This document shows, one piece after another, positions 1 to 64,000 of a stretch of DNA of 64,000 bases (positions within the stretch are counted from its first letter, which is position 1; each line of letters opens with the position of its first letter). Source of the stretch: Carboxylicivirga marina (GTDB lineage Bacteria; Bacteroidota; Bacteroidia; Bacteroidales; Marinilabiliaceae); NCBI RefSeq assembly GCF_016612505.1, contig NZ_JAENRR010000001.1:124001-188000 (forward strand), written 5' to 3'. The notes beneath the pieces were generated by a model. It was not told where the DNA came from. It searched no databases and saw nothing but the letters and a program-made list of their open reading frames with translations. The position numbers and the translations under genes are program-made.

Positions 1-519
1 AATAATTTCGGCTAACAACTTACCAATAGTAGTTCCCGATTTTGATTTACTTACATCTTCTTCTGAATTTTCCATAGCGCCAATATGAATTGGCTCTGGG
101 AATAAGTCTTTTATAGCATTATCAATACCTGCTGGATTCAGTTGCCATTGTCCATCTGCAGGATTTAACACTTCCAATCTTATTTGAGCAGCTGTTGCAT
201 TTGGTGCAAGTTGAGTTCTTCGGATATTAAGTCGCTCATTGTCAAGAAAGGGTTCTATTCTTTGTCTATGGCTGTCCGTAATATTATCTAGAATATCATC
301 ATCAATGCCGTCAATAATGGCTGATATCACAACAGGGTTAACTGAATTATTAAAGTCGGTTTGCTTTAATTTACTTTTACGCAGAACCCATTTAATGGCT
401 TCAATAATATTTGATTTTCCAGCATTATTATAACCGACTAAAGGGGTATAGTCAGAAAATTCAATTTCTTGTATTGACTTAAAATTTTCAATTGAAACTG
501 AGGATAGTCTATGGCTCAT
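1..519 (-). CDS. AAA/OLD-like ATPase, partial (5' part only)
   Basis: The frame is open from an ATG at 519 down to the left edge (173 codons), so only the N-terminal part is visible. The start reads MSHRLSSVSIENFKSI, the usual opening of RecF/SMC-type AAA ATPases, followed by the Walker A motif GYNNAGKS at residues 29-36 and then IIEAIKWVL. This is the pattern of AAA_15/AAA_21 and OLD-family ATPases. Members either act in DNA repair or, when fused to a TOPRIM nuclease or paired with a helicase, in phage defence. The C-terminal half, which would decide this, lies outside the window. The gene faces away from the long non-coding stretch to its right, so it is probably the first gene of its transcript. 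Identity as a P-loop ATPase is solid; the biological role is open. Confidence 0.8.
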   Translation of the reverse strand, partial: MSHRLSSVSIENFKSIQEIEFSDYTPLVGYNNAGKSNIIEAIKWVLRKSKLKQTDFNNSVNPVVISAIIDGIDDDILDNITDSHRQRIEPFLDNERLNIRRTQLAPNATAAQIRLEVLNPADGQWQLNPAGIDNAIKDLFPEPIHIGAMENSEEDVSKSKSGTTIGKLLAEII

Positions 520-583
520 GTTTAGGTATAATTATGCACAATGTTTCTCTAAACGGATGTATTTATTTCTTCTTTACGAAACT

Positions 584-630
584 TAAAGGTGCACATTACA
601 TAACACAAAGCCAAGCATCGTGCACCTTTA
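584..630. repeat. 11-bp perfect inverted repeat
   Basis: TAAAGGTGCAC (584-594) is repeated as its exact reverse complement at 620-630 with a 25-base loop. It lies upstream of the leftward ATPase gene start at 519. No T-tract follows directly, so it is more likely an operator or RNA hairpin than a terminator. Confidence 0.5.
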
Positions 631-1032
631 TATGTTAAATCGATAAGCTTTTAATAATCTTTTCTTTCAATCAATGATTCTTCATCTCTATTTAAAATAA
701 TTCTACATTATCATCAGCGCTGGACTTCCTGATTTTAACTTCATAATTTGCCCTGCTTTAATCAACTAATTTTTAATCTAAACTTTTAACCACTCCAATC
801 ATGAAGAAAAATCCGATTCTCCCCTCTTGTCAATTCCCATATGATATATTTCCATTATTTAATGGCACATCACCTGCTCCAATTGCTAAACAAGGTGATG
901 TAAATGATATTTAAGCGCCATTTTTGATACCATCCCATTGCTAAATGGCAAATGACCATCTGGGAATGACACAAACCTCCTAAAAATGACAGATGAAGCG
1001 TCATCAAGTAGGCATTTGAGGAAATACGTCAG

Positions 1033-1050
1033 AAAAATGACGTCATTTTT
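1033..1050. repeat. 18-bp perfect palindrome centred on TGACGTCA
   Basis: The palindrome AAAAATGACGTCATTTTT is perfect over 18 bp. It is the best formed member of a cluster of TGAC/GTCA half-sites (forward near 953, 967, 987 and 1038; inverted near 1000, 1028 and 1042). This looks like an operator for a dimeric regulator, about 250 bp upstream of the gene at 1299. The regulator is unknown. Confidence 0.4.
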
Positions 1051-1298
1051 TGAATTCAATCGATGAATTAGAATTTATGAGAGGTCTTTTGTCACTTAAT
1101 TGAGGTGAAAAATCAAATAGAAGCCTTTGTCTGTCACTAATTTTAGGACATAAAAGAAAAAAAAGGCGTCAATAATCGTTTACTAAAAGTAAACCGGCAA
1201 AAACAAATGATAAAATGCGAGATATTAGCTGTTAACAGAGAACAAGATGCCCTAATCAATGAGACACAAATCGCCCTTAACTTTAATAATAGCGTAAA

Positions 1299-1946
1299 AT
1301 GAACAAATTTATTGATGAATTAATAAGTAAAGCTGATGTGGCCCTCAGCAACGGTAAAGACCAGCCCGCTTTGGCTGCACTCTTACTCGAATATGGTTAT
1401 ACACCCGAAAAACTGGCAACAGGCGAAAGTTTGTGGAACCAGGCCAGATCGCTGAACATGGCTCAGCAAAAAGAAAATGGTGAGCAACTGGCTGCTACCG
1501 AAGCTTTGAACAAGAGCATTGATGCAGCCAACTCAGTTTACATGCCACACTTGAAGGTGGCTCGCATCGCTTTTAGAAATAACATTAACTATTGGGCTAA
1601 GCTTGCATTAAAAGGCAGGCGTCAAAATACACAATCGGGCTGGCTGGGCCAAACCAAAGTATTTTATACCAACTTATTAGACGACAATCTTGCCATCGAT
1701 AAAATGGCAGAGTTCGGACAAACACGTGAGAAGCTTGAAGCCGGTCTGCAGCTGGTGCTAGGAGTCGAAGAGAACCTGGCCACCCGGAAAAAGGAAATGG
1801 GTGAGGCGCAAGATGCGACCAAAGCTCGCGACAAGGCCATCGATGAGCTGCAGGACTGGTATTCGGACTACATTGGAATAGCCCGTCTGGCATTGGCTGA
1901 TCAGCCTCAGTATCTGGAGATGATGGGCATTATAAGTCCGTCGTAG
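1299..1946 (+). CDS. uncharacterised helical protein
   Basis: This 215-residue protein has no signal peptide or membrane segment and is predicted by eye to be almost wholly alpha-helical, with many Ala, Glu, Lys and Gln residues. I recognise no domain and no catalytic motif. The start is the first ATG after an AT-rich leader. The gene is alone, bounded by a 350-base gap on the left after the palindrome cluster and by a 490-base gap with hairpins on the right. Its internal codon use is richer in G+C than the flanks, so it is a real gene rather than a chance frame. Function unknown; it could be a structural or DNA/RNA-associated helical protein. Confidence 0.75.
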   Translation: MNKFIDELISKADVALSNGKDQPALAALLLEYGYTPEKLATGESLWNQARSLNMAQQKENGEQLAATEALNKSIDAANSVYMPHLKVARIAFRNNINYWAKLALKGRRQNTQSGWLGQTKVFYTNLLDDNLAIDKMAEFGQTREKLEAGLQLVLGVEENLATRKKEMGEAQDATKARDKAIDELQDWYSDYIGIARLALADQPQYLEMMGIISPS

Positions 1947-1952
1947 TAACAA

Positions 1953-1988
1953 TAGATCGTTAGATTCTAGACAATAGATATTAGACTT
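1953..1988. repeat. short array of TAGAYNN heptamers
   Basis: Five copies of a TAGA(C/T)NN word start at 1953, 1961, 1968, 1975 and 1982; the last four are exactly 7 bp apart. The array lies just after the stop of the 1299 gene. It resembles the 7-bp arrays at 4206-4303 and 5337-5406, and its words share TAG with the latter. Confidence 0.5.
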
Positions 1989-2109
1989 AATCTCAAGGTG
2001 CATAAAACTAATAGTTGTACAAATAAATCACTTTTGGAATAATCATTTAATACTCTATCACTTACAAAATCTTATCGAACAGATAAAAATAAAAAACACA
2101 TGTCATATT

Positions 2110-2150
2110 AAACCTCGCATATCGTTATGGGCGATCGATATGTGGGGTTT
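2110..2150. terminator. long hairpin, possible bidirectional terminator
   Basis: A 15-bp stem (2110-2124 with 2136-2150, two G-U pairs) brackets an 11-base loop and is followed on the plus strand by a T/G-rich run. It sits between two convergent genes, where a terminator is expected. The 490-base gap 1947-2436 otherwise holds the heptamer array, the perfect palindrome at 2196-2228 and the terminator at 2382-2415. Confidence 0.4.
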
Positions 2151-2195
2151 GTTGTTTCTGTCTTACCCAACAAGGAAGTATACCTTTCAATTGAC

Positions 2196-2228
2196 ACCGA
2201 TGTCATCGCTTAAAGCGATGACATCGGT
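2196..2228. repeat. 16-bp perfect inverted repeat
   Basis: ACCGATGTCATCGCTT is followed after a single base by its exact reverse complement. The element is more GC-rich than its surroundings and no T-tract follows it. It could be an interspersed palindromic element (REP-like), the remnant of a mobile element end, or a cruciform. Confidence 0.5.
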
Positions 2229-2381
2229 AGAAACTAAGCGGATTAACATGGTGTGCCCCCTTCAGACCTGTGGCAAACTCCCACTGGGAAGCATTGATTG
2301 ACATGGCGATTTCTTTGGTCTTGCGTCTTTTGTCTTAAGTCTATAACAACACCCTTAACTTCAGGTCCTCTTTATGGCATC

Positions 2382-2415
2382 AAAAAAGCGGCTACTCACA
2401 AAGGAATAGCCGCTT
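2382..2415 (-). terminator. rho-independent terminator of the etfBA-acd operon
   Basis: AAGCGGCTA (2386-2394) pairs with TAGCCGCTT (2407-2415). Read on the minus strand the 9-bp stem is followed by six T residues. It lies 22 bases past the stop of the acyl-CoA dehydrogenase gene. Confidence 0.85.
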
Positions 2416-2436
2416 CATCATTATATCTAATCGCTA

Positions 2437-4149
2437 TTAAGCGTTTGCTAAATCAGGCTTATAGAATCCAAGGTCGTCAATTGATGATTCAAAGATGAAA
2501 CCAGCTTTCGCATGGTTATCAGCTTTTCCTCGTGCAATAAATATTTCAGCCGATGTTTTGAATTTATCATCACGCTGTGTATCGTGCAATAACAAGTAAC
2601 CCATTACAATGTTACCAGCCATTTCAACCATACGACGCGCCTGGTAATCGACATACTCAAGGTCTTTAACAGCCACAACCGCTTTAACCGCACGATCGTA
2701 TTCTTCAGTCATACCAATTAATGTGCGTCGTAAAGCATGCAACTCAGGCTTTAACTCCATCATTTCGAACTCACGAATACGGTCAAGATAACCACCTGTA
2801 GTAACACCACGAATAGCCGCTACAACCTGAAGCTGTGTTGTTCCTTCATAGATAGATGTGATACGGGCATCGCGATAGATACGCTCCACCGGATAATCTT
2901 TCATAAATCCTGAACCACCATGAATCTGTACTGCATCGTAAGCCAACTGGTTACTGTACTCCGATGTCATACCTTTCAATAGTGGTGTAAAGAAGTCAGC
3001 CAGCTTTTGGTAACGCTTCATTTCTTTACGCTCTTCCTTATCAAGCTTGCGCTCTTCTGAAATATGCATGTATGTTTTGTAAACATCTACGTATCGCGAT
3101 GTTTCGTACAATAAAGTACGACCAGCATCTAACTTAGCCTTCATAGTTGCTAACATCTCGTATACGGCAGGGAACTGGATAATTGGCTTACCAAACTGCT
3201 CACGTTCTTTGGCATACGCCAATGCTTCGCGATAAGCAGACTCAGATACACCAATCGACTGAGCGCCGATACCTAAACGAGCACCATTCATCAAGGCCAT
3301 TACATACTTGATAAGTCCCATCTTACGAGAACCTACCAACTCTGCAGGAGCATCTTTAAACACCAACTCACAAGTAGGCGATCCTTTGATACCCATTTTG
3401 TTTTCTAAACGACGAACGATAACCGACTGGTGAGCGCGATCGTATATAAACATGGATAAACCACGTCCGTCTTGCGTACCTTCTTCTGAACGAGCTAGAA
3501 CGAGTGCAATGTGTCCATCACCATTGGTAATAAAACGCTTCACACCGTTTAACACCCACTTGCCGTCTTTCATTTCAGCTTTTAACTGCACAGCCTGAAG
3601 GTCAGAACCAGCGTCCGGCTCTGTTAAGTCCATCGCCATTGTTTCACCATTCGATACACGCGATAAGAAACGTTCTTTCTGGTCTTCATCAGCGAATTCG
3701 TTGATTGTTTCAGCACAATCCTGCAATCCCCAAATGTTCACAAAACCTGCATCGGCACGTGACACAATATCAGCAGCCATAATATAAGGTACGATTGGGA
3801 AGTTCAAACCATCGTATTTACGAGGTAAGGTGATACCCATCAAACCAGCTTTTACCAAAGCATCCAGGTTTTCCTGAGTACCTTTGGCGTAAACCACTTC
3901 ATTATTTACAATCTTTGGACCTTCCTGGTCTACACTTTCGGCATTGGGCGCAACAATGTCGCCACAAATCTCACCTACAATGTCTAATACTTTTTCGTAG
4001 CTATCCATGGCATCTTCAAAGTCCATGGGTGCGTAATCGAATTTATCTTTATCAGCAAAATTGCGCTCTTTTAAAGCTACAATCTTCTTCATCAACGGAT
4101 GCTCCAAATGGAACTTTAAGTCCGGGTTATCTGTGAAAAAATTTGCCAT
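2437..4149 (-). CDS. acyl-CoA dehydrogenase family protein
   Basis: This FAD-dependent enzyme would oxidise an acyl-CoA to the 2-enoyl-CoA and pass the electrons to the electron-transfer flavoprotein encoded just upstream. The N-terminal, middle (MDLTEPDAGSDL, the FAD/substrate-binding loop) and C-terminal domains are all present. The catalytic base is Glu in IYEGTTQLQ, near residue 435, inside the conserved RIYRDARITSIYEGT stretch. At 570 residues it is longer than the classical 380-residue enzymes because of a C-terminal extension, which is normal for this Bacteroidota subgroup. It is the last gene of etfB-etfA-acd, with a 150-base gap to etfA and a strong terminator after it. The exact acyl substrate cannot be read from sequence. 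Confidence 0.93.
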   Translation of the reverse strand: MANFFTDNPDLKFHLEHPLMKKIVALKERNFADKDKFDYAPMDFEDAMDSYEKVLDIVGEICGDIVAPNAESVDQEGPKIVNNEVVYAKGTQENLDALVKAGLMGITLPRKYDGLNFPIVPYIMAADIVSRADAGFVNIWGLQDCAETINEFADEDQKERFLSRVSNGETMAMDLTEPDAGSDLQAVQLKAEMKDGKWVLNGVKRFITNGDGHIALVLARSEEGTQDGRGLSMFIYDRAHQSVIVRRLENKMGIKGSPTCELVFKDAPAELVGSRKMGLIKYVMALMNGARLGIGAQSIGVSESAYREALAYAKEREQFGKPIIQFPAVYEMLATMKAKLDAGRTLLYETSRYVDVYKTYMHISEERKLDKEERKEMKRYQKLADFFTPLLKGMTSEYSNQLAYDAVQIHGGSGFMKDYPVERIYRDARITSIYEGTTQLQVVAAIRGVTTGGYLDRIREFEMMELKPELHALRRTLIGMTEEYDRAVKAVVAVKDLEYVDYQARRMVEMAGNIVMGYLLLHDTQRDDKFKTSAEIFIARGKADNHAKAGFIFESSIDDLGFYKPDLANA

Positions 4150-4205
4150 TTTGTTTTTTTATTTTGAGCCCCTTTCGGGAATCTGATCCAACATTTTTTT
4201 AATTA

Positions 4206-4303
4206 TTAATGGTCAATTGTTAATGGTTAAATATTAATGATTAGTGATTAATTAATCATTATACATTCATCATTAATAATTTCTAATATACATTAACCAT
4301 TAC
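4206..4303. repeat. 14-unit heptamer array that inverts at its midpoint
   Basis: Fourteen consecutive 7-bp units fill the gap between etfA and the acyl-CoA dehydrogenase gene. The first seven resemble TTAATGG/TTAATGA; the last seven are of the reverse-complement type (ATCATTA, CCATTAC). As a result 4221-4230 and 4293-4302 form a perfect 10-bp outer stem with further pairing inside. The array overlaps the etfA stop codon. It would form a long AT-rich hairpin in the operon mRNA. Confidence 0.6.
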
Positions 4304-5319
4304 TTCGTGTTCTGCTTATAGAACTTAATTAACTTAGGCACCACTGCTCCTACATCACCTGTAATAACGTAATCCGCAATTTTATTGATAGGTGCATTTG
4401 GATCATTGTTAATGGCAATGATCATTGATGACTCTTCCATACCAGCGGTGTGCTGAATTTGGCCCGAGATACCACATGCAATATATAGCTTTGGACGAAC
4501 AGTGACTCCTGTTTGACCAATCTGACGATTATGATCGGCATAACCAGCATCAACAGCAGCACGTGAAGCACCTACTTCACCTCCTAGTACGTGAGCTAAT
4601 TCTTCTAATTGTGCAAAATTTTCTTTTGAGCCTACACCATAACCACCGGCAACAATAATAGATGAGTTTTTGATATTAACCTTTGACTTTTCCATGTGGC
4701 GCTCAATTACCTTCACCACTAAATCTTCAGGCTTCAATATTTTATCAACATCGATATTATTTACCTTGCCTTTAAAGTTAGCATCGTAAATCTCCTTCTT
4801 CATCACACCCTCACGTACTGTTGCCATCTGTGGGCGACAGTCGGGGTTAATGATGGTAGCAACAATATTACCACCAAAAGCAGGACGAATCTGATACAAT
4901 AAGTTTTCGTATACTTTTTTGGCTTTTTTGTCTTCGTGAGGACCAATTTCCAGTGAAGTACAATCAGCTGTTAAACCACTCACTAAAGCAGAAGATACAC
5001 GTGGCCCAAGGTCGCGACCAAAGGTAGACGCACCTAATAAAGCAATTTGTGGCTTCTCCTTTTCAAACAAGTTAACAATAACACTTGTGTGAGGTAATGT
5101 TGTATAAGGATCCAAACGCTCATCGTCGCCAATATGAACCACATCAGCTCCGTATGGATACAATTCTTTTTCAATTCCTTTTAAGTTGTGGCCTAAAATT
5201 AGTGCCTCCAACTTACAATTTAATTCGTTGGCGAGCGAACGACCCTTCGTCATTAATTCTAACGACACATCGGCTACCTTTCCCTCATCTATTTCGCAAA
5301 TAACAAATACGCTGTTCAT
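4300..5319 (-). CDS. etfA: electron transfer flavoprotein alpha subunit
   Basis: EtfA pairs with EtfB to form the FAD-containing flavoprotein that collects electrons from acyl-CoA dehydrogenases in the cytoplasm. The 339-residue protein has the N-terminal Rossmann-like domain and the diagnostic C-terminal FAD-binding region: SRAAVDAG, RQIGQTGVTV, LYIACGISG and IQHTAGM. Length and order fit the family. The gene follows etfB in the same direction with an 89-base gap and precedes the acyl-CoA dehydrogenase. The gaps on both sides are filled by heptamer arrays. The ATG at 5319 matches the expected EtfA N-terminus (MNSVFVICEIDEG). Confidence 0.96.
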   Translation of the reverse strand: MNSVFVICEIDEGKVADVSLELMTKGRSLANELNCKLEALILGHNLKGIEKELYPYGADVVHIGDDERLDPYTTLPHTSVIVNLFEKEKPQIALLGASTFGRDLGPRVSSALVSGLTADCTSLEIGPHEDKKAKKVYENLLYQIRPAFGGNIVATIINPDCRPQMATVREGVMKKEIYDANFKGKVNNIDVDKILKPEDLVVKVIERHMEKSKVNIKNSSIIVAGGYGVGSKENFAQLEELAHVLGGEVGASRAAVDAGYADHNRQIGQTGVTVRPKLYIACGISGQIQHTAGMEESSMIIAINNDPNAPINKIADYVITGDVGAVVPKLIKFYKQNTK

Positions 5320-5336
5320 TTTTTCGAATTTAAAAT

Positions 5337-5406
5337 TTAGTAACTAGTTTTTAGTCAGTGGTCAGTAGTAAATTACTACGCTCTATTATCTACTGACTAA
5401 TCACTA
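5337..5406. repeat. 10-unit heptamer array that inverts at its midpoint
   Basis: Ten 7-bp units in register lie between the etfB stop and the etfA start. Read on the mRNA strand the first five all begin with TAG (for example TAGTGAT, TAGTCAG, TAGATAA); the other five are of the inverted type. TTAGTCAG at 5351-5358 and its complement near 5393-5400 form the stem, with a second palindrome at 5365-5379. Same architecture as 4206-4303. Confidence 0.6.
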
Positions 5407-5408
5407 AT

Positions 5409-6281
5409 TTAACCTATTGTGTGGTTAGCAATTAAATCTTTCATTAATTCATCAATCTCCTCATCGGCAGGTGTTAATCGCTTGGCTTCTTTAGCCTGGA
5501 ACACCACGTTTTCGATTTTCTTAACTTTTGTTGGAGAACCTGATAAACCTAACCAGTTAGTATCTGTTTCAATATCGTTAACACTCCACTCTTCAATGTT
5601 AAGATACGGACGATCAGCCGTTAGGTCGATGTAATCTTCTGTTTCGGCCTGACGCTCAGTAATCGTTTGCGCATGCTTGTATTTCATCAATAATTTGGCG
5701 TTACGCGGACGACAATCCGGTGCACTGGCATTAACAGTGATTACCCCGGGTAATGGCATTTCAACTGTTTCAACACCACGCTCTAAACGACGTTTAATGA
5801 CGATTTTCTTTTTATCGGCCGAAAGAACTTCCTCGGCATATGTTACCTGTGGCAAGCCAAGTTTCTCGGCTACCTGAGGGCCTACCTGAGCAGTATCACC
5901 ATCAATTGCTTGACGACCAGCGATAATTAAATCACATTTGGTCATTTTTTTAATGGCACATGATATGGCATAAGAAGTTGCTAATGTATCAGAACCGGCA
6001 AAGGCACGGTCTGTTAATAAATAACCATTATCTGCTCCTCTATATAAACCTTCACGAATTATATCGGCTGCACGACCGGGTCCCATCGTTAAAATAGTTA
6101 CTTCTGTACCCGGGTATCTATCTTTCATCCTCAAGGCCTGCTCTAAAGCATTTAAATCCTCTGGATTGAAGATAGCCGGCAATGCCGCACGATTCACTGT
6201 CCCATCAGCTTTCATGGCATCTTTGCCTACATTTCGGGTATCAGGTACTTGCTTCGCAAGAACTACAATTTTTAATCCCAT
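5409..6281 (-). CDS. etfB: electron transfer flavoprotein beta subunit
   Basis: EtfB is the partner of EtfA and carries the AMP/nucleotide-binding fold. The protein starts MGLKIVVLAKQVPDT, the family N-terminus, and contains the GRQAIDGDTAQVGP signature and the recognition-loop region before VNASAPDCRPRNAK. The frame continues 25 codons further upstream, to an ATG at 6356. I chose 6281 because homology begins there and because a good promoter (6318-6347) lies inside the extra stretch. The chosen form has 290 residues. It is the first gene of the etfB-etfA-acd operon. Confidence 0.94.
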   Translation of the reverse strand: MGLKIVVLAKQVPDTRNVGKDAMKADGTVNRAALPAIFNPEDLNALEQALRMKDRYPGTEVTILTMGPGRAADIIREGLYRGADNGYLLTDRAFAGSDTLATSYAISCAIKKMTKCDLIIAGRQAIDGDTAQVGPQVAEKLGLPQVTYAEEVLSADKKKIVIKRRLERGVETVEMPLPGVITVNASAPDCRPRNAKLLMKYKHAQTITERQAETEDYIDLTADRPYLNIEEWSVNDIETDTNWLGLSGSPTKVKKIENVVFQAKEAKRLTPADEEIDELMKDLIANHTIG

Positions 6282-6644
6282 TGCTTCAATTTTTGGTAAA
6301 GAATTATTATCGGCTGACAAATATATAAAATCAGTCCAATTAACAAAGTTCGTCACATATAACTGACTAAAGGCAACTTACATCCTTTTGTCTAATTTTC
6401 ACAAGCATAAACTAACACAAACCAAACACCACAAAAGGCCATACATCGCACTCATAATCTGCACAATAGTACTTTTTAATATTTATTATTGAATGCTAAC
6501 AGTATTAATTTGGTAAACTGAACAAAAGACCATCACAATTGCTCTATTTATAATTAGTTTAAGTAAGCTTAGCGTAGCTAATTTGACAAGCGACCAATTT
6601 ACTACCATATTAAGAAACAAGTCAATACTTAAATTACAAAAATT
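6282..6644. other. divergent intergenic region etfB/msrB
   Basis: This stretch of 363 bases carries the etfB promoter on the minus strand near its left end. The remainder is AT-rich and I see no gene, repeat or strong hairpin in it; it must hold the msrB promoter, but no clean TAnnTTTG box was found. Confidence 0.5.
6318..6347 (-). promoter_or_regulatory. etfB promoter (Bacteroidota type)
   Basis: On the minus strand TTTG (6347-6344) is followed after 18 bases by TATATTTG (6325-6318), a full match to the TAnnTTTG -7 box with a proper -33 element. It predicts a transcript start near 6311 and a leader of about 30 bases to the ATG at 6281. Confidence 0.7.
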
Positions 6645-7079
6645 ATGAAGTTAATTATTCTATTATTCATTGCGATTTTTAGCAGCAACGCCATGGCACA
6701 AGACAGCACAAAAATAAAACTCAACCCTTTAACTGAAGAAGAGAAAAGGGTAATCATTAATAAGGGAACAGAATACCCCTATACTGGTGAGTATACCAAT
6801 CATAAAGCAAAAGGACAGTACATATGCAAACAATGCAATGCCCCTTTGTATAATTCAAATGATAAGTTTGATTCGAATTGTGGTTGGCCAAGTTTTGATG
6901 ACGAAATTGAAGGTGCTGTGAAACGCCTACCGGACATTGATGGCCGACGAACAGAGATTATTTGTGCACGATGCAATGGCCATCTGGGTCACGTTTTTAT
7001 TGGCGAAGGTTTTACTGACAAGAATACGCGCCACTGTGTCAATTCAATATCATTAAAGTTTGTGCCTGAGAAGAAGTGA
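6645..7079 (+). CDS. msrB: peptide-methionine (R)-S-oxide reductase MsrB, exported
   Basis: MsrB reduces methionine-R-sulfoxide in damaged proteins. The protein begins with a signal peptide (hydrophobic core, cleavage near AMA-Q, residues 17-19), so this copy works in the periplasm. The SelR domain follows: the four zinc cysteines are in CKQC and CARC, the substrate loop contains GWPSF, and the catalytic cysteine sits in RHCVNS near the C-terminus. At 144 residues it is a single-domain enzyme with no MsrA fusion. It stands alone, followed by a hairpin shared with the convergent neighbour. Oxidised methionines in envelope proteins are the likely substrate. Confidence 0.95.
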
Positions 7080-7098
7080 GTACCATACATAAATAAAA

Positions 7099-7126
7099 GT
7101 CCCTATTAGCACATACTAACAGGGAC
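7099..7126. terminator. bidirectional terminator between msrB and the 7144 gene
   Basis: GTCCCT (7099-7104) pairs with AGGGAC (7121-7126), and TTAG with CTAA inside, with one mismatch. The T-tract is better on the minus strand (TTTTATTT), serving the gene ending at 7144, but the hairpin also lies 20 bases after msrB. Confidence 0.65.
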
Positions 7127-7143
7127 AAATAAGTATAATTAGC

Positions 7144-7620
7144 TTATTTATTTTCATATGCTCTACGTTTTAATCCACAACAAACCTGATGATTGTTATA
7201 ATGTGAACACAAATCATACAATGGACAATATTGAGGTAAATAATCGCACATTTCAATATCAACAATTTGATTTTCAACTGGAAAAACCTGATGATTTAGT
7301 GAAAGGCGTAAATGACCATATTTAATTCTGGCTGACACACAGCTTTCAAATATTGGGTTTAACCCGTGTGCTTTATATACCTCTATCAACTCGCCGACAA
7401 CAATCTCCGCCTCATCATCAGTCAAATAATCAACATTTGGAAAGAAAAACTTTTCCATACCAATAAGTTCCGCCACTTTTATTCCTGAATGTTCTTCATT
7501 GTGGTACAAATCAAAACCATTCATTTCAGGAATTTTAAAGACCAAGGCTAAATTTTGTGTTGCACGTAACCTCAACTCCTTTAGATCTTCCAACAAGTGT
7601 TCTAAATACCTTTTCATCAT
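7144..7620 (-). CDS. uncharacterised protein with C-terminal cysteine cluster
   Basis: This 158-residue soluble protein has no signal peptide. The first 110 residues form a mixed alpha/beta region without a motif I recognise. The last 30 residues carry four closely spaced cysteines (YCPLYDLC, then QVCC) that could bind a metal or an Fe-S cluster; one more lies upstream in EMCDY. Two adjacent ATG codons start the frame and either may be used. The gene is alone, convergent with msrB and divergent from the LutA-like Fe-S protein at 7817. Function unknown; a metal-binding or redox role is inference only. Confidence 0.75.
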   Translation of the reverse strand: MMKRYLEHLLEDLKELRLRATQNLALVFKIPEMNGFDLYHNEEHSGIKVAELIGMEKFFFPNVDYLTDDEAEIVVGELIEVYKAHGLNPIFESCVSARIKYGHLRLSLNHQVFPVENQIVDIEMCDYLPQYCPLYDLCSHYNNHQVCCGLKRRAYENK

Positions 7621-7786
7621 TCCTTTTATTTACACCCACAACCTTCAACGTAAAAAAGCGCTTCCAGTTACAAAAAGGCGTGGTTAATATTTGATTAATT
7701 GTCAGATGGTTAAAACCACTTATTATGCCAAAGTGTAATATTTACAATTAATTGCCATTTGTTAACATCCATTAAGTGCTGAATAT

Positions 7787-7794
7787 TAACTTTG
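7787..7794 (+). promoter_or_regulatory. -7 box of the LutA-like gene
   Basis: TAACTTTG matches TAnnTTTG and lies 22 bases before the ATG at 7817. No -33 box at standard spacing was found. A six-codon minicistron (7807-7827) overlaps the start out of frame. Confidence 0.45.
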
Positions 7795-7816
7795 TATTCT
7801 TTAAAAATGAAGGTGC

Positions 7817-8524
7817 ATGAGAGTTGATTTATTTGTTCCGTGTTTTATTGATCAGATGTTTCCGAACACAGCATGGAATACTATAAAATTATTAGAAAAA
7901 GCAGGTTGCGAAGTGCATTACAACGACCAACAAACCTGTTGTGGCCAGCCTCTTTTTAATAGCGGAGATATTAAACACTCAAGCAAACTGGCAGAGAAAT
8001 TTATCAAGGACTTTCCGCATGACAGGCCAATTGTAACACCCTCAGCTTCTTGTGCCGGATACATCAGAAAGCACTATTCATCTTTGGTTAATACCGAAGA
8101 TGCCGAACGCTTAAAAAAGAATACATTTGAACTTACTGATTTTCTGGTTAATCAATTGAAGGTTGAAGACTTTAGCAGTTCATTTCCGCATACCATAACT
8201 TATCATGATGCCTGCTCGGCGTTACGAGAATATGGCTTAAAAGATGAACCACGCCAGTTGTTAAGAAATGTTACTGATTTGAAGTTAATTGAGATGCCAA
8301 AGCGAGATGAATGTTGTGGCTTCGGTGGTACCTTTATGGTAAAATATGCTCCTATATCTACCGCCATGACCGAACAAAAGGTTCAAAATGGGTTATCAAC
8401 GGGTGCCGAATACATTGTTTCAACCGAAGCTTCATGCCTGTTAAACATCCAGAGTTATATCAATGCTCAAAAGCTAAATATCAAAACCTTGCACATTGCT
8501 GATTTATTAGCACATAATTTATAA
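7817..8524 (+). CDS. LutA/YkgE-like (Fe-S)-binding cysteine-rich protein
   Basis: The 235-residue protein is made of two CCG (cysteine-rich, DUF224) domains, seen as TCCGQP near residue 42 and ECCGFGG near residue 167, each with the preceding single cysteine (CF at the N-terminus, DACS in the second repeat). LutA is the iron-sulphur subunit of the LutABC L-lactate dehydrogenase; related CCG proteins serve in glycolate oxidase and heterodisulphide reductase. Here no lutB or lutC is adjacent: the left neighbour is divergent and the right one convergent. The partners must be elsewhere, or the protein has another electron-transfer role. Family assignment is sure, lactate use is not. Confidence 0.88.
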   Translation: MRVDLFVPCFIDQMFPNTAWNTIKLLEKAGCEVHYNDQQTCCGQPLFNSGDIKHSSKLAEKFIKDFPHDRPIVTPSASCAGYIRKHYSSLVNTEDAERLKKNTFELTDFLVNQLKVEDFSSSFPHTITYHDACSALREYGLKDEPRQLLRNVTDLKLIEMPKRDECCGFGGTFMVKYAPISTAMTEQKVQNGLSTGAEYIVSTEASCLLNIQSYINAQKLNIKTLHIADLLAHNL

Positions 8525-8530
8525 GTCAAC

Positions 8531-9292
8531 TCACTTCACCCTTTTTAGGATACTATCAGTTAGTAAACTATAAATTTCACTAAGCTCATCTTTATCGTGC
8601 AATAACTGCTGATGTTTATCGATTATCTTCTTATCCTTACGCGATGCGGGTCCGGTTTGAGTGGTCGTGGGCGATGCTTTTTGAACCTTAATTGCTGTTT
8701 CCATAATTAGTGGGTGCAACAAATCAAATGGTAACTGATTACTTTTCAATAACTCGTCTGCCAAACAATACATATGATTCACAAAGTTACAGGCAAATAC
8801 TGCGGCAATATGAAGCTTGCCTCTTTGCTCTGAATCAGCTTTTAATACAACTTTACTCAGTGTACGCCCCAAATTGATAAGCAAATTGGTATTAGCATCA
8901 GAATTACTTTCAACTAAAACAGGGATGTTTGAAAAGTCAAGCTGTGCCTCCTTTGTAAAAGTCTGGAACGGATAAAAAACACCAAAATTCGTAAACCGAG
9001 ACAAAGCATTCATCCCAACACTTCCTGCAGTATGCACCACCAGTCCGTTTACAAGTGGCATATTATTAATAACCTCAGATAATGCATCATCCTTAACCGA
9101 TACTATGTATAAATCAGCATCTGCATCTAACTCATCAAGTTGACATACGGCTTTCGCTTCAAGCTCTTTCGCTACAAGCTCAGCATTATCCAATCGACGG
9201 CTATAAACCTGCACAATGCAATGCTTAGCTTTAAATAATTCTTTTGCCAGATGTGTGGCCACATTGCCAGAACCGAGTAGTACAATCTTCAT
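8531..9292 (-). CDS. Rossmann-fold and DUF2520 domain protein
   Basis: The N-terminus carries the nucleotide-binding glycine motif GSGNVATHLA (residues 7-16), typical of F420/NADP-dependent oxidoreductases and of pyrroline-5-carboxylate reductase. The DUF2520 helical domain occupies the C-terminal half from about residue 125 (KLHIAAVFACNFVNHMY). Such proteins are widespread in Bacteroidota with an unproven reductase role. The 253-residue length is normal. It faces the LutA-like gene with only six bases between the stops and lies 45 bases downstream of the membrane protein at 9337-9765, so the two may be cotranscribed. Confidence 0.88.
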   Translation of the reverse strand: MKIVLLGSGNVATHLAKELFKAKHCIVQVYSRRLDNAELVAKELEAKAVCQLDELDADADLYIVSVKDDALSEVINNMPLVNGLVVHTAGSVGMNALSRFTNFGVFYPFQTFTKEAQLDFSNIPVLVESNSDANTNLLINLGRTLSKVVLKADSEQRGKLHIAAVFACNFVNHMYCLADELLKSNQLPFDLLHPLIMETAIKVQKASPTTTQTGPASRKDKKIIDKHQQLLHDKDELSEIYSLLTDSILKRVK

Positions 9293-9336
9293 ATCGATTT
9301 CTTTTTAACAAAAAATACAAGCTGAGCTTTATAATA

Positions 9337-9765
9337 TTACCGCATTCGATTTACAATAATGGATAAAACAAAAATAAGCAATGGATAAAAAAACGTAAAC
9401 ACACTATAACCAACAAACCAAACAAATGCAGCACTACTACCTCTAAATCCTACTGCAGTATTAGAAAATTCAAAATACCAATTATCGGCCAATATAAAAC
9501 ATACAAATCCCCAAAGCAGAGCATTTATAACACTTACCAATGCTAAAATACCCACTATCTTATTTCTTAGCCCACCATTTGTTTTTACGAAAGGATGCGA
9601 TATAAATGCGAGTATTATCATTCCTAACCAAAAAAGCAGATTACCAATGGGTACTTGAATTTGGTTTAAAACAGGTAACATCAGCAAATCACTCTCTAAT
9701 AAGAAAAAAAGAATAATTGCAACAATAAGAGCCAGGCCCGCCAGCCTTATGTATTTGGGGATCAT
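9337..9765 (-). CDS. small four-helix membrane protein
   Basis: Starting at the ATG at 9765 the protein has 142 residues and four hydrophobic segments (about 8-26, 36-53, 68-90 and 108-132), with short positively charged loops. No family was recognised. The frame extends 23 codons further upstream, but MIPKYIRLAG gives the more typical membrane-protein start. It probably shares a transcript with the DUF2520 gene that follows. Function unknown. Confidence 0.65.
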   Translation of the reverse strand: MIPKYIRLAGLALIVAIILFFLLESDLLMLPVLNQIQVPIGNLLFWLGMIILAFISHPFVKTNGGLRNKIVGILALVSVINALLWGFVCFILADNWYFEFSNTAVGFRGSSAAFVWFVGYSVFTFFYPLLIFVLSIIVNRMR

Positions 9766-9959
9766 AAAATGAGTCATGTAACAATGAAAATAAAAAAAGA
9801 CAATCAAAACTACAGAAATATTATTTGTAAACATTCTAAAGGATACTTTTTGAGCGGATATTCATCGATTAATATTCATAGCCTTAGATTCAATCAAACA
9901 TTCTAGTGCTTTTTTCTTAACTTTCTTTGCATAAATCATGAATATAAGATTAACCAACC

Positions 9960-11684
9960 ATGACTAGATTTATTTGCATCGTCATTATTAGCGTCATTTA
10001 TTATGCGGTTAATGCCCAAAAATCGGAGACGGATTCTCTATCTAAACTACACTATAAGCGAACCGTGTACCTCATCGATTCTCTCAAAAACGAACATCGT
10101 GTATATCCGGTCATCGTTAATAATGATACTGTTTTCAACATATACGAGAAAGTTAGCTCTAACTCAATGAGTGAAAGAGCATTATTGTGCCAACAAAGGG
10201 TTAAACAACTGCTTGAACGTGATTTTTTTTACCGAGACTCGTTAAAGCATGAAGACAGTCTGGATTTTATTCTGATTAAGTATGCTGACTTAACCATCAC
10301 AGAATTTGGTGCAATCACCACTCAAAAATTAAGATCGAGCAATTCACAGGTTACCAAAGCCTACAAACGAAAAATCATCACATACCTTAAAAAGGAGCAA
10401 GCACAACTACTTCTTAACAAAACATATAAAGCATTAATTTACATTGGCTTATTCATTGTATTATTTATCACCATTCGATTTATATTCTCTTTTCTGCGGA
10501 AACTTATTGCTAAAAACGATAATCTGATATACCGTTTTACGCACTTATTGAAGATATACCAATTAAAAGAAGAGGACAAAGAACGGGCTGTTAATACTGT
10601 TTTAAAAATTTCGAAGTGGCTACATATATTAACCGTAGGCTTACTCATTTACTTTATGTTGCCAGCCATGTTGCGCATTTTTTATTACACAAAGTCAGTT
10701 GGCGACAAACTGATTAGTTATTTCCTGAATCCATTTATTGAGTTTCTACATTCAATCATTGCCTACCTTCCATCGCTCATTAAGATCATCATCACCATTA
10801 TTATCTTCAGGATTTTCATGAAGTTGGTCAGCTTCTTTTTTAATGAATTAAAAGATGGCAACATTAAACTCTCCGGTTTCTATAAAGAATGGGCCACGCC
10901 AACCGGAAACATTATTAAGTTTCTGCTGTACGCCTTTCTGTTAACCATTCTGTTTCCACTATTACCAGGAGCCGACTCTCAAACCTTTAAAGGTGTTACT
11001 GTTTTCTTAGGCCTACTAATTTCACTGGGCTCTACATCGGTTATTGCCAATGGTTTAAGCGGTATAATCATGACCTACATGCGACCATTTAAAATTGGTG
11101 ATCGGATTGAGGTAGATACCGTTACCGGCATTGTTGTTCAGAAAAACCTATTAATTACCAGAGTTCGTACTCCCAAAAACGTAATTGTTACCATTCCTAA
11201 TTCAAAAATACTTTCGGGCCATAGTCAAAATTACACCACTGCAGCCGAACGCTCCAACCTCATCATTCACTCTACCATAACGATTGGCTATGATGTTGAT
11301 TGGCGAACAGTTCATCAACTACTTTTACAGGCAGCTAAAAACACCGATGGATTAATTGAGCAAATAGGAAAAGAAACGTTTGTGCTGCAAAAGAGTCTGG
11401 ATGACTATTACGTTGCCTATGAAGTTAATGCCTATACTGCAAAAGCTGACAAATACATTATAATTCAATCGGAGTTACATAAAAACATATTAGAAGAATT
11501 CAATAAAGCCGGTGTTGAAATTATGTCACCTCATTACCGTGCGAATCGCGATGGAGAAGCGATAGCTATTCCTGACAAAAGCCAATCTGAAACGCCACTC
11601 CCAACAGCAGGTAATGATGAGAAACCAATGGACATCAATGAAAAAATAAATAAGAAAGCTGAAGAACAAGACAAAGAAGCTTAG
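9960..11684 (+). CDS. MscS-family mechanosensitive ion channel
   Basis: MscS channels open when membrane tension rises after osmotic downshock and release solutes. This 574-residue version has a signal peptide (residues 1-19), a periplasmic helical region of about 130 residues, then five membrane segments (about 155-175, 220-242, 262-288, 315-335 and 342-365). The pore helix and the MscS beta domain follow (GSTSVIANGLSGIIMTYMRPFKIGDRIEV, read here in pieces: pore GLSGII, hinge RPFKIGDRI). The cytoplasmic vestibule ends with a charged Lys/Glu-rich tail. The long N-terminal domain resembles the larger MscK/YnaI/MSC1-type channels. Convergent with the TonB receptor gene, 3 bases apart. Confidence 0.92.
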   Translation: MTRFICIVIISVIYYAVNAQKSETDSLSKLHYKRTVYLIDSLKNEHRVYPVIVNNDTVFNIYEKVSSNSMSERALLCQQRVKQLLERDFFYRDSLKHEDSLDFILIKYADLTITEFGAITTQKLRSSNSQVTKAYKRKIITYLKKEQAQLLLNKTYKALIYIGLFIVLFITIRFIFSFLRKLIAKNDNLIYRFTHLLKIYQLKEEDKERAVNTVLKISKWLHILTVGLLIYFMLPAMLRIFYYTKSVGDKLISYFLNPFIEFLHSIIAYLPSLIKIIITIIIFRIFMKLVSFFFNELKDGNIKLSGFYKEWATPTGNIIKFLLYAFLLTILFPLLPGADSQTFKGVTVFLGLLISLGSTSVIANGLSGIIMTYMRPFKIGDRIEVDTVTGIVVQKNLLITRVRTPKNVIVTIPNSKILSGHSQNYTTAAERSNLIIHSTITIGYDVDWRTVHQLLLQAAKNTDGLIEQIGKETFVLQKSLDDYYVAYEVNAYTAKADKYIIIQSELHKNILEEFNKAGVEIMSPHYRANRDGEAIAIPDKSQSETPLPTAGNDEKPMDINEKINKKAEEQDKEA

Positions 11685-11687
11685 AGT

Positions 11688-14081
11688 TTAAAACTCAATC
11701 ATCAGACCAATCGTTGGTAAAACAGTCCCTGAAGTCGAATTCAATTCTTTCAACTCATAACGCTGCTCTTCGATGGGTGCTCCCGGGTTGATTATTATTG
11801 GCTGGTTATTGTCATCCAATACCTGAATAAGTTCAGGTGCCTGCTCAGCTTGTTGATTGTAAAGGTTTTGAATATCAAGGTAAACGCCCAATGTCATCTT
11901 TTTGAAATACCAGGTTTTATCAACACGTATATCAAGCTGATGGAAACTAGCCAGACGTTGAGTATTGAACTGCGAATAATCGAGATATTGTCGATTTTGT
12001 GCATCCCATGCTTGTACAAGTGACGACTTTTCGAAGTCGTAGGGTGTATAAGGTAATCCACCAACAAATCGCCACTTAACTCCAACATCCCAGTTTTTAC
12101 CAAAGCTTTTATTACCCGTAAAAGTAAACAAGTGCTTACTGTCCCATGATGATGGCACATATTTATCTTGCCAATCAGTAAATTCACTGCGCACATAGGT
12201 GTATGCCGCAATCATGTTAAAACCATTATTTGTACGCGTACGAACCAGTAATTCTGCTCCCCAGGCTTTACCCTTGGATGTGGAAGTTACTTCTTCATCA
12301 CCAAAAATGCCAAAATCACCTCCCTTACTGGCCATTGATATAGAGTCTTGTACCGAGAATGGGTAATCATCATAAATCTTATAAAATCCTTCCAGTGTTA
12401 CACGTGTGCGTTTATTTGGCCTGAACTCCAAACCTCCCACTAAGTGATCAGCCTGTAAGTATTTTATACCATTGGTTTTATTCAGTAATTCCCCTTCATT
12501 ATTTCGGTAACCAAAGGTTGTGTATGCCGGCTGTTGATAGTAACGTCCTGCGTTCATATTTAAATATACATCGGGCAACAGCATATACGAAGCTGCCAGG
12601 CGCGGACTAATTTGTTCCCACATCCTGTTCATTTGTGATGAATAAGAGTTGGCATCCATTCGTAAACCGGCAGATAGTGTCAATCGATTATTAATAAAAG
12701 GATGTGAAACAGAGCCGAACACCGACCATTTGACAAAATCAAGCTCCGATGAATAATTAACTTCTGTAGGTTCATCATCTTCATAGATTTGATTGTAGGT
12801 TCGGTTTTGATATTGAACATACTCTGTACCTGCACCAATATTAATTGTAAAATCGTTTGGGCGTGCAGTATACTCTACTCTGAACTTATTTTCAATTTCA
12901 TCCGAGGAATAATCTGTTAATAAATTCTCTGGCGTTTCAACATTATCCTTATACTTATAAACCTCATTATTAAGATGGTTCCGACTGAGGTAAAACGACA
13001 AATAACTCCGTTCCAAATAATGTTTGTAGGCCGCTCCTATCGTATAATTCCACTGATTATTAACGGGCAGGTAGTTCAGTATGTAATTGTTCTCTTCGGT
13101 CGGTTCAGCATTTTCATTTAACTTGAATTTATCAATAGCGCCTACTCCTAAAAAGGTAATTTCATTCTTTTCATCGATACGCGTTTTGGTTTTAAACTGA
13201 AAATCGGTGAATGTTGGCAAAAAAGGCAGACCTAGGGCATCAAAAAGAAACTGGAGATAAGACCGTCTGACTGATGCTATCATGCCTGTTTTTTCACTTA
13301 ACGGAGCAGTTGTTGTTAAGGACAATTCAGAGGCGCCTAATGTACCCTTAAAGTGTGGCTTATCATCTCGAACATCAATTTGCTTAAACTCAAAAACCGA
13401 ACTAAGCGCATTACCCTTGGAAACAGGAAATGCACTGGAATAAAAATCAACCTCACGAATAAAATCCACATTCAAAATACCTACCGGACCACCCGATGCA
13501 CCTTGCGTTGTAAAGTGGTTAAGGTTAGGTATTTCAATACCATCAATAAAAAAACGATTTTCAGAAGGCCCACCTCCTCTTACAAACAAATCGTTACGGA
13601 AGGTACTGGCACTACCTACACCAGGGAAAGATTGTAAAACTTTAGATATATCACGATTCGCTCCTGCACTTTTTTCTATCTGATCAATTCCTATGCGTCG
13701 CAATGAAACAGGTGCTTCTGGTCGTACCACATAAGGCGAAGCTGAGACCTTTACCTCATCAAGATTTTCAGAAGTGGTTTCTAAGCTTATTTCAATATAA
13801 TTTGTACGTATGTGAGAAACTGAAAACTCCTCGGTAACTTTTGGCGTGTAGCCTAATGATGACAACTGCAACTGAACAAAACCAGCCTCGATATCATTGA
13901 ATTCAAAACGACCAAGAGTGTCGGATATTGTTCCTGTTGTTGTTTCAAATATCACAATATTTACAAAAGGGATAGGTTTATTGGTGTAGACATCCTTTAC
14001 TACTCCCTTTAAACTACCAGTTTGAGCTAAAGAAACAGAACTAATTAGTAATATTATATGGGCAAAAATAAGGCGATTCAT
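11688..14081 (-). CDS. TonB-dependent receptor with CarboxypepD_reg N-domain
   Basis: This outer-membrane active transporter has 797 residues. A signal peptide (1-19) is followed by the carboxypeptidase-regulatory-like domain (GSLKGVVKDVYTNKPI, about 22-105), a plug domain (LQSFPGVGSASTFRNDLFVRGG cut short here as LFVRGG, with FIDGIEIPN), and the beta-barrel, which ends in GLMIEF, a typical terminal strand with a C-terminal Phe. It is smaller than SusC proteins and has no SusD neighbour, so it belongs to the general TonB-receptor group, whose ligand (siderophore, metal, small molecule) cannot be told. It is a single-gene unit convergent with mscS. Confidence 0.92.
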   Translation of the reverse strand: MNRLIFAHIILLISSVSLAQTGSLKGVVKDVYTNKPIPFVNIVIFETTTGTISDTLGRFEFNDIEAGFVQLQLSSLGYTPKVTEEFSVSHIRTNYIEISLETTSENLDEVKVSASPYVVRPEAPVSLRRIGIDQIEKSAGANRDISKVLQSFPGVGSASTFRNDLFVRGGGPSENRFFIDGIEIPNLNHFTTQGASGGPVGILNVDFIREVDFYSSAFPVSKGNALSSVFEFKQIDVRDDKPHFKGTLGASELSLTTTAPLSEKTGMIASVRRSYLQFLFDALGLPFLPTFTDFQFKTKTRIDEKNEITFLGVGAIDKFKLNENAEPTEENNYILNYLPVNNQWNYTIGAAYKHYLERSYLSFYLSRNHLNNEVYKYKDNVETPENLLTDYSSDEIENKFRVEYTARPNDFTINIGAGTEYVQYQNRTYNQIYEDDEPTEVNYSSELDFVKWSVFGSVSHPFINNRLTLSAGLRMDANSYSSQMNRMWEQISPRLAASYMLLPDVYLNMNAGRYYQQPAYTTFGYRNNEGELLNKTNGIKYLQADHLVGGLEFRPNKRTRVTLEGFYKIYDDYPFSVQDSISMASKGGDFGIFGDEEVTSTSKGKAWGAELLVRTRTNNGFNMIAAYTYVRSEFTDWQDKYVPSSWDSKHLFTFTGNKSFGKNWDVGVKWRFVGGLPYTPYDFEKSSLVQAWDAQNRQYLDYSQFNTQRLASFHQLDIRVDKTWYFKKMTLGVYLDIQNLYNQQAEQAPELIQVLDDNNQPIIINPGAPIEEQRYELKELNSTSGTVLPTIGLMIEF

Positions 14082-14249
14082 TTGTTTAATCTTTTATCAA
14101 TACACTTTAAACACAATTCTATCTAAAAGGTTTAGACTTTTAAAGCTTGCATTACTTTTTTACACTATCCAATGAAGGATTCGGACTTCAGGAATACAAT
14201 AAAGTTAAAATGTACATTTTTTGTTACCTTGCTAGTTCAATTAGTTGAA

Positions 14250-16019
14250 ATGAATCGAAAATCCCTCTTCAGGCAGTTTTTAGTATGGCGTTTGAGACAT
14301 GTTAGCAATCGTCAGTTCATGATGATACTAAGTGTTTTAGTAGGCATTGGTGCCGGATTAGCAGCAGTCGTTATCAAAAACTCTGTTCATTTTATCAGCG
14401 ACTTGGTCCACCAACTCACGCAAAGTAGCAGAGGCTATTTGTACCTTATTACGCCATCAATAGGTATATTTCTTTCGGTTTTATTTATCAAGTATGTTAT
14501 AAAACGTCCTGTAAGACACGGTATTCCCAATGTGCTTTATGCCATTTCTAAGAATCAGGGGCAGATGAATCGGCACAATATGTTTTCATCGATTGTTACC
14601 AGTGCCCTAACAGTTGGCTTTGGTGGTAGTGTCGGGCTTGAGGGACCTACAGTTTCTACCGGAGCTGCAATCGGCAGTAATATCGGGCAATTATTTCGTT
14701 TAAATTATCGTCAAATAAAACTTTTGTTAGGTTGCGCTTGTGCTGGTGCAATGGCGGCTATTTTTAAAGCGCCCATTGCTGCAATTGTATTTGCCCTTGA
14801 GGTAATCATGCTGGATTTAACGCTGGCCTCACTCGTTCCAATATTAATGGCATCTATCTCAGCTGTCGTCACGTCCTACCTGTTAATGGGGCAAGAAGTT
14901 GTATATCCTTTCAAGGTGACCGAAACCTATGAAATGATTGACTTAATTTACTATGTAATACTTGGTGTTCTGGCAGGTTTTGTTGCAACTTATTTTACAC
15001 GCATTTACATACTCATTGAGCATTGGTTTGAGCGGTTTCAGCGGAGCAGAGTACGAATACTTGTTGGCGGTTTGTTATTAGGGGCACTCCTATTTTTCTT
15101 TCCATCACTATACGGTGAGGGCTATGAATTTGTCAACCAAGCACTAGCAGGCGATGTTAGCCATGTTTTTGATAATTCCATTTTCGACTTTTTGACCGAT
15201 AACTTTGCTGCAATGGCTTCGCTACTTAGTATTATTATATTGCTAAAAGTAGTAGCCGCATCATTAACCTTTGGCAGTGGTGGCGTAGGTGGTATTTTTG
15301 CGCCAACATTATTTATGGGCGCTAACACAGGTTTGTTATTTGCCACCATTGTAAATAAGTTAGGCATTCATCAATTACACGTCCCTAATTTTGCCTTAAT
15401 TGGCATGGCCGGATTAATTGCTGGTGTGCTACAAGCACCATTAACTGGCATTTTTTTAATCGCAGATCTATCCGGTGGTTACGAAATGTTTTTACCACTA
15501 ATGGTTACAGCCACCGCTTCATTTGCCACCACAAAAACATTTGAAAAACACTCGGTTTATACCCACCAGTTGGCTAAGCGTCGTGAATTGATAACGCATG
15601 ATAAAGACCATGCAGTACTCACCATGATGGAGGTTAAAAACCTTATTGAAACAGATTTTGCGAAGATTAAACCTGAAGCGACCTTAGGTGATTTAGTAGA
15701 GGTTATCTCAGAAGCTCATCGTAATTTATTCCCTGTTGTTGATGACGAAGGACAGCTGCATGGCATGATAAAAATGGATGACATACGGAAAATCATCTTT
15801 AAACCAGCCCTTTATGATTCCACTCTGGTGAAAGACTTAATGTATATGCCGGCATATTATATCAGTCCGGATGATACAATGGAAGACCTGGTAGAGATGT
15901 TCCGAAAATCAAGTCGATTTAACATTGCTGTTATCGACAAGGGCAAATACCTTGGTTTTATTTCACGAGCCAACGCATTTACCGCTTATCGTAATCAGTT
16001 AAAAATGTTTTCGGAGTAA
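14250..16019 (+). CDS. ClC-type chloride channel with CBS domains (copy 1)
   Basis: The protein has the ClC membrane domain (about residues 25-430, ten or more hydrophobic helices) and two C-terminal CBS domains (about 465-590). The gating glutamate is kept in GLEGP, and the pore signature GSGGVGGIFAPTLFMG is present. The position of the internal proton glutamate of ClC antiporters is valine (ALEV), as in channel-type ClCs. The serine loop GSGIP is altered to RHGIP. I take the start at the ATG at 14250 (MNRKSLFRQ), which matches the start of the paralogue at 18492; the frame itself reaches 14172. It may pass chloride or other anions across the inner membrane. Confidence 0.92.
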   Translation: MNRKSLFRQFLVWRLRHVSNRQFMMILSVLVGIGAGLAAVVIKNSVHFISDLVHQLTQSSRGYLYLITPSIGIFLSVLFIKYVIKRPVRHGIPNVLYAISKNQGQMNRHNMFSSIVTSALTVGFGGSVGLEGPTVSTGAAIGSNIGQLFRLNYRQIKLLLGCACAGAMAAIFKAPIAAIVFALEVIMLDLTLASLVPILMASISAVVTSYLLMGQEVVYPFKVTETYEMIDLIYYVILGVLAGFVATYFTRIYILIEHWFERFQRSRVRILVGGLLLGALLFFFPSLYGEGYEFVNQALAGDVSHVFDNSIFDFLTDNFAAMASLLSIIILLKVVAASLTFGSGGVGGIFAPTLFMGANTGLLFATIVNKLGIHQLHVPNFALIGMAGLIAGVLQAPLTGIFLIADLSGGYEMFLPLMVTATASFATTKTFEKHSVYTHQLAKRRELITHDKDHAVLTMMEVKNLIETDFAKIKPEATLGDLVEVISEAHRNLFPVVDDEGQLHGMIKMDDIRKIIFKPALYDSTLVKDLMYMPAYYISPDDTMEDLVEMFRKSSRFNIAVIDKGKYLGFISRANAFTAYRNQLKMFSE

Positions 16020-16023
16020 TCGT

Positions 16024-17076
16024 TTACTCATTCTCACTTGCTATTCGACGTGCCTCTTGTTCGATCATAAAATCGTTAAGAATAGACTCAACCTCATCAA
16101 AACCGCTCGTTTCCATCAGTTGGGCTCGTAACTGAACTGCACCTGGGAAACTATTGGTATAAATCTTAAAGAAGCGTTTTAAAATGGCCCAGGGCTTTAC
16201 TCCTTTCCAGCTATCGGAATACAATTTGGCATGCAATCTTAGGGCCTCAATACGCTCCTCCATAGAAGGACTGTAAGCCGGATTATAAAACCAAGGATTA
16301 TGAAAAATACCACGACCAACCATTACGCCATCAACACCATACTCCATCACCTTGTCTAAGGACTCTTCAATCGACATGACATCACCGTTACCCAAAAGCT
16401 TTATCTTCGGGTTAATCTGATTACGTAGTTCCACAGCTTTCGCTATCTCATTCCAGTCAGCTTCGCCTTCCGACATCATTTTTTGAATTCGCCCATGCAC
16501 TATAACAGCATCTGCCTCAGACTGAAGCAGGTTCGAAATCCAGGATTCTGTTACCACAGATTTAAAACCAACACGTGTTTTTACACTTAATGGCAGGTCA
16601 CTTGCTTCGTGCACAGCAGTTATTATTTCACGAGCAAGCTCTGGAGTGTTAATCAATGCTGAACATGCGCCTTTTTTAATGATATTCTTCATCGGACATC
16701 CCATGTTAATGTCAATACCATCAAACGGCGTCTCATTGGCTATGTATTGAGCTGTCTTATAAAACTTCTCCGGATCAGTTCCCCAGATTTGAGCCACCAA
16801 CTTAACGTTGTGCTTTTTTGCCAATTCCAGCTCACTATCGTTAACATGAAATCGATGCACAACTTTATCTTTTCCAACCGGATGACAAAAACCATCAGTT
16901 GATAAAAACTCACTAAATAGCAAATGTAAATTACCCGGACTTGACAATCGCATCACAACCTCGCGAAAAACGGTATCTGTCACATCTTCCATTGGAGCCA
17001 ATGCCCAAACAGGTCCTTTGCTTTCTTTCCAGTAATTTGCTCTGTTGGTTATTATTTTATCTCCCATTATCATCAC
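16024..17076 (-). CDS. dus: tRNA-dihydrouridine synthase
   Basis: Dus enzymes reduce uridines in the tRNA D-loop with FMN and NADPH. The TIM-barrel domain opens with APMEDVTD, the FMN site includes MGCP (catalytic cysteine) followed by the conserved Lys (VKTR), and NGDVMS with GVMVGRGIF close the phosphate site. The 350-residue length is usual. The second or third of the clustered Met codons may be the real start. It lies 5 bases after the GroES-like gene, so the two are cotranscribed. Which of the three bacterial Dus specificities it has cannot be seen. Confidence 0.94.
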   Translation of the reverse strand: MMIMGDKIITNRANYWKESKGPVWALAPMEDVTDTVFREVVMRLSSPGNLHLLFSEFLSTDGFCHPVGKDKVVHRFHVNDSELELAKKHNVKLVAQIWGTDPEKFYKTAQYIANETPFDGIDINMGCPMKNIIKKGACSALINTPELAREIITAVHEASDLPLSVKTRVGFKSVVTESWISNLLQSEADAVIVHGRIQKMMSEGEADWNEIAKAVELRNQINPKIKLLGNGDVMSIEESLDKVMEYGVDGVMVGRGIFHNPWFYNPAYSPSMEERIEALRLHAKLYSDSWKGVKPWAILKRFFKIYTNSFPGAVQLRAQLMETSGFDEVESILNDFMIEQEARRIASENE

Positions 17077-17081
17077 CTTCC

Positions 17082-17465
17082 TTAATCAAATAATCCTTCA
17101 TCTCGAATGACCATTAACACGGCCGATTGAGATACAATAATATACTTTTCTTTTTTATACTCTATTTCATAACCTCCACTCTGAAGGTAAATGGCCAAAT
17201 CTCCTTCTTTGGGCTGTAGTGGCACATACATTACCGCTTCATCACGCTGTTTCCAACTCTCATCACTATCATTAGCAGCCGGAATCGGATATCCGGGACC
17301 TACTTTAACAATATAGCCACTGTGCACCTTCTCTTTTTCTTGCACACTCGGAGGAAGGTATAAACCTGATTTGGTTTTACTTTGTGGCACCTTAGGTTTT
17401 AACAAAATCCTATCTCCAACTAAAATAAACTTTTCAAGTTCCTTATCATCTATACCTAACGACAT
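17082..17465 (-). CDS. divergent GroES-like co-chaperonin
   Basis: The 127-residue protein contains Cpn10 family marks: VGDRILLKP at the start of the domain, KTKSGLYLPP (the beta-turn before the mobile loop), SGYIVKVGPG and the C-terminal EYIIVSQSAVLMVI. The mobile loop region is longer than in GroES, with an insert around residues 62-80. No groEL is adjacent, so this is probably a second, specialised GroES-like protein rather than the housekeeping one. First gene of a two-gene unit with dus. Confidence 0.82.
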   Translation of the reverse strand: MSLGIDDKELEKFILVGDRILLKPKVPQSKTKSGLYLPPSVQEKEKVHSGYIVKVGPGYPIPAANDSDESWKQRDEAVMYVPLQPKEGDLAIYLQSGGYEIEYKKEKYIIVSQSAVLMVIRDEGLFD

Positions 17466-17484
17466 TGTATTAATATTTTGCCTG

Positions 17485-17492
17485 CAAAGATA
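17485..17492 (-). promoter_or_regulatory. -7 box of the GroES-like/dus operon
   Basis: The minus strand reads TATCTTTG, a match to TAnnTTTG, about 20 bases before the ATG at 17465. No clear -33 box. Confidence 0.5.
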
Positions 17493-17599
17493 TGAAATTG
17501 CGTTAAAGTAAAACTATTATTTTGCACCTACTATGCCTCTCTAATCGTTAGCAATATTGGACTTAACTTTTTTTAACAAGACTAAAACACAACTAGATA

Positions 17600-17630
17600 T
17601 TGAATTGCAGAAACCTTTTTCATACTTTTG
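17600..17630 (+). promoter_or_regulatory. promoter of the NUMOD4 gene
   Basis: TTG (17600-17602) is followed after 20 bases by TACTTTTG (17623-17630). It predicts a leader of about 115 bases before the ATG at 17753. That leader ends in AAGGAG only two bases from the ATG, closer than a working Shine-Dalgarno normally sits. Confidence 0.6.
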
Positions 17631-17752
17631 CTGTTACTTTTTAACAGTTAGTAGAATATCTCTACATTTAACATTCACAGAAAAAAGTAACTACATAACT
17701 AAATGTATTGGGTAACATTAATCTATTATTTCAACCTTTAACCTAAGGAGCA

Positions 17753-18316
17753 ATGAAACCAAACATGAATGAGCGTAAGCTTAGAAAAATTGAAGATGAA
17801 CAGTGGAAGGAGCTTACGTTCACTGATAAGAAATACGAAATAAGCAATTATGGTCGTATTAAAAGTTATTGTTACGATAAAGTTGACGGACGTATCGTTA
17901 AATTAGGTAACATTAAAGGCTTTTACAATGTAAGCCTGCGCGTTAAAGGACAAAAGAAATCCTTTTTAGTGCATAAGTTAACTGCAGAGTATTTTGTTGA
18001 TAAAACAGCAGATGATCAGGATGTAGTTATTCACCTGGACTGGAACAAGCAAAATAATTACATTTCCAATCTTCAGTGGGTTACTAAAGCAGAAAGTTAC
18101 AAGCGCATGCATAAGGTTTTACAGGAAGCGCGTAAGAAAGCAGGTAAAGTTGTAACCAGCTCTAAATTATCGAAAGATGATGTGGCCGTTATTAAAGGCA
18201 TGCTTGAAAAAGGTGTGAAACAGAATTTAATAGCAAAACTCTTCTGTGTAAGTGAAATGCAGGTAAGCCGAATAGCAAGAAAAGAAAACTGGCCTGAAAT
18301 TGAGCCAAAAATGTAA
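17753..18316 (+). CDS. NUMOD4/HNH-like protein with C-terminal HTH
   Basis: The N-terminus has a NUMOD4 motif (YEISNYGRIKS, about residues 28-38), a DNA-binding module of homing endonucleases. An HNH-like segment follows: VHKLTAEYF, then IHLDWNKQNNYISNLQWVT. In typical NUMOD4/HNH nucleases this part reads NHIDGNKTNN; here the Asn before His is Ile and Gly is Trp, so nuclease activity is doubtful. The last 50 residues (about 135-183) form a resolvase-type helix-turn-helix (KQNLIAKLFCVSEMQVSRIAR). The 187-residue gene stands alone with its own promoter and terminator. A domesticated DNA-binding regulator is my inference; active homing nuclease is the alternative. Confidence 0.82.
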   Translation: MKPNMNERKLRKIEDEQWKELTFTDKKYEISNYGRIKSYCYDKVDGRIVKLGNIKGFYNVSLRVKGQKKSFLVHKLTAEYFVDKTADDQDVVIHLDWNKQNNYISNLQWVTKAESYKRMHKVLQEARKKAGKVVTSSKLSKDDVAVIKGMLEKGVKQNLIAKLFCVSEMQVSRIARKENWPEIEPKM

Positions 18317-18339
18317 TTAGAACTCAATGTATAAGATAG

Positions 18340-18365
18340 AAAGAGGAGGTTATGGCTTCCTCTTT
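18340..18365 (+). terminator. terminator of the NUMOD4 gene
   Basis: AAAGAGGA (18340-18347) pairs with TCCTCTTT (18358-18365), followed by more T residues, 24 bases after the stop. Confidence 0.8.
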
Positions 18366-18491
18366 TTTGGTTTTAACAAAGAAGAGGAAGGCTATTTAAT
18401 GATAAGTTAATTCCATCATTCTATTAAGATTCGTTAAAAATCAAAGCGTAACACAAGTACATCGATATAATTGTGTTAATTTCGCGGCATC

Positions 18492-20270
18492 ATGAACAAG
18501 CTTAATCGAATTATTGGGAAGATTCTCATTTGGCGCGTAAAAAATATCAGCCAAAAACATTTCATTCTTATTCTAAGTCTTTTAGTCGGGGTATTTAGCG
18601 GACTGGCTGCTGTCACGCTAAAAAACACGGTGCATTTTACCCACCATTTGCTTACCGAGAATTTTAATTTAGAGAATCGCAACTATCTGTTTTTACTTTA
18701 CCCAATGATTGGGATATTGATAACTATCCTGATAATTAAGTTCTTTATCAAAGACAGCTTAGGCCACGGCGTTAGTAAAATTCTGTATGCCATTTCAAAA
18801 CGTGGCGGACACATAAAAGGCCACAACAATTACTCATCAATTATCACCAGTACTTTTACCATTGGCTTTGGTGGTTCGGTTGGAGCTGAGGCACCAATCG
18901 TATTAACTGGTGCATCTATTGGCTCAACACTTGGCCGTTTATTCAGAATGAATTATAAGACCATCATTCTTTTGATGGGATGCGGTGCTGCAGGAGCGAT
19001 TGCCGGAATTTTTAAAGCGCCAATTGCAGGTCTGGTATTTACGCTTGAAGTGTTAATGTTGGATTTGACCATGGCATCTATCATACCTTTATTGATATCG
19101 GCAATTACGGCATCTACAATCGCCTATTTTTTCCTTGGTAAAGGGGCCGAATTTGCGTTTACTCTTGAAGCTCCCTTTCTACTGAATAACATCCCGTACT
19201 ATGTATTGCTGGGTATTTTGGCAGGGTTTATATCCTTGTATTTTACCCGTGGCGTCATGAATACCGAGAGGCAATTCGGAAAAATGAAGAGCCCGTTCTC
19301 TAAATGGATAGTTGGTGGATTATCATTGAGCTTGCTAATTTTCTTGTTTCCTCCTTTGTACGGTGAAGGTTATCAAACCATTATTGCACTGCTTAATGGT
19401 GATAGCCAGGCAGTGATGGGTGAAAGTTTCTTTTACGAATGGCACGAAAACACATGGGCTTTGATAGCCTTTTTGGTATTGCTCATTATATTTAAAGTCT
19501 TTGCCACAGCAGCCACAACAGGCAGTGGTGGTATTGGCGGTATTTTTGCGCCAACACTATTCATGGGTGGAGTAACCGGTTATTTATTTGCCAAAGTCGT
19601 AAATACGCTTGGCTTCTCTGAAGTACCTTCGTCGCACTTTACACTTGTAGGCATGGCGGGTATGATGGCTGGCGTAATGCATGCCCCGCTTACTGCTATC
19701 TTCCTGATCGCAGAAATCACCAATGGTTATGGCTTATTTATTCCGTTGATGATTACCTCAACAATTGCCTACTTAACCATTATGTATTTTGAACCTCACT
19801 CTTTGTACACCAAGCGACTGGCACAAAAAGGAGAATTAATTACACACCATAAAGACAAAGCTGTTTTAACGCTTATGCGCTTAGAAAAGGTATTGGAAAC
19901 AGATTTCAAGTGCATCTATCCGGAAATGACTTTGGGTGAATTAGTAAAGGTTATTTCAACTTCAAAGCGCAATATCTTTCCGGTAGTAAATCACAAAGAT
20001 GAACTTCGAGGCATTGTATTGCTGGATGATATTCGTGAAATAATGTTTAATCATGAGCTATATCACGAAACAACAGTGCAGGAATTGATGTCATTACCAC
20101 CAGCCATGATTGAAATTGATGAAAACATGGACAAGGTAATGCGCAAATTTGAAGATACCAGCGCCTGGAACCTGCCTGTGGTGAGAGATAGTAAGTATCT
20201 TGGCTTCGTCTCTAAGTCGAAAATATTCTCCGTATACCGAAGGGTGCTGATCCACTATTCGGATGATTAA
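18492..20270 (+). CDS. ClC-type chloride channel with CBS domains (copy 2)
   Basis: This 592-residue paralogue of the protein at 14250 has the same layout: a ClC membrane domain (about 20-430) and two CBS domains (about 450-585). The gating glutamate is in GAEAP, the pore signature is GSGGIGGIFAPTLFMGG, and the proton-glutamate position is again valine (TLEV). The serine loop is GHGVS. A near-consensus -7 box (TAATTTCG, 18477-18484) lies only seven bases before the ATG. The two ClC genes are about 2.5 kb apart with three unrelated genes between, so they stem from an old duplication. Channel rather than antiporter function is inference from the valine. Confidence 0.92.
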   Translation: MNKLNRIIGKILIWRVKNISQKHFILILSLLVGVFSGLAAVTLKNTVHFTHHLLTENFNLENRNYLFLLYPMIGILITILIIKFFIKDSLGHGVSKILYAISKRGGHIKGHNNYSSIITSTFTIGFGGSVGAEAPIVLTGASIGSTLGRLFRMNYKTIILLMGCGAAGAIAGIFKAPIAGLVFTLEVLMLDLTMASIIPLLISAITASTIAYFFLGKGAEFAFTLEAPFLLNNIPYYVLLGILAGFISLYFTRGVMNTERQFGKMKSPFSKWIVGGLSLSLLIFLFPPLYGEGYQTIIALLNGDSQAVMGESFFYEWHENTWALIAFLVLLIIFKVFATAATTGSGGIGGIFAPTLFMGGVTGYLFAKVVNTLGFSEVPSSHFTLVGMAGMMAGVMHAPLTAIFLIAEITNGYGLFIPLMITSTIAYLTIMYFEPHSLYTKRLAQKGELITHHKDKAVLTLMRLEKVLETDFKCIYPEMTLGELVKVISTSKRNIFPVVNHKDELRGIVLLDDIREIMFNHELYHETTVQELMSLPPAMIEIDENMDKVMRKFEDTSAWNLPVVRDSKYLGFVSKSKIFSVYRRVLIHYSDD

Positions 20271-20528
20271 ATAAAGCGATTAGCGAAAGGCTATTCCCCC
20301 TCTCAACAAAGTATTTCTCCCCAAATGCTTTTTATGAGCTTGGCAAGATAAAAGATGAAACGGGCAATAACACCTTGTTTTTATTGCCCAATAATGTAAA
20401 ATACGAGTACCATGTGAGCTTTGAAAAATCAATCAAAACACATGAATAATATCAACTCTGTAATTTATCATTTTTGCATCTCATAAAAAGTTATAAACTG
20501 CAATGTTTTTTTTATCGACTTGTTCGCG

Positions 20529-20536
20529 TAAATTTG
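20529..20536 (+). promoter_or_regulatory. -7 box of glyA
   Basis: TAAATTTG is a full match to TAnnTTTG. It sits 194 bases before the glyA ATG, giving an unusually long leader of about 185 bases. The -33 element is weak. Confidence 0.55.
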
Positions 20537-20540
20537 TGTT

Positions 20541-20611
20541 CCGTTGATAAAAATAACTAGCTGATGATTAGCGAACAAAACCACTAAACATCAGTTAATG
20601 ATTCGCAACGG
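20541..20611 (+). promoter_or_regulatory. structured leader upstream of glyA
   Basis: CCGTTG (20541-20546) pairs with CAACGG (20606-20611); CTGATG (20561-20566) pairs with CATCAG (20589-20594); GCGAA (20571-20575) pairs with TTCGC (20602-20606). The last two helices cross, as in a pseudoknot, and the first and last compete for base 20606. The layout suggests a regulatory RNA; it does not match a riboswitch class I can name. Confidence 0.4.
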
Positions 20612-20729
20612 CGAGTATTTATTTGAGAAATATTTTAATAAATAATCATAATCAGTTAGTATTAGTTATACATAATCTATGAAATGGCTGTGTATTTTAA
20701 TACTTACATCCTAAAATCTTATCAATAAG

Positions 20730-22010
20730 ATGAAACGCGATACTGTAATTTTCGACCTAATTGAGAAGGAATATGCTCGCCAAAAAGAAGGTATTGAGCT
20801 AATCGCTTCGGAGAATTTTGTGAGTGAACAAGTAATGGAAGCTCAAGGTTCATGTTTAACTAACAAATATGCTGAGGGTTATCCTGGAAAGCGCTACTAT
20901 GGTGGATGCCAGATAGTAGACCAGACTGAGCAATTGGCCATTGACCGCGCTTGTGAGTTATTTGGTGCTGAGTATGCCAACGTACAGCCTCACTCAGGTG
21001 CTCAGGCTAACGCAGCTGTATTTTTCGCAGTATTAAAGCCAGGTGATACTTTCATGGGCTTAGATTTAGCACATGGTGGTCACTTAACACATGGATCGCC
21101 TGTTAACTTCTCGGGTGTAACATACAACCCGGTTTGCTATCACGTTAAAGAAGATACCGGACTGGTAGATTACGATGAGATGGAAGCGATTGCTCGTGAG
21201 CACAAGCCTAAAATGATTATTGCAGGTGCTTCGGCTTACTCGCGCGAGTGGGATTACGTTCGTATGCGTCGTTTGGCTGACGAGATTGGCGCTTTATTAC
21301 TTTGTGATATGGCTCACCCTGCAGGATGCATTGCTAAAGGTCGTTTGAACAACCCAGTTGAACACTGCCACATCGTAACTACAACTACTCACAAAACATT
21401 ACGCGGACCTCGCGGTGGTATGATTTTAATGGGTAAAGATTACGAAAACCCATTTGGTTATAAAACACCAAAAGGCGAAACTAAAATGATGAGTGCTGTA
21501 TTAGACTTCGCAGTATTCCCAGGTCAGCAAGGCGGTCCTTTAGAGCATGTTATTGCTGCTAAAGCGGTTGCTTTTGGAGAGGCTTTATCTGATGACTTTG
21601 CTACTTACGTTGACCAGGTACGTTCTAATGCACAGGCAATGGCTGAAGAGTTCATTAAACTAGGTTACAAAATCATCTCTGGCGGAACCGACAACCACTT
21701 GATGTTAATCGACCTTCGCACGAAATTCCCTGATATCTCAGGTAAGAAGGTAGAGAACACCTTGGTAAAAGCTGACATCACCATTAACAAAAACATGGTG
21801 CCTTTCGATACACGTTCACCATTTTCTACATCTGGTATTCGTGTAGGTACTTCTGCAATCACATCGCGTGGTTTAAAAGAAGACGATATGCGTACCATCG
21901 TTGGCTTGATTGATGAAGTAATCTCAAACATCGAGAACGAAGAATCAATTGCCGAAACACGCAAAAAAGTAAATGCATTGATGGCTGACAAGCCAATGTT
22001 TGCATGGTAG
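20730..22010 (+). CDS. glyA: serine hydroxymethyltransferase
   Basis: GlyA interconverts serine and glycine with tetrahydrofolate, feeding one-carbon metabolism. The 426-residue protein has the PLP-lysine motif [11 protein letters not shown] (Lys near residue 222), the N-terminal LIASENFVS signature, [14 protein letters not shown], and HSGAQAN. All family landmarks are present and the length is normal. It has its own promoter with a long leader and a strong terminator, so it is a single-gene unit. Its base composition is more regular and richer in G+C than the flanks, as expected for a highly expressed gene. Confidence 0.97.
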
Positions 22011-22039
22011 CAATATAGCCACGAACTGTTGGCTGATAG

Positions 22040-22138
22040 TTCACCCCCCACTCCCTTCGGGTATCTCCCCAAGGAGAGAATATTGAATAAACGCATCTTC
22101 CCCCCTGGGGAAGCCTGCCTGCAGGCAATGGGGGCATA
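22040..22138. repeat. C-rich interspersed palindromic element
   Basis: This short stretch differs from its AT-rich surroundings: it has runs of C and G, CTCC-CCAA-GGAG near 22067-22078, CCCC-TGGGG near 22100, and the palindrome GCCTGCAGGC at 22117-22126. It resembles the GC-rich interspersed elements common between Bacteroidota genes. No function is evident. Confidence 0.4.
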
Positions 22139-22153
22139 CAGAATTAAATACCC

Positions 22154-22181
22154 AAAGCCGCTTTCGATTGAGAGCGGCTTT
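22154..22181 (+). terminator. glyA terminator
   Basis: AAAGCCGCT (22154-22162) pairs with AGCGGCTTT (22173-22181), with T-rich sequence after it. It is the next strong hairpin after the glyA stop and is also symmetrical enough to work on the other strand. Confidence 0.75.
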
Positions 22182-22214
22182 GTTATTACTATAATACATC
22201 CTTCGCTGTTTTTG

Positions 22215-22487
22215 TTGCATACGCTTCTATTGGACAAGTACATCTTGCTAAGACAAACACATATGCAGCTGTTTGCCTTACATATACGGCTAACACCCTT
22301 ACGTAGCGCACTGACATCGATGCACATCAGGCTGTCGAGCTTACATACGCTGCTGTTACACTTACATACAGTGCTGACGGCTTTACATATCGGGCTATTG
22401 GCTTTACATACAACACTGACACTGTTACATATCAAACTATTACGCTTACATACCCCTTTTTAGGCTTTACATACGGCACTATCGATA
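22215..22487. repeat. 13-copy 21-bp tandem array
   Basis: Thirteen units start at 22215 and every 21 bp to 22467 with no slippage. The consensus is TTACATAY in positions 1-8, purine at 12 and CT at 13-14 (CT in 12 of 13 units); the other positions vary. Units 2 and 6 are the most worn in the first half. All frames through the array give 7-residue repeats: LHxxLLx on plus, (V/I)CKxxSx on minus. It fills the gap between the glyA terminator and the TauE/SafE gene, ending 51 bases before that ATG. The 21-bp period equals two DNA turns and three 7-bp words. Confidence 0.85.
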
Positions 22488-22538
22488 AAAAACTCCTATA
22501 AAATATAGATTCCGTCAATTTTTTATAAGCTTTGCAGT

Positions 22539-23294
22539 ATGGACATCACACTGTTAGACGCAAGCTTACTTATTATCGCCGGCCTCTTTGCCGGATTTAT
22601 CAATACACTGGCCGGTAGCGGTTCACTCATTACTTTGCCTTTACTAATGTTTCTGGGTTTATCGCCTCATCAGGCCAATGCTACCAACCGGGTTGCCATC
22701 TTCGTTCAAAATGTAGTGGCCGTTCGCAACTTTAAGCAACAAGGGCTAATTAATTATAAGAGCAGTCTGTTTCTGGTGATTCCGGCTTTGATTGGTTCTG
22801 TTATTGGGGCTTCCATCGCCATCAACATTAATGAAGAAATACTCAAGCTGTTTATCGGCTCTTTATTGTTTGTCATGTTCTTCGTTATCTTACTCAAACC
22901 TGATAAATGGGTAAAAAATCAGGCCGGACAGGTCAATGAGAAACCAGCCTTTTGGCAAATCGTCATTTTCTTTTTCATTGGTTTATATGGCGGTTTTATT
23001 CAGGCGGGTGTTGGCTTCTTTCTCTTAGCCGGATTAGTTTTAGGCGTAGGCTACGACTTAATAAAAGCCAATGCCATTAAGGTGTTTATTGTGCTGGCCT
23101 ATACAGCCCTTGCCTTAGGCCTGTTTATCTACTCAGGCCAGGTTAACTTTTTATATGGCCTGATTCTGGCCATTGGCAATGCCAGTGGTGCTTTTATAGC
23201 CTCAAAATATGCCCAACAAATTGGTGTAAAGTTTATCCGCAATATTTTATTAGCGACTGTATTTGTGGCGGGGATTAAAGTGTTGTTCTTCTAA
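22539..23294 (+). CDS. TauE/SafE-family membrane permease
   Basis: This 251-residue inner-membrane protein has eight hydrophobic helices arranged as two repeats. The first carries the family motif GFINTLAGSGSLITLPLL near residues 19-36 (read as GSGSLITLP) and the second FIQAGVGFFLLAGLVL. Relatives export sulfite, sulfoacetate or other sulphur organics, or act as general anion carriers. The substrate is not evident and no sulphur-metabolism gene lies next to it. It is a single gene preceded by the 21-bp array, which might affect its expression. Confidence 0.9.
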   Translation: MDITLLDASLLIIAGLFAGFINTLAGSGSLITLPLLMFLGLSPHQANATNRVAIFVQNVVAVRNFKQQGLINYKSSLFLVIPALIGSVIGASIAININEEILKLFIGSLLFVMFFVILLKPDKWVKNQAGQVNEKPAFWQIVIFFFIGLYGGFIQAGVGFFLLAGLVLGVGYDLIKANAIKVFIVLAYTALALGLFIYSGQVNFLYGLILAIGNASGAFIASKYAQQIGVKFIRNILLATVFVAGIKVLFF

Positions 23295-23316
23295 GCAAAA
23301 AGTACGTGACTTCATG

Positions 23317-23399
23317 GGGTCACCTAGGTACCTTCTTCGGATCAACCTCGCTGACAGCGTGGTTGATCCGATGCTGACCCGTAGAAGGCACGAAGTGCC
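23317..23399. repeat. nested GC-rich palindromes
   Basis: CGGATCAACC (23338-23347) pairs with GGTTGATCCG (23361-23370), enclosing CGCTG-A-CAGCG. Outside it GGGTCA (23317-23322) pairs with TGACCC (23375-23380), and GGCAC/GTGCC form a separate hairpin at 23387-23399. The element lies between the convergent tauE-like and tonB genes. It may act as a terminator without U-tract or be a REP-like element. Confidence 0.5.
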
Positions 23400-23512
23400 T
23401 GCGAAGAAGACCGGCTTTAAGCTCCAATAGATTCGTTCTCCAACACTATAATAAGCAAGAAAGAATTATTCTACATCTGATCGAGCCAGAACATTGTCTA
23501 CCCCAATAAAAA

Positions 23513-24490
23513 CTAATCTAACTGGAAGTGATAGGTAATAGTTCCTTGCGCATAAGCATTTGCTGCTTTATCAGCATTAAACTTAGCGCGTTTGGCTGCA
23601 GCCTTTGCATTGGACACCAACTCTCTATCCTGTGTATTTGAACCCTTCATTTGGAACTCTGTAGATGATACATTTCCATTACGATCAACGATAATCTTGA
23701 TAACAACAATTCCTTCTTTATTAGAGGTATGCTGGGGTTTTGGCAAACTACCAACTAAAGAGCGTCCTTTGAGATCAAATCCGCTACCTGAATTCCCTTG
23801 ACCGTTTCCACTTCGATTTTTTGAATTAGGATCACCTGTTACATAGCCTTGATTACCACTACCTCCGGTATCTCCTTCTGATGAGCTTTCGCCAGTTCCT
23901 TTGCCACTAAAGGCACCAGTTACGCGCTTGCGAGCTTCAGCAGCCTGTCTGTCCTGCTCTTCTTTCTTTTTTCTTTCCGCTTCTTCTCGGGCTCTTTGTT
24001 CTGCCAGTTCTTTTTGGCGTTGTGCTTCTTTCTCGGCTTCAATCTGGCGCTGACGGTCTAATTCCTTTTGGCGTTCAATTTCTTTCTCGCGTTCAATACG
24101 TTCTTCCTCTTCGCGTTGCTGGCGCTCTTTCTCGAGTCGATCTTTTTCTTCCTGTTCTTTCTTCTTTTGCTCAGCCGTTTTAACAACCGGGGCTTCATCA
24201 AAATCCTGCGTTTCAACCTTTTCTTCCGGCTCTGGCTCCGTCACCTTTGGTTCTGGTACATTCTCGACCTTAGGAGGCGGTGGTGTTTTCACCTGCTCAA
24301 CTGGTGGTGCCTGCGATTCTTTGGGTTCCACCTCACCTTGTCCCAGCACGGTATCGCCAAAATTAACCAATATCCCTTCTTCCTCTTGTGGTATGGATGA
24401 CAAACCAAAGAATATCAATAACAACAACACTGCCACATGAAAAATGGTAGTGCCAATAACGCCATATTTTTTATCCTTATCTTCTTTCAT
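23513..24490 (-). CDS. tonB: TonB/TolA-like energy transducer
   Basis: The 325-residue protein has one N-terminal membrane segment (about 11-28), a proline-rich stretch (PPPPKVENVPEPKV), a long charged coiled coil (about 100-195, Glu/Lys/Gln/Arg), a Gly/Ser linker, and a C-terminal TonB domain (about 240-325, with IKIIVDRNGNVSS and ITYHFQLD). It links the proton-motive force harvested by ExbB/ExbD to outer-membrane receptors. The TolA-like coiled coil makes a Tol-type role possible too. It is the last gene of exbB-exbD-exbD-tonB and directly abuts the exbD stop. Confidence 0.92.
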   Translation of the reverse strand: MKEDKDKKYGVIGTTIFHVAVLLLLIFFGLSSIPQEEEGILVNFGDTVLGQGEVEPKESQAPPVEQVKTPPPPKVENVPEPKVTEPEPEEKVETQDFDEAPVVKTAEQKKKEQEEKDRLEKERQQREEEERIEREKEIERQKELDRQRQIEAEKEAQRQKELAEQRAREEAERKKKEEQDRQAAEARKRVTGAFSGKGTGESSSEGDTGGSGNQGYVTGDPNSKNRSGNGQGNSGSGFDLKGRSLVGSLPKPQHTSNKEGIVVIKIIVDRNGNVSSTEFQMKGSNTQDRELVSNAKAAAKRAKFNADKAANAYAQGTITYHFQLD

Positions 24491-24886
24491 CTATTTTCCC
24501 TGAGTAGCCAATATTAGTTTGTATTTATTTCGTATAGCGATATCCCTGATTCTTCCAACCACCGAAAATGGTACCGATTCGTCGACATGCAAGGCCACAT
24601 ATGTATCAGGACTCAAATCAATGATTTCCTTCAGGCGACGTTCTATTTTCCAGAAAGGCAACTGCTCACCCTCCACGAAATATCGCAAATCGGATGTTAC
24701 CGAAATGGTGGTATTGGGTTTTGCCGATACCTGATGATCACTTTGAGGTAATACCATGTCTTTAACCGCCGGTGGTGTTACCAAAGTGGACGTTATCATA
24801 AAGAATATGAGCAGCAGGAATACAATGTCGGTCATTGACGACATGCTAAAGCCTGCTTCTATTTTACTTCTTTTTTTAAGCCCCAT
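24491..24886 (-). CDS. exbD: ExbD/TolR family protein (second copy)
   Basis: 131 residues with a single membrane helix that contains the proton-path aspartate in SSMTDIVFLLLIFFM and a periplasmic domain of about 85 residues. Its ATG overlaps the stop of the preceding exbD (TAATG), and the tonB start follows at once, so the genes are translationally coupled. It differs from the upstream copy in the periplasmic part (GEQLPFWKIERRL), which is the usual state of paired ExbD proteins in Bacteroidota. Confidence 0.94.
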   Translation of the reverse strand: MGLKKRSKIEAGFSMSSMTDIVFLLLIFFMITSTLVTPPAVKDMVLPQSDHQVSAKPNTTISVTSDLRYFVEGEQLPFWKIERRLKEIIDLSPDTYVALHVDESVPFSVVGRIRDIAIRNKYKLILATQGK

Positions 24887-25275
24887 TATCGGATATCTAA
24901 AATTACTTTTATACCATTTGATTCGGCAATATCTAATACACGTGCCACACTACCTGTTGATGCGTTTTTATCTGTTCGCAACTTCACTATGGTTTTATCA
25001 TTACGGTTAAAGGCAGCTACCAAGCCAGAATCGACTGTGTCCTCATCTACTCTTTTGCCATCAACATAATATCGACCAGATGCTGTTACACGCACATTCA
25101 GGTATTTTTCAACCACTACCTTTTTGGTGGCCTTTTTGGGTATTAACAACTTTATGGCATTCGGATGCACCATTGTTGATGTAATCATAAAAAAGATCAA
25201 CAGCAGGAACACAATGTCGGTCATTGACGACATGCTAAAAGCAGCACTTATTTTAGTTCTTCGCTTTAAGGCCAT
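24886..25275 (-). CDS. exbD: ExbD/TolR family protein (first copy)
   Basis: 129 residues; one membrane helix with the conserved aspartate in SSMTDIVFLLLIFFM, then a periplasmic domain (KYLNVRVTASGRYYVDGKRV). It lies two bases after exbB and overlaps the next exbD by one base. With ExbB it forms the proton-driven motor for TonB. The membrane helices of the two ExbD copies are nearly identical while the rest has drifted. Confidence 0.94.
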   Translation of the reverse strand: MALKRRTKISAAFSMSSMTDIVFLLLIFFMITSTMVHPNAIKLLIPKKATKKVVVEKYLNVRVTASGRYYVDGKRVDEDTVDSGLVAAFNRNDKTIVKLRTDKNASTGSVARVLDIAESNGIKVILDIR

Positions 25276-25277
25276 GC

Positions 25278-25973
25278 TTAGTGCGCTGGTTCGTTTAGTA
25301 AATCCATAAACTCCATGGTACGTGCTTCCATTTTAAACACCACCTTCTCTACTTTTGCCACCAACATGTTGTAGGCAAAGTAGGCAATAATTCCAACGAC
25401 CAAACCTGTAACAGTTGTTACCATGGCCGTGTATATACCTGATGATAATAATTGTACGTCAATATTATTACCGGCATTAGCCATATCAAAAAAGGCTTTT
25501 ACCATACCGATTACGGTACCCAGGAAACCTATCATTGGGGCCCCTCCGGCTACTGTTGCTAGTGTTGGCAGGCTCTTTTCCAAACGTGATATTTCAAGGT
25601 TCCCCACATTTTCAATGGCTGTATTAACATCGCTTAAAGGACGACCAATACGTGTAATCCCTTTTTCAATCATGCGCGAAATAGGAAAATCGTGTGATTG
25701 ACAAAGTGCCATGGCTGATTCTATTTTACCATCGTGAATGTAATCTTTGATTTTATTCATAAAACCGGCATCTTCTTTTGATGCACGACGAATGGCCATG
25801 TATCGTTCAAAGAAAATATATACGGCCACAATTGACAATAGTATCAAAGGAATCATGATAATACCTCCGGCTTTAGCCATTTCAAAAAGGTTCATGCTTT
25901 TTTCGGCTCCTTCGGCCATTTCTTCGGTAATCAGGTCTTCGGCATTTGCCTGAATAAATAAAAACAAGTTCAT
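25278..25973 (-). CDS. exbB: MotA/TolQ/ExbB proton channel protein
   Basis: 231 residues with three membrane helices (about 36-56, 132-160 and 176-204). The conserved ExbB/TolQ region reads APMIGFLGTVIGMVKAF in the second helix and VTTVTGLVVGIIAYFAYN in the third. Five ExbB subunits surround two ExbD helices in the known complex. First gene of the four-gene exbB-exbD-exbD-tonB run, 105 bases after tamB. A promoter could lie in that gap, but I saw no clear -7 box. Confidence 0.95.
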   Translation of the reverse strand: MNLFLFIQANAEDLITEEMAEGAEKSMNLFEMAKAGGIIMIPLILLSIVAVYIFFERYMAIRRASKEDAGFMNKIKDYIHDGKIESAMALCQSHDFPISRMIEKGITRIGRPLSDVNTAIENVGNLEISRLEKSLPTLATVAGGAPMIGFLGTVIGMVKAFFDMANAGNNIDVQLLSSGIYTAMVTTVTGLVVGIIAYFAYNMLVAKVEKVVFKMEARTMEFMDLLNEPAH

Positions 25974-26078
25974 ATGTATACTATTATTTTTAGGTCAATT
26001 ATCGTTAGCAATAACTGTGCTGCTTTTTTAAGTTGGCTTTAAAATTAGTAAAACACTTATCAATAAAGAACAAAAACA

Positions 26079-29000
26079 TTAATCTTTAGTCTCTTTATCA
26101 GCTTCGGTTTTCTCTTTAGCCTTATTTTTGCCTGATATCTTCAACCAATATTTGTGCATCAGCTCATCTAATGAATCAAATTCTTCTTTAAATGACACAC
26201 CTACACCTTGCGTAGTTGGCGAGGTATTGGTCGAATAAACCAGGTCGTTATTTGTTCGGGTGTAGGCTTTAGCTCGAATACTTCCCTTTGGATTTAACTT
26301 TACTTCAACATCAAAATCGCCAATTAAGTTACTGGGGCGCGTTTGGTCTTTACCATAACCAACATTTCCATTTACCATCACCCTATTATTAAACATTTGC
26401 GTTGAAAGCGCTACTTCCACCTCATCGTCACTTAGCTCACTGGCCGGTCGATAACTCACACCTATATCTACATCGCGACTAATTTGCGATAACCAATGAC
26501 TCAATTGGTTAGATAACATCTCGGTTGTAGTTACCAACGCTGCATTATTACCTGTTGATATACCGTTAGGATTGTTACTGATTGAATTCTCTTGCGAATA
26601 AAACTTATTTAACACCAACAGTGACAACACCTGCCTGTTTGTTTCCTCTTCGGTGTTAATGTAGGAGTCGATTACATTTTGATTATTATCCTGGGTTGAT
26701 GGTGTTTTAATTTCGAACTTGACATTTGGCTTAGTTAATCGATCGGTCAATAACAGATTACAATGAACAGGAATGCGTCGTCCATAATTCTTTTGCGCTT
26801 CATCGGAATAATCGCCCATTAAATCCAGCAAACTCGTCTTTAATTTATAAGTGGCATTCAAATCAATGGCCGCATCGTAAGGACTTCCATCCCAATTTAT
26901 TGACGAACCCTGATTGATGATAAATTTCTTATTCAGCACATTCTGAAGCGTAAACATGTAATCTCCATCATCAAAATTAAAGTCTCCAAAAAAGTTGATG
27001 CCACCTTCTTTATCCATCTTTATTTGCAGATTACCGTTTCCGCGCCCCTTAAGAATATCGCCTACTTTTGAATCAAAAATCACCTGACAGCGCGCATCGG
27101 GCGTAATATCCAAATCCATGCTGACCGTCATCCCTGTTAAATCAATTTCATATTCATCCATTAAGGCAACAGCCTTACTTTTTTCATCTTCGGCGTAAGG
27201 ATTGGTATTAACGAAACGTATAAAACTGCTTTCTTCTGCACTCTCTTCATCGGTAAGCGGAATGAAAAATTGTGTATTCTCTCTAGTTCGTCCGCCGATA
27301 TCTATAATAATATCCTTGGTGGTACCGGTTACTGACATGTTACCGTCGGCATATACCTGCCCATAATACAAAGGATTGTCGGTATATTTGGTATCAAGCA
27401 CCAGCATATTATTCGTAATCAACCTTAAATCATAGCGCATGTTTCGAAAAGCATGGTGCTGAATGCTACCATTAAAGGTGCCTTGCTTACCATTTCTGTC
27501 AGATATATTAATACCCTTAAACTCAATCAGATTAGGCTTAAAAATAACTGAGTCTGTCATTGAGTAGGTCGTTTGCAATAAATCTACATCGAAGAAAGCT
27601 TTGTTCACATTGATGCGCCCTAAGAGCTCGGGGCTAGATAATGAACCAACCACGGCAAGATTCCCACTTACTTTGCCAGTTAAATTCTGCATTACCCGGC
27701 TTAAATATAAATTCAAAAACCCAATTTCTAATTGGTCAATATCGTAATTAAGTTGTAAGCTCTCATTGGCCAGGTCAATAATGCCACCACCCGACAATGG
27801 TTGATAATCGCCCTTGGTCACACTCGTTTGTATATTTATTTGATTGTGTTGAGGCTGGTAATTTGCCGTTAATTTAAAATCACCCAACTCATCCTTATTA
27901 AAGTTGAATTTATTGACACTCAAGTCACCACTGACAATCGGCGATTTATAAAGGTTTTGAATATCAAGCGAGCCATTTAAGAATCCGGATATCTCAACTT
28001 GTTTCAAATCCTGATAACCTATCATATCAGACAAGCTGATATTCTGGAAATGAACCTTTAATCCATCCTTAACATTTCGATGAACGAAACCATTCACGCC
28101 AATTTCCTGATTACCATGGTGCACTCTAAAGTTTTTAAGCGAAAACCCATCAGGGTGATAATGAAAGGTTGTCGATTGCAGCTCCCACAAACTATCCCGT
28201 ACCATCACGTATGATGGATGAAGCTCGGTTGTTGCATATATACCATTATCACGCCCTTTCAATGAAGTCGTTGTTAAAATGGAACCGCTATTTGTAAACT
28301 CATCCCAGTTATTCCAAAAAACATTAAACTGAAGCGTATCATTATGCGCCATTTGATGGAAACTCAAATTTTGAAATGAACCCAGATTATTGACATTTAA
28401 GTCTTTCAATCGAGTTACTATAGATAAGCGCTTGTCGCTCCCTGTTGAAATATGCACTTCGGGATGTTGCGCTTTAACACCTTTATAGTTTAAAAATTGC
28501 ACCTCAGCCTCTACATCCATTTTCCCTGTGGATGTATTGTAATGTCCGAGTAATAAACCGTTATCTGAAATTTCTAAATCGGATACAAACAAACTGGCCA
28601 GGTCAGATACTTTCTTAAAGGTACAAGAGAAATTAAAATCGTTCTCTTTAATGCCTTTTTCCTTAATATTTAAGCTTGACTTTAAAGCAGGCAGGTAATT
28701 GGTTAAGTTCTTCTTCACCATATTACCTATTTGCGTAAAGTTATACACCCCAACCAAATCACCTTCAGCCACATCCGACTGAAGTACAATACGCTTACGC
28801 TCTCCCTCCCGCACTGAAATCAGCAATAATGAATCAACCTTAACATCATGATCATCGGATTGATAACTGATATTATTAATATTTAAATAACCAACAATAT
28901 CATTGATGTCCTTACCTGAAATTTCGGTTTCAATATCGGCCGTTAGCGTATTATTTAAGTGTTTGTTATAAAGGTTTAATTTATCAAGCTTAAGATCAGT

Positions 29001-30500
29001 CAGGTGAGCTAAAAAACTAAAATGAGGCACATCACCTGATAAATCAATTTTACCATTAAAGCCAACCTGACCATTTGGGTCATCTATTAAAAAGTCACCA
29101 TCAAACTTCTCATTGGCAAATAAACCGTTTAAACGAATGTTTTTATACTTATACCCGTTTACTGAAAAAGTATCAACAACACCACTTAAAAATGCATTGT
29201 AATCTTTAGCTGATTTTCGTCGTCCGTTGATGGCGACTGACATTGACACATCACCTATGTAGTTTTCAGCACCAGCCAGTTTTCCAACGTTAAACTGCTG
29301 TGTTGACAAATTACCTGAAAAAATCAGATTTTCATTGGCATCAATCTTAAGCCCAATATCAGTACTAATTTTACCCAGGCTTGTATTAAACTCTCCATAG
29401 GCAACCAAATCGGTTAAAAACCCAGTAATATTACCCGAATAACTAACCTGATTTACACTTTTAATAGCCTGAGGCAATACGAGTGCTTGTCCTTGAATAT
29501 GCGATAGTAATTGCTCAATATCATTGGGAGTAGTTTTGAGTTGATTCACATTCAGGTATAAGAACGTTTCATTAAGATTTGGTAATCCGTTAATATCGAA
29601 GTTTGAACTGATTTGTGAATGAGGCCCAAACTGAAGTCGTACACCCCTACCCTTTATATTGTCAAGCGTTCCGTATGCATTTCCGGAAAGTCCTATATCG
29701 GGTAATCTCAAAGAAGGATTAATAACTCTAAGGTCTTTACTACTAATATTAGAATACTGAACATCCATGAAAAAAGGGCCCAATTTCGCAATACCTTCTT
29801 TCTCAGAAAACAAACTAACATCAAGTGAATCTATTTTAAGGGATGAGTTCTTTGTCTGAAAAACGCCTCTGCTAAAAATGAATTTAGACCTATTAAACCG
29901 AACACCACCTTCAGCTTTTTCAACATTCAGTCCACTCTTATTACTAAAATACAAGTGCTCCAAATTAAAATGCCACATTGTATCCTGATGAATATCATTA
30001 ATTTGCAAAGCAATATCCGAAGCTCTTATTACAGAATCAATGGTATCTGATTTATAACTCAAAGTACCATTTTCAACCCCAAGATTTTGCAAACCAACAT
30101 CCCAGTTAGAGCCTGATGAATTATTATTAGACGGCTTAATGGCATTTAATAAGAAACTATAATTATAAACCGTATCTAGTTTCGAAACTTTAATAAGTGG
30201 TTCTGAGATTTCAAGATGACTCAGGTATAATTGTTTTTTCTTGAAAAATAACGAATCAACATTTGCCAGCACCCGGTCTATCGACAAAAGTGTATCAGCC
30301 TGTTGATCAAAAACAACGACATCATCTAACACTAAGGTTTTAAAAGGGCGCAAATGCACTCTTTCAATCGAAATCTGCGTATTTAAATCCTCACTTAACT
30401 CTTTGGTAATATAACTTACAACAGCCGTTTGTACTGAAGGCAATAACAATAAAGAGTATAGCAATAGTGGCACTAATATTAGTACTACTAAAACATACAT
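26079..30500 (-). CDS. tamB: TamB-like translocation/assembly or lipid-transfer protein
   Basis: This 1473-residue protein has an N-terminal membrane anchor (about 1-22), then a very long run of beta-strand repeats, and the DUF490/TamB domain in the last 400-450 residues (GNLQIKMDKEGGINFFGDF, cut here as DKEGGINFFGDF, and DRLTKPNVKFEI). It bridges the inner and outer membrane in the AsmA/TamB superfamily, which carries phospholipids or helps barrel assembly. No tamA gene is adjacent, as usual in Bacteroidota. It is divergent from tsaD. The charged C-terminal tail (KNKAKEKTEADKETKD) lies beyond the usual end of the domain. Confidence 0.92.
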   Translation of the reverse strand: MYVLVVLILVPLLLYSLLLLPSVQTAVVSYITKELSEDLNTQISIERVHLRPFKTLVLDDVVVFDQQADTLLSIDRVLANVDSLFFKKKQLYLSHLEISEPLIKVSKLDTVYNYSFLLNAIKPSNNNSSGSNWDVGLQNLGVENGTLSYKSDTIDSVIRASDIALQINDIHQDTMWHFNLEHLYFSNKSGLNVEKAEGGVRFNRSKFIFSRGVFQTKNSSLKIDSLDVSLFSEKEGIAKLGPFFMDVQYSNISSKDLRVINPSLRLPDIGLSGNAYGTLDNIKGRGVRLQFGPHSQISSNFDINGLPNLNETFLYLNVNQLKTTPNDIEQLLSHIQGQALVLPQAIKSVNQVSYSGNITGFLTDLVAYGEFNTSLGKISTDIGLKIDANENLIFSGNLSTQQFNVGKLAGAENYIGDVSMSVAINGRRKSAKDYNAFLSGVVDTFSVNGYKYKNIRLNGLFANEKFDGDFLIDDPNGQVGFNGKIDLSGDVPHFSFLAHLTDLKLDKLNLYNKHLNNTLTADIETEISGKDINDIVGYLNINNISYQSDDHDVKVDSLLLISVREGERKRIVLQSDVAEGDLVGVYNFTQIGNMVKKNLTNYLPALKSSLNIKEKGIKENDFNFSCTFKKVSDLASLFVSDLEISDNGLLLGHYNTSTGKMDVEAEVQFLNYKGVKAQHPEVHISTGSDKRLSIVTRLKDLNVNNLGSFQNLSFHQMAHNDTLQFNVFWNNWDEFTNSGSILTTTSLKGRDNGIYATTELHPSYVMVRDSLWELQSTTFHYHPDGFSLKNFRVHHGNQEIGVNGFVHRNVKDGLKVHFQNISLSDMIGYQDLKQVEISGFLNGSLDIQNLYKSPIVSGDLSVNKFNFNKDELGDFKLTANYQPQHNQINIQTSVTKGDYQPLSGGGIIDLANESLQLNYDIDQLEIGFLNLYLSRVMQNLTGKVSGNLAVVGSLSSPELLGRINVNKAFFDVDLLQTTYSMTDSVIFKPNLIEFKGINISDRNGKQGTFNGSIQHHAFRNMRYDLRLITNNMLVLDTKYTDNPLYYGQVYADGNMSVTGTTKDIIIDIGGRTRENTQFFIPLTDEESAEESSFIRFVNTNPYAEDEKSKAVALMDEYEIDLTGMTVSMDLDITPDARCQVIFDSKVGDILKGRGNGNLQIKMDKEGGINFFGDFNFDDGDYMFTLQNVLNKKFIINQGSSINWDGSPYDAAIDLNATYKLKTSLLDLMGDYSDEAQKNYGRRIPVHCNLLLTDRLTKPNVKFEIKTPSTQDNNQNVIDSYINTEEETNRQVLSLLVLNKFYSQENSISNNPNGISTGNNAALVTTTEMLSNQLSHWLSQISRDVDIGVSYRPASELSDDEVEVALSTQMFNNRVMVNGNVGYGKDQTRPSNLIGDFDVEVKLNPKGSIRAKAYTRTNNDLVYSTNTSPTTQGVGVSFKEEFDSLDELMHKYWLKISGKNKAKEKTEADKETKD

Positions 30501-30547
30501 CCCTATTTTGATATTTTTTTTTATATTTTTACCCCGTTTTTGCCCAT

Positions 30548-30555
30548 CAAAATTA
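30548..30555 (-). promoter_or_regulatory. -7 box of tamB
   Basis: The minus strand reads TAATTTTG, matching TAnnTTTG, 47 bases before the ATG at 30500. No -33 box at good distance. Confidence 0.45.
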
Positions 30556-30609
30556 ACAAAAAGGTGGGAATAATGATTTGAATAGGAACAATTCTATCTG
30601 ACAAAAATT

Positions 30610-31629
30610 ATGAGTGTGATTATTTTGGGAATTGAGTCATCATGTGATGACACTTCAGCGGCGATTTTTAAGGACGATATTATCTTGTCAAACATAGTGG
30701 CAAACCAGGATGTGCATAAAGCTTATGGCGGTGTAGTGCCTGAGTTAGCGTCTCGTGCTCATCAGCAAAATATAATACCGGTAGTTGAAAAAGCTATTAA
30801 AGATGCCGACATTAATCGTGAGGACATTAATGCCGTTGCCTTCACTCGCGGACCTGGTTTAATGGGATCTCTTTTGGTGGGTACTTCATTTGCAAAAGGA
30901 TTTGCTTTGGCGAATCAACTGCCATTAATTGAAGTAAACCATTTGCATGCTCATGTATTGGCTCACTTCATAAAAGAAGATGAAAACGACACTGACCAGC
31001 CAGAATTTCCATTTTTGTGCCTTTTAGTCTCAGGAGGCAACAGCCAGATTATTGTCGTGAGAGACTATCTGGATATGGAAATAATTGGTCAAACCATTGA
31101 TGATGCAGCTGGTGAAGCATTTGATAAATGTGCTAAAATAATGGGATTACCATATCCTGGTGGCCCACTCATTGATAAATTGGCTAAAGAAGGCAACCCG
31201 GAAGCGTTCAAATTTAATAAACCCCGCATTGCTAATTACGATTACAGTTTTAGTGGTTTGAAAACGTCAGTACTTTACTTTTTGCGCGACGAATTAAAGA
31301 AGAATCCTGACTTTATAGAGGAAAATAAAGCTGATATTTGTGCCTCATTACAAAAAACCATTATTGATATCTTAATGGATAAAGTCATTAAAGCAGCAGA
31401 TGAAACTGGTATTACGCAAGTGGCTTTAGCTGGTGGGGTTTCTGCAAATTCAGGATTACGTAATCGTTTAACGGAATTGGCTGAGACAAAAAAATGGAAA
31501 ACCTTTATCCCTAAATTTTCGTACACAACCGATAATGCAGCTATGATTGCAATTAACGGCTATCATAAATACTTAAATAAGGAGTTTATCGGACAAGATG
31601 CAGCACCATTTGCCCGTACTGAGTTTTAG
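30610..31629 (+). CDS. tsaD: tRNA N6-adenosine threonylcarbamoyltransferase TsaD
   Basis: TsaD transfers the threonylcarbamoyl group to A37 of ANN-decoding tRNAs. The 339-residue protein shows the Kae1/TsaD signature: GIESSCDDTSAA at the N-terminus, the metal-binding histidines in NHLHAH, LLVSGGNSQI, DDAAGEAFDK, and LAGGVSANSGLR. All catalytic parts are present. Divergent tamB/tsaD pairing is common in this phylum. It is followed by a 120-base gap that contains the promoter of the RiPP-like cluster. Confidence 0.97.
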   Translation: MSVIILGIESSCDDTSAAIFKDDIILSNIVANQDVHKAYGGVVPELASRAHQQNIIPVVEKAIKDADINREDINAVAFTRGPGLMGSLLVGTSFAKGFALANQLPLIEVNHLHAHVLAHFIKEDENDTDQPEFPFLCLLVSGGNSQIIVVRDYLDMEIIGQTIDDAAGEAFDKCAKIMGLPYPGGPLIDKLAKEGNPEAFKFNKPRIANYDYSFSGLKTSVLYFLRDELKKNPDFIEENKADICASLQKTIIDILMDKVIKAADETGITQVALAGGVSANSGLRNRLTELAETKKWKTFIPKFSYTTDNAAMIAINGYHKYLNKEFIGQDAAPFARTEF

Positions 31630-31722
31630 TAACAAGATGAATTATTGATAGAATAAAAAACGCCATTGGTCAAATTAATTATTTCTTTTAACACAATTAA
31701 GTGCTTGAAATCTGTTTTTTTA

Positions 31723-31730
31723 TATTTTTG
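31723..31730 (+). promoter_or_regulatory. -7 box of the RiPP-like cluster
   Basis: TATTTTTG fully matches TAnnTTTG. It lies 21 bases before the GTG start of the PqqD-like gene and predicts a short leader. The expected -33 TTTG is not evident at standard spacing. Confidence 0.5.
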
Positions 31731-31751
31731 CCAAAGTTTTAAAATTTATTA

Positions 31752-32036
31752 GTGGGGAAAACGTTTTACAAAAAACAGACAGGCTTTGTAGAAAAGACTG
31801 TAGGCGATGAAATGGTCATAGTACCTCTTGTTGGTGCAGTAGCGCAAATGGAAAAGGTTTTTTCGCTAAATGAATTGGGTTCGTTTATTTATAACCATTT
31901 AAGTTCGCAGAAGTCAACAACAGATCTTATTAAGTTGATTTTAAGCGAATTTGAGATTGATGAAGAAACGGCTAACAAAGATTTGGAACATTTTTTGAAG
32001 AAAGCCGTTGAAAGTGGTATAATTGAAGAGCTGTAA
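31752..32036 (+). CDS. PqqD-family peptide-binding protein (RRE)
   Basis: 94 residues with the PqqD fold, used in RiPP clusters as the RiPP recognition element: a beta-hairpin near the start, FSLNELGSFIYNHL (the family's L-N-xx-G/A-xx-I/L-W/Y helix), DLIKLILSEFEIDEETANKDLEHFL, and a final helix. The start is GTG at 31752; a later ATG would delete part of the first strand. The gene opens the cluster and is followed after 20 bases by a peptide with a YxxPxL leader, the motif that RREs of lasso-peptide systems bind. I infer that it presents that peptide to the downstream enzymes. Confidence 0.88.
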   Translation: MGKTFYKKQTGFVEKTVGDEMVIVPLVGAVAQMEKVFSLNELGSFIYNHLSSQKSTTDLIKLILSEFEIDEETANKDLEHFLKKAVESGIIEEL

Positions 32037-32056
32037 ATGGAAGCTAATTGGGAAGA

Positions 32057-32272
32057 ATGAAGATTAAAAGAAATTATAGTAAACCAGATTTAGAGGAGCA
32101 TTTAAATGATTTGCAATCATGTTTGTTTATGTTCTCAGATCCTATTACGGACCCAGATGGAGGCGGGCTTAAATCAATGGAAGTGCCTCCTGCTTCAGCA
32201 CCTCCATTTGAAAACCCATCGGCTGCAGATTACCCATTTGGTGGCGATAGCCCTGATTATACCGACATGTAG
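32057..32272 (+). CDS. putative RiPP precursor peptide with YxxPxL leader
   Basis: 71 residues from the ATG at 32057 (preceded by GGAAG); a TTG at 32048 would add three residues. The leader has YSKPDL (Tyr7, Pro10, Leu12), matching the lasso-type YxxPxL recognition motif. PDGGG at residues 33-37 could be a double-glycine-type processing site. The rest (from about residue 38) is acidic, rich in Pro, Ser, Gly and aromatic residues, with Ser40, Ser47, Ser55, Ser65 and Thr69 as possible phosphorylation sites. Only one Cys (22), in the leader half. It sits between the PqqD protein and the kinase, two bases before the latter's start. Precursor role is inferred from context. Confidence 0.75.
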   Translation: MKIKRNYSKPDLEEHLNDLQSCLFMFSDPITDPDGGGLKSMEVPPASAPPFENPSAADYPFGGDSPDYTDM

Positions 32273-32274
32273 CA

Positions 32275-33177
32275 ATGACCAAGAATACTAACACAAGATA
32301 TTATAGCGTAGGGGGCATAAGATTTAAAATAAATTTCTTATCCCCCTTTTTTGAATTCGATAATCAAGGAGGCAGTCGCCTATTCCAAACAGATAAGCAT
32401 TCAAAAGATCAAGAATGGACAATTAATTTTGACATACTAAATCAAAACACACTCACAGATTTCACGTACTCTTTTAAGGGTTCAGAAAGATTCGAGGAAG
32501 AATTACCGTACAAATGGAGCATCATTAACACTAATAATCAAGATGGTATCTTAATTGAGTTTGAAGATAATTTGCCTATAAAAAAAGTTATTGCATTAAT
32601 TGACACTCATAACAATACTATTAATACATTCCTATCACTCTTTAATAATGCCCCTTTAACAATCGACCCATTTTTTCACCCTTTAGGAATATTAATTATT
32701 CAGTACATTATTCATCAACATGAGGGCTTTGTAATACACGCTTCATCGGTTGATTTAAATGGTAAAGGGTATTTATTTTCGGCCGTGTCAGGCACAGGGA
32801 AATCAACTATGGCAAAGATTTGGCAAAGCAAAGGGGCTACTATTATTAACGACGACCGCCTTATTGTTGTACCCGAAAATGATGGCTACCGAATTTACAA
32901 TACCCCGATGCCCTATTATCAGGATAGAAACAAATCAGTACTTTTACACAAAGCATTTATCATCAAGCAGTCTCCGGATAACTACCTTAATGCGCTACCT
33001 GTTTTAAAAGGCACTTTAGGACTTCTGGGTAATTGCATGCAGTTCCAGTACGAAGAAAGTCAAATTCAAAAACGACTAAACGCACTTCAAGGCATAGCAG
33101 AAAAATGTGGCATATACGAATGTGGTTTTAAACCAGATAAAGATATTATTCAATTGATATTAAATGAAGTTGGCTAA
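32275..33177 (+). CDS. HprK-like serine kinase of RiPP type
   Basis: 300 residues. The N-terminal half (1-140) has no known motif; the C-terminal half is an HPr-kinase/PEP-carboxykinase-like nucleotide-binding domain. It has FVIHASSV, the P-loop SAVSGTGKST (residues 169-178) and NDDR near 192-195, the acidic metal-binding motif. The HPr-interaction domain of true HprK is absent. Similar kinases in lasso-peptide loci phosphorylate a serine of the precursor. It lies two bases after the peptide gene and its end overlaps the peptidase-like gene by 14 bases. Kinase activity on the peptide is inference. Confidence 0.82.
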   Translation: MTKNTNTRYYSVGGIRFKINFLSPFFEFDNQGGSRLFQTDKHSKDQEWTINFDILNQNTLTDFTYSFKGSERFEEELPYKWSIINTNNQDGILIEFEDNLPIKKVIALIDTHNNTINTFLSLFNNAPLTIDPFFHPLGILIIQYIIHQHEGFVIHASSVDLNGKGYLFSAVSGTGKSTMAKIWQSKGATIINDDRLIVVPENDGYRIYNTPMPYYQDRNKSVLLHKAFIIKQSPDNYLNALPVLKGTLGLLGNCMQFQYEESQIQKRLNALQGIAEKCGIYECGFKPDKDIIQLILNEVG

Positions 33178-33616
33178 GCACAATATACAAAAAGCACTTA
33201 TCGAGCTTCTTAAAGATGGCCAACAAGTTGAAGTGCCGGCGCATGGAATGAGTATGTTTCCCTTACTTAAACCCGGAGATTCGTTATTGGTTAAGCCATG
33301 CCTTCCTAATATAGGTGACATCAGCGTTTTTATTAAAGGTGAATTATTAATCGCTCATCGTTTGATTAAAATAACGGGCAATACCTATTTTTTTAAAGGT
33401 GATGGACTTATTTTTCCCGACAAACCAGTTGAAAAACAAGATGTATTGGGTGTAGTTACTCAACGAAAACGAGGTAAAAACATCCGAAGCACCAATGGTT
33501 ATACTTATCGACTCTTCAAATTTTTAATGCCCAAATTAACTTTTCTTACCGGACGCTTCTTTTATTATGCCGGGCGTGTATACGGCCGATTCTTTAAGAT
33601 CAAATCTACCACATAA
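33164..33616 (+). CDS. S24/S26 signal-peptidase-like protein (Ser/His type)
   Basis: 150 residues. The S26 signature GMSMFPLLKPGDSLLV is cut here as GMSMFP (Ser30) and KPGDSLLV. The next conserved block is AHRL (His65), followed by KGDG (Asp80). A His in place of the usual Lys is the state of the S26B group (archaeal, ER and SipW-like signal peptidases). There is no N-terminal membrane anchor; the C-terminus is hydrophobic and basic (about 113-150) and may bind the membrane. It overlaps the kinase gene, and could remove the leader of the 71-residue peptide. Enzymatic role unproven. Confidence 0.8.
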   Translation: MKLAKHNIQKALIELLKDGQQVEVPAHGMSMFPLLKPGDSLLVKPCLPNIGDISVFIKGELLIAHRLIKITGNTYFFKGDGLIFPDKPVEKQDVLGVVTQRKRGKNIRSTNGYTYRLFKFLMPKLTFLTGRFFYYAGRVYGRFFKIKSTT

Positions 33617-33727
33617 CACACCTTCGACAAAGTTAAGCCCATCATTATTTGAACGACTTCGAAGCTTTAATGTCCGCTTACTTACAATTTTGTACTATTT
33701 TAGTATTTCATTCATTTTTATGCTTAC

Positions 33728-35509
33728 ATGAAGCCAAGTAATAAGCTTACACTAAACCATCTTTTAGAAACACTGCACCTTGTATATAGGAGTTCACCTA
33801 AATGGACATTTATTAATGCAATTATTACCTCCATACGTGGTTTTATACCGTTGCTTTTATTATTTGTTGTTAAGCAATTAATTGATGTTGTAGGTACGCA
33901 TGTAACTAATAACACGGCATCACCCGAAGCCTTATATACAACGCTGGCCTTAACTGCTGCTTTTTTTCTACTAAACGCAGTTAGTGGCTCGATTAGTAGT
34001 TTGGTTCGTGAGCGACAAAGTCATTTTGTCAATGATTACATCCAGGACATTATTCATAAAAAAACAATCCATATTGCTTATCGTTTTTTTGAAGATTCGG
34101 ATTACCAAAATATTTTCTACAGAGCTTTAAATGATTCCAGTTATCGTCCGGCACGGATATTTTACAGCTTGCTTCAGTTGGCACAAAATACGTTGACAAT
34201 TATATTATTATTAATCGTACTAAGTCAAATACATTGGGCATTGATTCCGATATTAGCCGTTTCAAGTGCCCCGGTTTTTTATTTGAGAATTCTATATACA
34301 CGCAGGCTCTACAAGTATCGGAAAAACCACACTGAAGACGAACGACGGGTTCATTATTTCAATCGCTTACTAACAGGAAAAGATTTTGCCAAAGAGCTTA
34401 GAGTATTCAACCTGGGAAAAACATTTAAAAAGGAGTACGAACATTTCAAACATGATTTGCGCAACAAGCAATGGTCTTTATCTAAAAGAAAAACAATTAA
34501 TGAAATAGCAGTTCAACTATTTTCAACTGCCATTCTTCTGTTTATTATTGCATTCGTCATAAAGCAAACCGTCGAAGGTAATATCAGCGCAGGTACAATG
34601 GCTATGTATTTCTTAGCTTTACAACGTGCCTATTCTGTACTTCAAGGTTTATTAGGCAATTTGAGCTCCTTGTACGAAGACAATTTATTCTTAAAAAACT
34701 TTTTCGAATTTAAAAACATTGAAGTCAAGAGAGAAGTTGGCACAGAGTCTTTTCCAAACCCAATTATCAACCATATAAAGTTTGAAAACGTCAGCTTTAA
34801 ATATCCAAACTCAAGAAAATGGGCTCTTCAAAACATTAACCTGACAATACAGAAGGGAAAGACCATTGCACTGGTTGGTGAAAATGGCAGTGGAAAAACA
34901 ACCCTTGTAAAATTGCTTTGCGGTTTACATGAACCCACCGAAGGGCAACTTCATGTCGACCAACACAATTGGAATAATATCTCAAACAGCGAATTAGCGA
35001 ACAATATCTCAGTTATTTTCCAAGACTTTATGCTTTATAATATAAGTGCTAAAGAAAATATTCGCTTGGGAAATACTCATCGCAAAGATGAACCTGAATC
35101 CGTTGCAGCAGCAGCAGTAAGTGCTGGCATCGACCAGTTATTTAATAACTTACCACATGGATACGATACCACACTAGGTACTCTATTTAAGGATAGTCAG
35201 ATGCTAAGCCGCGGCGAATGGCAACGCACTGCTTTGGCACGTTCGTTTTATAATACCGATGCACAACTCATTATCTTAGATGAACCAACCAGCTCTTTGG
35301 ATGCCTTTACCGAAGCGAGTTTAATTAATCACTTCAGCGACATTGTAAAAGACAAGACCGCGATAATAGTAAGCCATCGACTTTCAACCATTAAGTTAGC
35401 CGACATTATTGTGGTGATGAAAAACGCTTCTATCGCTGAAGTTGGGAGCCCGGAAGAACTTATAGCTCAAAAAGGAATTTACTTTCAAATGATTGAATCG
35501 CTTAAATAG
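33728..35509 (+). CDS. ABC exporter, fused membrane and ATPase domains
   Basis: 593 residues with six membrane helices (about 35-330) and a C-terminal ATPase: Walker A GENGSGKTT (near 384-392), a modified signature LSRGEWQ instead of LSGGQ, Walker B IILDEPTSSLD and the switch His (SHRLST). No C39 peptidase domain is present, so leader removal needs another enzyme, which the S26-like gene could supply. The 111-base gap before it is the largest in the cluster and may hold a second promoter. In this context the substrate is probably the processed peptide. Confidence 0.9.
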   Translation: MKPSNKLTLNHLLETLHLVYRSSPKWTFINAIITSIRGFIPLLLLFVVKQLIDVVGTHVTNNTASPEALYTTLALTAAFFLLNAVSGSISSLVRERQSHFVNDYIQDIIHKKTIHIAYRFFEDSDYQNIFYRALNDSSYRPARIFYSLLQLAQNTLTIILLLIVLSQIHWALIPILAVSSAPVFYLRILYTRRLYKYRKNHTEDERRVHYFNRLLTGKDFAKELRVFNLGKTFKKEYEHFKHDLRNKQWSLSKRKTINEIAVQLFSTAILLFIIAFVIKQTVEGNISAGTMAMYFLALQRAYSVLQGLLGNLSSLYEDNLFLKNFFEFKNIEVKREVGTESFPNPIINHIKFENVSFKYPNSRKWALQNINLTIQKGKTIALVGENGSGKTTLVKLLCGLHEPTEGQLHVDQHNWNNISNSELANNISVIFQDFMLYNISAKENIRLGNTHRKDEPESVAAAAVSAGIDQLFNNLPHGYDTTLGTLFKDSQMLSRGEWQRTALARSFYNTDAQLIILDEPTSSLDAFTEASLINHFSDIVKDKTAIIVSHRLSTIKLADIIVVMKNASIAEVGSPEELIAQKGIYFQMIESLK

Positions 35510-35510
35510 A

Positions 35511-36851
35511 CTAACGAATAACAAAGGTTACACCTCCATAGATACCAAAAGAATATGGCTGAAAATTAAAGTCATCATTTGAACTAACCGAATTAAGGAA
35601 GTACTTAAATCGTGGTTCTAAATTCAATCGAAGCGATTTAAAAACTGGTAATTCAAGTCCCAATCCTACTGAACTACTGAGTACAAATGGTTTTATATCG
35701 CTGGTTTCACCTATCTTCTCTTGCTCTTCACCATCTAATGCATAAGCGGTGTTATTAACCAAAAAGTTAGAACTAATGCCGCCTGCTAACGATAAATACG
35801 GAAAATTCTTAATCAGCGAATAACGAGCCATCATTGGCACCTCAAGATAATCAAGCGTTTGTTTTACAGAACTCATGCTACTCAGCGATGCGTAACCATT
35901 ACTTGCTTCAATTAGATTAGCCTTTCCTGATTGCGCATCCGACATTGGTGATGGATTCTTAACAATTATTGTTCCCATTGAGTTTGCCACTCCAGCATTA
36001 CTCAGTTCATCGGCACTACCAATTACGGAACGAAATGGTTGATAACTATTCGTATTACTCACTTCTTGCCCAACCTGGGCGTATAATACTCCCGTATCAA
36101 AACTCCAACGTGAACCAGTACTTAACCTCAACTGTACGCCTCCACCCATTGAGTTAATACCATTCTCGTTAACTTTTACATTTGAGGATGCCATTACCGG
36201 ACTTCCACCACCTGTGTTCATTTTTGAGTTATAAGCAGGCGAAACAACACCTCCAATACTTAACGAGGTGCGCTTTTTACTTACTTCGTTAGTGGTAGCA
36301 TATATCGGAAAATAAACCTTTTCTTCTTTTTGGTGCAAACTGGTATTAATGAAGTATTCTTCCCTGATATCAATATCATTGTTGGCAGCCAGATAATTCA
36401 TCTTTTCAACATTGTTTGCGTACGCATAAGAATCATACCTTTGATACTTCTTTTGCACTTGCTTTTTTGTTGATTTCTCTTTCGGCACTGCAGGAATTAA
36501 TTCAGGCGAAGCCCCCTGCCCACTACTCAAATGGTCTTTATCAACACTTTTAGTTAATGATACTTCTTCCTTTTCCAGTGTCGCTTTATCACTAATCTCA
36601 TTCTCCTGTATTGAAGCCACTTCTGCCTCAAAAGGTATGACCTCGGTATAATACAAACTAATAGATAAACTTACTAACAATAACACGGAAGCAGCTGCAA
36701 CACTGCGCCATATTACCAACATTCTTTTTTGCTTTTGCTGTTGTGCCAGATTTTTCTCTATTGACTCCCATACATATGCACCTGGCTCTAGCTCGTGATT
36801 TGCCAAACCATCTTTAAAAACAGCATCTATATCTTTTCTGCCCCTTAACAT
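35511..36851 (-). CDS. anti-sigma-like membrane protein fused to an outer-membrane beta-barrel domain
   Basis: 446 residues. The N-terminus (1-45) is cytoplasmic and helical, followed by a single membrane helix (about 45-66) and a charged linker to about 170. The rest is a PorT/OmpA-like beta-barrel domain (SLSIGGVVSPAYNSKM, YGGVTFVIR at the end). It overlaps the ECF sigma gene by 7 bases, the usual pairing of a sigma factor with its membrane anti-sigma factor. A protein with an inner-membrane helix and an outer-membrane barrel would span the envelope; whether both are truly used is unclear. Similar sigma/barrel pairs occur in Bacteroidota. Confidence 0.75.
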   Translation of the reverse strand: MLRGRKDIDAVFKDGLANHELEPGAYVWESIEKNLAQQQKQKRMLVIWRSVAAASVLLLVSLSISLYYTEVIPFEAEVASIQENEISDKATLEKEEVSLTKSVDKDHLSSGQGASPELIPAVPKEKSTKKQVQKKYQRYDSYAYANNVEKMNYLAANNDIDIREEYFINTSLHQKEEKVYFPIYATTNEVSKKRTSLSIGGVVSPAYNSKMNTGGGSPVMASSNVKVNENGINSMGGGVQLRLSTGSRWSFDTGVLYAQVGQEVSNTNSYQPFRSVIGSADELSNAGVANSMGTIIVKNPSPMSDAQSGKANLIEASNGYASLSSMSSVKQTLDYLEVPMMARYSLIKNFPYLSLAGGISSNFLVNNTAYALDGEEQEKIGETSDIKPFVLSSSVGLGLELPVFKSLRLNLEPRFKYFLNSVSSNDDFNFQPYSFGIYGGVTFVIR

Positions 36852-37396
36852 ACTGCTTGCTTTTTCTCCAACAATCTGTTTTCAATACTCTTTTTAAGCC
36901 ATTGCCTGGCGCGTGCTAAATTGGATTTTGATGTTCCTATTGAAATCCCTGAAGTTTCAGCAATTTCGGCATGCGATAAGCCCTCCATCACATATAAGTT
37001 AAACACAAGCTTATATTTTGGCGGTAATTCTTGAATCATAATCAATAATTCATCATGACTAAAAGAGGCGTCATTCACATCCTCAGTAACATCTTCAGCT
37101 AAAAGTGGAAACTCATCAACCAATAACTCAGGTTGTTTTTTACGATAAACTTCAATTACCGTATTTACCATTATCCGACGTATCCAACCTTCAAACGAGC
37201 CTTTAAACCCATACTTATCAATATTATTGAATACTTTAATAAAACCTTCCTGTAAACAATCTTCAGCCTCTGTCTTATCCTTACAATAGCGCATACATAC
37301 GGCAAACATTTTTGCAGCAAAAGTATGGTACAATTGTTTTTGTGCAGAAGCTTTTCCTTTCTGACACCCCTTTATTATGTCGTTAAGATTATTCAC
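36845..37396 (-). CDS. ECF-type RNA polymerase sigma factor
   Basis: 183 residues with sigma region 2 (CKDKTEAEDCLQEGFIKVF, residues about 39-57, and GSFEGWIRRIMVN) and region 4 (LPPKYKLVFNLYVMEGLSHAEIAE, cut here as LPPKYKLVF and GLSHAEIA, then TSKSNLARARQ, the -35 recognition helix). It would direct transcription of envelope-stress or related genes, released from the anti-sigma-like protein downstream. A cysteine in CMRYCKDK and two near the end (AVC) are not known signature sites. Confidence 0.93.
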   Translation of the reverse strand: MNNLNDIIKGCQKGKASAQKQLYHTFAAKMFAVCMRYCKDKTEAEDCLQEGFIKVFNNIDKYGFKGSFEGWIRRIMVNTVIEVYRKKQPELLVDEFPLLAEDVTEDVNDASFSHDELLIMIQELPPKYKLVFNLYVMEGLSHAEIAETSGISIGTSKSNLARARQWLKKSIENRLLEKKQAVC

Positions 37397-37552
37397 TGCA
37401 ATATCAACATCATTTATATCGAGTCATCATTTTTAAAACTCCATAACATAATGAAATATTGCCATTTTGTAGGTTTGATTCCATCTCATAGATTAAGTTC
37501 TCGTTTATTAGATGGAATATCGCCGCTTTGGTTGCGTGCGAATTAAAATTTA

Positions 37553-38014
37553 TCAGAATTTTTTGCGAACCCTGTCCATTTCCCGGCTGGCATCTTTCGT
37601 TTTTAGAGTTTCGCGTTTATCGTGTTGCTTTTTACCTTTAGCAAGGGCAATTTCAATCTTTACAAATCCACGTTCGTTAAAAAACAGCTTTATTGGTACA
37701 ATGGTAAGTCCTGTTTCTTTTGTTTTACGTTCCAACTTCTGTAGTTCCTTCTTTTTCAACAGCAGTTTTCGCTCACGTTCTGGCTGATGATTATTAAATG
37801 TACCATAAAAATACTCCGAAACACGCATCCCCTTTAGCCACAATTCACCATTCACAAAATAACAATACGAGTCAACCAAACTTGCCTTTCCTAATCTGAT
37901 TGATTTTATTTCGGTTCCGGCCAACTGAATACCGGCAGCAAAACGCTCGATTAATTCATAATCAAATGTGGCTCGTTTATTTCTAATATTTATTCTTGAC
38001 GAAGGTAAACTCAT
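37553..38014 (-). CDS. smpB: SsrA-binding protein SmpB
   Basis: SmpB binds tmRNA and lets it rescue stalled ribosomes. The 153-residue protein has the beta-barrel with [22 protein letters not shown] cut here to [16 protein letters not shown], the [12 protein letters not shown] block and the basic C-terminal tail ending in KKF (helix that enters the mRNA channel). Length and motifs are normal. It overlaps the Yip1-like gene by four bases (ATGA), so they are co-translated. Confidence 0.96.
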
Positions 38015-38604
38015 AAGGTAAGGTTGCTAATATAAACAAATAAGCGGTAAATCAACATTGGAGTTACTAGTAGCATAATGCCCGACATAACAGTTACCCA
38101 AACTCGTTGTTCTTTGGCTACTTGTGTAATAACTCCAAATGCCAGCCATAACAAATAAACCAAATAGAAATTAATAATACTGCCTATAACGATCGTTTCA
38201 GAAACCATGGCTGTAAGGCTACCCGTAATGTAAACAACTCCTGAAGAGTAGGCTGCTAATTGAAAGATGATAGTTTTATCAACACCTAACTTAAAAGCAT
38301 TTAATACTCTGACAAGCAGATAATAACAAACATACAATCCGAAAAAATGAGACGAAAAGGTAAATACAGCTTCTTTTAATGCCGCTTCGAAATTTAATTC
38401 CTGATGACTAAACAAATAGCCAACAAAAACAATGGTAGTATAAAGACCTAACAAGGGCAAAGTAAATTGTGCCAACACATCGTTAGTTGATTTGCGTTCC
38501 GCAAAAATCAACTCCCACTCCTTCTTAGGATTAACAATTAACTCTTTTATTCGCCCAAACAGATTCTTATAGACAACACTTAAACTAACTACCTCTTTAT
38601 TCAT
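38011..38604 (-). CDS. Yip1-family membrane protein
   Basis: 197 residues. After a soluble N-terminus ([14 protein letters not shown], the family's Pro/Glu-Trp motif) come five hydrophobic segments (about 48-66, 84-102, 112-133, 138-160 and 172-190). This matches bacterial Yip1/DUF1282-like proteins, whose function is unknown. It comes before smpB, overlapping it by four bases. Confidence 0.8.
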
Positions 38605-38816
38605 TCACTATCTTTTGGTTCAACAACTATAAACCGAATACCATTAAGGATGATTTCCTTCGCAAAAATAGCATTTTTATCCAACAGTAAGTTTATTCAC
38701 CAATGTGCATATACTACGACAAACAGCTTACATTCTGATTTACTGCCTCTTCACCAACATACAATTATCATTTTTGTTATTATCCTGAGCTCAAAGTATA
38801 ACTCACTTATTTTTCT

Positions 38817-38824
38817 TACTTTTG
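38817..38824 (+). promoter_or_regulatory. -7 box of the DUF5063 operon
   Basis: TACTTTTG matches TAnnTTTG and lies 53 bases before the ATG at 38878. It serves the run of genes 38878-42618. Confidence 0.5.
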
Positions 38825-38877
38825 CGCTTTAAATATCCCATCAGCAAAATCTCAATGAAGGGTGATTAATAAATTGT

Positions 38878-39516
38878 ATGGAAGAGTCTTTTGAGCATAT
38901 TGTTTACTCTAAAAATGTTATTGAATTTGTAACAGTAGCTAAAGAATATTGTACTTTTTTGGAGTCTATTGATGAAGTAAATCGCAAGCAGTTTGTAACA
39001 GTTGCTACACGAATAATTCCACTCTTATACCTGAAAGCAACAGTGCTGCCTGAAGTTGAAAATGAACTGGAAGACAGTATTGAAAAAACGGTTGACGAGA
39101 TGACCTATGCACAAATTCAGGAAGGCATCACATCTAAACTTGGACGATTTAACGATTACCTTGAAGTCTTTAACGCCGATATGCAAAATAGCGACACGCC
39201 TGTTATTGCATTTATTGGTGAAGATATGACCGATATTTATCAGGATTTGAAAGACTTTATATCGGCCTACAGATTAGGGGTTACAGAAGTTATGAATGAC
39301 GCTCTTGCTGATGTTTTGAATTCCTTTAAACTATACTGGGGGCAAAGAACTGTTAATACATTAAGAGCTCTGCATGCGATTTTGTATGGCGAGGAAGAGC
39401 TTGACGAGGAAGAAGGTGAAGAAGAGTTCCAACAAGAACAGCAAAAGGAAAGTTGGTATAATCGTATGCAGCAAGACTGGCAGGATGATAACAGTGAAGA
39501 AAAACCATTACTCTAA
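38878..39516 (+). CDS. DUF5063 family protein
   Basis: 212 residues, helical, ending in a very acidic tail (EEELDEEEGEEEF, residues about 173-185). The body matches DUF5063, a Bacteroidota family of unknown function that is often next to a DEDD exonuclease, as here (16 bases away). No catalytic motif is visible. First gene of a five-gene run DUF5063, exonuclease, RlmI-like, DEAD helicase, tex. Confidence 0.8.
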   Translation: MEESFEHIVYSKNVIEFVTVAKEYCTFLESIDEVNRKQFVTVATRIIPLLYLKATVLPEVENELEDSIEKTVDEMTYAQIQEGITSKLGRFNDYLEVFNADMQNSDTPVIAFIGEDMTDIYQDLKDFISAYRLGVTEVMNDALADVLNSFKLYWGQRTVNTLRALHAILYGEEELDEEEGEEEFQQEQQKESWYNRMQQDWQDDNSEEKPLL

Positions 39517-39532
39517 AATAGCTAACATATAG

Positions 39533-40129
39533 ATGGAGAATACCATTAGTAAAGAAGCATTAAATCAATTACCTTTAAAACACTTTGAAGGCAAGGTTGA
39601 CGTCGTAGAGGATGAAAATGCAATAGAAGAATTAGTTAGTGAACTTGAACGACATGAAGCCATTGGTTTTGATACTGAAACAAAACCTTCATTTCAGAAG
39701 GGTAAAATAAATCAGGTGTCATTGCTTCAATTCTCAACTTCAGAAAAAGCTTATTTATTTCGACTCAATAAAACAGGACTGCACCCAGCATTAATTCGAC
39801 TTTTAACTAACCCTTCCATTAAAAAAATTGGTGTGGGAATCAGAGACGACATTAAGGGATTAAACCGCTTATGTCGATTTGATCATGGCGGTTTTATTGA
39901 ACTCCAGGATCATGTTAAAAAGGTAGGTATTGAAGATACCAGCCTGAAGAAGCTAGCAGGTCTCGTCCTTAATTTCAGAGTTAGTAAACGTCAACGCTTG
40001 TCTAACTGGGAAGCTCCATATTTAACTGAAGGGCAAGTTTTATATGCTGCTACAGATGCCTGGGTTGCCATTGAAGTATACCACACCTTAATAAAAAAAT
40101 TCCCTAACACCGAAGCTCAAACGATATAA
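39533..40129 (+). CDS. DEDDy 3'-5' exonuclease domain protein
   Basis: 198 residues built on the RNase D / DnaQ-like exonuclease fold. The three Exo motifs are visible: FDTETKPS (Asp and Glu), GVGIRDDIKGL (Asp), and YAATDAWVA (the DEDDy Tyr and Asp). No HRDC or polymerase domain is attached, so it is a stand-alone enzyme, likely acting on RNA. It lies 14 bases before the RlmI-like gene, in the context of RNA genes. Substrate not evident. Confidence 0.92.
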   Translation: MENTISKEALNQLPLKHFEGKVDVVEDENAIEELVSELERHEAIGFDTETKPSFQKGKINQVSLLQFSTSEKAYLFRLNKTGLHPALIRLLTNPSIKKIGVGIRDDIKGLNRLCRFDHGGFIELQDHVKKVGIEDTSLKKLAGLVLNFRVSKRQRLSNWEAPYLTEGQVLYAATDAWVAIEVYHTLIKKFPNTEAQTI

Positions 40130-40143
40130 GAAGTAGATATTAC

Positions 40144-41334
40144 ATGTCTGATAAACCACAATTAGTTTTAAAACAAGGAAAAGAGCAGAGTTTAAATCGC
40201 TATCACCCCTGGGTATTTTCAGGAGCAGTAAAAGGTGTTAAAGGTCCCGATCTGACAGAAGGCGATTTGGTAGAAGTTCTCGATAGTCAAGATAATTTCC
40301 TGGCTCTTGGGCATTACATTATTGGTTCTATTGCTGTGAGGGTTTTGAGCTTTGAACAAGAGGAAATCGATTATACTTTTTGGAAGAACAGAATACAAAA
40401 AGCATATGAATTACGCCTCTCAACAGGTTTAGCTGAAAATGAATCAACAAATGCCTTTCGTCTCGTTCATGGCGAAGGTGACTATTTACCTGGTTTAATT
40501 ATTGATTTCTACAACGGAACAGCAGTAGTGCAAATGCATACCGTTGGCATGTATTTGGTTAAAGATCAAATTGCAAAAGCACTACAAGAAGTATTAGGAG
40601 ACAAATTAGTTTCCATTTTCAATAAATCGGAAGGCACCATGCCATACAAAGCCGATGTTGAACCGGTTAATGGATATATTTATGGCAAGAGTTCTGAAAA
40701 GGTTGCTCTTGAAAATGGCTTGAAATTTAAGGTAGACTGGGAAAAAGGGCAGAAAACAGGCTTTTTTGTTGACCAACGCGAAAACCGCTCACTAATTGAG
40801 CATTATAGCAAAGGGCGCGAAGTACTCAATATGTTTTGCTACACTGGTGGCTTCTCTTTTTATGCGATGCGAGGTGGTGCTAAGTTAGTCCACTCGGTTG
40901 ACAGCTCAGAAAGAGCTATTCAAATAACGAATGACAATGTTGAGCTCAACTTCCCTGGAGATAAAAGACACGATTCTTTCGCGGTTGATGCTTTTAAATA
41001 TCTAAACAAAATAAAGAACAAATACGACCTCATTATACTTGACCCACCGGCATTTGCCAAACATATTAACGTTGTTAAAAATGCACTTCAGGGCTACAGG
41101 CGGTTAAATGCAAAAGCATTTGAACAAATTCGTTCAGGTGGCGTATTGTTTACATTCTCATGCTCGCAGGTGATTACCAAAGAGCAATTCAGAACAATGG
41201 TATTTTCGGCAGCTGCGCGCGCCGGAAGAAAAGTAAGAATACTTCAGCAACTAACACAGCCTGCCGATCACCCGGTTGACATTTACCATCCCGAAGGTGA
41301 ATACCTAAAAGGTTTGGTTGTTTATGTAGAGTAA
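40144..41334 (+). CDS. rlmI: class I SAM-dependent rRNA methyltransferase, RlmI-like
   Basis: 396 residues: an N-terminal PUA domain (HPWVFSGAV, residues 21-29) and a C-terminal Rossmann methyltransferase with the SAM site VLNMFCYTGGFSFYA cut here as NMFCYTGGFS, DSSERAI, and the catalytic LDPPAFAK. A cysteine in FSCSQ fits the 5-methylcytosine family. RlmI methylates C1962 of 23S rRNA; this position cannot be confirmed from sequence alone. Part of the 38878 run. Confidence 0.9.
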   Translation: MSDKPQLVLKQGKEQSLNRYHPWVFSGAVKGVKGPDLTEGDLVEVLDSQDNFLALGHYIIGSIAVRVLSFEQEEIDYTFWKNRIQKAYELRLSTGLAENESTNAFRLVHGEGDYLPGLIIDFYNGTAVVQMHTVGMYLVKDQIAKALQEVLGDKLVSIFNKSEGTMPYKADVEPVNGYIYGKSSEKVALENGLKFKVDWEKGQKTGFFVDQRENRSLIEHYSKGREVLNMFCYTGGFSFYAMRGGAKLVHSVDSSERAIQITNDNVELNFPGDKRHDSFAVDAFKYLNKIKNKYDLIILDPPAFAKHINVVKNALQGYRRLNAKAFEQIRSGGVLFTFSCSQVITKEQFRTMVFSAAARAGRKVRILQQLTQPADHPVDIYHPEGEYLKGLVVYVE

Positions 41335-41355
41335 AGAAATTATAAAGCGGATACT

Positions 41356-42618
41356 TTGGAATTTAAAGAATTTGGATTTTCAGAAGAGTTGTTAGATGGC
41401 CTTGAAGCCATGAGGTTTGAAAAAGCAACACCTGTACAAGAAAAAACTGTACCAGTTATAAAAGATGGCAGAGATCTAATTGCCTGCGCCCAAACAGGCA
41501 CAGGAAAAACGGCCGCTTATCTCTTACCAGTGCTCGACAAGCTTATACGACACGGTCACAATAAAATTAATGCACTTATTCTGGTGCCGACACGAGAGTT
41601 GGCCATCCAAATTGATCAACAGATGGAAGGTTTTGGTTACTTCCTGGATGTATCTTCAACTGCTATATATGGTGGCAATGACTCAGGGGAATGGAATCGT
41701 CAAAAAAATGCTTTAACAACCGGTGCCGATCTTGTTATTGCTACACCTGGTCGACTCATCCAGCACCTTACCATGGGCTATGTCGATATGAGTACTCTGC
41801 AACATTTGATCCTCGATGAAGCCGATCGCATGCTCGACATGGGTTTCTTTGATGATATTATGCAAGTTGTAAAGCATTTGCCTAAAGAACGCCAAACCCT
41901 TATGTTTTCGGCTACAATGCCTCCTAAAATTAGAGACTTAGCCAAAAACATCCTGGTCGATCAAGAAGAAATAAACATCTCGATTAGCAAACCAGCTGAA
42001 GGCATATTGCAAGCAGCATACATGGTTTATGACACGCAAAAGATTCCTTTGCTCAATACGCTTTTGAAAGATAAAGATTTACCGAGCATCATTATATTTA
42101 CATCTACCAAGCAAAAGGTAAAAGAAATTGCACGCTCGCTTCAAAGCAATGGTTTTAATGCGAAAGACATTAGTTCTGATTTAGAGCAAGCCGAACGTGA
42201 AGAAGTACTTCGTGAGTTCAAGAACCGAAATGTTCAAATCCTGGTTGCTACAGATATTATCGCCAGAGGTATTGACATTGAAAAGATTGATCTGGTCATT
42301 AATTTTGATGTCCCGCGTGATGCTGAAGATTATGTACATCGCGTTGGAAGAACAGCAAGAGCACAAACTCAAGGTGTCGCCATCACTCTAATTAATGACA
42401 AAGAAGTACTTGAGTTTCATAAAATTGAGCGTTTAATTGAAAAGGAGGTTTATAAAATTCCTCTTAACCCAGAGCTTGGAGAAGCACCTGCGTATAAGCC
42501 TGAGGAGTTAATGAAAGGGAGAAGACGAAAAGGCGGTCAGAAGAGAAAACCTAATACCAACAAACGTAAAACCTTTAAAAAGAAACCAGGTCAGAATCAG
42601 AAAAAGTCTGATAGCTAG
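41356..42618 (+). CDS. DEAD-box RNA helicase
   Basis: 420 residues with all helicase motifs: Q motif (FGFSEELLDGL then TPVQ), AQTGTGKT, PTREL, TPGRL, DEAD, SAT, ARGIDI and HRVGRTAR. The C-terminal 50 residues are basic (Lys/Arg-rich), as in RhlE/CshA-type proteins. The start is TTG at 41356, 21 bases after the RlmI-like gene; MEFKEFGF matches the family's N-terminus and no ATG is closer. RNA unwinding in ribosome assembly or mRNA decay is likely. Confidence 0.94.
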   Translation: MEFKEFGFSEELLDGLEAMRFEKATPVQEKTVPVIKDGRDLIACAQTGTGKTAAYLLPVLDKLIRHGHNKINALILVPTRELAIQIDQQMEGFGYFLDVSSTAIYGGNDSGEWNRQKNALTTGADLVIATPGRLIQHLTMGYVDMSTLQHLILDEADRMLDMGFFDDIMQVVKHLPKERQTLMFSATMPPKIRDLAKNILVDQEEINISISKPAEGILQAAYMVYDTQKIPLLNTLLKDKDLPSIIIFTSTKQKVKEIARSLQSNGFNAKDISSDLEQAEREEVLREFKNRNVQILVATDIIARGIDIEKIDLVINFDVPRDAEDYVHRVGRTARAQTQGVAITLINDKEVLEFHKIERLIEKEVYKIPLNPELGEAPAYKPEELMKGRRRKGGQKRKPNTNKRKTFKKKPGQNQKKSDS

Positions 42619-42763
42619 CAATAACTTCTGTTCATTTTCATTGGTACTCATAAATAATATCGAAAGCAGTCGTACGCTGACTCTTTATTTTTTGTTTTAT
42701 AGACTTCGCATATTGTCTACATCCTTGATTAATTAAAGTTTACGCATAACTAATATCATTCTT

Positions 42764-44884
42764 ATGCTATTATCCCAAATCATATCAAAAGAACTCAACC
42801 TTGTACTTAAAAGCGTTGAAAACACCATAACGCTTCTCGACGAAGGAGCTACCATACCATTTATCAGCCGCTATCGAAAGGAGATGACAGGAAGCCTTGA
42901 CGAATTGGAAGTAGGTGCAATTAAAGAACGATACGAGAAGTTACAAGAGTTAGAAAAGCGAAAAGAAACCATCCTGAAATCGATGGATGAACAAGGGGTA
43001 CTTAGTGCTGAACTCGAAAACAAAATAAAATCAAGCTATAACATCACCGAACTTGAAGATATTTATCTGCCATTTAAGCCTAAACGAAAAACACGGGCTG
43101 TTAAAGCACGCGAAAAAGGCCTTGAACCTTTGGCCAAGATAATAATGAAACAATATGAACGCGATGTTGAAGGACGTGCAGCATCATTTGTTAACAATGA
43201 GGTGGCTGACACTGATGAAGCCCTCCAGGGCGCACGTGATATTATTGCCGAGTGGGTAAACGAACACCAGGTAAGTCGTGAGATAGTTCGCTCAGTTTTT
43301 GAAAAAGAAGCTACCATCAGTGCTAAAGTAGTAAAAGGCAAAGAGGAAGAAGGCGTTAAATACAAAGATTATTACGACTGGAACGAACCCCTTAAACGCT
43401 GCCCATCACATCGTTTTATGGCCATGCGCCGAGGCGAAAAGGAAGGCTACCTAAAACTAAACATTACGCCAGAGGCGGAAACTTGCACACATCGATTAAA
43501 GCGCTTTTTTGTAAAAGGCAACACTTCTGCTTCTGAACAAGTTGCCGAAGCTGTTTCTGATGCCTACAAACGATTACTGGCACCATCAATTGAAACTGAA
43601 TTTACAAATACGTCAACCGAAAAATCAGATACAGAAGCCATTCGTGTTTTTGCCGAGAACTTGCGCCAACTTCTTCTCGCATCTCCTTTAGGTCAAAAAA
43701 GAGTACTGGCACTTGACCCCGGATATCGCACAGGATGTAAAGTTGTTTGCCTTGATGCTCAGGGCAACTTATTAGATAACAATACTATTTATCCACATGC
43801 ACCCCAAAATAAATATCAAGAGTCGGCCAACACCATTACTTCATTAATAAACAAGCATCAAATTGAAGCAATAGCCATCGGTAATGGAACAGCATCGCGT
43901 GAAACAGAAGCCTTTGCAAAAGGTCTTCGATTAAATCATAAAGTAGACACTTATGTTGTAAGTGAAGATGGTGCATCTGTATATTCGGCCGGCAAAGTTG
44001 CACGAGAGGAATTTCCCGATTACGATGTGACTGTAAGAGGTGCTGTATCGATCGGGCGTCGACTTATGGATCCGCTAGCTGAATTGGTTAAAATCGATCC
44101 TAAATCAATTGGGGTAGGTCAATATCAACATGATGTTGATCAATCGCAGCTAAAAAAATCGCTGGACAATGTTGTTGAGTCATGTGTTAATTCAGTGGGC
44201 ATTAACTTAAATACTGCCAGTAAGCACTTATTAACTTATGTATCAGGATTAGGTCCGCAATTGGCACAAAACATTGTTGACTTCCGAAGTGAAAATGGGG
44301 CCTTTGACTCACGTGATAAACTTAAGAAGGTACCAAGACTTGGGGCCAAAGCATTTGAACAGGCTGCTGGCTTCTTACGCATTAGCAATTCTAAAAATCC
44401 ACTTGACAATACCGCCGTTCATCCCGAGACCTATAAACTCGTTAAGCAAATGGCAAGTGACATCGGTTGTTCAATAGATGAACTGGTGGCTACCAAAACT
44501 TTAAGAGAGCAAATAAAATTACAAAACTATGTATCTGATAAATTTGGATTACCAACCTTAACAGACATCATGAATGAACTTGATAAACCAGGACGCGACC
44601 CGAGGAGTGAAATAGTTGCATTTGAGTTTGCTGAAGGCATTTACTCAATCGATGATTTATATGAAGGAATGGTATTACCTGGTTTGGTTACTAACATAAC
44701 CAACTTTGGCGCCTTTGTTGATATTGGTGTCAAACAAGATGGACTCGTGCACATCTCACAATTAGCTGATCGCTATATAAGTGACCCGAATGACATTGTA
44801 AAGCTTCAACAACAAGTAAAAGTGAAAATACTTGAAGTAGATCGAACAAGAAAACGCATACAGCTCAGTATGAAAAACTTATAA
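42764..44884 (+). CDS. tex: Tex-family RNA-binding transcription accessory protein
   Basis: 706 residues with the Tex layout: an N-terminal helical domain, the YqgF-like RNase H fold (LALDPGYRTGCKV near residues 321-333), helix-hairpin-helix segments (LGPQLAQNIVDFR and VPRLGAKAFEQAAGFL), and a C-terminal S1 domain (GMVLPGLVTNITNFGAFVDIGV, cut here as NFGAFVDIG). Tex binds nucleic acid and affects transcription and RNA turnover. 145 bases after the helicase gene, followed by a strong terminator. Confidence 0.95.
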   Translation: MLLSQIISKELNLVLKSVENTITLLDEGATIPFISRYRKEMTGSLDELEVGAIKERYEKLQELEKRKETILKSMDEQGVLSAELENKIKSSYNITELEDIYLPFKPKRKTRAVKAREKGLEPLAKIIMKQYERDVEGRAASFVNNEVADTDEALQGARDIIAEWVNEHQVSREIVRSVFEKEATISAKVVKGKEEEGVKYKDYYDWNEPLKRCPSHRFMAMRRGEKEGYLKLNITPEAETCTHRLKRFFVKGNTSASEQVAEAVSDAYKRLLAPSIETEFTNTSTEKSDTEAIRVFAENLRQLLLASPLGQKRVLALDPGYRTGCKVVCLDAQGNLLDNNTIYPHAPQNKYQESANTITSLINKHQIEAIAIGNGTASRETEAFAKGLRLNHKVDTYVVSEDGASVYSAGKVAREEFPDYDVTVRGAVSIGRRLMDPLAELVKIDPKSIGVGQYQHDVDQSQLKKSLDNVVESCVNSVGINLNTASKHLLTYVSGLGPQLAQNIVDFRSENGAFDSRDKLKKVPRLGAKAFEQAAGFLRISNSKNPLDNTAVHPETYKLVKQMASDIGCSIDELVATKTLREQIKLQNYVSDKFGLPTLTDIMNELDKPGRDPRSEIVAFEFAEGIYSIDDLYEGMVLPGLVTNITNFGAFVDIGVKQDGLVHISQLADRYISDPNDIVKLQQQVKVKILEVDRTRKRIQLSMKNL

Positions 44885-44905
44885 ACTAGAAATATTTAAT
44901 ACTTC

Positions 44906-44931
44906 AAAGGAAATCTTTACCGATTTCCTTT
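44906..44931 (+). terminator. tex terminator
   Basis: AAAGGAAATC (44906-44915) pairs with GATTTCCTTT (44922-44931) over 10 bp with a 6-base loop, followed by a run of T. It lies 22 bases after the stop of tex. Confidence 0.85.
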
Positions 44932-45095
44932 TTTTATTTAAAATTACTACATCCGTTGTCACCCATTTCGATCATGAAGGTGTCTATAGGAGTACAAAAG
45001 GTTTAAGTTAAGAGGTGCTAATCTGGCGATAATTGTGCCTCTTTCTTTTTCAGTTTATTTATTCTTTTAATCGTTTCAAAATTAAATGAAGGGCA

Positions 45096-45740
45096 ATGGA
45101 AAGAGTGATGGAAGAAAGCAGTCAGTTATTCACTTCATTTGACAAGTGTTCAATGTTTCAGACTGGCGAAGTAGTTTATAATGTGAATAGTAGAGCTAAG
45201 ACAGCCTATCTTGTCAAGAAAGGAATGGTTAAGCTTTATAGCATTGGAGCTAAAGGCAATAAGCAGATAGTACGCATGGTACGTGAGGGTGAAATTGTAG
45301 GTTATTATTCTCAATTTACCAATGAACCTGAAGTTACAGGATGCGAATGCATGGTCAATTCAGTACTTTGTGAATTATCAGACAACAGCCTTGAACAAGC
45401 TTTTAAAACTGATAGTAATCTAGCATTTTCAATGCTTCAGAAGGCATGTACAGAAATGAAAGAAGCTTGTACTTCAATTATTGACATGAGTCAAAAAACG
45501 GTGCGAGGTAGGGCTGCAAATATATTGGTTAAACAAATGGAGCTGTTTGAAATCAATGAAGGACATGAATTTCCGATTCGTATTTCACGAACTGATATGG
45601 CGAATTGGATCGGCACATCAAAAGAATCAGTAAGTCGTTCATTAAATGATTTTATGCGCGAAAAGCTGATTGATATGAACAAAGATACCATCCGAATAAT
45701 TAACCTAAAAGGACTTAAAAGAGTTAGCATTGTTAGCTAA
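45096..45740 (+). CDS. Crp/Fnr-family transcriptional regulator
   Basis: 214 residues: an N-terminal cyclic-nucleotide-type beta-roll domain (about 10-115) and a C-terminal winged HTH with the recognition helix ISRTDMANWIGTSKESVSR cut here as GTSKESVSRSLNDF. The cysteines do not form the FNR Fe-S pattern, and the residues for cAMP binding are not all there, so the effector is unknown. The frame may start at the ATG at 45096 (preceded by GAAGGGCA) or at the Met five residues later. A 64-codon Cys-rich gene follows after 18 bases, so both are probably cotranscribed. Confidence 0.92.
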   Translation: MERVMEESSQLFTSFDKCSMFQTGEVVYNVNSRAKTAYLVKKGMVKLYSIGAKGNKQIVRMVREGEIVGYYSQFTNEPEVTGCECMVNSVLCELSDNSLEQAFKTDSNLAFSMLQKACTEMKEACTSIIDMSQKTVRGRAANILVKQMELFEINEGHEFPIRISRTDMANWIGTSKESVSRSLNDFMREKLIDMNKDTIRIINLKGLKRVSIVS

Positions 45741-45758
45741 ATCTAATACTCCAAAAGC

Positions 45759-45953
45759 ATGAAAACCTTTTATTTGGATTACAAAATAGCAAAAGATGGT
45801 ACTCGAACCATACACAGGGTAGCTTGCCACCTGATGCCCAAAATTGATTATTGTCTTTTATTGGGTGAATTTCATTCTACCGACAGCCTTTACAATTATG
45901 CCATTGGCCAGTTTCCGCAATGGCTAATAAGTAAATGTAGCTGCTGCCATTAA
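45759..45953 (+). CDS. small Cys/His-rich protein
   Basis: 64 residues. The end reads SKCSCCH, with two further cysteines at 23 and 32 (ACHLM, YCLLL), and a helix AIGQFP in between. It lies 18 bases after the Crp/Fnr gene and just before a strong terminator, so it is cotranscribed with the regulator. Metal or cluster binding is possible. I do not recognise the family. It is a real gene rather than a chance frame because of the tight spacing and terminator. Confidence 0.65.
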   Translation: MKTFYLDYKIAKDGTRTIHRVACHLMPKIDYCLLLGEFHSTDSLYNYAIGQFPQWLISKCSCCH

Positions 45954-45962
45954 AATATTAAG

Positions 45963-45987
45963 AAAATCCGCCTTTAGAGCGGATTTT
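45963..45987 (+). terminator. terminator of the Crp/Fnr operon
   Basis: AAAATCCGC (45963-45971) pairs with GCGGATTTT (45979-45987), followed by T residues; it may also serve the convergent SDR gene. Confidence 0.85.
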
Positions 45988-46002
45988 TTATTTTTATTTG
46001 AA

Positions 46003-46779
46003 TTATACGGTTTGCATCTTACGCATCTGACTCAAAATCATCTTTTTGGGCATAAATGGAAGCATCGCCATCATTACCTTCTGCGAAAAGGTTAAGCCAG
46101 AAATGACATCAAGCTTACCTTTTAGCATACCGTCATAACCATCTTGTGCTACACCACTGGAACTAACAGCAGTTTTAAACATTTCGGTTTTATCCATGCC
46201 TGAGCGCGCTCCAAATTCAGTTTCCGTTGCGCCGGGCATCAGATTTGTTACTGTAACTTTACTCGCATGTAACTCCTCTGAAATGGCGTTACTTAAGAAA
46301 GTAACAAAGGCCTTTGTAGCAAAATATACAGCCTGCAATGGCCCTGGCATAAAACTCGCTGTTGATGACACATTCATAATCCTTCCTCTATCGCGAGCAA
46401 CCATATCGGGCAAAACCAAACGTGTTAAAGCTGTTAAGGTAGTCACATTCAAATTTATCATATTTATCTGAAGAGCGAGTTCCTGCTCTTGAAATTGCCC
46501 TAATCCTCCGAAGCCAGCATTATTTATCAAATACTCAATTTCAATACCAGCATGCTTCACTTCATCATATAATTCTTGTGCAGCAGTCAATTGGGTTAAA
46601 TCTTTAGCAATAACCTTTACTTGCACACCATATTGCCCTTCAAGTTCAGTTTTTAAGGCTTCCAGCTTGTCTTTACTTCTGGCCACAATGATTAAATCAC
46701 CTCCCCTGGCAGCATGTATTTTGGCCAATTCTTTACCAATTCCTGTTGAGGCTCCTGTTATTAGTGCGGTTGCTTTCAT
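46003..46779 (-). CDS. short-chain dehydrogenase/reductase
   Basis: 258 residues with the SDR Rossmann motif TGASTGIGKELA (residues 7-18), NNAGFGG, a catalytic Ser in NVSSTASF, and the YxxxK pair (YFATK, Tyr near residue 153). Similar to the DltE/classical SDR group acting on carbonyls with NADP(H). The C-terminus is basic and hydrophobic (MMAMLPFMPKKMILSQMRK), suggesting membrane contact. Single gene, divergent from the SRAP gene. Substrate unknown. Confidence 0.93.
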   Translation of the reverse strand: MKATALITGASTGIGKELAKIHAARGGDLIIVARSKDKLEALKTELEGQYGVQVKVIAKDLTQLTAAQELYDEVKHAGIEIEYLINNAGFGGLGQFQEQELALQINMINLNVTTLTALTRLVLPDMVARDRGRIMNVSSTASFMPGPLQAVYFATKAFVTFLSNAISEELHASKVTVTNLMPGATETEFGARSGMDKTEMFKTAVSSSGVAQDGYDGMLKGKLDVISGLTFSQKVMMAMLPFMPKKMILSQMRKMQTV

Positions 46780-46801
46780 ATTTATAGTTTTATCGTTTGT
46801 A

Positions 46802-46809
46802 CAAAACTA
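46802..46809 (-). promoter_or_regulatory. -7 box of the SDR gene
   Basis: The minus strand reads TAGTTTTG, matching TAnnTTTG, 22 bases before the ATG at 46779. Confidence 0.5.
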
Positions 46810-46939
46810 ATGTGGATAAATTCTTATAGTGTATACTTATCACAGTTCATTGTATACATTTTACTTTCGTCAATTATACAACTATCAAAATCAACAATTA
46901 ATACACTCAAACTGTTTGATTCATATAATTATTAAACAG

Positions 46940-47665
46940 ATGTGTTATACGGCAAAATATCTGATTGAGAAAGCCCTTAAAAGAGCAAAGCATTATGGTG
47001 TTAGTGAAGATATTGTTCGTTACACTGAAGAATTGAAGCGCTTCAAAGACCACGAGCGGGTTTCTGGCTTCACTCATCCGGAGATTATCATCTATACAAA
47101 TCAGGCACCTTATCATCCGATTTTATCGCATTGGGGTTTAATACCTCATTGGGCAAAAAATGAATTTCAAGCAAAAAACATCTGGAATAAAACCTTAAAT
47201 GCCCGGGGAGAAACGATATTTGAAAAACCTGCTTTTAAAAATTCCGCCAAAGAGAAGCGTTGCCTTATACCAGTAGCAGGCTTTTATGAATTTCATCACA
47301 CTAATAAAAAGACGATTCCGTATTATGTAAAATCCAATGATGAACAACCACTTATGCTGGCAGGACTCTGGAGTGAATGGACGAATATTGATACAGGAGA
47401 ACTTATGAACACCTGCAGTATTGTAACAACAAGTGCTAATCAGTTAATGAAGAAAATTCACAATAATCCCAAGTTAAATGAATCAAGAATGCCAGTAATC
47501 TTAGACCAGTCGGAGGAAGATGAATGGTTGATGGCACGTTCAAAAGACAACTTACAGCACCTTATAAAGCCATATCCAGACAAACTAATAAGCGCTAAAC
47601 CATATGTCGATAATTCAAAAAAAGCCCCGGAAACCGGAGCTTTACCGTTTTTATTTGATGACTAG
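46940..47665 (+). CDS. SRAP/HMCES-family abasic-site-binding protein
   Basis: The SRAP family crosslinks its Cys2 to abasic sites in single-stranded DNA and so protects them. The true start is the ATG at 46940, giving MCYTAKYL with Cys at position 2; the frame runs 37 codons further upstream but that would bury the Cys. Other landmarks are WGLIPHW, NARGETIFEKPAFK, the active-site GFYEFH (Glu) and the His in IHNNPKLN with ESRMPVIL. 241 residues. The gene ends in a four-base overlap with the convergent TM2 gene. Probably a DNA-damage gene; no LexA-type box was found. Confidence 0.95.
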   Translation: MCYTAKYLIEKALKRAKHYGVSEDIVRYTEELKRFKDHERVSGFTHPEIIIYTNQAPYHPILSHWGLIPHWAKNEFQAKNIWNKTLNARGETIFEKPAFKNSAKEKRCLIPVAGFYEFHHTNKKTIPYYVKSNDEQPLMLAGLWSEWTNIDTGELMNTCSIVTTSANQLMKKIHNNPKLNESRMPVILDQSEEDEWLMARSKDNLQHLIKPYPDKLISAKPYVDNSKKAPETGALPFLFDD

Positions 47666-48006
47666 CTTATTAATAATTTAATTTCGCGAGCAACCTGTTG
47701 ATTGTGTTCAAATGCCAGATTTTTATGATTCACTAAATCAACAATGGTACCAATAAAACACAAACCTGCAGTAAAGAAATATAGAATACCCATTCCAATA
47801 TGATTAATAAAAAAACGCTGAATTCCTGCAAATCCAAAAAAACCTAATAAAGAAGTAAGCAATATGGTTTGAGGATCTTTTCTGCGACCACGATAAATAA
47901 GAATAAAGTTTTGCGCCTGTTCTTCATTCATATCTTTTAACAGCGAATCGAGAAAGATAGCTTCTTCGCCTTCAACTTCTGGTAATAAGGTGTAAATCTT
48001 GTTCAT
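47662..48006 (-). CDS. TM2 domain protein
   Basis: 114 residues: an N-terminal soluble part (about 1-45) and a TM2 domain of two membrane helices with GFFGFAGIQRFFINHIGMGILYFF, cut here as GIQRFF and GMGILYFFTAG. TM2 proteins are small membrane proteins of unknown role. It is paired with a DUF2752 gene ten bases upstream; the pairing is common in Bacteroidota. Confidence 0.9.
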   Translation of the reverse strand: MNKIYTLLPEVEGEEAIFLDSLLKDMNEEQAQNFILIYRGRRKDPQTILLTSLLGFFGFAGIQRFFINHIGMGILYFFTAGLCFIGTIVDLVNHKNLAFEHNQQVAREIKLLIS

Positions 48007-48016
48007 AGCATGTAAT

Positions 48017-48316
48017 TTATGTTGTAAAGTTTATGTCTTTTCTAAGTATTTTAAAAGATCTGTATAGCAAAACCACAACGGCAATTGGTGCCAGTGGATG
48101 AGCTTGCCAGGCATCCAATAATCGTCCGTGAAACAGATAGGTAATACTATGACCTAAGCCACAACCAGGACAAAAATTAAAACCCAGATTTTTAAAAATA
48201 CAAAGTGTGTAATGCGTAGCTTCATCAGGTGAGGATAGCGCTAGTGAAACAAGGGCGATTAACCAAAAATAAGCTTCTAAATGGGAGTTCTTGTACTTAT
48301 AGGTCACTCGTTTCAC
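48017..48316 (-). CDS. DUF2752 membrane protein
   Basis: 99 residues with the DUF2752 motif CPGCGLGHS (residues about 49-57) after a hydrophobic segment, and a second hydrophobic helix at about 74-86. The four residues CPGC may bind a metal. Function unknown. The operon with the TM2 gene suggests shared membrane use. The long-leader start is taken at the first ATG; a later one is not likely because the motif is close. Confidence 0.88.
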   Translation of the reverse strand: MKRVTYKYKNSHLEAYFWLIALVSLALSSPDEATHYTLCIFKNLGFNFCPGCGLGHSITYLFHGRLLDAWQAHPLAPIAVVVLLYRSFKILRKDINFTT

Positions 48317-48407
48317 ACCTCACATAATTGCAATATTTCAAATGTAGTAAATTTTATAACTTGATAATAGATGAATGGCTATTTTTTAACGTTTCCAAAT
48401 AACAAAA

Positions 48408-48434
48408 AGCTCCGATATGAAACATACCGGAGCT
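48408..48434 (-). terminator. terminator of the parvulin operon
   Basis: AGCTCCG (48408-48414) pairs with CGGAGCT (48428-48434); on the minus strand TTTTTG follows. It lies 22 bases after the stop of the SurA-like gene. Confidence 0.8.
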
Positions 48435-48456
48435 CTATTATAACTTATTATCTTCT

Positions 48457-49815
48457 TTACTCTTTCACCCAGTTATCATACTTAAACTCGCAGTTAACCC
48501 AACTTTTATCTATTGTAATATAGGTGTCTGCCTGCTTTTCTTTAATCCACTTATCCAAAGTCTCCTGTTGCAAACTATTTTCAAGCATAGTACGTAACAA
48601 CTGATAATCCTCTTTGCGATTAGCCTTATGAGGAGGTGATTTGCGCTTAAGTTTAATGATACGATATGTTTCTTTTCCTTTGCGCTCGTCTAACATATAA
48701 AATGAAGGTGAAATATCATTCTCTTTCATGCCCTGCAACTGCTTATTAATTTCAACAGGTATTTGTGCAATTTCAAATTTAGCCGTTCCACTTTGCGGAT
48801 TAACCATTTGACCACCACTTGTACGCGAATCTTTGTCCATCGAAAAACGCAATGCTGCCTCTTCAAACGACATGGTTTCATCAGTAATTAAACCACGAAT
48901 TGTATCCAGACTGGCTTGTGCTTTTTTCTTTGCCTCTTCATTCACCTTTGGTTTCATCAAAATGTGTCTACAATTAATTCGGTCACCTTTACGATCAATC
49001 AACTGAATGATGTGAAAACCAAACTCTGTTTCAACAATTTTTGACACCTTCTTTTTGTCCTGCATGTTAAACGCCACACTAGCAAATTCAGGTACCAGAC
49101 CCGAACGTGGCATCCAGCCGAGCTCACCACCTCGTGTGGCCGAACCTTTATCCTCTGAGTATAAAACAGCTAAAGTCGCAAAATCACGTCCTTCACTCAC
49201 CTGCTTTTGAAAGTCACGTAGTTGTGATTTTACCCTGTCAATTTCTTTCTGCTCTACTCGTGGATGCAAAACTATTTGCTGCAACTCATACTGCGTTGGC
49301 ACCATTGGCAAACTGTCCTTTGGTAAATTACGGTAGTAGGCTCCAATATCAGCCGGTGTTACATTAATATCCTTGGTAATTTCTTGCTGCATGCGCTGCG
49401 TTAGCATTTGTGTGCGCACCATTTGCATTTGGTCGCGTTTAATCTGCAACAATGACTTATTAAAATATTCTTCTGTTTTCTCTTTAGACCCGATTTGCTG
49501 AATAAAGTAGTTAATGCGCTGGTCAACCTGGTTCACCACTTCGTTCTCTCCTACTTCAACACTATCTAACTCAGCCTGGTTTAACAAGAGCTTACTAATC
49601 AATGCCTGTTCAAATAGGTGACATTTTAAATCACCAGAAAAGTTAGCCCCTTCTACTAAAGCTTGCTCGTACTGATGTTCTATATCGGATTTAAGAATGG
49701 CATTATCTCCAACTACAGCAATAACTTCATCAATAACGTTATTTTGAGCCAGTAGTGTGTTAAAAGAAATGAATATTAAAAGTAGTAATGTACTTATCCT
49801 TATGAATTTCTTCAT
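48457..49815 (-). CDS. SurA-like periplasmic peptidyl-prolyl isomerase
   Basis: 452 residues from the ATG at 49815 (MKKFIRIS), which opens a signal peptide cut near LLAQ. The SurA-type N-terminal chaperone domain follows (VIDEVIAVVGDNAILKSDIE, cut here as DEVIAVVGDNAILKSD), then two parvulin domains (about 170-270 with ARGGELGWMPRSGLVP, and 280-380 with GGQMVNPQSG), and a C-terminal helix. The frame runs 26 codons further upstream but the signal peptide decides the start. Third gene of the 52905-48457 operon; helps outer-membrane proteins fold. Confidence 0.92.
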   Translation of the reverse strand: MKKFIRISTLLLLIFISFNTLLAQNNVIDEVIAVVGDNAILKSDIEHQYEQALVEGANFSGDLKCHLFEQALISKLLLNQAELDSVEVGENEVVNQVDQRINYFIQQIGSKEKTEEYFNKSLLQIKRDQMQMVRTQMLTQRMQQEITKDINVTPADIGAYYRNLPKDSLPMVPTQYELQQIVLHPRVEQKEIDRVKSQLRDFQKQVSEGRDFATLAVLYSEDKGSATRGGELGWMPRSGLVPEFASVAFNMQDKKKVSKIVETEFGFHIIQLIDRKGDRINCRHILMKPKVNEEAKKKAQASLDTIRGLITDETMSFEEAALRFSMDKDSRTSGGQMVNPQSGTAKFEIAQIPVEINKQLQGMKENDISPSFYMLDERKGKETYRIIKLKRKSPPHKANRKEDYQLLRTMLENSLQQETLDKWIKEKQADTYITIDKSWVNCEFKYDNWVKE

Positions 49816-50081
49816 GTCCAGTATTTTCTTAATCTTAATCATTAATTCTTTAAAGATGCATTGCCAGGTATTATCTCTCCAATAATATTGCATCTCAATA
49901 AGGCAACTGCAAACCTACATAAATTTTTGCTGCTATTGTTAATAGTTAATAAGTTTTTAGCAACTGAAAGACTTCCTAATAACTTGTCTTTTCCACATCA
50001 CAATTTCACATCAATTTTAATTTGCATTGACTTTGTTATGAATAACAATAACCAACATACATCCCAATCGATTCTAATGTT

Positions 50082-50942
50082 TTAGAAAAAAGTGATGTTT
50101 TTGTTTTTGAGCGCTTCATCATACAAATCAACCTCAAGTTGTTTTATGAATTCCAATCGCTTTTTATTGAGAAGAATAGCTTTTATTTTGGACTCAACAA
50201 ATTCAAGTGGAGCCACTTCTGAGCCTAGCTTATATTCTTTAATCGATAAAAAATATTGATTGACAGAATCGGTTGTGTGATGGTATTTATTATTCCTGAT
50301 AAAGCGCTCCGTTTGGTTAATACCTTCGGGTAAATGCTTATTAATCTCATCAAACGTAAGCCAATGATCAAGAAACACTTCATATTTCTTAGCATTCTGA
50401 AAGCAATAAGCTTCTAATTTAACGATATCTTCAGCCTCATCTGAGCGATATAAGTCTTTAAGATTATTGATATTAGGTGCCGATTGAGGCACAATTACAA
50501 ACACACCTTTTATGATAGGTTCGGCCAACTTGAAATTATCCACCATATCGGTGTAATACTTTTTTATTTCAGAACCTGTGATTAGCGGACTGTACTTCTG
50601 CTCAAGTAATTTTTGTTGATATTGATGAATCAAAAGAGAGCGACGATACTCTTCCAGCATCTGCTCCACATCTTTTTCATCTGGCGTTAAGTTTAATTCG
50701 GCCTTGCTTAATAACAATTCAGAGCGAATCCAACGATTGATATAATCTTGCGCAAAAATGGCACTATCTTCTTTAGACAGACTATTGGGTACCGCCTGAT
50801 AAACCTTACCTTTTGTTAAAAAGGATTCATTGATTTTAACCAAAGGCTCATCATTAACCGAGTTATTAACTGAGTTACAAGCGCTGAAAACAAAAATTGT
50901 AAGGCTCATAATAACTGAGCCTATTCGATTCTTTTGCGACAT
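50082..50942 (-). CDS. SurA-N-like periplasmic lipoprotein
   Basis: 286 residues from the ATG at 50942 (MSQKNRIGSV), which gives a lipoprotein signal with lipobox FSAC near residue 22. The body has helical SurA-N/PpiC-like features (DYINRWIRSELLLSKAEL, cut as RSELLLSKA; LLIHQYQQKLLEQK) but no parvulin active-site domain. It is the second gene of the operon, between the two-parvulin gene and the SurA-like gene. The frame also opens 20 codons earlier; the lipobox favours 50942. A foldase accessory role is inferred from position. Confidence 0.75.
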   Translation of the reverse strand: MSQKNRIGSVIMSLTIFVFSACNSVNNSVNDEPLVKINESFLTKGKVYQAVPNSLSKEDSAIFAQDYINRWIRSELLLSKAELNLTPDEKDVEQMLEEYRRSLLIHQYQQKLLEQKYSPLITGSEIKKYYTDMVDNFKLAEPIIKGVFVIVPQSAPNINNLKDLYRSDEAEDIVKLEAYCFQNAKKYEVFLDHWLTFDEINKHLPEGINQTERFIRNNKYHHTTDSVNQYFLSIKEYKLGSEVAPLEFVESKIKAILLNKKRLEFIKQLEVDLYDEALKNKNITFF

Positions 50943-50982
50943 TAGCTGATAAAAATTTAAGCTTATTGAGGCTAAAAGTATA

Positions 50983-52905
50983 CTATTGCTTATTAAAAAC
51001 AAAAGCGTTCACCTTTGGGTCGTATTTTTCTTTTAGCGATTCGATCCATTTCTGCTCTAGTTCTTCTTGATAATCAGAAATAACACGTCCACGAACCTCA
51101 TCTAATGTCTGTATACTTTCTTCAACCAACTTGCCTTCTGTTAACAAATACGGATAATTCGTATCAATAACTGTTTTTTTATCTTTCCATTGCTTCACAT
51201 CTAATTGTGCCTCTTCCCCTTTAAAAAACCGTCCCTCTTTTTCCATTATTTGGTCGCTCAATTCACTCTCCAATGAATCTAAATTCAACGATTCATCTTT
51301 CTTAAGCAACTTCTTTAATTGCTTATAGGCGGTCTTGTTTTTACAATAAAACAAACGTCCATCGAAGTGCTCATCCAAAGTATATTCACTTTTGTGCTCA
51401 CTGTAATATACCGCTAAACCAGTGCTATCATTCGATGCCCTGTTCCATATCTCTTTTTGACTGATTTCAAAAATCAATAACCCATCGTGATATTCATTCA
51501 TCAAGAATTTAAAGTCAGGGTATTTATTTTCCAGATTTGATTTTTCATGTTCAATCAGTTTTTCTTCCACGTAGCCATTCCATACCTGAGCGAAGTTCGC
51601 AGCAGTAAATCCACCTGATGGTAAATTAAACTTAAAAGCTTCGTGAGCAAACTCCGTTGAATGAATACTCTGCCCATTAAAAGATGCAGGAGTTAACTGC
51701 GCTTCTTCCAATTGTTTAACAAAGTCAGCCTTCTCACCTTTACTGGCTTTCACAACCAAAGCTTGCAGTGAAGCTAAATCACTTGCATTAATCGTAAAAT
51801 TATATTCTTTCTTAAGGCGTTCAACTGTTGCTTTTTTGCCAGCAAATGCGCGTTCATCACGTTTTATCTTTTGCAAAATTTCTTCGCGACACTCATCAAG
51901 AGGTTTTATCGGTCGAACATCCAAGCGCTTGATAATATGCCATCCGAATTGGGTTTTTACAGGTTTTGAAACCTGCCCGTTTTCACTTAAAGAAAAAGCA
52001 GCATCGCTAAATTCAGGCACCATTCTTCCGGTTCCAAACCACGGTAGTTTTCCATTATTGGCCACCGTTTGCTTATCATCGGAGAATTGGGCAACCATCG
52101 CATTGAATGATTCACCATTCTGCAATTTATTATAGATCGAATCAATCGCAATTTTTGATTGATTCTGTATCTGCCCATTAGATTGGTAAGGAAAGGCTTT
52201 CATGATATGAGCCACTAATACCTCACCCTTGTTTTTGCGCTTATCATTTACTTTTATTAAGTGATAACCAAAAGCCGTTCGTGTTATTTCCGATACTTCT
52301 CCAACTGGTGTATTATAAGCGGCCTTTTCGAAAGGATAAACCATCATAAAGGCACCAAAGTAACCCAAATGACCTTTATTTGGAGCCGATGGTCCTTCTG
52401 ACAACTCTACTGCCAGCTGGTCAAAATCACCTCCTTTTTCAAGTTGCTTTTTGATGTTTAAAATCTTTTTATACGCTTTTAAAGTATCCTCTGGGGTAGG
52501 CGATTTACTCAATTTTACCAATATATGTGAAGCATCAACCTCATAAAGCATATGTTCATAAGCTTCTTTTACCACTTCATCAGTCGCTTTCTTATCGGTG
52601 AGATAAGGCTTGGCTAATTCGTTACGGTAATAATCTAATTCTTTTTGAAATGATGGTACAGTATCATAACCTTGCGCGATAGCTTCCTCAACTTTCAGCT
52701 TGTAATTGACAAACAGGTCGACATACTCATTTCGACTGACCGGCTCTTGTGTTAAAGAATTGTTTTTATCGTAGATATAGTTGAATTCGTCCAACGAATA
52801 AGTCTTCTCTCCTATCGTTAAAACAGTTTCTTCCTGAGCCATTGCGCCTAAACCTATAAGCGCGATAAATAATAAGCTAAATAAACGGTTCATTGTATTT
52901 TGCAC
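50983..52905 (-). CDS. PpiC-type peptidyl-prolyl isomerase with two parvulin domains
   Basis: 640 residues: signal peptide (cleavage near AMAQ), an N-terminal SurA-like region, parvulin domain 1 (about 115-215, ASHILVKLSKSPTPED and HLGYFGAFMMVYPFEKAAY cut as HLGYFGAF), domain 2 (about 230-330, GKLPWFGTGRMVPEFSDAA cut as WFGTGRMVPEF), and a C-terminal helical tail of about 270 residues. It begins the three-gene run. Catalysis of prolyl isomerisation in the periplasm is the likely function; the tail may bind clients. Confidence 0.92.
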   Translation of the reverse strand: MQNTMNRLFSLLFIALIGLGAMAQEETVLTIGEKTYSLDEFNYIYDKNNSLTQEPVSRNEYVDLFVNYKLKVEEAIAQGYDTVPSFQKELDYYRNELAKPYLTDKKATDEVVKEAYEHMLYEVDASHILVKLSKSPTPEDTLKAYKKILNIKKQLEKGGDFDQLAVELSEGPSAPNKGHLGYFGAFMMVYPFEKAAYNTPVGEVSEITRTAFGYHLIKVNDKRKNKGEVLVAHIMKAFPYQSNGQIQNQSKIAIDSIYNKLQNGESFNAMVAQFSDDKQTVANNGKLPWFGTGRMVPEFSDAAFSLSENGQVSKPVKTQFGWHIIKRLDVRPIKPLDECREEILQKIKRDERAFAGKKATVERLKKEYNFTINASDLASLQALVVKASKGEKADFVKQLEEAQLTPASFNGQSIHSTEFAHEAFKFNLPSGGFTAANFAQVWNGYVEEKLIEHEKSNLENKYPDFKFLMNEYHDGLLIFEISQKEIWNRASNDSTGLAVYYSEHKSEYTLDEHFDGRLFYCKNKTAYKQLKKLLKKDESLNLDSLESELSDQIMEKEGRFFKGEEAQLDVKQWKDKKTVIDTNYPYLLTEGKLVEESIQTLDEVRGRVISDYQEELEQKWIESLKEKYDPKVNAFVFNKQ

Positions 52906-52993
52906 TTTTTTAATTAATCTCGTTTTAAAGAACGCGTGTAAAAATAGATTATTATAGTTAGATGATAGAATATTATTCGCTTAGAAAATAAAA

Positions 52994-53028
52994 ATCCCCG
53001 GCTGCGTGGGGAAGTTACAGCCGGGGAT
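52994..53028 (-). terminator. terminator of the SusCD-TlpA operon
   Basis: ATCCCCGGCTG (52994-53004) pairs with CAGCCGGGGAT (53018-53028) over 11 bp; on the minus strand TTTTTATTTT follows. It closes the operon 53093-64000. Confidence 0.9.
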
Positions 53029-53092
53029 ATAATGTTATGGCGATAAACCACAACTACCATTGTCTAGATAATTCTTTAATCGGATACTATTT

Positions 53093-54355
53093 TTATCCTT
53101 TCATTTTTTTCTTTAATACTTTCCTGACATCATCAGCAGATGGATCAATGGCCAGAATAATTCCCTTCTCATCAACCAGAAACTTACGGCCACCAACATT
53201 CGGAATACCATACTTTTCCCATACACGATGCTTTTTGTCTAACTCTACCAGATGCGACCACGAAAAATTATGCTTGTCTATCATATATGCTAAACCATCT
53301 GTATTCTTGTACTCTCCGGCAACTCCTACAATTGTAAAACCTGAATCCTTGAATTCATCATATACAGGTACCAGCGCACGGCTTTTTGCTATGCAAGGCC
53401 CACACCAGGTAGCCCACAGGTCAATAACTGCTATTTTTCCGGCTACTAAATCTGATATTTTGTGCTCATTACCGTCCATATCCGGTAAGGTAAAATCAAT
53501 AAACTTAGCTCCCACTTTCACAGTTTCTTCACTGCCAAAAATATTAGCTAACTGCTCATTATACGGATGATTTGGAAATTCGTCCACTAATTTTCTGTAA
53601 TGCTCTTTAACCAAATCCATATCCACATACTTCTGGCGATGCAAAACGTCCATATACAGCAAGTAATAGGATATTACAGTAGGATTGTCGCTAATGTATT
53701 CGTATTGCTTACGTATTTGCTCCTTTATTAATGCATGTTGTTTCTCTTGAATTTCTAGAGCTTCCGGTCCCAAATGCGCATTTGTTTTCTTAAGTTCTTC
53801 AAAGGCGGCAATCAATCTTTTTCGTTCTTCTTTTGATGGGCCACTGCGCATGGCCTGATCAATGATGTTCATTGTGTCAGTATAATAGTCCTTAGAGCGG
53901 TGAAGTTCTCTAATGCGAGCTCCAAAGGGTCTTAAACTTTGTTTATATTTTCCAAAAACTGAATCATTATAGAGTTTAAATTCTTTATTGATTCGACCTC
54001 CATCAGCGAAGCTTTTATTAAAATCACTACCCGTATACAATTGAATAGGAAGCTCTTTATCCTCTAAAATAAATTTGAAATAATCTCTGTTTCTCTTTTT
54101 GCCTGTTTTGGTGAGAATACTATAGACCTCTGGTTGTTCATAAGTAACCTGATGTGTAAACTTACCATCAACGAGAGGTATTTCAAGCCCTTGAAAACGG
54201 TAATCCTGATCAAGAGTAAACAAGACTACAGAAGTACAGGTCGAATCAAACACTTCTCCCTGTATGTCACACACTTTAATACTTTTTTGACAACCTACCA
54301 AACTTATTAATACCATTGTGAAACTTACAAATGGCAGTATTAATTTATTTTTCAT
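53093..54355 (-). CDS. TlpA-like thioredoxin lipoprotein (third in operon)
   Basis: 420 residues from the ATG at 54355 (MKNKLILPFVS). A lipoprotein signal has its lipobox at LVGC (Cys22). A DUF4369-like N-terminal part is followed by helical residues (about 150-275) and a TlpA/ResA thioredoxin domain with WATWCGPC. The frame opens 16 codons earlier; the lipobox favours this start. Last gene of the operon, before the terminator. It would carry out thiol reduction or exchange on the periplasmic side. Confidence 0.9.
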   Translation of the reverse strand: MKNKLILPFVSFTMVLISLVGCQKSIKVCDIQGEVFDSTCTSVVLFTLDQDYRFQGLEIPLVDGKFTHQVTYEQPEVYSILTKTGKKRNRDYFKFILEDKELPIQLYTGSDFNKSFADGGRINKEFKLYNDSVFGKYKQSLRPFGARIRELHRSKDYYTDTMNIIDQAMRSGPSKEERKRLIAAFEELKKTNAHLGPEALEIQEKQHALIKEQIRKQYEYISDNPTVISYYLLYMDVLHRQKYVDMDLVKEHYRKLVDEFPNHPYNEQLANIFGSEETVKVGAKFIDFTLPDMDGNEHKISDLVAGKIAVIDLWATWCGPCIAKSRALVPVYDEFKDSGFTIVGVAGEYKNTDGLAYMIDKHNFSWSHLVELDKKHRVWEKYGIPNVGGRKFLVDEKGIILAIDPSADDVRKVLKKKMKG

Positions 54356-54492
54356 ATGATTATAATTTGCTTTCATTTGCCATATGGAACTCACCAAAAT
54401 CAATCATACTCCTGTGTGAGAAGCTATTCTCATGACTCGTTTCATATTACAACTAATTAGTTAATTCTAAATATTCAAAAACAGCAACTCTT

Positions 54493-55680
54493 TTAATTGT
54501 TGTGTATTAACTCATCCAGTCTGATATAGAAATCCGCTGTCTCGCCTGAAAAACGTCCAACAATCTTACGGTCTCTGTCCAAAATTATTTTTGTTGGATA
54601 AGAGTATACCTGATACAGTTTGGTTAGATCATCATCACCCTTTTTATCATTGATTACATTCAACCACTTCAAGTCCTGCTCTGCTACAACCTTACGCCAT
54701 TTCGACTCTTTATCTTTACAGGCAATGCCCACAAACTCTATATCCCCTTTATACTTGGCGTAGTACTTTTTCATTTTTGGAAAGCCCGTAATGCACCAAC
54801 CACACCAGCTGCCCCAAAAATCAAGCACCACATATTGATGCTGTAAAGCGTTTAAGTTGAGTGAATCTCCTGATATGGATTTTAATGTAAAGTCAGGTGC
54901 TGTTTTACCTTCAACCAGGTCAATAACGGCATTTTTAGCTTCCATCTTCTCATCATAAGCCCGTTTCTTATGCTCCAAGATGCTTTTAAAAGCCCCGTCT
55001 CGGACATCGGCACTTAAGTGGTTATAGTATTTCACCACGGTATCAACACGCTGGTTAAACAAGTAATATGCAGCCAAATCTTTACCAGGGTTCTGTTTGA
55101 TATAGTTCATTAAAGGCTCTGAAGGGGCTCTAAACAGACCTCTCCTTTTTTGTGTTAATTCATTTAATAATGAAAAACCACCTTTATGACGCATCACACT
55201 GTCCAGCTTTAAATCACACTGATGCAACTGTTTATATAAGTTCAAATAGCTATCACGCGAAACACTATAATCATGATTAAAAGCTTCTCCTCCTTCGGCT
55301 TTATAAGATAGTTGCCATTCTTCCAAACGACCACTCACCTCTATTTTTGACCCAGAGTTAACCAGAAATGTCATATAATATTGAGCAGGCCTCTTATTGA
55401 CTCCTTTAGCATTCTTATAGACTTTCTGCTTGGGAAAAACATAAAACAACACAGGTTCCTCGGATTGCACATCATACGAGAACCTGTCATCCTTTGAAAC
55501 AATCGTATCTAATATCACACTCTCCCGATCATAATAACTACTTACCGGTATTGCCTTGATATATAGGGTATCATTTCCTAAGCCTTCAATATTTGCCTCA
55601 ATAGTCTTGCTTCCTAAACTGCAAGACAAGAGTGATAAGGCGACTATAGCAGATACTAAAGCTGTCTTTATTGTATTCAT
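54493..55680 (-). CDS. TlpA-like thioredoxin lipoprotein (second in operon)
   Basis: 395 residues from the ATG at 55680 (MNTIKTAL), giving a lipobox LLSC (Cys20). Then a DUF4369-like domain (IEANIEGLGNDTLYIK), a helical middle part and a thioredoxin domain with WGSWCGWC, a CGWC active site rather than CGPC. It is separated from the protease gene by 37 bases. The longer frame start (55740) would overlap that gene. Confidence 0.9.
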   Translation of the reverse strand: MNTIKTALVSAIVALSLLSCSLGSKTIEANIEGLGNDTLYIKAIPVSSYYDRESVILDTIVSKDDRFSYDVQSEEPVLFYVFPKQKVYKNAKGVNKRPAQYYMTFLVNSGSKIEVSGRLEEWQLSYKAEGGEAFNHDYSVSRDSYLNLYKQLHQCDLKLDSVMRHKGGFSLLNELTQKRRGLFRAPSEPLMNYIKQNPGKDLAAYYLFNQRVDTVVKYYNHLSADVRDGAFKSILEHKKRAYDEKMEAKNAVIDLVEGKTAPDFTLKSISGDSLNLNALQHQYVVLDFWGSWCGWCITGFPKMKKYYAKYKGDIEFVGIACKDKESKWRKVVAEQDLKWLNVINDKKGDDDLTKLYQVYSYPTKIILDRDRKIVGRFSGETADFYIRLDELIHNN

Positions 55681-55717
55681 TTGTTTCAATTTAATTTCAA
55701 TCATCCTGTTTGATGAT

Positions 55718-56881
55718 TTATAAGATATCTTCAGGCACAAAGTTTAAACTTAATAGCTCTTCTCCTCGCCTGATTGAAAAAGATAAAGGTGAACCAACAG
55801 ACGAAATCAATGACAAAAATTCGGGAACCGAATAGTCGGCACTCGGAATATCATCAATGCTTACAATGACATCGCCAGCCTGCATGCCTGCCTTAAAAGC
55901 TGCTCCATTCTCTTGTACATTCGACACAACGAATTCCATTTTGACGTTGGTCATAAAAGAAAAACCGGACGGGTCTATTACAATGGGCTCTTCAAGTGCA
56001 TAATTGCTTATTGGCTCAAGGGTAACTGTTTTTGCTGGTCCGTTAAATGTAATGTTAAACTTTTCAAGCAGCTTATTACCAATCATACCCAAGTAATATG
56101 AACTGGCCTGAGGCAATTCTTTGGAGAATGACATAACGCGAACAGGCACATGATGAATGGCCAAACCTCCTAGCCGGATACTCTGTAAGCGGCCAGTTGT
56201 GGTTATAAAATCACCACCCGGACTTTTAACCCTACTGCTTATGCTCTTTTCAAAACACCTTGACAGCTGATACTTTTGTTCGGCATGTGGTAAAAATAGC
56301 ATGGCTGCATCGGCACCGGTATCCATAAACATTTTACCACTTACTTGCTTTCCTTCACCTGCGTGAATGCTTACTTCTACACCTGGCACTCCGCCATAAA
56401 AGTCCAATGGTAAATTCAAGGCAGACGAATCAAATGGGATGCTGCCATCTCCAATAGTTATAACTTCTTTGACATTATCAATTGTCAATACCTTATTACG
56501 AAAAAAATTGGTTCCAATTACACCGGAATAAGCCATATGACCGGCACCAAAAGAATCTAATATAACAAAGTGTTCTTTCTCCAGCGCCTCGCCTCCCAGT
56601 TCCATCTTATCAACGCTTGTATAATAGCCGGTTTGCATACCTCCAAAAGATTTTATTGGTACTGACTTACCGAAAGTGAGACCAAGCCCATTGGCTAAAT
56701 CTTTTGAGACCATGTTATAGCTTGCACCCGTATCAAATAAGAAGGTATGGTTTTTACCATCTTCCATTTTGACATATACAAACATATGAGCACCTTCTCT
56801 CCAAAAAGGTATCTCCATTTGTGCCTGCACACTAAGCAGTATACTTCCAAGTAAGAAGACAGATAAAAACAACTTTCTCAT
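55718..56881 (-). CDS. two-lobed aspartyl protease with PDZ domain
   Basis: 387 residues from the ATG at 56881 (MRKLFLSV) with a signal peptide ending SVQAQ. Two copies of the aspartic-protease motif are seen: FDTGASYNMV (near residue 45) and MDTGADAAML (near residue 186), so the two Asp of a pepsin/retropepsin active site are in one chain. A PDZ domain at about 300-380 (NGAAFKAGMQAGDVIVSIDD, cut as AGMQAGDVIVSID) follows. It is located in the periplasm, within the SusCD operon, where it may cleave imported peptides. Confidence 0.92.
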   Translation of the reverse strand: MRKLFLSVFLLGSILLSVQAQMEIPFWREGAHMFVYVKMEDGKNHTFLFDTGASYNMVSKDLANGLGLTFGKSVPIKSFGGMQTGYYTSVDKMELGGEALEKEHFVILDSFGAGHMAYSGVIGTNFFRNKVLTIDNVKEVITIGDGSIPFDSSALNLPLDFYGGVPGVEVSIHAGEGKQVSGKMFMDTGADAAMLFLPHAEQKYQLSRCFEKSISSRVKSPGGDFITTTGRLQSIRLGGLAIHHVPVRVMSFSKELPQASSYYLGMIGNKLLEKFNITFNGPAKTVTLEPISNYALEEPIVIDPSGFSFMTNVKMEFVVSNVQENGAAFKAGMQAGDVIVSIDDIPSADYSVPEFLSLISSVGSPLSFSIRRGEELLSLNFVPEDIL

Positions 56882-56920
56882 TTGATTCATATCATTTGCC
56901 ATGAGACTACATATCAAAAC

Positions 56921-58288
56921 TTAGTTTTTGCTCAAATACTCTTGTATCAATGCTTTTAATTCCGGATCAGACGGCCTTGGCGCATTGGCTTCCAGCACAT
57001 GACCATTTTTATCAAAAAGCATAAATCTTGGAATACCCTTAATCTGAAAATCTTTACTCAGCTTATTGTTGCCATTTATATTGAGTTGTACACCACTCAT
57101 GTTCTTCTCCTTGAGCATGGCTTTCCATTTAGCCTGGCTTTTATCAACCGAGATACTCACCACCTCAAAATCTTTACCCTTAAACTGCTCTTGAATCTTT
57201 TTAAGGTAAGGCAACTCAGCTTTGCATGGCCCACACCAGCTGGCCCATACATCTACTAACACCATTTTGCCTTTAAAATCAGATAGCGATACATTATTAC
57301 CCTCCTGATCAGGATAAGTAAAGCTATACGGCTTTTTTGTTGTATTAGCCGTTTTCTTTTCCAGCTCTGCTAAAATCTTTTTCAATCGCTCACGCTGATT
57401 ATCGGTATGCAGGTATGAGCCATACTGCTCGTTTAACTCAGTTAGTTTGGCCTGTGTTTTAAGGGCTTTTGCCTTGGCTAGTATTAACTCACCCCGTATT
57501 GTACTATCTGTGACCAATTCCAGATAGTTTTCCATCGTTACCCCCTTAGTAGATGCTCCTTCTTTGGCATTGAACTTTAAGTTATAGATGGCGTACATAC
57601 TAATGTAATACTTGTACTCCGGGTTCATGAGTAAAAGTTCGCTATCAAATACACCTTTACTATTGCTAAATACCTTATAATATTCGGAATGGTCCTGCGC
57701 TCTTGGATGAAAGTCATGGGGTGCGAAAATATGGCTCAAAGCAAAAAGTTGAAGATCCCAGTTAACTGTTCGTTTCATCAAATCGTCAAAAGTAGCATTA
57801 CCTGTCTTAACTTTTTTGGCAAACGTCTCTGCCAACGGACTGATACGTTCCAGCATGGGAAAGAAATCACGATAAGTTGACTCAACAGGCTTGGGTTTAC
57901 GAGCCGTTCTGTCATATAAATCTTTGGATAGTACAAACCACTTATGGAGCGTGATATTTTCTTTATTGTTCTTGCCAAACAAGTGATAGCCTTCTTTGTC
58001 AATCACAAAATTAACACGACTATCTTTTTTGACATAGATGCGTGTATAATCATTTCTATATCCTACATAATAGAAACCCTCGCTCTGCGGTACGAAAAGA
58101 AAACCAAAATTACCTTTTGTGTCAATTGGTGTTTTTGAGATACTTTTCAGCTCTCCATTCTCCATTTGAAATAAGAAAATTGAACTGTAAGTATTCTTCT
58201 CGAATTTACCTTGTATGGTGCAAAACCTATTCTTTGCACCTGCTGTTATGGAGCAAAGTAATAATAATGCGATATAAATATTTTTCAT
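56921..58288 (-). CDS. TlpA-like thioredoxin (first in operon)
   Basis: 455 residues from the ATG at 58288 (MKNIYIALLLLCSITAGA), a plain signal peptide with no clear lipobox. A DUF4369-like part, a helical middle, and a C-terminal TlpA domain with WASWCGPC (near residue 355). First of three thioredoxins in the operon, 29 bases after the PKD-like lipoprotein gene. Disulphide reduction during uptake or processing is inferred. Confidence 0.9.
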   Translation of the reverse strand: MKNIYIALLLLCSITAGAKNRFCTIQGKFEKNTYSSIFLFQMENGELKSISKTPIDTKGNFGFLFVPQSEGFYYVGYRNDYTRIYVKKDSRVNFVIDKEGYHLFGKNNKENITLHKWFVLSKDLYDRTARKPKPVESTYRDFFPMLERISPLAETFAKKVKTGNATFDDLMKRTVNWDLQLFALSHIFAPHDFHPRAQDHSEYYKVFSNSKGVFDSELLLMNPEYKYYISMYAIYNLKFNAKEGASTKGVTMENYLELVTDSTIRGELILAKAKALKTQAKLTELNEQYGSYLHTDNQRERLKKILAELEKKTANTTKKPYSFTYPDQEGNNVSLSDFKGKMVLVDVWASWCGPCKAELPYLKKIQEQFKGKDFEVVSISVDKSQAKWKAMLKEKNMSGVQLNINGNNKLSKDFQIKGIPRFMLFDKNGHVLEANAPRPSDPELKALIQEYLSKN

Positions 58289-58317
58289 CTGTATAATCTT
58301 TTTTAGAAAACCTGGTA

Positions 58318-59859
58318 TTAGTTGGCAACATCCCATTCGGTGATATATGGTGACATGTAAAACATATCATGAACTTTACCCACACCTTGCATTATTTCGG
58401 GTTCACCTGTAGGTATACCAGCCAAAGTATCGTATAGATATATCTTATAGTTGACACCATCAAATGTTGCTACCACTAATTTATCAAACTGATTCTCTTC
58501 ATCATCGTAGATATCATATTGATAATGCTCGATGAAAGTTATCTCTTCTCCTCCAGGCATAACTAACAACTCCTCTTCAGTATGATATTTGATATTAAAC
58601 GAATACAAGGAAGAACCAATTGAAAAGTATAAGAACTGATAATCGCGGTTGACTCCATAACAATCGGCATTTGTTAACTGCAAATCAGGGGCTATACCAT
58701 CTAATTGAAATAATGGATTTTTCAAACCTCCAAAAAAACCTAAGGCATTTAATTCCAGATGCCCCAACAACTGTTCACCTGTGGACTTACTTTTTAGTAT
58801 TGCAATACCGGTTCCAGAACTATCAAAGCCCCTGGATTGTCGCCCTAAATATTGCAAATCGGCATCCAAATTACGGCATAATGGGTAGTTAATGGATGAT
58901 AATCGTCCCTCTTCTTGAAATCCAACTAAATAGGAACTGGTTGGCCGTATCGTGCAAAAAGAACTGGTTGAAGTATTGTACACTAAAGGTGAGGCCATTT
59001 CATTAATTTGAATAAATTGGTTAGATAACCCAATATCTGTATTACTTAATTTGGCAGCACCAAATAAACCACTATTAGAGAACTGATTATCGATACTATA
59101 AGCCTGACCATCATTACCTAAGAACATACCTCTATAATTCGCTATAAAAAAATTAGGTGCCTGTCTTTCCGGCACTTTTTCAAAAAAGGAATTAGAAAAA
59201 TCTCTTAAGATTTTAAGATCATCATAGCGTAAAATAAACATCTCTTCCTCACTCAAAGGAACCAATACCTTATTGCGTTTAGAAGAAGCATTCGTTTCCG
59301 GATCAATCCAATTATAATAAGGTGCATAGGAAATTTGAACGGGTTTACCTCTTAATGGACGCCCCCATACACCTGATATCATATTAGCACTCACTTTACC
59401 CTTATTGTTTAAGTCCAGTTCTGTATTACCTTTTTCTTCTTTCAGAATATACCAGCCTCTTGAACTTGCCGTCACTACACTAAGATCTGTGGTTTGATAT
59501 TTACTTATCCCTGTTGACGACTGTGTGGCTTGAAAAACCAATTCATACTCACCAGGAGGCATTGTTATTTGGAATTCAATATCTTTCTCATAGCTGATGG
59601 TATCAAACCTCGTTACTTTGCCAGCGATCACTTTCTCATAATACATCCACATATACTGATACATTTCTTCCCCTTCACTCATTATCTCCGGGTTAATTTT
59701 TATGGTATCCTGAATACTTACAAGTGAATATTTTGCCTCAAAATCGCCAATCGAAAACTCATTAAGTTCAATTGTTTGAAATGTCGAATCATCTTTAGCA
59801 CATGAAATAATAACTAAACTAATGATCAACACAATTATGGTATGGTATTTTACTTTCAT
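58318..59859 (-). CDS. PKD-like family lipoprotein
   Basis: 513 residues from the ATG at 59859 (MKVKYHTIIV). A lipobox IISC gives a surface or periplasmic lipoprotein (Cys20). A PKD/Ig-like beta domain (about 30-130, GEYELVFQATQSSTG) is followed by a larger beta-rich part with SSRGWYILKEEKGN that looks like a beta-propeller. This family appears regularly after DUF4843 genes in SusCD loci. It probably binds substrate at the cell surface. Ligand unknown. Confidence 0.85.
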   Translation of the reverse strand: MKVKYHTIIVLIISLVIISCAKDDSTFQTIELNEFSIGDFEAKYSLVSIQDTIKINPEIMSEGEEMYQYMWMYYEKVIAGKVTRFDTISYEKDIEFQITMPPGEYELVFQATQSSTGISKYQTTDLSVVTASSRGWYILKEEKGNTELDLNNKGKVSANMISGVWGRPLRGKPVQISYAPYYNWIDPETNASSKRNKVLVPLSEEEMFILRYDDLKILRDFSNSFFEKVPERQAPNFFIANYRGMFLGNDGQAYSIDNQFSNSGLFGAAKLSNTDIGLSNQFIQINEMASPLVYNTSTSSFCTIRPTSSYLVGFQEEGRLSSINYPLCRNLDADLQYLGRQSRGFDSSGTGIAILKSKSTGEQLLGHLELNALGFFGGLKNPLFQLDGIAPDLQLTNADCYGVNRDYQFLYFSIGSSLYSFNIKYHTEEELLVMPGGEEITFIEHYQYDIYDDEENQFDKLVVATFDGVNYKIYLYDTLAGIPTGEPEIMQGVGKVHDMFYMSPYITEWDVAN

Positions 59860-59963
59860 AAACGTATTCTTTTTGGTTCTTTTTAACACCAGGTGCATTG
59901 CTGTTAGGATTATGCCACCCATGCTACATTATCGTAATATGAGTAACTAACTTAACTTGCTAC

Positions 59964-60773
59964 TTATACTCCATTTGGAAAGGTTACTAATGCCCCTTCA
60001 ATATCGCCATCTTTGGGCTCCTCTCGAAGCGGATTATCAGGGTTCGCTATATTATATTCATAAAGAGCAGTTTTCACCTTTGAGTTATAATAGTTAAGCA
60101 AACTGATATCTGCTTTAGTCATTTTGAAAAAATCATCATCAATCCTTAGACCTAGTATGTCGATAATAAACCGATGCTTAACAGGTCCGTATTCTCCAAA
60201 TAAATATTTATCAGCAATGTCATCCCAACCATTAGGTTTAACAACAACATCTGAAATGATGATTGTTTTTTCCAAAACATCCTTTACCCCTTCTTCAAAA
60301 TAATCATTAGGGGAAATCCTTAGTCTTAAACGGTAGGAATCTTTTACCAAGGATACATCTCGCAGCACAACAATTGGAAGGTTAGCACGGGCAGTGTTGG
60401 CTGATACTTTAAATGTAGTATGCTCAGAAAGTGGTATAAAATGAATACCGGATTCCGCCTGATCATTTCTTATATCGAAAAGGGAATCTATTTTATTACC
60501 AAGTTCATCATATGTATAAGTCCACTCTTCTTCGAAAACCTGAACCAAACTAACTGCTCTGTCATAGTCATATACATCTCCCATGGTTTGCACAGTCACC
60601 CATACGGTATCTGATGTGACCGTTTTAGGCTCGTAAACGAATGAATATCTAAAATCTTTTGCATCAACAAACTGAAGTCGATCAACACCTATATAGGTCA
60701 TTAGCGCCTGGGGCTCACATGCACAGAAAATAACACCAATTACTAAGAATCTAATATATTTATTTAAGTTCAT
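59964..60773 (-). CDS. DUF4843 lipoprotein
   Basis: 269 residues starting with a lipoprotein signal (lipobox FCAC). The DUF4843 body has beta-strands up to about residue 180 and the closing FGEYGPVKHRFII. Family members are SusC/SusD accessory lipoproteins of unknown detailed role. The gap to susD is 133 bases, to the PKD-like gene 104 bases. Confidence 0.88.
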   Translation of the reverse strand: MNLNKYIRFLVIGVIFCACEPQALMTYIGVDRLQFVDAKDFRYSFVYEPKTVTSDTVWVTVQTMGDVYDYDRAVSLVQVFEEEWTYTYDELGNKIDSLFDIRNDQAESGIHFIPLSEHTTFKVSANTARANLPIVVLRDVSLVKDSYRLRLRISPNDYFEEGVKDVLEKTIIISDVVVKPNGWDDIADKYLFGEYGPVKHRFIIDILGLRIDDDFFKMTKADISLLNYYNSKVKTALYEYNIANPDNPLREEPKDGDIEGALVTFPNGV

Positions 60774-60906
60774 AAGTTTTATATTTTACTAGTTATACTT
60801 CGTCAAGCTTTCATTATTTGCATTTGACATTTTTCGCTTTTTCACGATCCAAATACCTTGTTATTGCTTTGAAAATAAGATATTCGGCTCACAGCTCTAG
60901 ATTATA

Positions 60907-62346
60907 CTAGTTTTCAATCATCCCTATTTCTCTAGCCGGCAATGGAACAACATAAGTTTCCTCCGTTGCTGGTGATCGATATAAGAATATACGATCTGCC
61001 ATTAATCGCTTGTAGGCATAAAACATTTGCCCTTCACCATAAAACTCCTTTCGATATTCTTTGATTAGAATATCTTGTCGATCCTGCTCATTAATAAAAT
61101 CATTAGCAATCAGGTTTCGAGAACCCGCATACTCCTTATACAAAGTACTACTCTCTGTTAATTCACTGCATTCTATCGCAATCAGGTACATTTCAGAAAG
61201 GCGCAGGAGAGGTATAATTTGCTTTTGAGTAGATGGTTGGTCTTCAGCAACATCTTCTTCCAGAAAGTATTTCATTATGGTGAAAGATTCATTACCGCGC
61301 GTATCCACTACCGTCTTCCAAAGGTATTCATAGCGAATATCAGTCAGGTTACGGTCAAACACATAGGAAATGATATAATCATGTTGCTTCAGTACACCGG
61401 TCAAAAACAAGCTCTCAACATTTGACTGTAGATCGTATGCACTTAAAGACCACAAATGTTCTTTACTTAATGTTCTATCATAGCGATCTAAATCATCTTT
61501 TGTGCCTAAATTATACTTATAGCTTCCATCAGGATTTTGTGCCTGAATAACATGCATTGCATACTCGTAGGCTTTTTGCTTGTTTTGCGTCCATAAGTAA
61601 AAGCGTGCCATAACCCCCTTTACAGCAAAATAATTCATCTTATACTTTCTATAGCCCTGATGCAGATTATTAATACCCTGTGATAAGGGATCATTTAAAT
61701 CTTCAACAGAAAAATCGTGTATCGGATCCACTTGCGACAGCAATTGCTCTGCATTTTTAAAATCTTCTTCTATGTATTGAATATACTCCTGATAACTATG
61801 ATAAGCATGCACATCTTTTGATATCGTCTTCACATATGGTAAGACCTTACCTTCTTTTATCAATGTTGGTACCGGTCCGAATAGTCGAAGTAATTCAAAA
61901 TGACAAAAGGCTCTCAATGCCAAAGCTTCTCCCTTAACCATTTCATACATGCCCAGTGTAAAAACATCTTTATTCTCATCAATGTGCTCTAATATTGAAT
62001 TAATATTAGCTATATTATTATACATCAGAGAAAACACCAGATCGGTAGAAGCCAATATCTGAGAACTATTATAATCGTATGTTAAGAAGGCATTCTCAGT
62101 GGTTGTTCCACCTAGGTCCCAATGTTGAGCCAGGTATTCTATCTCTTTCATTGTTAGTGTTTGCCCATATAGTTTTCTTGAGGTGAGATTAATGTATACA
62201 CCTGTCATAGCATCTGTAAACCCGTTCTCCGATGCAAACATCTCCGAAACCGATGTTTGACTTCGTGGTTTAACATCCAACCAGTCGGAACAGGATGCGG
62301 CAACGACACTGAACAATGCGATGCTGTATATTATAAGCTTATTCAT
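60907..62346 (-). CDS. RagB/SusD-family nutrient-binding lipoprotein
   Basis: 479 residues: lipobox AASC at Cys19, the SusD-like N-terminal domain (DWLDVKPRSQTSVSEMF), TPR-like helices, and the C-terminal SusD/RagB domain (LLRLSEMYLIAIEC). The lid of the SusC/D pair that captures substrate at the surface. 18 bases after susC. The absence of glycoside hydrolases in the operon suggests a non-glycan ligand. Confidence 0.95.
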   Translation of the reverse strand: MNKLIIYSIALFSVVAASCSDWLDVKPRSQTSVSEMFASENGFTDAMTGVYINLTSRKLYGQTLTMKEIEYLAQHWDLGGTTTENAFLTYDYNSSQILASTDLVFSLMYNNIANINSILEHIDENKDVFTLGMYEMVKGEALALRAFCHFELLRLFGPVPTLIKEGKVLPYVKTISKDVHAYHSYQEYIQYIEEDFKNAEQLLSQVDPIHDFSVEDLNDPLSQGINNLHQGYRKYKMNYFAVKGVMARFYLWTQNKQKAYEYAMHVIQAQNPDGSYKYNLGTKDDLDRYDRTLSKEHLWSLSAYDLQSNVESLFLTGVLKQHDYIISYVFDRNLTDIRYEYLWKTVVDTRGNESFTIMKYFLEEDVAEDQPSTQKQIIPLLRLSEMYLIAIECSELTESSTLYKEYAGSRNLIANDFINEQDRQDILIKEYRKEFYGEGQMFYAYKRLMADRIFLYRSPATEETYVVPLPAREIGMIEN

Positions 62347-62364
62347 TACTTTAAAAATTAATGG

Positions 62365-64000
62365 TTAAAAATAGGCTGACATTGCTAATGACATACGACG
62401 AGAAAATGGATAACCTAAACCTCTTTCCCTTTTAATCGTTGACCAGTAAAAAATATCCTGCATATTGCACTGAAACCTTAATGAACTCATTCCTAAATTC
62501 CGTTTTATCCAGTCTTTACTAGCCTCATATGCAAGGCTAATATTCTGACATCTTAAAACAGCATCGTCCTGCACAAATCTAGAAGAGGCGTATGTTCGGT
62601 CATAAATCACCAAATCCCTAAATGAGACCCGGTCACCAGGTTTCGTCCAGCGTTGATCAAATACACGTTGGTCCACATTATACTGTAAATCGGCATTTTC
62701 AACCCTTTGGATTAAGGTCTGATTATATCTTTGTCCTCCCCAATGATAAGAGAATGCTAAATTCAGGGTTAACCCCTTATATCGAAACATGGTGCTTGCA
62801 TTTCCCCTATATTTTGGCTCTTCCTGACCGGCATACACCCGATCTCTTGAGTTCCATTCATAGCTTACTTCACCTTCGCGCGTCACAAATACTTCTTTTC
62901 CGGTACTTGGATCAATACCCAATGATGGTACCACATAAATCGCACTTTGAGGGTCACCCTCAAACACTAAACGATTCGGCGTTTCCCCTTTTGCCTGCAT
63001 CTGAATAGCGGTTTGCTCCTTTAAAGCGTCGGATATTTTAACAATTCTATTTCTATTATGAACCACTCGACCAGTAACACTCCAGATTATCTTTTTGGAT
63101 GTATTTCTAATTAAAAAAATAGTTGACATCAATTCAAATCCTTTGTTTTGCACCTCACCAAAGTTTTCTGTATAAGCCTTAAAACCATTAGAATATGGCA
63201 AATCCCTTACTGAAAGCAGGCTTTCTGTAAACTTATAATATACATCTGCATTGAATTGGAAGCGATTTTTAAACCAGCGCGACTCAAATCCTAAATTATA
63301 TTGATCGGTTGTTTGCCATTCCAAATCTTCATTGGCAATCCCCATCAATGTACTCCCCATCCATCCAAGGTACCTTGAGTTTCCAAAATATTCATAAGTA
63401 GATATAGCCTGGTATGGATCGAATCGTTGCGAACCGACCACACCATAAGAACCTTTCAAACGCATCAAACTCGCACCTCTATCCCTATTAAAAAAATCCT
63501 CATTGTGAATATTCCAGCCCAAACCAACAGAACCAAAAGGTGCCATTCGCTTATTGGCTCCAAACTGAGAAGAACCATCCACACGAACAGACATATCTGC
63601 TATGAAACGCTCATCGAAAGTATAATTTAAATTACTGGTCAGACCAAAGCGTCGCGTTGTTGATTCTATACCTGAAGGTTTTCGATTGAGTGCATATTGT
63701 GCGGCATCTCCGAGGAAATCGAGATTATCCTGCATAAACCCTTCTACATTCACATTATACCTAAACATATTTGATTGTGACATATCGTAGTTCACCCCCA
63801 AATAAACCCTGTGTTTCTCAAAAAATAATTTGGTATAACTTAGGGTAGCACTCCCATCTATACTGCTACTTTCTCCTGTTTGATAATCATAAGTCCCTCG
63901 TCTGAATAAATTATCCCCTGTAAAAAACTCAAAATCGGTATGAGAAAAGGGCTTGTACTTATCTGAATTAGATATTTGCTTTGAAATACCAAAGCGCGTG
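62365..64000 (-). CDS. SusC/RagA-family TonB-linked outer membrane protein, 5' part outside window
   Basis: The frame is open from the stop at 62365 to the right edge (545 codons), so the start, signal peptide, regulatory domain and plug lie outside. The visible part is the C-terminal half of the barrel, with family marks such as NLNYTFDERFIADMSVRVDGSSQFG (cut as FIADMSVRVDGSSQFG), PFGSVGLGWNIHNEDFF, YNLGFESRWFKNR, and the terminal LAMSAYF. The first internal ATG or TTG in this range is not a start. It forms the channel of the SusCD pair. Confidence 0.95.
   Translation of the reverse strand, partial: TRFGISKQISNSDKYKPFSHTDFEFFTGDNLFRRGTYDYQTGESSSIDGSATLSYTKLFFEKHRVYLGVNYDMSQSNMFRYNVNVEGFMQDNLDFLGDAAQYALNRKPSGIESTTRRFGLTSNLNYTFDERFIADMSVRVDGSSQFGANKRMAPFGSVGLGWNIHNEDFFNRDRGASLMRLKGSYGVVGSQRFDPYQAISTYEYFGNSRYLGWMGSTLMGIANEDLEWQTTDQYNLGFESRWFKNRFQFNADVYYKFTESLLSVRDLPYSNGFKAYTENFGEVQNKGFELMSTIFLIRNTSKKIIWSVTGRVVHNRNRIVKISDALKEQTAIQMQAKGETPNRLVFEGDPQSAIYVVPSLGIDPSTGKEVFVTREGEVSYEWNSRDRVYAGQEEPKYRGNASTMFRYKGLTLNLAFSYHWGGQRYNQTLIQRVENADLQYNVDQRVFDQRWTKPGDRVSFRDLVIYDRTYASSRFVQDDAVLRCQNISLAYEASKDWIKRNLGMSSLRFQCNMQDIFYWSTIKRERGLGYPFSRRMSLAMSAYF

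What the first reader, a model, noticed from the sequence alone, without database searches (positions are those of the whole stretch)
31752..35509. RiPP-like cluster with recognition protein, precursor, kinase, S26-like protease and exporter but no lasso enzymes
Seen directly: five genes in one direction, four of them separated by no more than 20 bases. They encode a PqqD-fold protein, a 71-residue peptide, a P-loop HprK-like kinase, an S26B-type Ser/His protease-like protein and an ABC exporter. Known: lasso loci use a PqqD-like RRE, a transglutaminase-like protease, an Asn-synthetase-like cyclase and an ABC pump, and some add an HprK-like kinase. Here the cyclase and lasso protease are absent and no radical SAM, LanM, YcaO or ATP-grasp enzyme is present. 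Inference: a class where the peptide is bound by the RRE, phosphorylated, trimmed by the S26-like protein and exported.
Basis: partly seen in the sequence, partly recalled or inferred. Interest (0 to 1): 0.8.

Follow-up and report, generated by a model that had tools for sequence, protein, structure and literature searches.

The report
Bacteroidota phosphopeptide-maturation locus with scattered precursors
This bacterium carries a five-gene kit that probably tags small peptides with phosphate, trims them and exports them; a similar kit was recently reported in another phylum, but here it is inherited through a bacterial family and seems to serve several peptides scattered around the genome, many of them right behind genes for secreted surface proteins.

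Summary
In detail: RRE (PqqD fold), 71-aa peptide, HprK-like kinase, S26B-type protease and ABC exporter at 31752-35509, no lasso enzymes. The anatomy matches the linear polyphosphorylated peptides (LPPs) reported from Bacillota in May 2026 (PMC13381572): same gene types, YxxP leader, Ser/His/Asp protease; three LppB leader-contact residues are invariant in the aligned RREs. New here: (1) an LPP-like locus outside Bacillota, vertically inherited and syntenic (13 of 13 other congeners; kinase in 35 of 36 family genomes). (2) 30 of 36 family genomes have two to five precursor matches, mostly away from the locus, with one leader: YxxP, Asp(+11), Ser/Thr(+20). (3) In 395 phylum genomes the close kinase and these peptides hit the same three. 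(4) Of 40 dispersed precursors read, 23 start 5-49 nt behind a gene with a T9SS sorting domain; in a distant family 5 of 6 do (gaps 32-131 nt). The NTase of Bacillota LPP clusters is not at the locus. No biochemistry was possible: phosphorylation site, cleavage site and role are inferred.

The parts
31752..32036 (+). Discrete RiPP recognition element (PqqD fold), 94 aa, GTG start
   Evidence: PF05402 E=1.2e-13; matches PDB 5v1u TbiB1 E=3e-4 and 9x8z LppB E=0.005; LppB N33/D70/F74 align to N40/D77/F81, invariant in the 27 aligned sequences
32057..32272 (+). Precursor peptide, 71 aa: leader Y7-x-x-P10, D18 (+11), S27 (+20), Pro-rich middle, C-terminus PFGGDSPDYTDM
   Evidence: Found at the same place in 25 of 34 other family loci; Ser/Thr at +20 from the Tyr in 61 of 62 aligned peptides by script, 62 of 62 after re-anchoring one row
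32275..33177 (+). HprK/PEPCK-fold kinase, 300 aa; H155, P-loop 172-179, N192-D193-D194
   Evidence: HprK-related NCBIfam models under cut-off; PDB HprK 1jb1 E=0.002 by profile; model pLDDT 91.6, all 43 Foldseek hits at E<=1e-3 are PEPCK or HprK; these positions invariant in 28 aligned sequences, roles recalled from HprK
33164..33616 (+). S26B (SipW/archaeal type) signal-peptidase-like protease, 150 aa; S30, H65, D80 or D86
   Evidence: TIGR02228 E=1.2e-6, under cut-off; S30, H65, D80, D86 invariant in 21 aligned sequences; model pLDDT 93.3, the 10 Foldseek hits at E<=1e-3 are LexA and the signal peptidase homologue SipA
33728..35509 (+). ABC exporter (membrane + ATPase), MsbA-like, 593 aa
   Evidence: PF00664 and PF00005 over cut-off; best NCBIfam TIGR02203 MsbA E=7e-79, under cut-off

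Best explanation
The locus encodes an LPP-like RiPP pathway, a Bacteroidota variant of the linear polyphosphorylated peptides. Inferred steps: (1) the PqqD-fold RRE holds the leader of a precursor through its Tyr-x-x-Pro-x-Ile/Leu motif, as in the LppB-LppA crystal structure; (2) the HprK-like kinase puts phosphate on one Ser/Thr placed 20 residues after that Tyr; (3) the RRE presents the peptide to the S26B protease, which cuts near that residue (hydrophobic ISLVM stretch) and frees a Pro-rich, linear core; (4) the MsbA-like ABC protein exports it. The enzymes are encoded once per genome and act in trans on usually two to five precursors, one of them in the operon in most genomes and the others scattered, often as the gene right behind a T9SS cargo gene; the mature phosphopeptides therefore probably work at the cell surface with, or under the same control as, T9SS proteins. 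Shown here: gene content, conserved residues, synteny, co-occurrence, gene neighbourhood. Not shown: any chemical step, and the role.
For: Gene types of the LPP core except the NTase (PMC13381572). RRE N40/D77/F81 align to LppB N33/D70/F74 and are invariant in 27. S/H/D of the protease invariant in 21. Peptides: Y7, P10, D18 invariant columns in 62 rows; Ser/Thr(+20) 61 of 62 by script, 62 of 62 after re-anchoring L054; never Ala/Gly. 13 of 14 distant peptides keep Ser at +20 and 14 of 14 Asp at +11. Kinase in 35 of 36 family genomes; S26 in 34 of 36, the two misses being 72-76% complete; of 8 genomes whose S26 had left the kinase and was fetched, ABC lies near it in 4. Kinase >150 bits and peptide profile hit the same 3 of 395 phylum genomes. 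60 of 86 precursor matches lie outside the kinase locus; 23 of 40 read follow a T9SS-domain gene by 5-49 nt; 5 of 6 in a distant family. Vertical inheritance: distance correlations 0.61-0.92 of the four enzymes with TsaD, TamB, SmpB and sigma.
Against: No biochemical evidence in this phylum. NTase, part of the Bacillota core, is not at the locus; a PF14907 gene lies elsewhere in 21 of 22 family genomes searched, next to CstA and mevalonate genes in the own genome. The Bacillota leader consensus beyond YxxP (HQ...FET) is absent. ABC was not found in the fetched stretch around S26 in G019, G020, G021 and G033. No precursor in G018, and only a doubtful one in G016; none recognised near several more distant loci with RRE, kinase and S26. 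Peptide distances correlate less with the flanks, 0.45-0.58. Ser/Thr(+20) could be the protease P1 residue. In the own genome only 1 of 4 dispersed precursors follows a T9SS gene, many of the 23 are orthologues, and no formal enrichment test was made. The peptide set was collected with a profile that already contained the motif.
Confidence: 0.72

Rival explanations
1. Degenerate or split lasso-peptide pathway: the RRE, kinase and exporter belong to a phosphorylated lasso system whose cyclase and B2 peptidase are encoded elsewhere.
For: RRE matches lasso RREs best (TbiB1; lasso_PqqD model, under cut-off); paeninodin-type lasso clusters also carry HprK-like kinase and NTase (PMC13381572).
Against: Lasso B2 domain PF13471 in 0 of 36 family genomes; it was found in 2 of the 24 other-family genomes of the same search. 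A dedicated S26B protease is conserved instead. The cyclase itself was not searched genome-wide.
Confidence: 0.06
2. Intracellular regulators: the YxxP peptides are small adaptor or chaperone proteins, co-made with T9SS cargo, whose activity is switched by phosphorylation; they are not trimmed and exported natural products.
For: Many precursors sit directly behind T9SS cargo genes; the locus is inherited like a housekeeping operon, which I recall as unusual for RiPPs; the C-terminus (NPF, PFGGxxPDY) is conserved, unlike a variable core; ABC not seen near S26 in four genomes.
Against: S26 protease kept in 34 of 36 genomes, and ABC travels with it in four; in Bacillota the same protease type removes the leader (PMC13381572).
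Confidence: 0.2
3. Ser/Thr(+20) is the P1 residue of the S26 cleavage and the phosphate acceptor lies elsewhere in the core.
For: Hydrophobic(+16), M(+18), S/T(+20) resembles the -5/-3/-1 residues of the Bacillota site IxFET.
Against: The Bacillota motif Px9Fx[T/A] allows Thr or Ala at P1 (PMC13381572, section 16, my reading); here Ala or Gly never occur at +20 in 62 peptides, and the next best Ser/Thr position between +8 and +29 reaches 40 of 62.
Confidence: 0.25

Closest known systems
LPP (linear polyphosphorylated peptides), lpp cluster of Paenibacillus alginolyticus (PMC13381572)
   Same: Discrete RRE, HprK-like kinase, SpI/S26B protease with Ser/His/Asp, MsbA-like exporter, YxxP leader, no cyclase in the set, one Ser at a fixed distance from the leader Tyr (+18 there, Ser/Thr +20 here)
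   Different: Bacteroidota, while the paper calls LPPs restricted to Bacillota; vertical and syntenic, not patchy; leader rest differs (D+11, ISLVM instead of HQ, FET); NTase not in the operon; dispersed precursors, many behind T9SS cargo genes; conserved C-terminus
Paeninodin-type phosphorylated lasso peptides (as described in PMC13381572)
   Same: RRE, HprK-like kinase, [Y/W]xxP leader
   Different: No macrolactam cyclase at the locus, no B2 domain in the 36 family genomes, S26B protease instead
HPr-rel-A / HprK_rel_B / SynChlorMet systems (NCBIfam TIGR04352, TIGR04353, TIGR04355, TIGR04248, TIGR04249)
   Same: Weak matches of kinase and RRE
   Different: All far below the models' cut-offs; no further shared component tested

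Membership tests
LPP (linear polyphosphorylated peptides) | Discrete RRE with leader-contact residues (LppB N33, D70, F74) | tested here: met
   N40, D77, F81 at the aligned places, invariant in 27 sequences
LPP (linear polyphosphorylated peptides) | HprK-like kinase in the cluster | tested here: met
LPP (linear polyphosphorylated peptides) | SpI-like (S26B) peptidase with catalytic Ser, His, Asp | tested here: met
   S30, H65, D80 (also D86) invariant in 21; fold; not aligned to LppS itself
LPP (linear polyphosphorylated peptides) | MsbA-like exporter | tested here: met
   Best NCBIfam match is TIGR02203 MsbA, E=7e-79 but under its cut-off
LPP (linear polyphosphorylated peptides) | NTP transferase in the core cluster | tested here: not met
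   None at the locus; a PF14907 gene elsewhere in 21 of 22 family genomes searched; near the kinase in G047; PF14907 beside the kinase or RRE in the distant loci L137, L142 and L247
LPP (linear polyphosphorylated peptides) | Leader YxxPx[VLI] | tested here: met
LPP (linear polyphosphorylated peptides) | Full leader consensus YxxPxVLxHQxIxFETxxS | tested here: not met
   Consensus here is YxxPx[IL]....[IL]DxxISLxMx[ST]
LPP (linear polyphosphorylated peptides) | Phosphate on one core Ser; linear product | not testable with these tools
   Needs mass spectrometry
LPP (linear polyphosphorylated peptides) | RRE falls in the LPP clade of the RRE tree | not tested
   Bacillota RRE set was not at hand
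Lasso peptides | B2 transglutaminase-like leader peptidase | tested here: not met
   PF13471 in 0 of 36 family genomes
Lasso peptides | Macrolactam (Asn-synthetase-like) cyclase beside the RRE | tested here: not met
   No gene of that kind between RRE and exporter or among the named flanks; not searched genome-wide

The most novel reading that the evidence does not exclude
A Bacteroidota system in which one RRE-kinase-protease set matures, in trans, a family of phosphopeptides that are encoded as companions of type IX secretion (T9SS) cargo genes, so that such a cargo acts at the cell surface together with its own phosphopeptide partner.
Probability: 0.35. Interest if true: 0.82.

Novelty: new variant of a known kind. 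Interest (0 to 1): 0.63.

Why it matters
LPPs were described as restricted to Bacillota, patchy and of unknown role. Here a related pathway is fixed across a Bacteroidota family, which argues for a standing function rather than a weapon, and its precursors often sit beside T9SS cargo genes, a concrete hint where such phosphopeptides may act. The single Ser/Thr at +20 and the trans-acting layout make testable predictions.

Tried and rejected
Lasso origin: rejected on absence of the B2 domain in the family. Viral or plasmid mobility of the kinase: no relative among viral contigs with a single-protein query; 7 plasmids with partial, distant matches, at most 50% covered. PDB search with the peptide profile: nothing. 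Family loci without a local peptide: for L051, L056, L057 and L060 a peptide with the PFGG..PxY ending exists elsewhere in the same genome (G017, G035, G025, G030), so there it moved and was not lost. Sigma-70 and terminator scans of the region found no more than shuffles. Weak kinase matches: 89 of the 92 matching phylum genomes stay below 100 bits and were not counted as this family. NTase as part of the locus: rejected.

Rows left out before counts: A3 lacks L034 and L037 (local), L195 (near copy of L193) and L201 (E=0.003, doubtful). Of 60 matches outside the kinase locus, 40 were fetched and read. The T9SS test counted only upstream genes over 150 aa; the 128-aa gene 1 nt before the L175 peptide was not tested, nor was the gene before the L147 peptide. 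The 14 distant peptides leave out near copies.
Full report
WHAT IS THERE. The five + strand genes are real and placed as described: RRE 31752-32036, peptide 32057-32272, kinase 32275-33177, S26-like protease 33164-33616, ABC exporter 33728-35509. Profile searches agree with the names, though kinase and protease match only under the models' cut-offs.

CONSERVATION. The kinase was found in 40 of 60 genomes near the window: 35 of the 36 of its own family f1 (the miss, G026, is 72% complete), strongly in one genome of another family, G047, and weakly in four more. In all 13 other congeners RRE, peptide, kinase, S26 and ABC keep order and flanks (the RRE of L034 and some flanks seen; TsaD, TamB, SmpB are names from reading). 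Among the 34 other family loci, S26 and ABC stay beside the kinase in 23, S26 alone in 1, neither in 10. In 9 of those 10 genomes S26 is found elsewhere; G027, 76% complete, has none. I fetched 8 of the 9: ABC lies near S26 in 4 (L265, L266, L270, L272; three genera) and was not seen in the fetched stretch in 4. Pairwise protein distances of RRE, kinase, S26 and ABC correlate with those of TsaD, TamB, SmpB and sigma at 0.61-0.92, the peptide's at 0.45-0.58. This speaks for vertical inheritance.

THE PEPTIDE. 26 local precursors align: invariant Y7, P10, D18; most end in PFGGxxPDYxNM or a shorter PFGGxxPxY. A profile of these gives 86 matches in 36 of 60 genomes at E<=0.1: 35 of 36 family genomes (none in G018; G016 only at E=0.003) and G047. 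30 of the 36 family genomes have two to five. 26 of the 86 are the local ones; 60 lie elsewhere, of which 40 were read. They share the leader but have other cores, most ending in NPF-like motifs. In a 62-row alignment (24 local, 38 dispersed) Y7, P10 and D18 are invariant. A script anchored on Y..P counts D(+11) in 60 and Ser/Thr(+20) in 61 of 62; the exceptions come from rows L048 and L054, where an earlier Y..P was taken, and both fit when anchored as aligned. In more distant loci 13 of 14 peptides keep Ser(+20) and 14 of 14 D(+11).

CO-OCCURRENCE. In 395 genomes drawn from the phylum, 92 have a kinase-profile match at E<=1e-5, but only 3 exceed 150 bits (G000, G081, G171; the next has 93). 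The peptide profile matches exactly these 3 at E<=1e-4. G000 is the window's own genome, and G081 and G171 share one family, f47, outside the class, so this is one independent case; G047 is another. In the 24 other-family genomes of the order, peptides occur only in G047. The peptide profile was built from f1 and G047 and may miss diverged peptides.

T9SS NEIGHBOURHOOD. Of the 40 dispersed precursors, 26 have a same-strand gene (over 150 aa) ending within 200 nt upstream. For 23 the gap is 5-49 nt, and all 23 proteins match the T9SS type A sorting domain TIGR04183 at their C-terminus, 14 of them above the curated cut-off; the other 3 genes (75-158 nt) do not match. In f47, 5 of 6 precursors follow a T9SS-domain gene (gaps 32-131 nt); the sixth follows a Dpp5 peptidase. 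Of 14 peptides in the other distant loci (mainly Flavobacteriales and Crocinitomicaceae MAGs), 5 follow a gene with a T9SS-like tail (gaps 8-115 nt; 4 scanned, 4 matched, partly orthologues), 4 lie at contig ends, 3 follow the RRE, and 2 in L140 follow other genes. The nine distant matches are above cut-off. The own genome has 84 matches to the T9SS domain PF18962, under 2% of genes by my estimate, so this looks far above chance; I made no formal test, many cases are orthologues, and in the own genome it holds for 1 of 4.

MECHANISM. From the LPP paper (PMC13381572; I read abstract and outline, sections 6, 8, 11, 12 and 16, and passages of others): LppB binds the YxxP leader with contacts from N33, D70 and F74 among others; LppK is needed for phosphate, which sits on Ser3; LppS (S29, H68, D93) cuts the leader in vitro only with LppB; LppD is named as export pump; the primary product is a linear phosphorylated peptide. 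Here N40, D77 and F81 align to the three RRE residues (the numbering offset of 18 is my deduction and fits all three) and are invariant in 27. Kinase H155, P-loop and N192-D193-D194 are invariant in 28; their roles are recalled from HprK. The kinase model folds as PEPCK/HprK, the protease model as LexA/signal peptidase, with S30, H65, D80, D86 invariant in 21. Ser/Thr(+20) is my candidate phosphate acceptor; Bacillota Ser3 is at +18.

RELATION TO KNOWN. It works like an LPP pathway. I do not file it as a member: the NTase of the core is not at the locus, and the leader consensus beyond YxxP differs. The paper states that LPPs are restricted to Bacillota. Other Bacteroidota loci do have an adjacent PF14907 NTase (L137, L142, L247), and L247 has S26, RRE, NTase, ABC and kinase next to polysaccharide export genes, as the paper describes for Bacillota. 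Nine paper searches (listings only, apart from this paper) showed no report of this in Bacteroidota or of a T9SS link; the library lacks most subscription journals and preprints.

VERDICT. A real, conserved, LPP-like system; new variant of a known kind. The trans-acting layout and the T9SS link are the parts that would surprise a specialist.

Noticed in passing
L247:3939-8367 and L249:3858-8273: Other Bacteroidota (family f28) carry S26, RRE, a 364-369-aa gene (PF14907 NTase in L247; L249 not scanned), ABC and HprK-like kinase; in L247 next to polysaccharide export genes, as for LPP in Bacillota.
   Followed up: partly
L250:3842-9617; L251:2898-8132: RRE, S26 and HprK-like kinase beside radical SAM genes (L250 with a 668-aa kinase-containing frame): maybe radical SAM RiPPs with phosphorylation.
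   Followed up: partly
L146:1490, L148:4574, L149:9262: WOR-3, Syntrophaceae and Deltaproteobacteria MAG contigs have a related kinase and RRE with YxxP peptides that have Cys-containing, Gly-rich ends.
   Followed up: no
L262:5984-7075 (own genome, contig C111): PF14907 NTase beside CstA and mevalonate-pathway genes, about 32 kb before the window start; possible trans partner.
   Followed up: partly
window:35511-37396: Convergent beta-barrel (OMP_b-brl_2) and ECF sigma factor genes, kept downstream of the locus in the 13 congeners.
   Followed up: no
L245:10190-12703: In family f47 the gene 28 nt behind the RRE encodes an 837-aa protein with a T9SS sorting domain.
   Followed up: no
   Followed up: no
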